NCBI GenBank assembly: GCA_030637775.1
Contig: DAOWFY010000125.1
Location: 1 to 10,934, forward strand
Direction: 5' to 3'
DNA: 10,934 bases
Source: DAOVGU01 sp030637775 [NCBI: bacterium]
GTDB lineage: Bacteria; Ratteibacteria; UBA8468
Shown piece by piece: positions 1 to 10,934 of this stretch. The position numbers and the translations under genes are program-made. Each line of letters opens with the position of its first letter. Position 1 is the first letter of the stretch. The notes under the pieces are model-generated. The model was given only the letters and a program-made list of their open reading frames with translations, was not told the origin of the DNA and did no database searches.

Positions 1-565
1 ATAAAAGGTCATAGAAATCTCTCCCCTTTACATACTTCCGGAAAAAACAAGCGCAGAGTTTGGTAGCATAAAGTGAAGGTAAATCAAAATGGGCAACAGG
101 AAAAATAAAATATCTGTGGATTAAAGAAATTCCTGTTTTTCCACCTTTCGGAGGGTTGCTATCTACTTCAACTCTGATGAATAACTTCTCTCCAGGTAAA
201 CTGGAAACATCCAAATCAAGAAGCACACTCTTAAATTTTACATCAACTTGATGGACCGTCTTTTTATCGTTTTCCTTTGTATCCGCTTCTAAACCATATT
301 GAAATATCTGATTCTTTAAGCTCTGAGAAAATTGTGATAACGTGTATCCACTTTTGTTTGCCAATGAGAAATCCAGGTCCTCAGAAAATCTTCTCAGATC
401 GAAAAGGATCCGCAAAGCTGTTCCACCGGTAAAGACAAGATTCTTGAAAAATCCGGAATCATGAATTATCTTTAGGATTAAAATCTGTAAGATTTCTCTG
501 AGATAGTTGAATTTATCTTCTCTCGTTTCAAACTTTGCGATCTCTTTCCTTAAAATTTCAATCAT
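1..565 (-). CDS. abiEii: AbiEii/AbiGii-type nucleotidyltransferase toxin, 3' end outside the window
   Basis: This is the toxin half of a type IV toxin-antitoxin (abortive infection) pair. AbiEii proteins are DNA polymerase beta-fold nucleotidyltransferases; characterised relatives either bind GTP or add nucleotides to tRNA 3' ends. The window holds 188 codons and the frame is still open at position 1. Visible motifs are FTGGTALR at about residues 45-52 (glycine-rich nucleotide loop) and RFSEDLDFS at 59-67 (metal-binding acidic motif with D63 and D65). There is also LYATKLCA at 165-172 and KGRDFYDLL at 180-188, matching the family's Lys and RDxxDL motifs. All expected catalytic motifs are intact in the visible part, so the gene looks functional. 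The ATG at 565 overlaps the antitoxin stop by 8 bp, implying translational coupling. The genes look more AT-rich than those upstream, consistent with horizontal acquisition. Confidence 0.9.
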   Translation of the reverse strand, partial: MIEILRKEIAKFETREDKFNYLREILQILILKIIHDSGFFKNLVFTGGTALRILFDLRRFSEDLDFSLANKSGYTLSQFSQSLKNQIFQYGLEADTKENDKKTVHQVDVKFKSVLLDLDVSSLPGEKLFIRVEVDSNPPKGGKTGISLIHRYFIFPVAHFDLPSLYATKLCACFFRKYVKGRDFYDLL

Positions 566-1196
566 TTTTCCTCTCGATAAATTCCAAAAAATTCTTTACA
601 ACTATCATTAGTTTTTTATTATTGAATAAGCCGGCATACTTTCTAATTTTCTTTTGGTTTAGCTTTTCTACATTTTGAAACCTGAAAGAATCCTCGAATA
701 CATCCGCATCATTTTTTCTCATGTTGGAGAGGTTTAAATAAATAAAATCCACAACCGCCTTTTCCGGCAAAGCAATGAAAAAGGGTAATTTTAGTTCATC
801 TTCTAAAATTGTAAATCCCGAAAATCCTTCCTGTCTAATATGTTGGTAAACGAATGTTCCAAAGGCATTTTGAACTTTGTACGTTTTTTTTGGTGTAACT
901 GATGTAATATCCACTACTCTCTCAGGAATGAGATCGTAAAATGCAAGGGCATAGTCTGTGCTTACATATGAAGGGGAACAAAGCTGATTTGCGACAAATA
1001 CCCTCGAAGGAGTAATCTTTCTGTTATCTTCATTCAGGATGTATACTCCTTTTTTCAATTTAAGGATTAATCCTTGTTCTTCCCACCGAGTTAGTTGATT
1101 CCGTAGATTTTGCAGATTTTCTACAAAATGGACAAGCAGGGATGAGGAAAAGAGAGGGAATCTATCGATTTTTTTCTTAAACTCTAAGTATTTCAT
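558..1196 (-). CDS. abiEi: AbiEi-family antitoxin and transcriptional repressor
   Basis: This 212-residue protein is the antitoxin of the type IV AbiE system. In characterised systems AbiEi neutralises AbiEii without a stable complex and represses its own operon by binding inverted repeats. Residues about 14-55 form a winged helix-turn-helix (SLLVHFVENLQNLRNQ, then the wing KGVYIL). Residues 77-109 carry the family signature STDYALAFYDLIP followed by ITSVTPKKTYKV, and residues 144-150 read PEKAVVD, also typical. The start ATG at 1194-1196 lies at the edge of a perfect 36-nt palindrome, and its short Shine-Dalgarno (AGAG) lies inside that palindrome. A near-consensus sigma-70 promoter lies immediately upstream. 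The gene overlaps the toxin gene by 8 bp. It sits directly downstream of vorA in the same orientation but has its own promoter, so it need not depend on vor transcription. Confidence 0.88.
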   Translation of the reverse strand: MKYLEFKKKIDRFPLFSSSLLVHFVENLQNLRNQLTRWEEQGLILKLKKGVYILNEDNRKITPSRVFVANQLCSPSYVSTDYALAFYDLIPERVVDITSVTPKKTYKVQNAFGTFVYQHIRQEGFSGFTILEDELKLPFFIALPEKAVVDFIYLNLSNMRKNDADVFEDSFRFQNVEKLNQKKIRKYAGLFNNKKLMIVVKNFLEFIERKND

Positions 1197-1231
1197 TTCT
1201 CTAAATAATCATTTTTGATTATTTAGAGAAA
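1196..1231 (-). promoter_or_regulatory. Perfect 16-bp inverted repeat, probable AbiEi operator and RNA hairpin
   Basis: Arms 1196-1211 and 1216-1231 are exact reverse complements over 16 bp, separated by a 4-nt loop (TTTT on the plus strand). The palindrome runs from the A of the abiEi start codon to one base short of the -10 box, so it covers the expected transcription start near 1226. AbiEi antitoxins are known to autorepress through inverted repeats at this position. If transcription starts near 1226, the first ~30 nt of the mRNA could also fold into an 11-bp hairpin that hides the AGAG ribosome-binding site. No T-run follows on the minus strand, so it is not a terminator for this operon. 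Confidence 0.8.
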
Positions 1232-1232
1232 T

Positions 1233-1261
1233 ATATTAATCCAATAACTGAGAAATGTCAA
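1233..1261 (-). promoter_or_regulatory. Sigma-70 promoter of the abiE operon
   Basis: On the minus strand a perfect -35 TTGACA (1261-1256) is followed by a 17-bp spacer and TAATAT (1238-1233). This is the best promoter match in the window. It lies 38 bp beyond the vorA stop and points into the operator palindrome. Confidence 0.8.
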
Positions 1262-1298
1262 ATTTTCCCAAAAAAAATTCACCGGTGATAATAGAATA

Positions 1299-2036
1299 TC
1301 ATCCTTTATCCTTAATTACTCCCAGAGGGAAGAATGGAATCATCTTTTCTTTAATCCAGGTGAGAGATTCTTGGGGGGAAAGACCCCAGTTGGTGGGGCA
1401 GGAAGAAAGAAGCTCGACCAATGAGAATCCTTTTTTCTCTACTTGATTGCGGAATGCTTTCTTAATTGCTTGCTTAGCTTTCAAAATATGGGGAACGGAG
1501 TCAAGCGCTACCCGCTCTAAATAAGTTACTCCTTCTAAAACGGCTAAGAGTTCGCAGACTTTAATTGGATAACCATCCAACTGCGGACTTCTTCCCTCTC
1601 TGGTAGTGGTGGTCTTCTGACCTAAAAGGGTGGTTGGCGCCATCTGCCCCTTGGTCATTCCATAGACAGCATTATTAATAAAGATTACGGTGATATTCTC
1701 CCCTCGATTAGCAGCATGAATGATTTCCGCCGTCCCGATCGCGGCGATATCCCCATCTCCCTGATAGGTAAAAACAATTCTATTTGGACGGACTCTCTTG
1801 ATGCCGGTAGCAACTGCCGGAGGTCGACCATGGGCGGCCTCCGTCACATCAAAGTTCCAGTAATCATAGGCTAAAACTGCGCACCCCACCGGAGCGACCC
1901 CAATTATCTTTTCCCTGATTTTTAATTCATCTACTACTTCGGCAATAAGCCGATGGGCGATGCCATGGCCACAACCAGAACAGTAGATTGTTTTCTCAGG
2001 AGTTAAGCTTTTTGGCCTTTTAAATATTTTTTTCAT
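1299..2036 (-). CDS. vorA: 2-oxoacid (3-methyl-2-oxobutanoate):ferredoxin oxidoreductase, beta (TPP-binding) subunit
   Basis: This is the catalytic subunit of a VorA/KorB-type oxidoreductase. Such enzymes oxidatively decarboxylate a branched-chain or related 2-oxoacid to acyl-CoA, reducing ferredoxin, in the cytoplasm. At 245 residues it has the normal length. The [4Fe-4S] ligands are visible as C19 and C22 (CSGCGHG), C52 (PVGCAVLAYDYW) and C213 (SSCPTNWG). The thiamine diphosphate/Mg motif is GDGD at 93-96 with NNAVYGMTKGQ at 121-131. The pattern QMAPTTLLGQKTTTT and the AAHGRPPAVATGIKR segment at 67-81 match annotated VorA proteins closely. It lies 43 bp downstream of vorB. No gamma subunit gene follows, although one usually does in vor operons. 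Substrate preference cannot be read from the sequence; 2-oxoglutarate or another 2-oxoacid is possible. Confidence 0.9.
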   Translation of the reverse strand: MKKIFKRPKSLTPEKTIYCSGCGHGIAHRLIAEVVDELKIREKIIGVAPVGCAVLAYDYWNFDVTEAAHGRPPAVATGIKRVRPNRIVFTYQGDGDIAAIGTAEIIHAANRGENITVIFINNAVYGMTKGQMAPTTLLGQKTTTTREGRSPQLDGYPIKVCELLAVLEGVTYLERVALDSVPHILKAKQAIKKAFRNQVEKKGFSLVELLSSCPTNWGLSPQESLTWIKEKMIPFFPLGVIKDKG

Positions 2037-2040
2037 ATGA

Positions 2041-2083
2041 GATTCTTCATCGTTTCACTCTTCAGAATGACACTTTGTGTCAT
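2041..2083 (-). repeat. Dispersed-repeat-like spacer with 7-bp palindrome between vorB and vorA
   Basis: The vorB-vorA gap contains a perfect palindrome, ATGACAC-ttt-GTGTCAT (2067-2083), which includes the vorB stop codon. It is followed on the minus strand by TCTGAAGAGTGAAACGATGA and then AGAATCTC. The TCATTCTGA...GAAGAATCTC pattern resembles, from memory, short dispersed repeats seen in many environmental genomes. A related string, TGAGGAGCGAAAGCGACGA, occurs upstream of bioY (about 9759-9777). The vorA Shine-Dalgarno is weak in this spacer (GAAGAA), so vorA translation probably depends on coupling to vorB. Confidence 0.5.
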
Positions 2084-3123
2084 CTTTTTTTCACCTCTTT
2101 GAGGATTTCTTTCGGGGTAGGGATTCCTCCACCGGGACGACCATAGAAGGAGATTTTTGCTTTATCTCCAATGGCAATTTTCACATCATCAAACATCTGA
2201 CCCAAATTCATCTCCACCACCAAAAATTTTTTTCCTCTCTCGGCAAGTTTTGCCAAAGCCTTATAAGGGAACGGCCAGAGGCTAATGGGCCGAAAGAGCC
2301 CTAATCTCATACCTTCTTTTCTTCCCTCAATGACTGCTCCCTTGGCAATCCGGGCACAACTTCCGTAGGCCACCAGGAAAAATTTGCTATCCTCACTATA
2401 GTAAGTTTCATAGCGGACTTCTCTTTCCTCTATTTTTTGATACTTGGCGGCTAATTTCCAATTGTGGGTCTCTAATACTCCGGGAGTAAGAAAAAGGGAC
2501 TTAATAAAGTTGGGCTTTCTTCCTTTACAACCGGTAAGGGCCCAGGGTTTCTTAGGCAATCTCTTCTTTGTTTTTTTAAATTTTACCGCTTCCATCACCT
2601 GCGCGAGAATTCCATCGGCTAAGATCAGTACTGGATTGCGGTATTTATCGGCTAAATCAAAGGCAAGATAGGTAAGATCGAAAAGTTCCTGAATTGAGGA
2701 AGGTCCAAAGGTGATGGTTCGATAATCACCATGTCCCCCACCCCGGGTGGCCTGGAAATAGTCGGATTGACTGGGAGTAACGTCCCCAAGGCCAGGACCG
2801 GCCCGATTCATATTAACGATAACCGCTGGCAGTTCACAGCCAGCGAGATACGAGATTCCTTCCTGCTTTAAGGAAATTCCGGGGGAGGAGGAAGAGGTCA
2901 TCACTCTGGCACCAGCAGCTGAAGCCCCAAAGACCATATTGATCGCAGCTATTTCACTTTCCGATTGGATGAATGTTCCTCCTGCTTCCCTCATTCGCCA
3001 GCTCATATATTCCGTGAACTGGTTCTGAGGGGTAATTGGGTAGCCGAAGTAATAACGACATCCAGCCCGAATGGCTGCTTCCCCCGCCGCCTCATTTCCA
3101 CTCATTAAAACCTTTTTTATCAT
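2080..3123 (-). CDS. vorB: 2-oxoacid (3-methyl-2-oxobutanoate):ferredoxin oxidoreductase, alpha subunit
   Basis: At 347 residues this is the partner of the VorA-type beta subunit. The alpha subunit contributes the pyrimidine-binding face of the TPP site and substrate binding. Residues 22-33 (CRYYFGYPITPQ) contain the YPITP motif whose Thr is conserved for catalysis. Residues 54-57 (SESE) hold the acidic residue expected to contact TPP, and 76-82 (TSSSSPG) and 126-134 (TRGGGHGDY) are further family signatures. PWALTGCKGRKPN (193-205) and the ETHNWKLAAKYQKIEEREVRYE stretch (218-239) are typical of VorB rather than long KorA fusions. PISLWPFP (279-286) and EMNLGQM (304-310) mark the C-terminal domain. 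The fused gamma domain found in some KorA proteins is absent. A separate promoter lies just upstream, so vorBA appears to be its own transcription unit. No ferredoxin-like (VorD) gene precedes it. Confidence 0.92.
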   Translation of the reverse strand: MIKKVLMSGNEAAGEAAIRAGCRYYFGYPITPQNQFTEYMSWRMREAGGTFIQSESEIAAINMVFGASAAGARVMTSSSSPGISLKQEGISYLAGCELPAVIVNMNRAGPGLGDVTPSQSDYFQATRGGGHGDYRTITFGPSSIQELFDLTYLAFDLADKYRNPVLILADGILAQVMEAVKFKKTKKRLPKKPWALTGCKGRKPNFIKSLFLTPGVLETHNWKLAAKYQKIEEREVRYETYYSEDSKFFLVAYGSCARIAKGAVIEGRKEGMRLGLFRPISLWPFPYKALAKLAERGKKFLVVEMNLGQMFDDVKIAIGDKAKISFYGRPGGGIPTPKEILKEVKKR

Positions 3124-3138
3124 AACCTTCTTACTAAT

Positions 3139-3166
3139 ATTGTAAGGTTTAAGTTAAAAAAGTCAA
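3139..3166 (-). promoter_or_regulatory. Probable sigma-70 promoter of vorBA
   Basis: In the 47-bp gap between the lpxL-like gene and vorB, the minus strand reads TTGACT (3166-3161), a 16-bp spacer, then TACAAT (3144-3139). CAATAT with 18-bp spacing is an alternative -10. The vorB ATG lies about 15 bp below the -10, giving a very short leader with AAGAAGG close to the start codon. AACCTT/AAGGTT arms surround the presumed start site and could be an operator, but they are short. Confidence 0.6.
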
Positions 3167-3170
3167 TTTT

Positions 3171-4049
3171 TCATCCTTCGTGCCAGATTGGTTGGAAATT
3201 AAGCCATTGGGAGAGATAAGAGGAGATATATTTCTCCATCACTCCTAAGGCTCGTCGAGCCAATTCCTCCAAATCCTTTTCTCTATCGCCGGTTTTTGTT
3301 GGCAGAATGGGTGGTTCAAATACAAGGAGATACCTTCCTTCCTTTATCCTGATTAAGAAGGCGGGTACAATGGGACAGTTCATTTTGAGGGATAAGGCCG
3401 CCGGTCCCTTGGGAAGCTTGGTTTTCCTTCCAAAAAACTCTATTGGTATTCCCTGTTCACCGATAAGTCTATCCCCTAAGAGTGCAACTATTTCATTTTT
3501 CTTTAAGGCCTGAATAAGTTTTTTCATTCCTCCTCCCCAGGGGATGACCTTTACTCCTTGATGCTCTCGTCTTTCTACAAATATTCTGTCTCTTTCTGAC
3601 GTTTTATGGGGAAGGGCTACCGCATTTACAGGATAACCTAAAAGAGTGGTAGCTACCCCACCCAATTCCCAGTTACCAAGGTGGGCGGTAATACTGATTA
3701 CTCCTTTCCCTTTGCTAAGGGCCTGGTCGAGATATTGTTTCCCTTCTATCGTGATGAATCTTCTTAGATTATTTTTGTTAATTTTAGGGAGATAAGAGAA
3801 TTCAGCTGCATATCTTGCAAAATTATAGAATGATTTTTTAACATATTTTTCCAATAAACGTTCATTTAAGAACTTTCCATTTTGATGCGCCTGAAAGGTC
3901 AATACCTGCCTGATGTTACTCTTTACTCCTTGTCTTATCTCTTTCTTATATAGATATTGGATGTCGGCGACTCGCTTGGCAATGAAATATAAGAGTTTCA
4001 AGGGAAGGTGCATCCCCAAAAAACAACATAAATGATAGAGAAAAACCAT
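3171..4049 (-). CDS. LpxL/HtrB-family lysophospholipid (lipid A) acyltransferase
   Basis: This 292-residue inner-membrane acyltransferase belongs to the family that adds secondary acyl chains to lipid A (LpxL/LpxM). It therefore suggests a lipopolysaccharide-bearing outer membrane. The N-terminus (about residues 4-28) is hydrophobic and can act as a membrane anchor. The HxxxxE catalytic motif is HLGNWE at 123-128. Other conserved blocks are VIPWGGGMKKLIQALKK at 168-184, LLGDR at 190-194 (usually GDQ), GPAALSLKMNCPIVPAF at 215-231 and the terminal QWLNFQPIW at 281-289. Length is normal. The ATG lies 10 bp after the recR stop, and AAGGAGA at the end of recR is a somewhat distant Shine-Dalgarno. 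It is the last gene of the rmuC-dnaX-recR group. Which acyl chain it transfers, and whether it acts early (LpxL) or late (LpxM), cannot be told. Confidence 0.9.
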   Translation of the reverse strand: MVFLYHLCCFLGMHLPLKLLYFIAKRVADIQYLYKKEIRQGVKSNIRQVLTFQAHQNGKFLNERLLEKYVKKSFYNFARYAAEFSYLPKINKNNLRRFITIEGKQYLDQALSKGKGVISITAHLGNWELGGVATTLLGYPVNAVALPHKTSERDRIFVERREHQGVKVIPWGGGMKKLIQALKKNEIVALLGDRLIGEQGIPIEFFGRKTKLPKGPAALSLKMNCPIVPAFLIRIKEGRYLLVFEPPILPTKTGDREKDLEELARRALGVMEKYISSYLSQWLNFQPIWHEG

Positions 4050-4059
4050 ATTTTCTTTT

Positions 4060-4656
4060 CTATAGTCTCCTTCTTCCTTCCATTGCTCTACTCAGAGTGA
4101 GTTGATCGATATTCTCAATACTGCTTCCCAGAGGGAGGCCGTAAGCAATGCGACTATGGGGGACATTCAAGGATTTAAGCAGTTTAGAAAGATAGAGAGC
4201 GGTAGTTTCTCCTTCGGTGTCGGTGTTTGTGGCGATAATAACCTCCCTCGGTCTTTCTCTTTTTATCCTTTCCGTCAACTCTTTGATGCGGAGAGCTTCG
4301 GGCCCAATCCCTTCCAAGGGCGAAATTCTTCCTCCCAGGATGTGATAAAGGCCATGATAGTCAGTTTTTTCTAAAGCGGTAACATCGCAGGATTCTTCTA
4401 CAACACAGATTATTTTTCTGTCCCTTTTTTCGCTACTGCAGATGCTGCAGGGATCATTCTCCGTGATATTATTGCAAATAGAGCAAGATTTTATTTTTCT
4501 CTTTAGGTCCAAAATTGCCTCGGCAAGAGCATTAATCTCTTCTTGGGGAGATTTGAGGAGATGGAAGGTGAGCCTTTCTGCACTCCTCTGCCCGATAGTA
4601 GGGAGTTTTTTCAAGCCATTGATTAATTCTTCCAATGGTTTTGGATACAATGCCAT
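4060..4656 (-). CDS. recR: Recombination mediator RecR
   Basis: RecR works with RecO (and RecF) to load RecA at gaps and stalled forks. The protein is 198 residues, the usual length. Residues 1-33 begin YPKPLEELINGLKKLPTIG and contain the helix-hairpin-helix. A zinc finger has C58, C61, C70 and C73 in two CxxC pairs. The Toprim domain follows, with VVEES at 85-89, GGRISPLEGIGPE at 108-120 and ATNTDTEGETTA at 142-153. The ATG at 4656 is chosen over the upstream in-frame ATG at 4680 because AAGGAGGA stands 5-8 nt before it and family members begin just before YPKPLEEL. The longer form would overlap dnaX. The start is 1 bp beyond the dnaX stop, so the two are translationally coupled. The ybaB/ebfC gene that commonly sits between dnaX and recR is absent. 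Confidence 0.96.
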   Translation of the reverse strand: MALYPKPLEELINGLKKLPTIGQRSAERLTFHLLKSPQEEINALAEAILDLKRKIKSCSICNNITENDPCSICSSEKRDRKIICVVEESCDVTALEKTDYHGLYHILGGRISPLEGIGPEALRIKELTERIKRERPREVIIATNTDTEGETTALYLSKLLKSLNVPHSRIAYGLPLGSSIENIDQLTLSRAMEGRRRL

Positions 4657-4657
4657 A

Positions 4658-6280
4658 TCATTCCTCCTTCCGGGAGACAATCTTTCCTCCGAAGAGATCC
4701 AGAATTTTCTTGATCTTTTTCTCCTCTTCTATTGTCAGCTCCCTTCTCGGGGATAGTTCAGATGAATCTGTACCTTCTTCCCTGTCCCCATAGGCAGTCT
4801 CTACGATAAAGTCCCTTGCGAATCTCCTTTTTAATATCTCCTCAATGATTTTTCTGTTCTTTTCCACCATTTCTTTATGAAAACGCAAATCTTTTCTAAA
4901 TTCAATGATCATTGAGCTATCTTTAACTTTTTTGATCCTGCCTTCTTGAAGGCAGGCTTCCAGTGGTCTCTTTTTCTCTTTAATCTCCTCCAGGATCAAA
5001 GGCCAGGCTCCTTTTATCTCTTCGTCACTTATAGGATAGGAGATTTCAGACTCCTTAATCTTGGGTTTGTCAATGGATTCAGTCGATTCCTTTCTCGGAA
5101 GCGACTCTTCTTTCTTCATCCCATCCACCGGATGGGAACTCCCCATCCCGTCCACCGGACGGGAGCCCTCCCTACCCGGTTTTTTCTTGGTAAAATCCTT
5201 TATCAAGGAGAGGAGGAAGACCTCCGAGACAATAGAGGCTGACTCCTCCCTTTCCACCCTTCCTTTAAATAGGGAGATTCTTTCTATAATCTGGAAGAGT
5301 TCCTCGGAAGAGAAATTTTTGCCCTGGTCTTTTAGGATTCGTTGGGAATCGACATTTACATTGAGAAAAGGGGAAAGGGAGGAGCTTTCCTTTGTCAGGA
5401 GGATATTGCGGAAATGGCCAAGAAGACCCCCAAAGAAGGAAACCATGCTTTTTCCCTCGGTTGTCAATCCGTTAATGATAGCAAAGAGGGAAGGAGGATC
5501 ATTATTGACGATCGTTTCAACAACCTTAAAGAATACCTCTTCCTCCACCAGACCAAGCAGACTATTCACTTCAGAGACACTAATCCTATCTTTGTCGGTA
5601 AAGGAAACGAGTTGATCTAAGATGGAGAGAGCATCTCGCAAAGAACCGGCGGAAAAAACCGCCATTCTTCTCAATGCCTCCTCTTCTGCTTTAATTCCCT
5701 CTCTTTCAGCAATATTCTTTAACTGGGCAAGTATATCTGAGGTCTTGATTGCTCGGAAGTCAAAATGCTGGCAACGCGAAAGGATTGTCGGAATAACCCG
5801 CTCTGGTTGGGTGGTGGCAAAGATAAATTTGATATGAGCCGGTGGTTCCTCCAGAGTCTTTAAAAGGGCATTAAAGGCCTCCGTGGTAAGCATATGTACT
5901 TCATCAATAATGTAAATCTTATACCTGCTCTTTGCGGGAATGAACTTTACATTCTCTCGTAACTGTCTAATCTGGTCAATTCCTCGGTTGGAAGCACCAT
6001 CAATCTCTAAAACATCTGTGCTACTTGCCGCAGTAATCTCTTTGCAAAGATCACAGGTGTTGCAGGGATCCGCGGTTGGCCCTTTCTCGCAATTAAGCGC
6101 TTTGGCTAAAATTCTGGCCATCGACGTTTTACCTACCCCCCTTGGCCCAGCAAAGAGGTAAGCGGAGGCAATGCGCTTGGTCGTGATCGCATTGGTCAGG
6201 GTTCTGGTAATATGCTCCTGCCCGATCACTTCCTCAAAGTTCTGTGGTCGGTACTTCCTCGCCAAAACAAGATAAGCCAT
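4658..6280 (-). CDS. dnaX: DNA polymerase III subunit tau (with possible gamma product)
   Basis: This 540-residue protein is the clamp-loader ATPase that assembles the sliding clamp and links polymerase to helicase. Domain I shows Walker A GPRGVGKT at 45-52, zinc-binding C64, C73, C76 and C79, Walker B IIDEVHML at 124-131, sensor ATTQPERV at 155-162 and the SRC arginine finger at 168-170. Domains II and III extend to about residue 365. Then comes a low-complexity linker with KKK (365-367) and two copies of xxPVDGM (375-379 and 384-388). A tau-specific C-terminal region of about 120 residues follows. The ATG has AAGGG upstream. The linker contains a palindromic 27-bp tandem repeat and sits just after an A6 run that could allow -1 frameshifting. 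It lies 15 bp after rmuC and 1 bp before recR. Confidence 0.97.
   Translation of the reverse strand: MAYLVLARKYRPQNFEEVIGQEHITRTLTNAITTKRIASAYLFAGPRGVGKTSMARILAKALNCEKGPTADPCNTCDLCKEITAASSTDVLEIDGASNRGIDQIRQLRENVKFIPAKSRYKIYIIDEVHMLTTEAFNALLKTLEEPPAHIKFIFATTQPERVIPTILSRCQHFDFRAIKTSDILAQLKNIAEREGIKAEEEALRRMAVFSAGSLRDALSILDQLVSFTDKDRISVSEVNSLLGLVEEEVFFKVVETIVNNDPPSLFAIINGLTTEGKSMVSFFGGLLGHFRNILLTKESSSLSPFLNVNVDSQRILKDQGKNFSSEELFQIIERISLFKGRVEREESASIVSEVFLLSLIKDFTKKKPGREGSRPVDGMGSSHPVDGMKKEESLPRKESTESIDKPKIKESEISYPISDEEIKGAWPLILEEIKEKKRPLEACLQEGRIKKVKDSSMIIEFRKDLRFHKEMVEKNRKIIEEILKRRFARDFIVETAYGDREEGTDSSELSPRRELTIEEEKKIKKILDLFGGKIVSRKEE
5117..5170 (-). repeat. Two tandem 27-bp palindromic repeats inside dnaX, in frame
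   Basis: Unit 1 (5117-5143) contains an 8-bp-arm palindrome at 5119-5137 (core CCCATCC-acc-GGATGGG). Unit 2 (5144-5170) contains one at 5146-5164 (core CCCGTCC-acc-GGACGGG). The 27-bp period equals nine codons, so the insertion keeps the dnaX frame and encodes repeated PVDGM peptides in the linker before the tau-specific domain. A third copy lies between two tRNA genes at 9962-9988. Confidence 0.85.
5172..5201 (-). promoter_or_regulatory. Candidate -1 frameshift (gamma-forming) site in dnaX
   Basis: On the minus strand, AAAGGA (5201-5196) resembles a Shine-Dalgarno. Ten nt later comes an A6 run (5185-5180) read as AAG AAA AAA CCG. A slip of -1 on this run reads ACC GGG TAG, stopping at 5174-5172 and giving a protein of about 369 residues that ends at the domain III boundary. 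The palindromic repeats starting at 5164 could form the downstream stem-loop. The spacing of SD-like element and slip site, and the stop right after the slip, parallel E. coli dnaX. The run is preceded by G, however, so it is not a perfect A AAA AAN heptamer in frame. Confidence 0.4.
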
Positions 6281-6295
6281 CTATCCCTTAATATA

Positions 6296-7456
6296 TTATT
6301 TTTTCGAAATTGCCTTTGGTTTAGGTGAGGTTATGGGGATACCTCTTTGTTTGCGGATATCCTCAATCTGCCTCAGCGGTCTTTCCAATTGATTGCGCCG
6401 GGTGGAGGTAAGATGAACAAACTCTTTCTGGGCTTCATCAATTCTTCTTCCCATTTTTTCCAGGCTCTCTGCGAATAGTTTATATTGCTTGTTGAAGGCG
6501 CCCAGAAGCGAGAGTATCTGAGCCGCTGTCTTCTCTAAATTAAAATTATCCACCGCCTGGCGGATGATGGCAAGGATGGCATAGAGGGTAATCGGGGAGC
6601 AAAGGATTACCTTATTTTTAAGGGCTTCATCAAGAATGGTGCTGTCGCTCTCCTGAATAAATGCATATACCTGCTCATTGGGAATAAAGGCGATTACATA
6701 ATCAACCGTATGTTCCTCGGGATTAATATAATCTCGTGTAGTTACCTCCTTGATTCTACCTTTTACATCGCGTAAAAATTGAGATTTATACTTTTCCTTT
6801 TCGGTATCATTCTCTGCCTCCAGGTAAGAAGCATAATTGTCCAAGGGGAATTTAACATCCATATTTAGTTTCAAGCCCTGGGGCAAAAGGAAGGTGTAAT
6901 CCGGTCGAGTCGCCGTGCTCTCTAATGCCTTCTGTTTCTCGTAATTTATCCCTTCTACAAAGCCGGCCAGACGAAGCACATCTTCGGCCATTCTCTCTCC
7001 CCACTTGCCCCGGGTTTTCGGGCTCGCCAGAGCCATCCTTAATTGATTGGTTGTCTCCTGTAATTTGCCGGTCTGTTCCGCCGCCGATTTCAACTGGGTA
7101 GAGAGTTCGCCGAATTTCTTTTCTCGGTCCTTCTCGAACTCTCCGACAAGCTTTTGGACATTTTCCATCTCCTTCTTCATTGCCTCCAGTGTCTGGTCGA
7201 TTAATTTTTTCTTGCCCTCCAGTTCTTTTTCTCCGGCTTTGGTCTGCACGGCAAGCGTTTCGTTGGCAAGTTTAAGGAACTCCGCAGTATTTTTGGAGAG
7301 AGCATCCAGAGAAAGGGTGGAGAAGGAATCCTTTAACCTTTGAATAATCGCTTCTATGTCTTGCTCTTTTACCTCCTTTTTCTGTAAACGTCCAATAATA
7401 ATAAGCAGAAGGATGATCATCACTACTCCGATTAATGAGAGAACAAGATATTGCAT
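6296..7456 (-). CDS. rmuC: DNA recombination protein RmuC
   Basis: RmuC limits certain DNA rearrangements, such as inversions at short inverted repeats, and carries a predicted PD-(D/E)XK-type nuclease fold. The 386-residue protein has an N-terminal transmembrane segment (residues 2-22), then a long charged coiled-coil region to about residue 142. The family core starts at KWGERMAEDVLRLAGF (151-166). RPDYTFLLP (184-192) and MDVKFPLDNY (199-208) supply the predicted PD...DxK active-site pattern. AFIPNEQVYAF (256-266) and ILCSPITLYAIL (284-295) are further RmuC signatures, and a C-terminal coiled coil ends with a basic tail. The ATG lies 3 bp after the flavodoxin stop, with GGAAG upstream, and the stop is 15 bp before dnaX. 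Given how rich the neighbourhood is in small inverted repeats, its role is contextually apt, but that link is only inference. Confidence 0.93.
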   Translation of the reverse strand: MQYLVLSLIGVVMIILLLIIIGRLQKKEVKEQDIEAIIQRLKDSFSTLSLDALSKNTAEFLKLANETLAVQTKAGEKELEGKKKLIDQTLEAMKKEMENVQKLVGEFEKDREKKFGELSTQLKSAAEQTGKLQETTNQLRMALASPKTRGKWGERMAEDVLRLAGFVEGINYEKQKALESTATRPDYTFLLPQGLKLNMDVKFPLDNYASYLEAENDTEKEKYKSQFLRDVKGRIKEVTTRDYINPEEHTVDYVIAFIPNEQVYAFIQESDSTILDEALKNKVILCSPITLYAILAIIRQAVDNFNLEKTAAQILSLLGAFNKQYKLFAESLEKMGRRIDEAQKEFVHLTSTRRNQLERPLRQIEDIRKQRGIPITSPKPKAISKK

Positions 7457-7459
7457 TGT

Positions 7460-7918
7460 CTACTTCCAAACCAACGTTTCTTTAGCTACCATCTTTTCCT
7501 GAACCGCCAACTTTTGCGTTACCCTTCCTCCCTTTTTCTCAATTATTCTTTCCAATATCCTTATTGCCCTTCCTTTGCCCAAGCCGCTGCCATAGGTAAC
7601 GAAGAGGCAGACCTCTTTTCCTTGCAAACCCTGGCATCTTTCTAAATAATTGAGGAGAGCAGGAGCCGGGCTTCCCGCCCAGACCGGAGTGCCAAAGAAG
7701 AAAGTTTCATAATCCTTCGGGTTAAATGTTGTTTCCTTTATTTTTCCTTTAATCCGGAAAAGTGCCCGTAAGGCATTTCCCAGGAAGGAGTGATTCTTTT
7801 CTTCACAAAGAGCGATCTTTTCCACCTCTTTTCCCTCTGCCTCTAATTTTTCTCCAATGCGCTGAGCAACCTTTTCTGTATTTCCGGTCAAGGAAAAATA
7901 GATAATTCCTGTTTTCAT
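7460..7918 (-). CDS. Flavodoxin-family protein
   Basis: This 152-residue protein has a flavodoxin fold and is a probable FMN-binding electron carrier or FMN-dependent oxidoreductase. The phosphate-binding loop is YFSLTGNTEKVA at 7-18. GTPVWAGSPAPALLNYL (76-92) and FVTYGSGLGKG (106-116) are the isoalloxazine-contacting loops. The ATG at 7918 is preferred to an in-frame TTG at 7930 because it overlaps the nitroreductase stop as ATGA, has GGAG 8-9 nt upstream, and places the strand KTGIIYF at the N-terminus as in relatives. A segment with LGNALRALFRIKGKI (46-60) is typical of the flavodoxin-like proteins often annotated 'flavodoxin domain-containing'. It is coupled to the nitroreductase gene and followed 3 bp later by rmuC. 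Confidence 0.85.
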   Translation of the reverse strand: MKTGIIYFSLTGNTEKVAQRIGEKLEAEGKEVEKIALCEEKNHSFLGNALRALFRIKGKIKETTFNPKDYETFFFGTPVWAGSPAPALLNYLERCQGLQGKEVCLFVTYGSGLGKGRAIRILERIIEKKGGRVTQKLAVQEKMVAKETLVWK

Positions 7919-8499
7919 TTTTGTCTCCAAACATTATGATGAAGGATACTGTTTAAATCTCTCTTGGGCACATGGAAGACTCCAGAACTATCCTTCCAAT
8001 ACTTAACCGAGCCTTTAAACGACTCGGCCACAGATTTTTCATCCGGATAGCCCAAAGCAAGAACCGAATCAATCTTATGCTCTTCGGGGATTTTTAAAAT
8101 CTGACGCAATCTTCCTCTTTCGATCGAACCAATCCAGCAACTGCCAATTCCCTTTTCTAAAGCGGTCAAGATCATATTCTCAATGCTTGCAGCCGCATCC
8201 TTTTCCCCGTACTTATTAATCTCCTTATTGATTAAGATGATGATATAGGCTGTTGGCCTTTTACCTTCCGGAGGGTTACCCGCCGGGGCAATATAACCGG
8301 CCCATTTCAAAGTGGCAAAGACCTTATCTAACAAAGTTGAATTATCAACTACAATATATGCACATGGTTGTAGATTAGCTCCCGAAGGTGCTAACCGACC
8401 GCCATTGACGATCTTTTTTAAAAGAGCAAATGGTATCCTTTTCTGCTGAAAACGCCTGATCGTCCTCCGCTTTAAAATTATCTGATATACCTTATCCAT
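7915..8499 (-). CDS. Nitroreductase-family flavoprotein
   Basis: This 194-residue protein is a predicted FMN-dependent NAD(P)H oxidoreductase of the nitroreductase superfamily; the natural substrate is unknown. The FMN phosphate contact motif is KRRTIRRF at 10-17. APSGANLQP at 37-45 is the second conserved FMN loop, GIGSCWIGS at 117-125 the third, and LALGYPDE at 147-154 the fourth. The length is normal. The ATG at 8499 lies only 19 bp after the 3' end of tRNA-Ser(GGA), with no obvious promoter or Shine-Dalgarno between (AATAAAATGAG). The gene is therefore probably transcribed with the tRNA. Its stop overlaps the flavodoxin start by 4 bp, suggesting a two-component flavin redox module. Confidence 0.9.
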   Translation of the reverse strand: MDKVYQIILKRRTIRRFQQKRIPFALLKKIVNGGRLAPSGANLQPCAYIVVDNSTLLDKVFATLKWAGYIAPAGNPPEGKRPTAYIIILINKEINKYGEKDAAASIENMILTALEKGIGSCWIGSIERGRLRQILKIPEEHKIDSVLALGYPDEKSVAESFKGSVKYWKDSSGVFHVPKRDLNSILHHNVWRQK

Positions 8500-8518
8500 C
8501 TCATTTTATTCGCACCAG

Positions 8519-8605
8519 CGGAGAGGGGGAGATTCGAACTCCCGAGACCTTTCAGCCTACGCGATTTCCAGTCGCGCGCACTCGACCAGACTATGCGACC
8601 TCTCC
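8519..8605 (-). tRNA. tRNA-Ser(GGA), copy 1
   Basis: An 87-nt class II tRNA. The acceptor stem GGAGAGG/CCTCTCC is perfect with discriminator G73. The anticodon stem CGCGA/TCGCG encloses CTGGAAA, giving anticodon GGA. A long variable arm with a GAAA loop and the T arm GGGAG-TTCGAAT-CTCCC are intact. CCA is not encoded. A 17-nt copy of its 5' end lies upstream at 8655-8671. Confidence 0.96.
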
Positions 8606-8623
8606 CTTTCTTGAATCAGGGGT

Positions 8624-8650
8624 CCCCGAAAAATTGTAAATTTTTTGGGG
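8624..8650 (-). repeat. 12-bp inverted repeat between DUF1284 gene and tRNA-Ser
   Basis: Arms 8624-8635 and 8639-8650 pair over 12 bp with one G-T wobble and a 3-nt loop. On the minus strand the stem reads CCCCAAAAAATT / AATTTTTCGGGG and is followed by ACCCC, extending a second small palindrome GGGGTCCCC. It could end the bioY-DUF1284 transcript, but no U-tract follows, so a classical terminator is unlikely. The hairpin and its flank fill the gap between the partial and the intact tRNA-Ser. Confidence 0.6.
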
Positions 8651-8654
8651 TGGT

Positions 8655-8671
8655 GACTATGCGACCTCTCC
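8655..8671 (-). repeat. 17-nt duplicate of the tRNA-Ser(GGA) 5' end
   Basis: GGAGAGGTCGCATAGTC (minus strand, 8671-8655) is identical to the first 17 nt of tRNA-Ser(GGA) at 8605-8589, and also to the first 17 nt of the second tRNA-Ser(GGA) at 10813-10797. It ends in non-tRNA sequence, so it is a remnant. It encodes the last residues (GEVA) and the TAG stop of the DUF1284 gene. Confidence 0.9.
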
Positions 8672-9094
8672 TCTTTTTAATTGCATCTCTTTACGCCAGC
8701 TTTCTCGTAGTTTAAGGTAATAGGTGCAGACCTCTCGCCAACCGCATTCTCCACAGATCTTAATTAGAAGAGAGAAATTTAATTTTTCCTTAATCCCGGA
8801 AAGGAGAGTCTGGGAGGGAATCTTTCTGCCCTTTTTTAGACCCAGAATCTTTAGCACCCTTCGATCCACTGCCCTCGTCCTTTTAGCAGACTTTTTTCCC
8901 TTCTGACAGACTCCATCGAGCTGATAGGGGCAGACCTTACAAATATCATCGCATTCATCAACAACTTCGATGGAAAAGTTACCCTCCACCTCCATCTTTC
9001 TCTTCATCTCTTCCATCTTTTTAATAAATTCCGGGCTATATCCTAATCCCCGAAAACCCTGAAGGCAGAGGAGGTGATGAGCCCTTATTTTCAT
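8657..9094 (-). CDS. DUF1284-family cysteine-rich protein
   Basis: This 145-residue protein of unknown function opens with the DUF1284 signature KIRAHHLLCLQGFRGLGYS (residues 2-20). It has conserved H6, H7 and C10, followed by cysteines C48, C52, C55 and C63 (CDDICKVC...GVC) and a second cluster C114, C117 and C123 (CGECGWREVC). This pattern would suit metal or Fe-S binding, but no function is established. The ATG overlaps the bioY stop as ATGA, so the pair is translationally coupled; no strong separate Shine-Dalgarno is seen. The last four residues (GEVA) and stop codon lie inside a copied fragment of tRNA-Ser, so the native C-terminus has probably been replaced or trimmed. The domain itself appears complete. 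Confidence 0.8.
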   Translation of the reverse strand: MKIRAHHLLCLQGFRGLGYSPEFIKKMEEMKRKMEVEGNFSIEVVDECDDICKVCPYQLDGVCQKGKKSAKRTRAVDRRVLKILGLKKGRKIPSQTLLSGIKEKLNFSLLIKICGECGWREVCTYYLKLRESWRKEMQLKRGEVA

Positions 9095-9699
9095 CTATCT
9101 ATCTCGCCATTATAGGACTTTTTAGGTAGAAGAGAAGCAGAGATGCTGGTAGCCAAGAACGCCTTGAAGAGATCTCCGGGAATAAAGGGTAAGACAGCCA
9201 TCACAACTATTTTAGAAAGAGTTGCTCTTGTCAAAAGGAAAAGCCAGAAGGCGCCAGAAGCATAGATAATCAAAACTCCAATGAGCATTAACTTCAGTTG
9301 AGGCCAGAAGAACCTATTTCTTATCTTTCTGTCAACCCGACCGCCAATAAATAAGGAGGCAAGGATAAAACCAATGAGATATCCGGCAGTAGGATTAGCA
9401 AAAAACGTGAAGCAGGAAAGGGAACTCCAGCCGGCAAACCAGGGGATTCCCGCGATCCCGAGGAGAAGATAAATTGCCATAGATAATCCCCCAAAGAGCC
9501 TTCCTAAGAAAACACCGCTTAAAAGCACCCCAAGAACCTGTCCGGTAATTGGCACCGGTGTAAAGGGCAAAGGAATCCTTATACCAGCTAAAAGTCCTGT
9601 ACAAACAGCCATTCCAAAGCAGAGGCCTATTTTATAAAGAGCCGAGAGGCTTTCCCTCCAGAGGAATAGTTCTAACCGTAAAGACTTAGCCTTTTCCAT
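9091..9699 (-). CDS. bioY: Biotin transporter BioY (ECF S component)
   Basis: BioY is the membrane substrate-binding protein for biotin and works alone or with an ECF energy-coupling module. The protein is 202 residues with about six hydrophobic segments (roughly 24-40, 53-70, 74-85, 104-119, 136-157, 163-190). Family motifs are PFTPVPITGQ at 45-54, GIAGIPWFAG at 81-90, PTAGYLIGF at 103-111 and PGDLFKAFLA at 174-183. The ATG at 9699 is chosen because AGGAGA (9706-9711) precedes it. The in-frame extension to 9777 is translated from a duplicated tRNA fragment and a GC-rich repeat-like spacer. No ECF ATPase or T component and no biotin synthesis genes are nearby. It overlaps the DUF1284 gene by 4 bp. 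There is no clear promoter between the upstream tRNA and bioY, so it may be read through from the tRNA unit. Confidence 0.93.
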   Translation of the reverse strand: MEKAKSLRLELFLWRESLSALYKIGLCFGMAVCTGLLAGIRIPLPFTPVPITGQVLGVLLSGVFLGRLFGGLSMAIYLLLGIAGIPWFAGWSSLSCFTFFANPTAGYLIGFILASLFIGGRVDRKIRNRFFWPQLKLMLIGVLIIYASGAFWLFLLTRATLSKIVVMAVLPFIPGDLFKAFLATSISASLLPKKSYNGEIDR

Positions 9700-9719
9700 A
9701 GATAATCTCCTTTTCAATT

Positions 9720-9749
9720 TTTCTAAAGCTTGCGGAGAGAGGAGGATTT
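9720..9749 (-). repeat. Partial copy of the tRNA-Ser(CGA) 3' end plus flank
   Basis: These 30 nt match 9864-9893 with one difference (C at 9729 versus T at 9873). The matching block contains the last 17 nt of tRNA-Ser(CGA) (T-arm 3' side, acceptor, discriminator) and 13 nt of its 3' flank. It lies just before the bioY ribosome-binding site and is in the same orientation as the tRNA. Confidence 0.9.
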
Positions 9750-9863
9750 CTTCTCCCTCGTCGCTTTCGCTCCTCATCCGAAGCCGGCCACCCTCACTGT
9801 CGCCTCATTACCTTCGGCTTTTCGTGCACAGCACGCGTTCGGGTTGGCTTCAAATCCTATGCA
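9750..9863. other. GC-rich 114-bp spacer between the two tRNA-Ser 3' ends
   Basis: No credible gene is seen. The stretch is visibly richer in G and C than its surroundings. It contains a short hairpin, CGTGC-aca-GCACG (9823-9835), and inverted arms GAAGCC (9780-9785) / GGCTTC (9846-9851) and CCGAAG (9778-9783) / CTTCGG (9812-9817). With the flanking direct repeats it has the form of a very small inserted element or the remnant of one. Confidence 0.6.
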
Positions 9864-9893
9864 TTTCTAAAGTTTGCGGAGAGAGGAGGATTT
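9864..9893 (-). repeat. tRNA-Ser(CGA) 3' end and flank, second arm of a 30-nt direct repeat
   Basis: This is the arm belonging to the intact tRNA-Ser(CGA). It matches 9720-9749 at 29 of 30 positions, 144 bp away in the same orientation. The match covers the tRNA 3' terminus and 13 nt beyond, the type of segment used as an attachment site by tRNA-targeting integrases. Confidence 0.9.
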
Positions 9894-9962
9894 GAACCCC
9901 CGGATCCGTAAAGGATCAGCGGTTTTCGAGACCGCCCCAATAAACCACTCTGGCATCTCTCC
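9877..9962 (-). tRNA. tRNA-Ser(CGA)
   Basis: An 86-nt class II tRNA. The acceptor GGAGAGA/TCTCTCC is perfect with G73. The anticodon stem GCGGT/ACCGC encloses CTCGAAA, giving anticodon CGA. The variable arm GATCC-TTTAC-GGATC is a perfect 5-bp stem. The T arm GGGGG-TTCAAAT-CCTCC has one G-T pair. CCA is not encoded. It follows tRNA-Arg after a spacer made of a palindromic repeat. Confidence 0.96.
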
Positions 9963-9988
9963 ATCTCATCCACTGGATGAGAACTCTC
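9962..9988 (-). repeat. Third copy of the 27-bp palindromic repeat, between two tRNA genes
   Basis: The palindrome CTCATCC-act-GGATGAG (8-bp arms with the flanking T/A, 9964-9982) sits in a unit that matches the dnaX copies including the flanking CAT and AACTC. It takes up almost the entire 30-bp spacer between tRNA-Ser(CGA) and tRNA-Arg(GCG). Confidence 0.82.
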
Positions 9989-9992
9989 CAAG

Positions 9993-10066
9993 CACGCCCA
10001 GGCGGACTTGAACCGCCAACCTACAGGTCCGCAACCTGTCGCTCTATCCAGTTGAGCCATTGGCGC
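9993..10066 (-). tRNA. tRNA-Arg(GCG)
   Basis: A 74-nt tRNA with D arm GCTC/GAGC, anticodon stem ACAGG/CCTGT around TTGCGGA (anticodon GCG) and a perfect T arm GGCGG-TTCAAGT-CCGCC. The acceptor GCGCCAA/TGGGCGT has a G-U pair at 1:72 and an A-G mismatch at 6:67; the discriminator is G. CCA is not encoded. Its 5' end is 13 bp after the stop of the LURP-one-like gene, so both are probably on one transcript. Confidence 0.85.
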
Positions 10067-10079
10067 AACTGACATAATT

Positions 10080-10658
10080 TCAGCGCTGTCGGCGCTCAAT
10101 GGCTAAGAGAAGGATGGCAGTGGCAATTCCTAACCTTCGGTCGAGTAATTTCTGAGTATCCGCAGAAAAATCAACCTTAAACTTATGGATGAAAGGATTA
10201 AAAAATTGATTTATTTTTCCGATCACTTGCCCATTGATAATTACACTGTAATTCTGAGGGATGAAACCTATGAATCTCCTGAGAAGAGCCATACCTAATG
10301 TATCTTCCTGAACCGTCCCAATTTGCGTATCATTCTTATCTAAAATTTCCCACTCATCCCTTGCTATAGATTTTATTCCTTTCCGCCTTAAAGCCCCTAC
10401 CTTTTCCTTGCTTTGAAAGTCAATCACATCATAAGCTGCAGAAAAGTCGATAATCTGACGCGCCTGAATATGGAGGATCTCATTAAGCCTTTGCAAATCT
10501 GAATAAACTCTAATGTCCTCCTTGAGTTTAAAGGCTTTCTGCCTGCTATAAAGAAGGAGATTGCCTTCTGTATCTAAGATACGAAAGGCTGCTCCTAAAA
10601 AAGCAAATAAATCTCTTCTTACTATAAAGACATCTTTCGCATTAAATAATCCATCCAT
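10080..10658 (-). CDS. LURP-one-related (phospholipid scramblase-like) protein
   Basis: This 192-residue protein resembles the LURP-one/tubby C-terminal-like family, which includes phospholipid scramblase-related and YxjI-like proteins. The bacterial function is unknown. The family beta-strand pattern is visible: FIVRRDLFAFLGAAFRILDTEG (11-32), LLLYSRQKAFKLKEDIRVY (34-52), ARQIIDFSAAYDVIDFQSKEKVGALRRKGIKSI (66-98) and YSVIINGQVIGKINQF (137-152). The C-terminus, LDRRLGIATAILLLAIE (172-188), is the hydrophobic helix that in this fold fills the beta-barrel or acts as a membrane segment. The ATG has AAAGGGGG upstream at good spacing. A TATAAT promoter element lies about 35 bp above the start, and tRNA-Arg and tRNA-Ser follow closely downstream. 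Confidence 0.75.
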   Translation of the reverse strand: MDGLFNAKDVFIVRRDLFAFLGAAFRILDTEGNLLLYSRQKAFKLKEDIRVYSDLQRLNEILHIQARQIIDFSAAYDVIDFQSKEKVGALRRKGIKSIARDEWEILDKNDTQIGTVQEDTLGMALLRRFIGFIPQNYSVIINGQVIGKINQFFNPFIHKFKVDFSADTQKLLDRRLGIATAILLLAIERRQR

Positions 10659-10692
10659 TTTTCTATCCCCCTTTTCTCTTTCTCAATTTCTT

Positions 10693-10723
10693 ATTATAAC
10701 TGAAACATTTTGCCCAATGTTAA
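10693..10723 (-). promoter_or_regulatory. Probable promoter for the LURP-one gene and downstream tRNAs
   Basis: The minus strand carries a perfect -10 TATAAT (10698-10693). The best -35 is TTAACA (10723-10718) with a long 19-bp spacer; the alternative AACATT at 17 bp is poorer. It lies right after tRNA-Ser(GGA) copy 2, ahead of the LURP-one gene. Confidence 0.5.
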
Positions 10724-10726
10724 CAG

Positions 10727-10813
10727 CGGAGAGGGAGGGATTTGAACCCTGGAGACCTTTCGGCCTACACGCTTTCCAAGCGTGCGCACTCAACCGGACT
10801 ATGCGACCTCTCC
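10727..10813 (-). tRNA. tRNA-Ser(GGA), copy 2
   Basis: An 87-nt class II tRNA. The acceptor GGAGAGG/CCTCTCC is perfect with G73. The anticodon stem CACGC/GCGTG encloses TTGGAAA, giving anticodon GGA. The variable arm is GGCC-GAAA-GGTC and the T arm AGGG-TTCAAAT-CCCT is closed by further pairs. CCA is not encoded. It shares its first 17 nt with copy 1 at 8519-8605 but differs in anticodon and T stems. Confidence 0.96.
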
Positions 10814-10817
10814 GATT

Positions 10818-10847
10818 AGTTCGTAGTTATGAGTTCGTAGTTCGTAG
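10818..10847. repeat. Tandem heptanucleotide repeat AGTTCGT (four units)
   Basis: Units AGTTCGT, AGTTATG, AGTTCGT and AGTTCGT run without gaps from 10818 to 10845, followed by AG. They lie 4 bp upstream of tRNA-Ser(GGA) copy 2. Confidence 0.85.
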
Positions 10848-10905
10848 AAATACTTAATAAATAATTCCGAAAAAAACTCGTATCATTCAAAAAAATAAAA
10901 GTCTC
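10848..10905. other. AT-rich 58-bp spacer between heptad arrays
   Basis: No gene is seen. On the minus strand a T-run (ACTTTTATTTTTTTG) and a poor promoter-like pair (TTGAAT, then GAATTA after 17 bp) might drive tRNA-Ser copy 2, but neither is convincing. Confidence 0.3.
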
Positions 10906-10934
10906 CGAACTACAAACTATGGACTATCGACTAT
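10906..10934. repeat. Inverted heptanucleotide array reaching the window edge
   Basis: Units CGAACTA, CAAACTA, TGGACTA and TCGACTA run without gaps from 10906 to 10933. CGAACTA is the complement of the TAGTTCG phase of the array at 10818-10847, so the two arrays are inverted with respect to each other. The array probably continues beyond the window. Confidence 0.75.

What the first reader, a model, noticed from the sequence alone, without database searches (positions are those of the whole stretch)
9962..9988. Compensatory covariation among three copies of one palindrome
The third copy lies between tRNA-Arg and tRNA-Ser. The cores are CCCATCC/GGATGGG, CCCGTCC/GGACGGG and CTCATCC/GGATGAG. At two arm positions the copies differ, and each change is matched by its partner base, so all stems stay perfect with 3-nt loops. 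Two independent compensatory changes point to selection for the hairpin, either as a transposition substrate (REP-like) or as RNA structure, rather than for the peptide. In the tRNA spacer the hairpin might also guide tRNA processing.
Basis: seen in the sequence. Interest (0 to 1): 0.7.

Follow-up and report, generated by a model that had tools for sequence, protein, structure and literature searches.

The report
Tiny hairpin inserts inside bacterial genes
The hairpin between two tRNA genes is one of about twenty copies of a 27-letter DNA element that has spread through this uncultured bacterium's genome, mostly landing inside genes, where it adds nine amino acids and usually leaves the gene readable.

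Summary
The three palindromes are real (0.01 expected by chance) and belong to a dispersed family. A sequence-only model finds 21 copies in this genome, 24 in a congener, 4 and 4 in two other genera of the family, and none below E=0.11 in 31 other genomes of the class. The unit is a 27-nt insert, GGAGGGCTCCCGTCCGGTGGACGGGAT, lying 5' of a host GGR. Relatives lacking it at the same places (aspartokinase, a SudB-like gene, DnaX, PolA, this tRNA spacer) indicate mobility. In this genome 20 of 21 copies lie in open reading frames. Frame use is biased (p about 5e-4), so the insert is probably translated and filtered as peptide. Arm covariation is strong (98.6% paired against 93.8% shuffled); one orthologous PheT copy differs by a matched double change. 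Template switching could produce this without selection for a hairpin. Best reading: an RPE/REP-like very small mobile palindrome, without the GTAG/CGTC tag and without a linked RAYT. The mover is unknown. I found nothing supporting a role in tRNA processing.

The parts
9963..9989 (-). 27-nt element, copy 3, in the spacer between tRNA-Arg and tRNA-Ser (stem 9964-9982, loop 9972-9974); GGAGAG of its head repeats the first six bases of tRNA-Ser
   Evidence: present and identical in G001, absent from the same spacer in G003, where the spacers differ by 21 nt net
5145..5171 (-). 27-nt element, copy 2, in frame in dnaX (REGSRPVDGM stretch)
   Evidence: absent from DnaX of G001 and G003; G002 not inspected there
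5118..5144 (-). 27-nt element, copy 1, directly in tandem with copy 2 in dnaX (SSHPVDGM stretch)
   Evidence: absent from DnaX of G001 and G003
4658..6280 (-). dnaX (DNA polymerase III subunit gamma/tau), host gene of copies 1 and 2; they lie between Pfam domain DNA_pol3_gamma3 and DnaX_C
9876..9962 (-). tRNA-Ser(cga), downstream of copy 3
9992..10066 (-). tRNA-Arg(gcg), upstream of copy 3

Best explanation
The palindrome is one copy of a family of very small, non-autonomous mobile elements. The unit is 27 nt: a GGAG-type head, an 8-bp stem with an NGT loop, and a final T. It inserts just 5' of host GGR sequences. Shown: dispersed copies, relatives without them at the same places, exact 27-nt size at three coding sites, and position inside open reading frames. 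Because the unit is nine codons long and its consensus is open in all six frames, insertion into a gene adds a short peptide and the gene usually stays open, as with Rickettsia palindromic elements and intragenic REPs. Inferred: spread as single-stranded DNA, the hairpin being recognised by a HuH/Y1-type or other unknown nuclease that cuts at the GGR/YCC side; the stem kept perfect partly because only perfect hairpins move and partly by template-switch repair of the arms. The copy between the tRNA genes is a tolerated insertion at the 5' end of tRNA-Ser, not a processing signal.
For: Copies: 19 exact to the degenerate pattern; 21 by a sequence-only model in G000, 24 in G001, 4 in G002, 4 in G003, none below E=0.11 in 31 class genomes. 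Sites without it: aspartokinase site 1 empty in G001, G003, G004, G005, G007, G012 and filled by 27 nt in G002; site 2 filled, by 27 nt, only in G000 of 8 aligned. SudB-like gene: 27 nt in G000, none in G002. DnaX units absent in G001, G003. PolA: 31 residues in G000 where G002 has 4. tRNA spacer without it in G003. Conserved hosts. The best solved homologues lack the inserts of the aminotransferase, PolA and aspartokinase. Covariation. Frame bias.
Against: No mover is identified: no copy lies beside any of 12 of 13 Y1_Tnp genes. Transposition was not observed; presence and absence could in part be deletion. At aspartokinase site 1 the same place is filled in two genera and empty in their relatives, so loss or repeated insertion must be assumed. 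The target duplication is weak: the head/right-flank association is p=0.007 over all distinct flanks but p=0.07 when the long type is left out. The tRNA spacer of G003 is not a clean 27-nt difference (21 nt net). One host, a sirtuin-like gene, is broken.
Confidence: 0.72

Rival explanations
1. A true REP of the RAYT system: the Y1 (TnpA-REP-like) transposases of this genome recognise the GGAG head and hairpin and move it as ssDNA.
For: G000 has two Y1_Tnp genes in open frames of over 300 aa, and all five element-bearing genomes searched have at least one. Head plus hairpin resembles REPs; on the other strand insertion lies 3' of YCC and the element ends in CTCC, which resembles IS200/IS605 logic (inference).
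Against: No palindrome copy beside any of 12 of 13 Y1 genes. G004, without the element, has 4 Y1 genes. The head is GGAG or AAAG, not GT[AG]G. Three of the genes (L038, L040, L041) end in what looks to me like a DnaA-type helix-turn-helix (no domain scan run); the subclass with such C-termini is reported without REPs nearby (PMC6006769, passages seen).
Confidence: 0.25
2. Paired arm changes reflect replication template switching (hairpin self-correction), not selection for structure; the element may be mobile or merely dispersed.
For: The stem is short with a 3-nt loop. An orthologous PheT copy shows a matched A-T/G-C difference. The GyrA copy has G-C where the others have C-G. The mechanism is documented (PMC8794818, abstract and one section seen; further quasipalindrome papers seen only in a listing).
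Against: 9 of 53 copies carry only G-T wobbles and 3 carry mismatches, as expected if some changes come one at a time; two of four shared sites show single changes. In PMC8794818 loops of 3 nt are rarer among instantaneous compensatory changes than overall, 3.5% against 6.1%. It does not explain dispersal.
Confidence: 0.4
3. Functional RNA hairpin in mRNA and in the tRNA spacer (processing or stability signal).
For: The stem folds at -10.7 to -14.2 kcal/mol. Single-sided changes are more often G-T (10 cells) than C-A (3) in the orientation that, in G000, mostly matches the mRNA.
Against: The same tRNA pair lacks the hairpin in G003. Only four sites were seen shared between genomes. No Rfam match beyond tRNA in the window or in seven loci. 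RNA z-scores on the transcribed strand are only -1.3 to -2.0; the untranscribed strand of copy 3, the one such strand folded, gave -3.1.
Confidence: 0.05
4. The insert is removed or bypassed after transcription (intron-like or ribosome-bypass hairpin), which is why it is tolerated in conserved domains.
For: It sits in conserved proteins, in PolA just before the stretch aligned to Taq residues 654 onward, and is frame-neutral at the sites mapped.
Against: Reading frames are non-uniform (17, 1, 8 in the three sense frames; p=0.004 on those alone against GGRR phases), which suggests the peptide is made. The consensus is open in all six frames, so no removal is needed.
Confidence: 0.06

Closest known systems
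Rickettsia palindromic elements (RPE), Ogata 2000/2002 (papers not read; seen as described in PMC10969869, passages)
   Same: Palindromic, dispersed, inserted in frame in unrelated genes, adding a peptide
   Different: RPEs are given there as about 150 bp; this unit is 27 nt, with a longer form (roughly 65-80 nt) in some copies; other sequence and head; other lineage; no CGTC end tag
GTAG- and CGTC-tagged REPs, including intragenic ones (Di Nocera 2013, PMC3733652: abstract, one section and passages)
   Same: 20-40 nt, stems of 8-9 bp in CGTC families, complementary arm variants and G-T pairs, double inserts, many hosts in DNA replication and repair
   Different: Tag is GGAG or AAAG; loop 3 nt (CGTC loops 4-5); here 20 of 21 copies are in ORFs whereas most REPs are intergenic; pairs seen here are direct, not inverted
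REPIN/RAYT system (PMC3116915 and PMC6006769, passages)
   Same: Non-autonomous hairpin repeats proposed to move as ssDNA
   Different: Singlets or direct tandems, not inverted doublets; no Y1 gene found with copies beside it
Small dispersed repeats (SDR) of cyanobacteria, Elhai 2008 (not held; recalled, cited in PMC3116915 and PMC4390886)
   Same: Very small repeats with precise insertion at a particular sequence (recalled; SDR5)
   Different: Other sequence and target (SDR5 inserts inside HIP1); other organisms

Membership tests
REP (RAYT-associated) | Dispersed 20-60 nt palindromic repeat | tested here: met
   21 copies in G000, unit 27 nt
REP (RAYT-associated) | GT[AG]G tetranucleotide at the foot of the hairpin | tested here: not met
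   Head GGAG/AAAG, 3 nt from the stem
REP (RAYT-associated) | Mainly extragenic | tested here: not met
   20 of 21 G000 copies in ORFs, 17 ORFs, 15 of them with a Pfam family, one broken
REP (RAYT-associated) | RAYT gene flanked by copies (REPtron) | tested here: not met
   12 of 13 Y1_Tnp genes inspected in loci of 1.8-3.3 kb, including all 9 of the element-bearing genomes; none has a copy
REP (RAYT-associated) | Single-strand cutting by the cognate Y1 enzyme | not testable with these tools
   needs biochemistry
RPE (Rickettsia palindromic element) | Palindromic insert in frame inside protein-coding genes, absent from homologues | tested here: met
RPE (Rickettsia palindromic element) | Sequence family of Rickettsia, CGTC end tag | tested here: not met
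   No CGTC at an end; the exact 24-nt form hit only two members of this family and one Dehalococcoidia-labelled MAG in the genome collection, besides the window's own genome
MITE | Terminal inverted repeats plus target-site duplication of fixed length, matching an autonomous element | tested here: inconclusive
   GGA-type direct repeat only; association p=0.007, or 0.07 without the long type; no autonomous partner sought beyond Y1_Tnp
SDR (small dispersed repeat) | Very small mobile repeat with precise sequence-specific target | tested here: inconclusive
   Insertion 5' of GGR at the filled sites mapped, but the empty host sequence is GAA at one of them in G001 and G003; the SDR paper itself was not available

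The most novel reading that the evidence does not exclude
A mobile hairpin whose unit length is nine codons and whose consensus is open in all six frames, so that it colonises the coding part of a genome rather than the intergenic part. It would be moved by an unrecognised single-strand nuclease cutting at GGR/YCC, and would be a natural, genome-wide source of in-frame nine-residue insertions in essential proteins.
Probability: 0.3. Interest if true: 0.7.

Novelty: new variant of a known kind. Interest (0 to 1): 0.5.

Why it matters
Intragenic palindromic elements are best known from Rickettsia and from scattered intragenic REPs. Here nearly every copy in the genome is in a reading frame, the unit is only 27 nt, and close relatives without it give near-exact boundaries. 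That makes it a clean system to ask how a hairpin too short to encode a mover spreads, and how conserved proteins absorb a nine-residue insertion. It also cautions against reading paired arm changes as proof of selection on structure.

Tried and rejected
RAYT as the mover: searched PF01797 and inspected flanks; no link. One Y1 locus in G001 (L040) has a similar-looking hairpin (arms TCCCGTAT/ATACGGGA) about 105 nt from the gene; the matching G000 spacer lacks it, so it is not counted. Rfam: only tRNAs in the window and nothing in seven loci. tRNA processing signal: rejected because of G003. In B4_bin.23 the core lies in a larger multi-hairpin repeat; common origin or convergence was not settled. 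Removal by splicing or bypass: disfavoured by frame bias. The first frame test used a wrong phase map for the antisense frames; one search corrects it and the conclusion stands. The coding context printed placed some G001 copies at the wrong locus; one search mends this except for one. Two looks for the empty PolA site of G002 printed nothing; one search found it. The phylum of the organism was not determined. Elhai 2008 and the Ogata papers are not held and were not read. Paper searches for the element or its like; no listed title or abstract start names this element (listings only, apart from the papers cited).

Limits: whole-genome model searches score at most 150 first-look candidates per genome. 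The seed copies came from a pattern that allows mismatches at only two of seven pairs; R1, used for the count, is sequence-only. Short-read contigs may break at the longer copies (PolA of G001), so counts are lower bounds. Copies in ORFs were judged by stop-to-stop frames of 150 aa or more (one shorter, the sirtuin-like gene); 7 copies of 53 fell outside. Of 40 host ORFs scanned, 33 have a Pfam family at 1e-3 and 7 have none, so some of the latter may not be genes. One G001 copy (C266:4300) could not be told from its identical twin and was dropped from the frame count. Three orthologous pairs were counted once there; the broken sirtuin-like host was kept. 'Short' and 'long' were told apart by a text rule on the flanks. 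Names SudB, sirtuin, BioY and Mfd are my reading, not a named hit.

Full report
Observation. The window holds exactly three matches of CYCRTCCNNNGGAYGRG, at 5120-5136, 5147-5163 and 9965-9981, against 0.01 expected in shuffles. The third is in the spacer between tRNA-Arg(gcg) and tRNA-Ser(cga), both read on the minus strand. The first two lie in dnaX.

Copy number and range. The genome (G000, 1.397 Mb, 177 contigs, 83.5% complete) has 19 exact matches to that pattern. Of 61 genomes searched with the pattern, 10 have a match: G000 19, G001 (same genus) 22, G002 and G003 (same family) 3 each, and six of the 26 distant genomes 1-2 each; none of 31 others in the class. The pattern read backwards hits five genomes once each. 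A sequence-only model (R1, built on the 19 own copies) finds 21 copies in G000 at E below 0.003, 24 in G001 at E below 0.03, 4 in G002 and 4 in G003; one further G000 and two further G001 matches lie between 0.19 and 0.33. In the 31 other class genomes nothing scores below E=0.11 and nine weak matches lie between 0.11 and 1. A structure model, trained on these same copies, gives no further strong copy. An exact 24-nt form hit 32 stretches in three genomes of the genome collection, from which the window's own genome may be left out.

Anatomy. Oriented, the consensus is GGAGGGC TCCCGTCC NGT GGACGGGA TGGRG: a purine head, an 8-bp stem, a loop NGT, then T and a GGR that at the mapped sites is host sequence. 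Some G001 and G002 copies, and two in G000 (PolA and one more ORF), carry a longer form with C-rich and G-rich flanks, roughly 65-80 nt. Direct tandems occur with periods of 27 nt (dnaX), 24 nt as I count it in the uracil-DNA glycosylase of G001 and 19 nt in RecO of G001, where the neighbour is a TCCTATCC variant.

Covariation. Over 53 copies, 41 have all eight pairs Watson-Crick, 9 have only G-T wobbles and 3 have mismatches. The pair at columns 12/22 is G-C 28, A-T 24, G-T 1. The pair at 10/24 is C-G 38, T-A 8, T-G 5, C-A 2. On the 36 distinct sequences, 98.6% of cells pair against 93.8% in shuffles, and 21 cells are changed on both sides against 7.9 (0 of 500 shuffles reach either); the counts of pairs with double changes and of pair types are less special, reached by 43 and 42 of 500. 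Slid controls fall to 37-58% paired. Relatedness of copies inflates such scores. The PheT copy is the clearest single case: same site and flanks in G000 (C132) and G001 (C69), arms CCCATCC/GGATGGG against CCCGTCC/GGACGGG. The other three shared sites: RecJ (G000/G003) differs by one mismatch, aspartokinase (G000/G002) by one wobble, and the tRNA-spacer copy is identical in G000 and G001.

Insertion evidence. Aspartokinase of G000 holds two copies. At the first site G001, G003, G004, G005, G007 and G012 are empty, G002 holds a 27-nt insert and G000 a net 18 nt. The host sequence there (GGACGGGAA in G001) itself matches the right arm, so a 9-nt slip after a 27-nt insertion would explain the 18. 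At the second site only G000 of eight aligned sequences is filled, by 27 nt. SudB-like gene: 27 nt in G000, none in G002. DnaX: the two window copies are missing in G001 and G003; G002 was not inspected. tRNA spacer: G003 has the tRNA pair without the hairpin, though the spacers differ by 21 nt net, not a clean empty site. PolA: 31 residues in G000 where G002 has 4, a difference of 27 residues, and Taq polymerase has 6. The aminotransferase has 7 more residues than its best solved homologue there; the best solved aspartokinase lacks both inserts; the uracil-DNA glycosylase alignment is ambiguous at the insert.

Coding context. In G000, 20 of 21 copies lie in open frames, in 17 ORFs, 15 of them with a Pfam family: among them dnaX, polA, gyrA (near the start; the weakest copy), recJ, ftsK, pheT, aspartokinase and a lipoyl ligase; one host, sirtuin-like, is broken downstream. 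In the other genomes hosts include IF-2, RecO, a uracil-DNA glycosylase, an Mfd-like helicase, apolipoprotein N-acyltransferase, a TonB-type and a sigma-54-type protein; six of 24 G001 copies are outside such ORFs. Much of the window is coding, so this is no clear excess; the point is the lack of avoidance of genes. Element and gene run the same way in 19 of 20 G000 cases (p=0.0009 against the strand bias of GGRR sites). Over 31 short inserts (34 less three orthologous repeats) the six gene frames are used 17, 1, 8, 1, 0, 4 against 6.8, 4.0, 8.1, 3.7, 3.5, 4.9 expected from the phases of GGRR in 30.7 kb of coding DNA (p=0.0005; sense frames alone p=0.004). The favoured peptides are GGLPSGGRDG and EGSRPVDGM; the rare sense frame reads RAPVRWTGW. 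This argues that the insert is translated and filtered.

Mechanism. Insertion lies 5' of GGR at the filled sites mapped; read on the other strand, 3' of YCC with the element ending in CTCC. At aspartokinase site 2 the empty G001 and G003 sequences read GAA there, so the target is not strict. The head/right-flank likeness is significant over all distinct flanks (p=0.007) but not without the long type (p=0.07). This resembles single-strand (HuH/Y1) transposition but does not prove it. Y1 genes: 2 in G000, 4 in G001, 1 in G002, 1 in G003, 1 in the B4_bin.23 genome and 4 in G004, which lacks the element. Twelve of these 13 were inspected and none has a copy in the 1.8-3.3 kb held. Paired arm changes may be kept by selection for mobility, by template switching, or both; the data do not separate these.

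Known kind. Intragenic REPs and RPEs are established (PMC3733652, abstract, one section and passages; PMC10969869, passages), including hosts in DNA replication and repair and double inserts, as here. The element lacks the GTAG or CGTC tag, lacks a linked RAYT and is not mainly extragenic. I file it as a new variant of the kind 'very small intragenic mobile palindrome', and not as a member of REP or RPE.

Noticed in passing
L013 about 690-745 (G000 polA): A second palindromic insert in the same PolA gene: GTAG head with two hairpins (GGGTCGGATTCATCCGACCC, GGGCTTGATAAATCAAGCCC), REPIN-like; that part of PolA also matches several other places in G000 and G001, some in frames with stops.
   Followed up: partly
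L221 (G001, Y1_Tnp locus), 1382 on + and 1414 on -: GTAGGGG followed by hairpin-like sequence twice in a locus with a Y1 transposase gene, a candidate classic REP association in the congener; placement relative to the gene not worked out.
   Followed up: no
window 9720-9749 and 9864-9893: A 30-nt direct repeat (97%): the 3' end of tRNA-Ser(cga) with its flank recurs inside the start of the ORF 9091-9777 (BioY-like by my reading).
   Followed up: no
window 8589-8612 and 8655-8678: A 24-nt copy (88%) of the 5' end of tRNA-Ser(gga), read on the minus strand, lies beside the gene.
   Followed up: no
L121-L150 and L197-L218 (Dehalococcoidia-labelled B4_bin.23): 22 model matches at E up to 0.01, 20 of them with a stem found by pattern, inside a larger, different multi-hairpin repeat; shared origin with this family is possible.
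   Followed up: partly
alignment A3 columns 5, 10, 24: A head base covaries with the stem: A5 goes with T10 in 11 of 13 copies and G5 with C10 in 38 of 40; either two subfamilies or a second, alternative pairing GRG-CYC.
   Followed up: no
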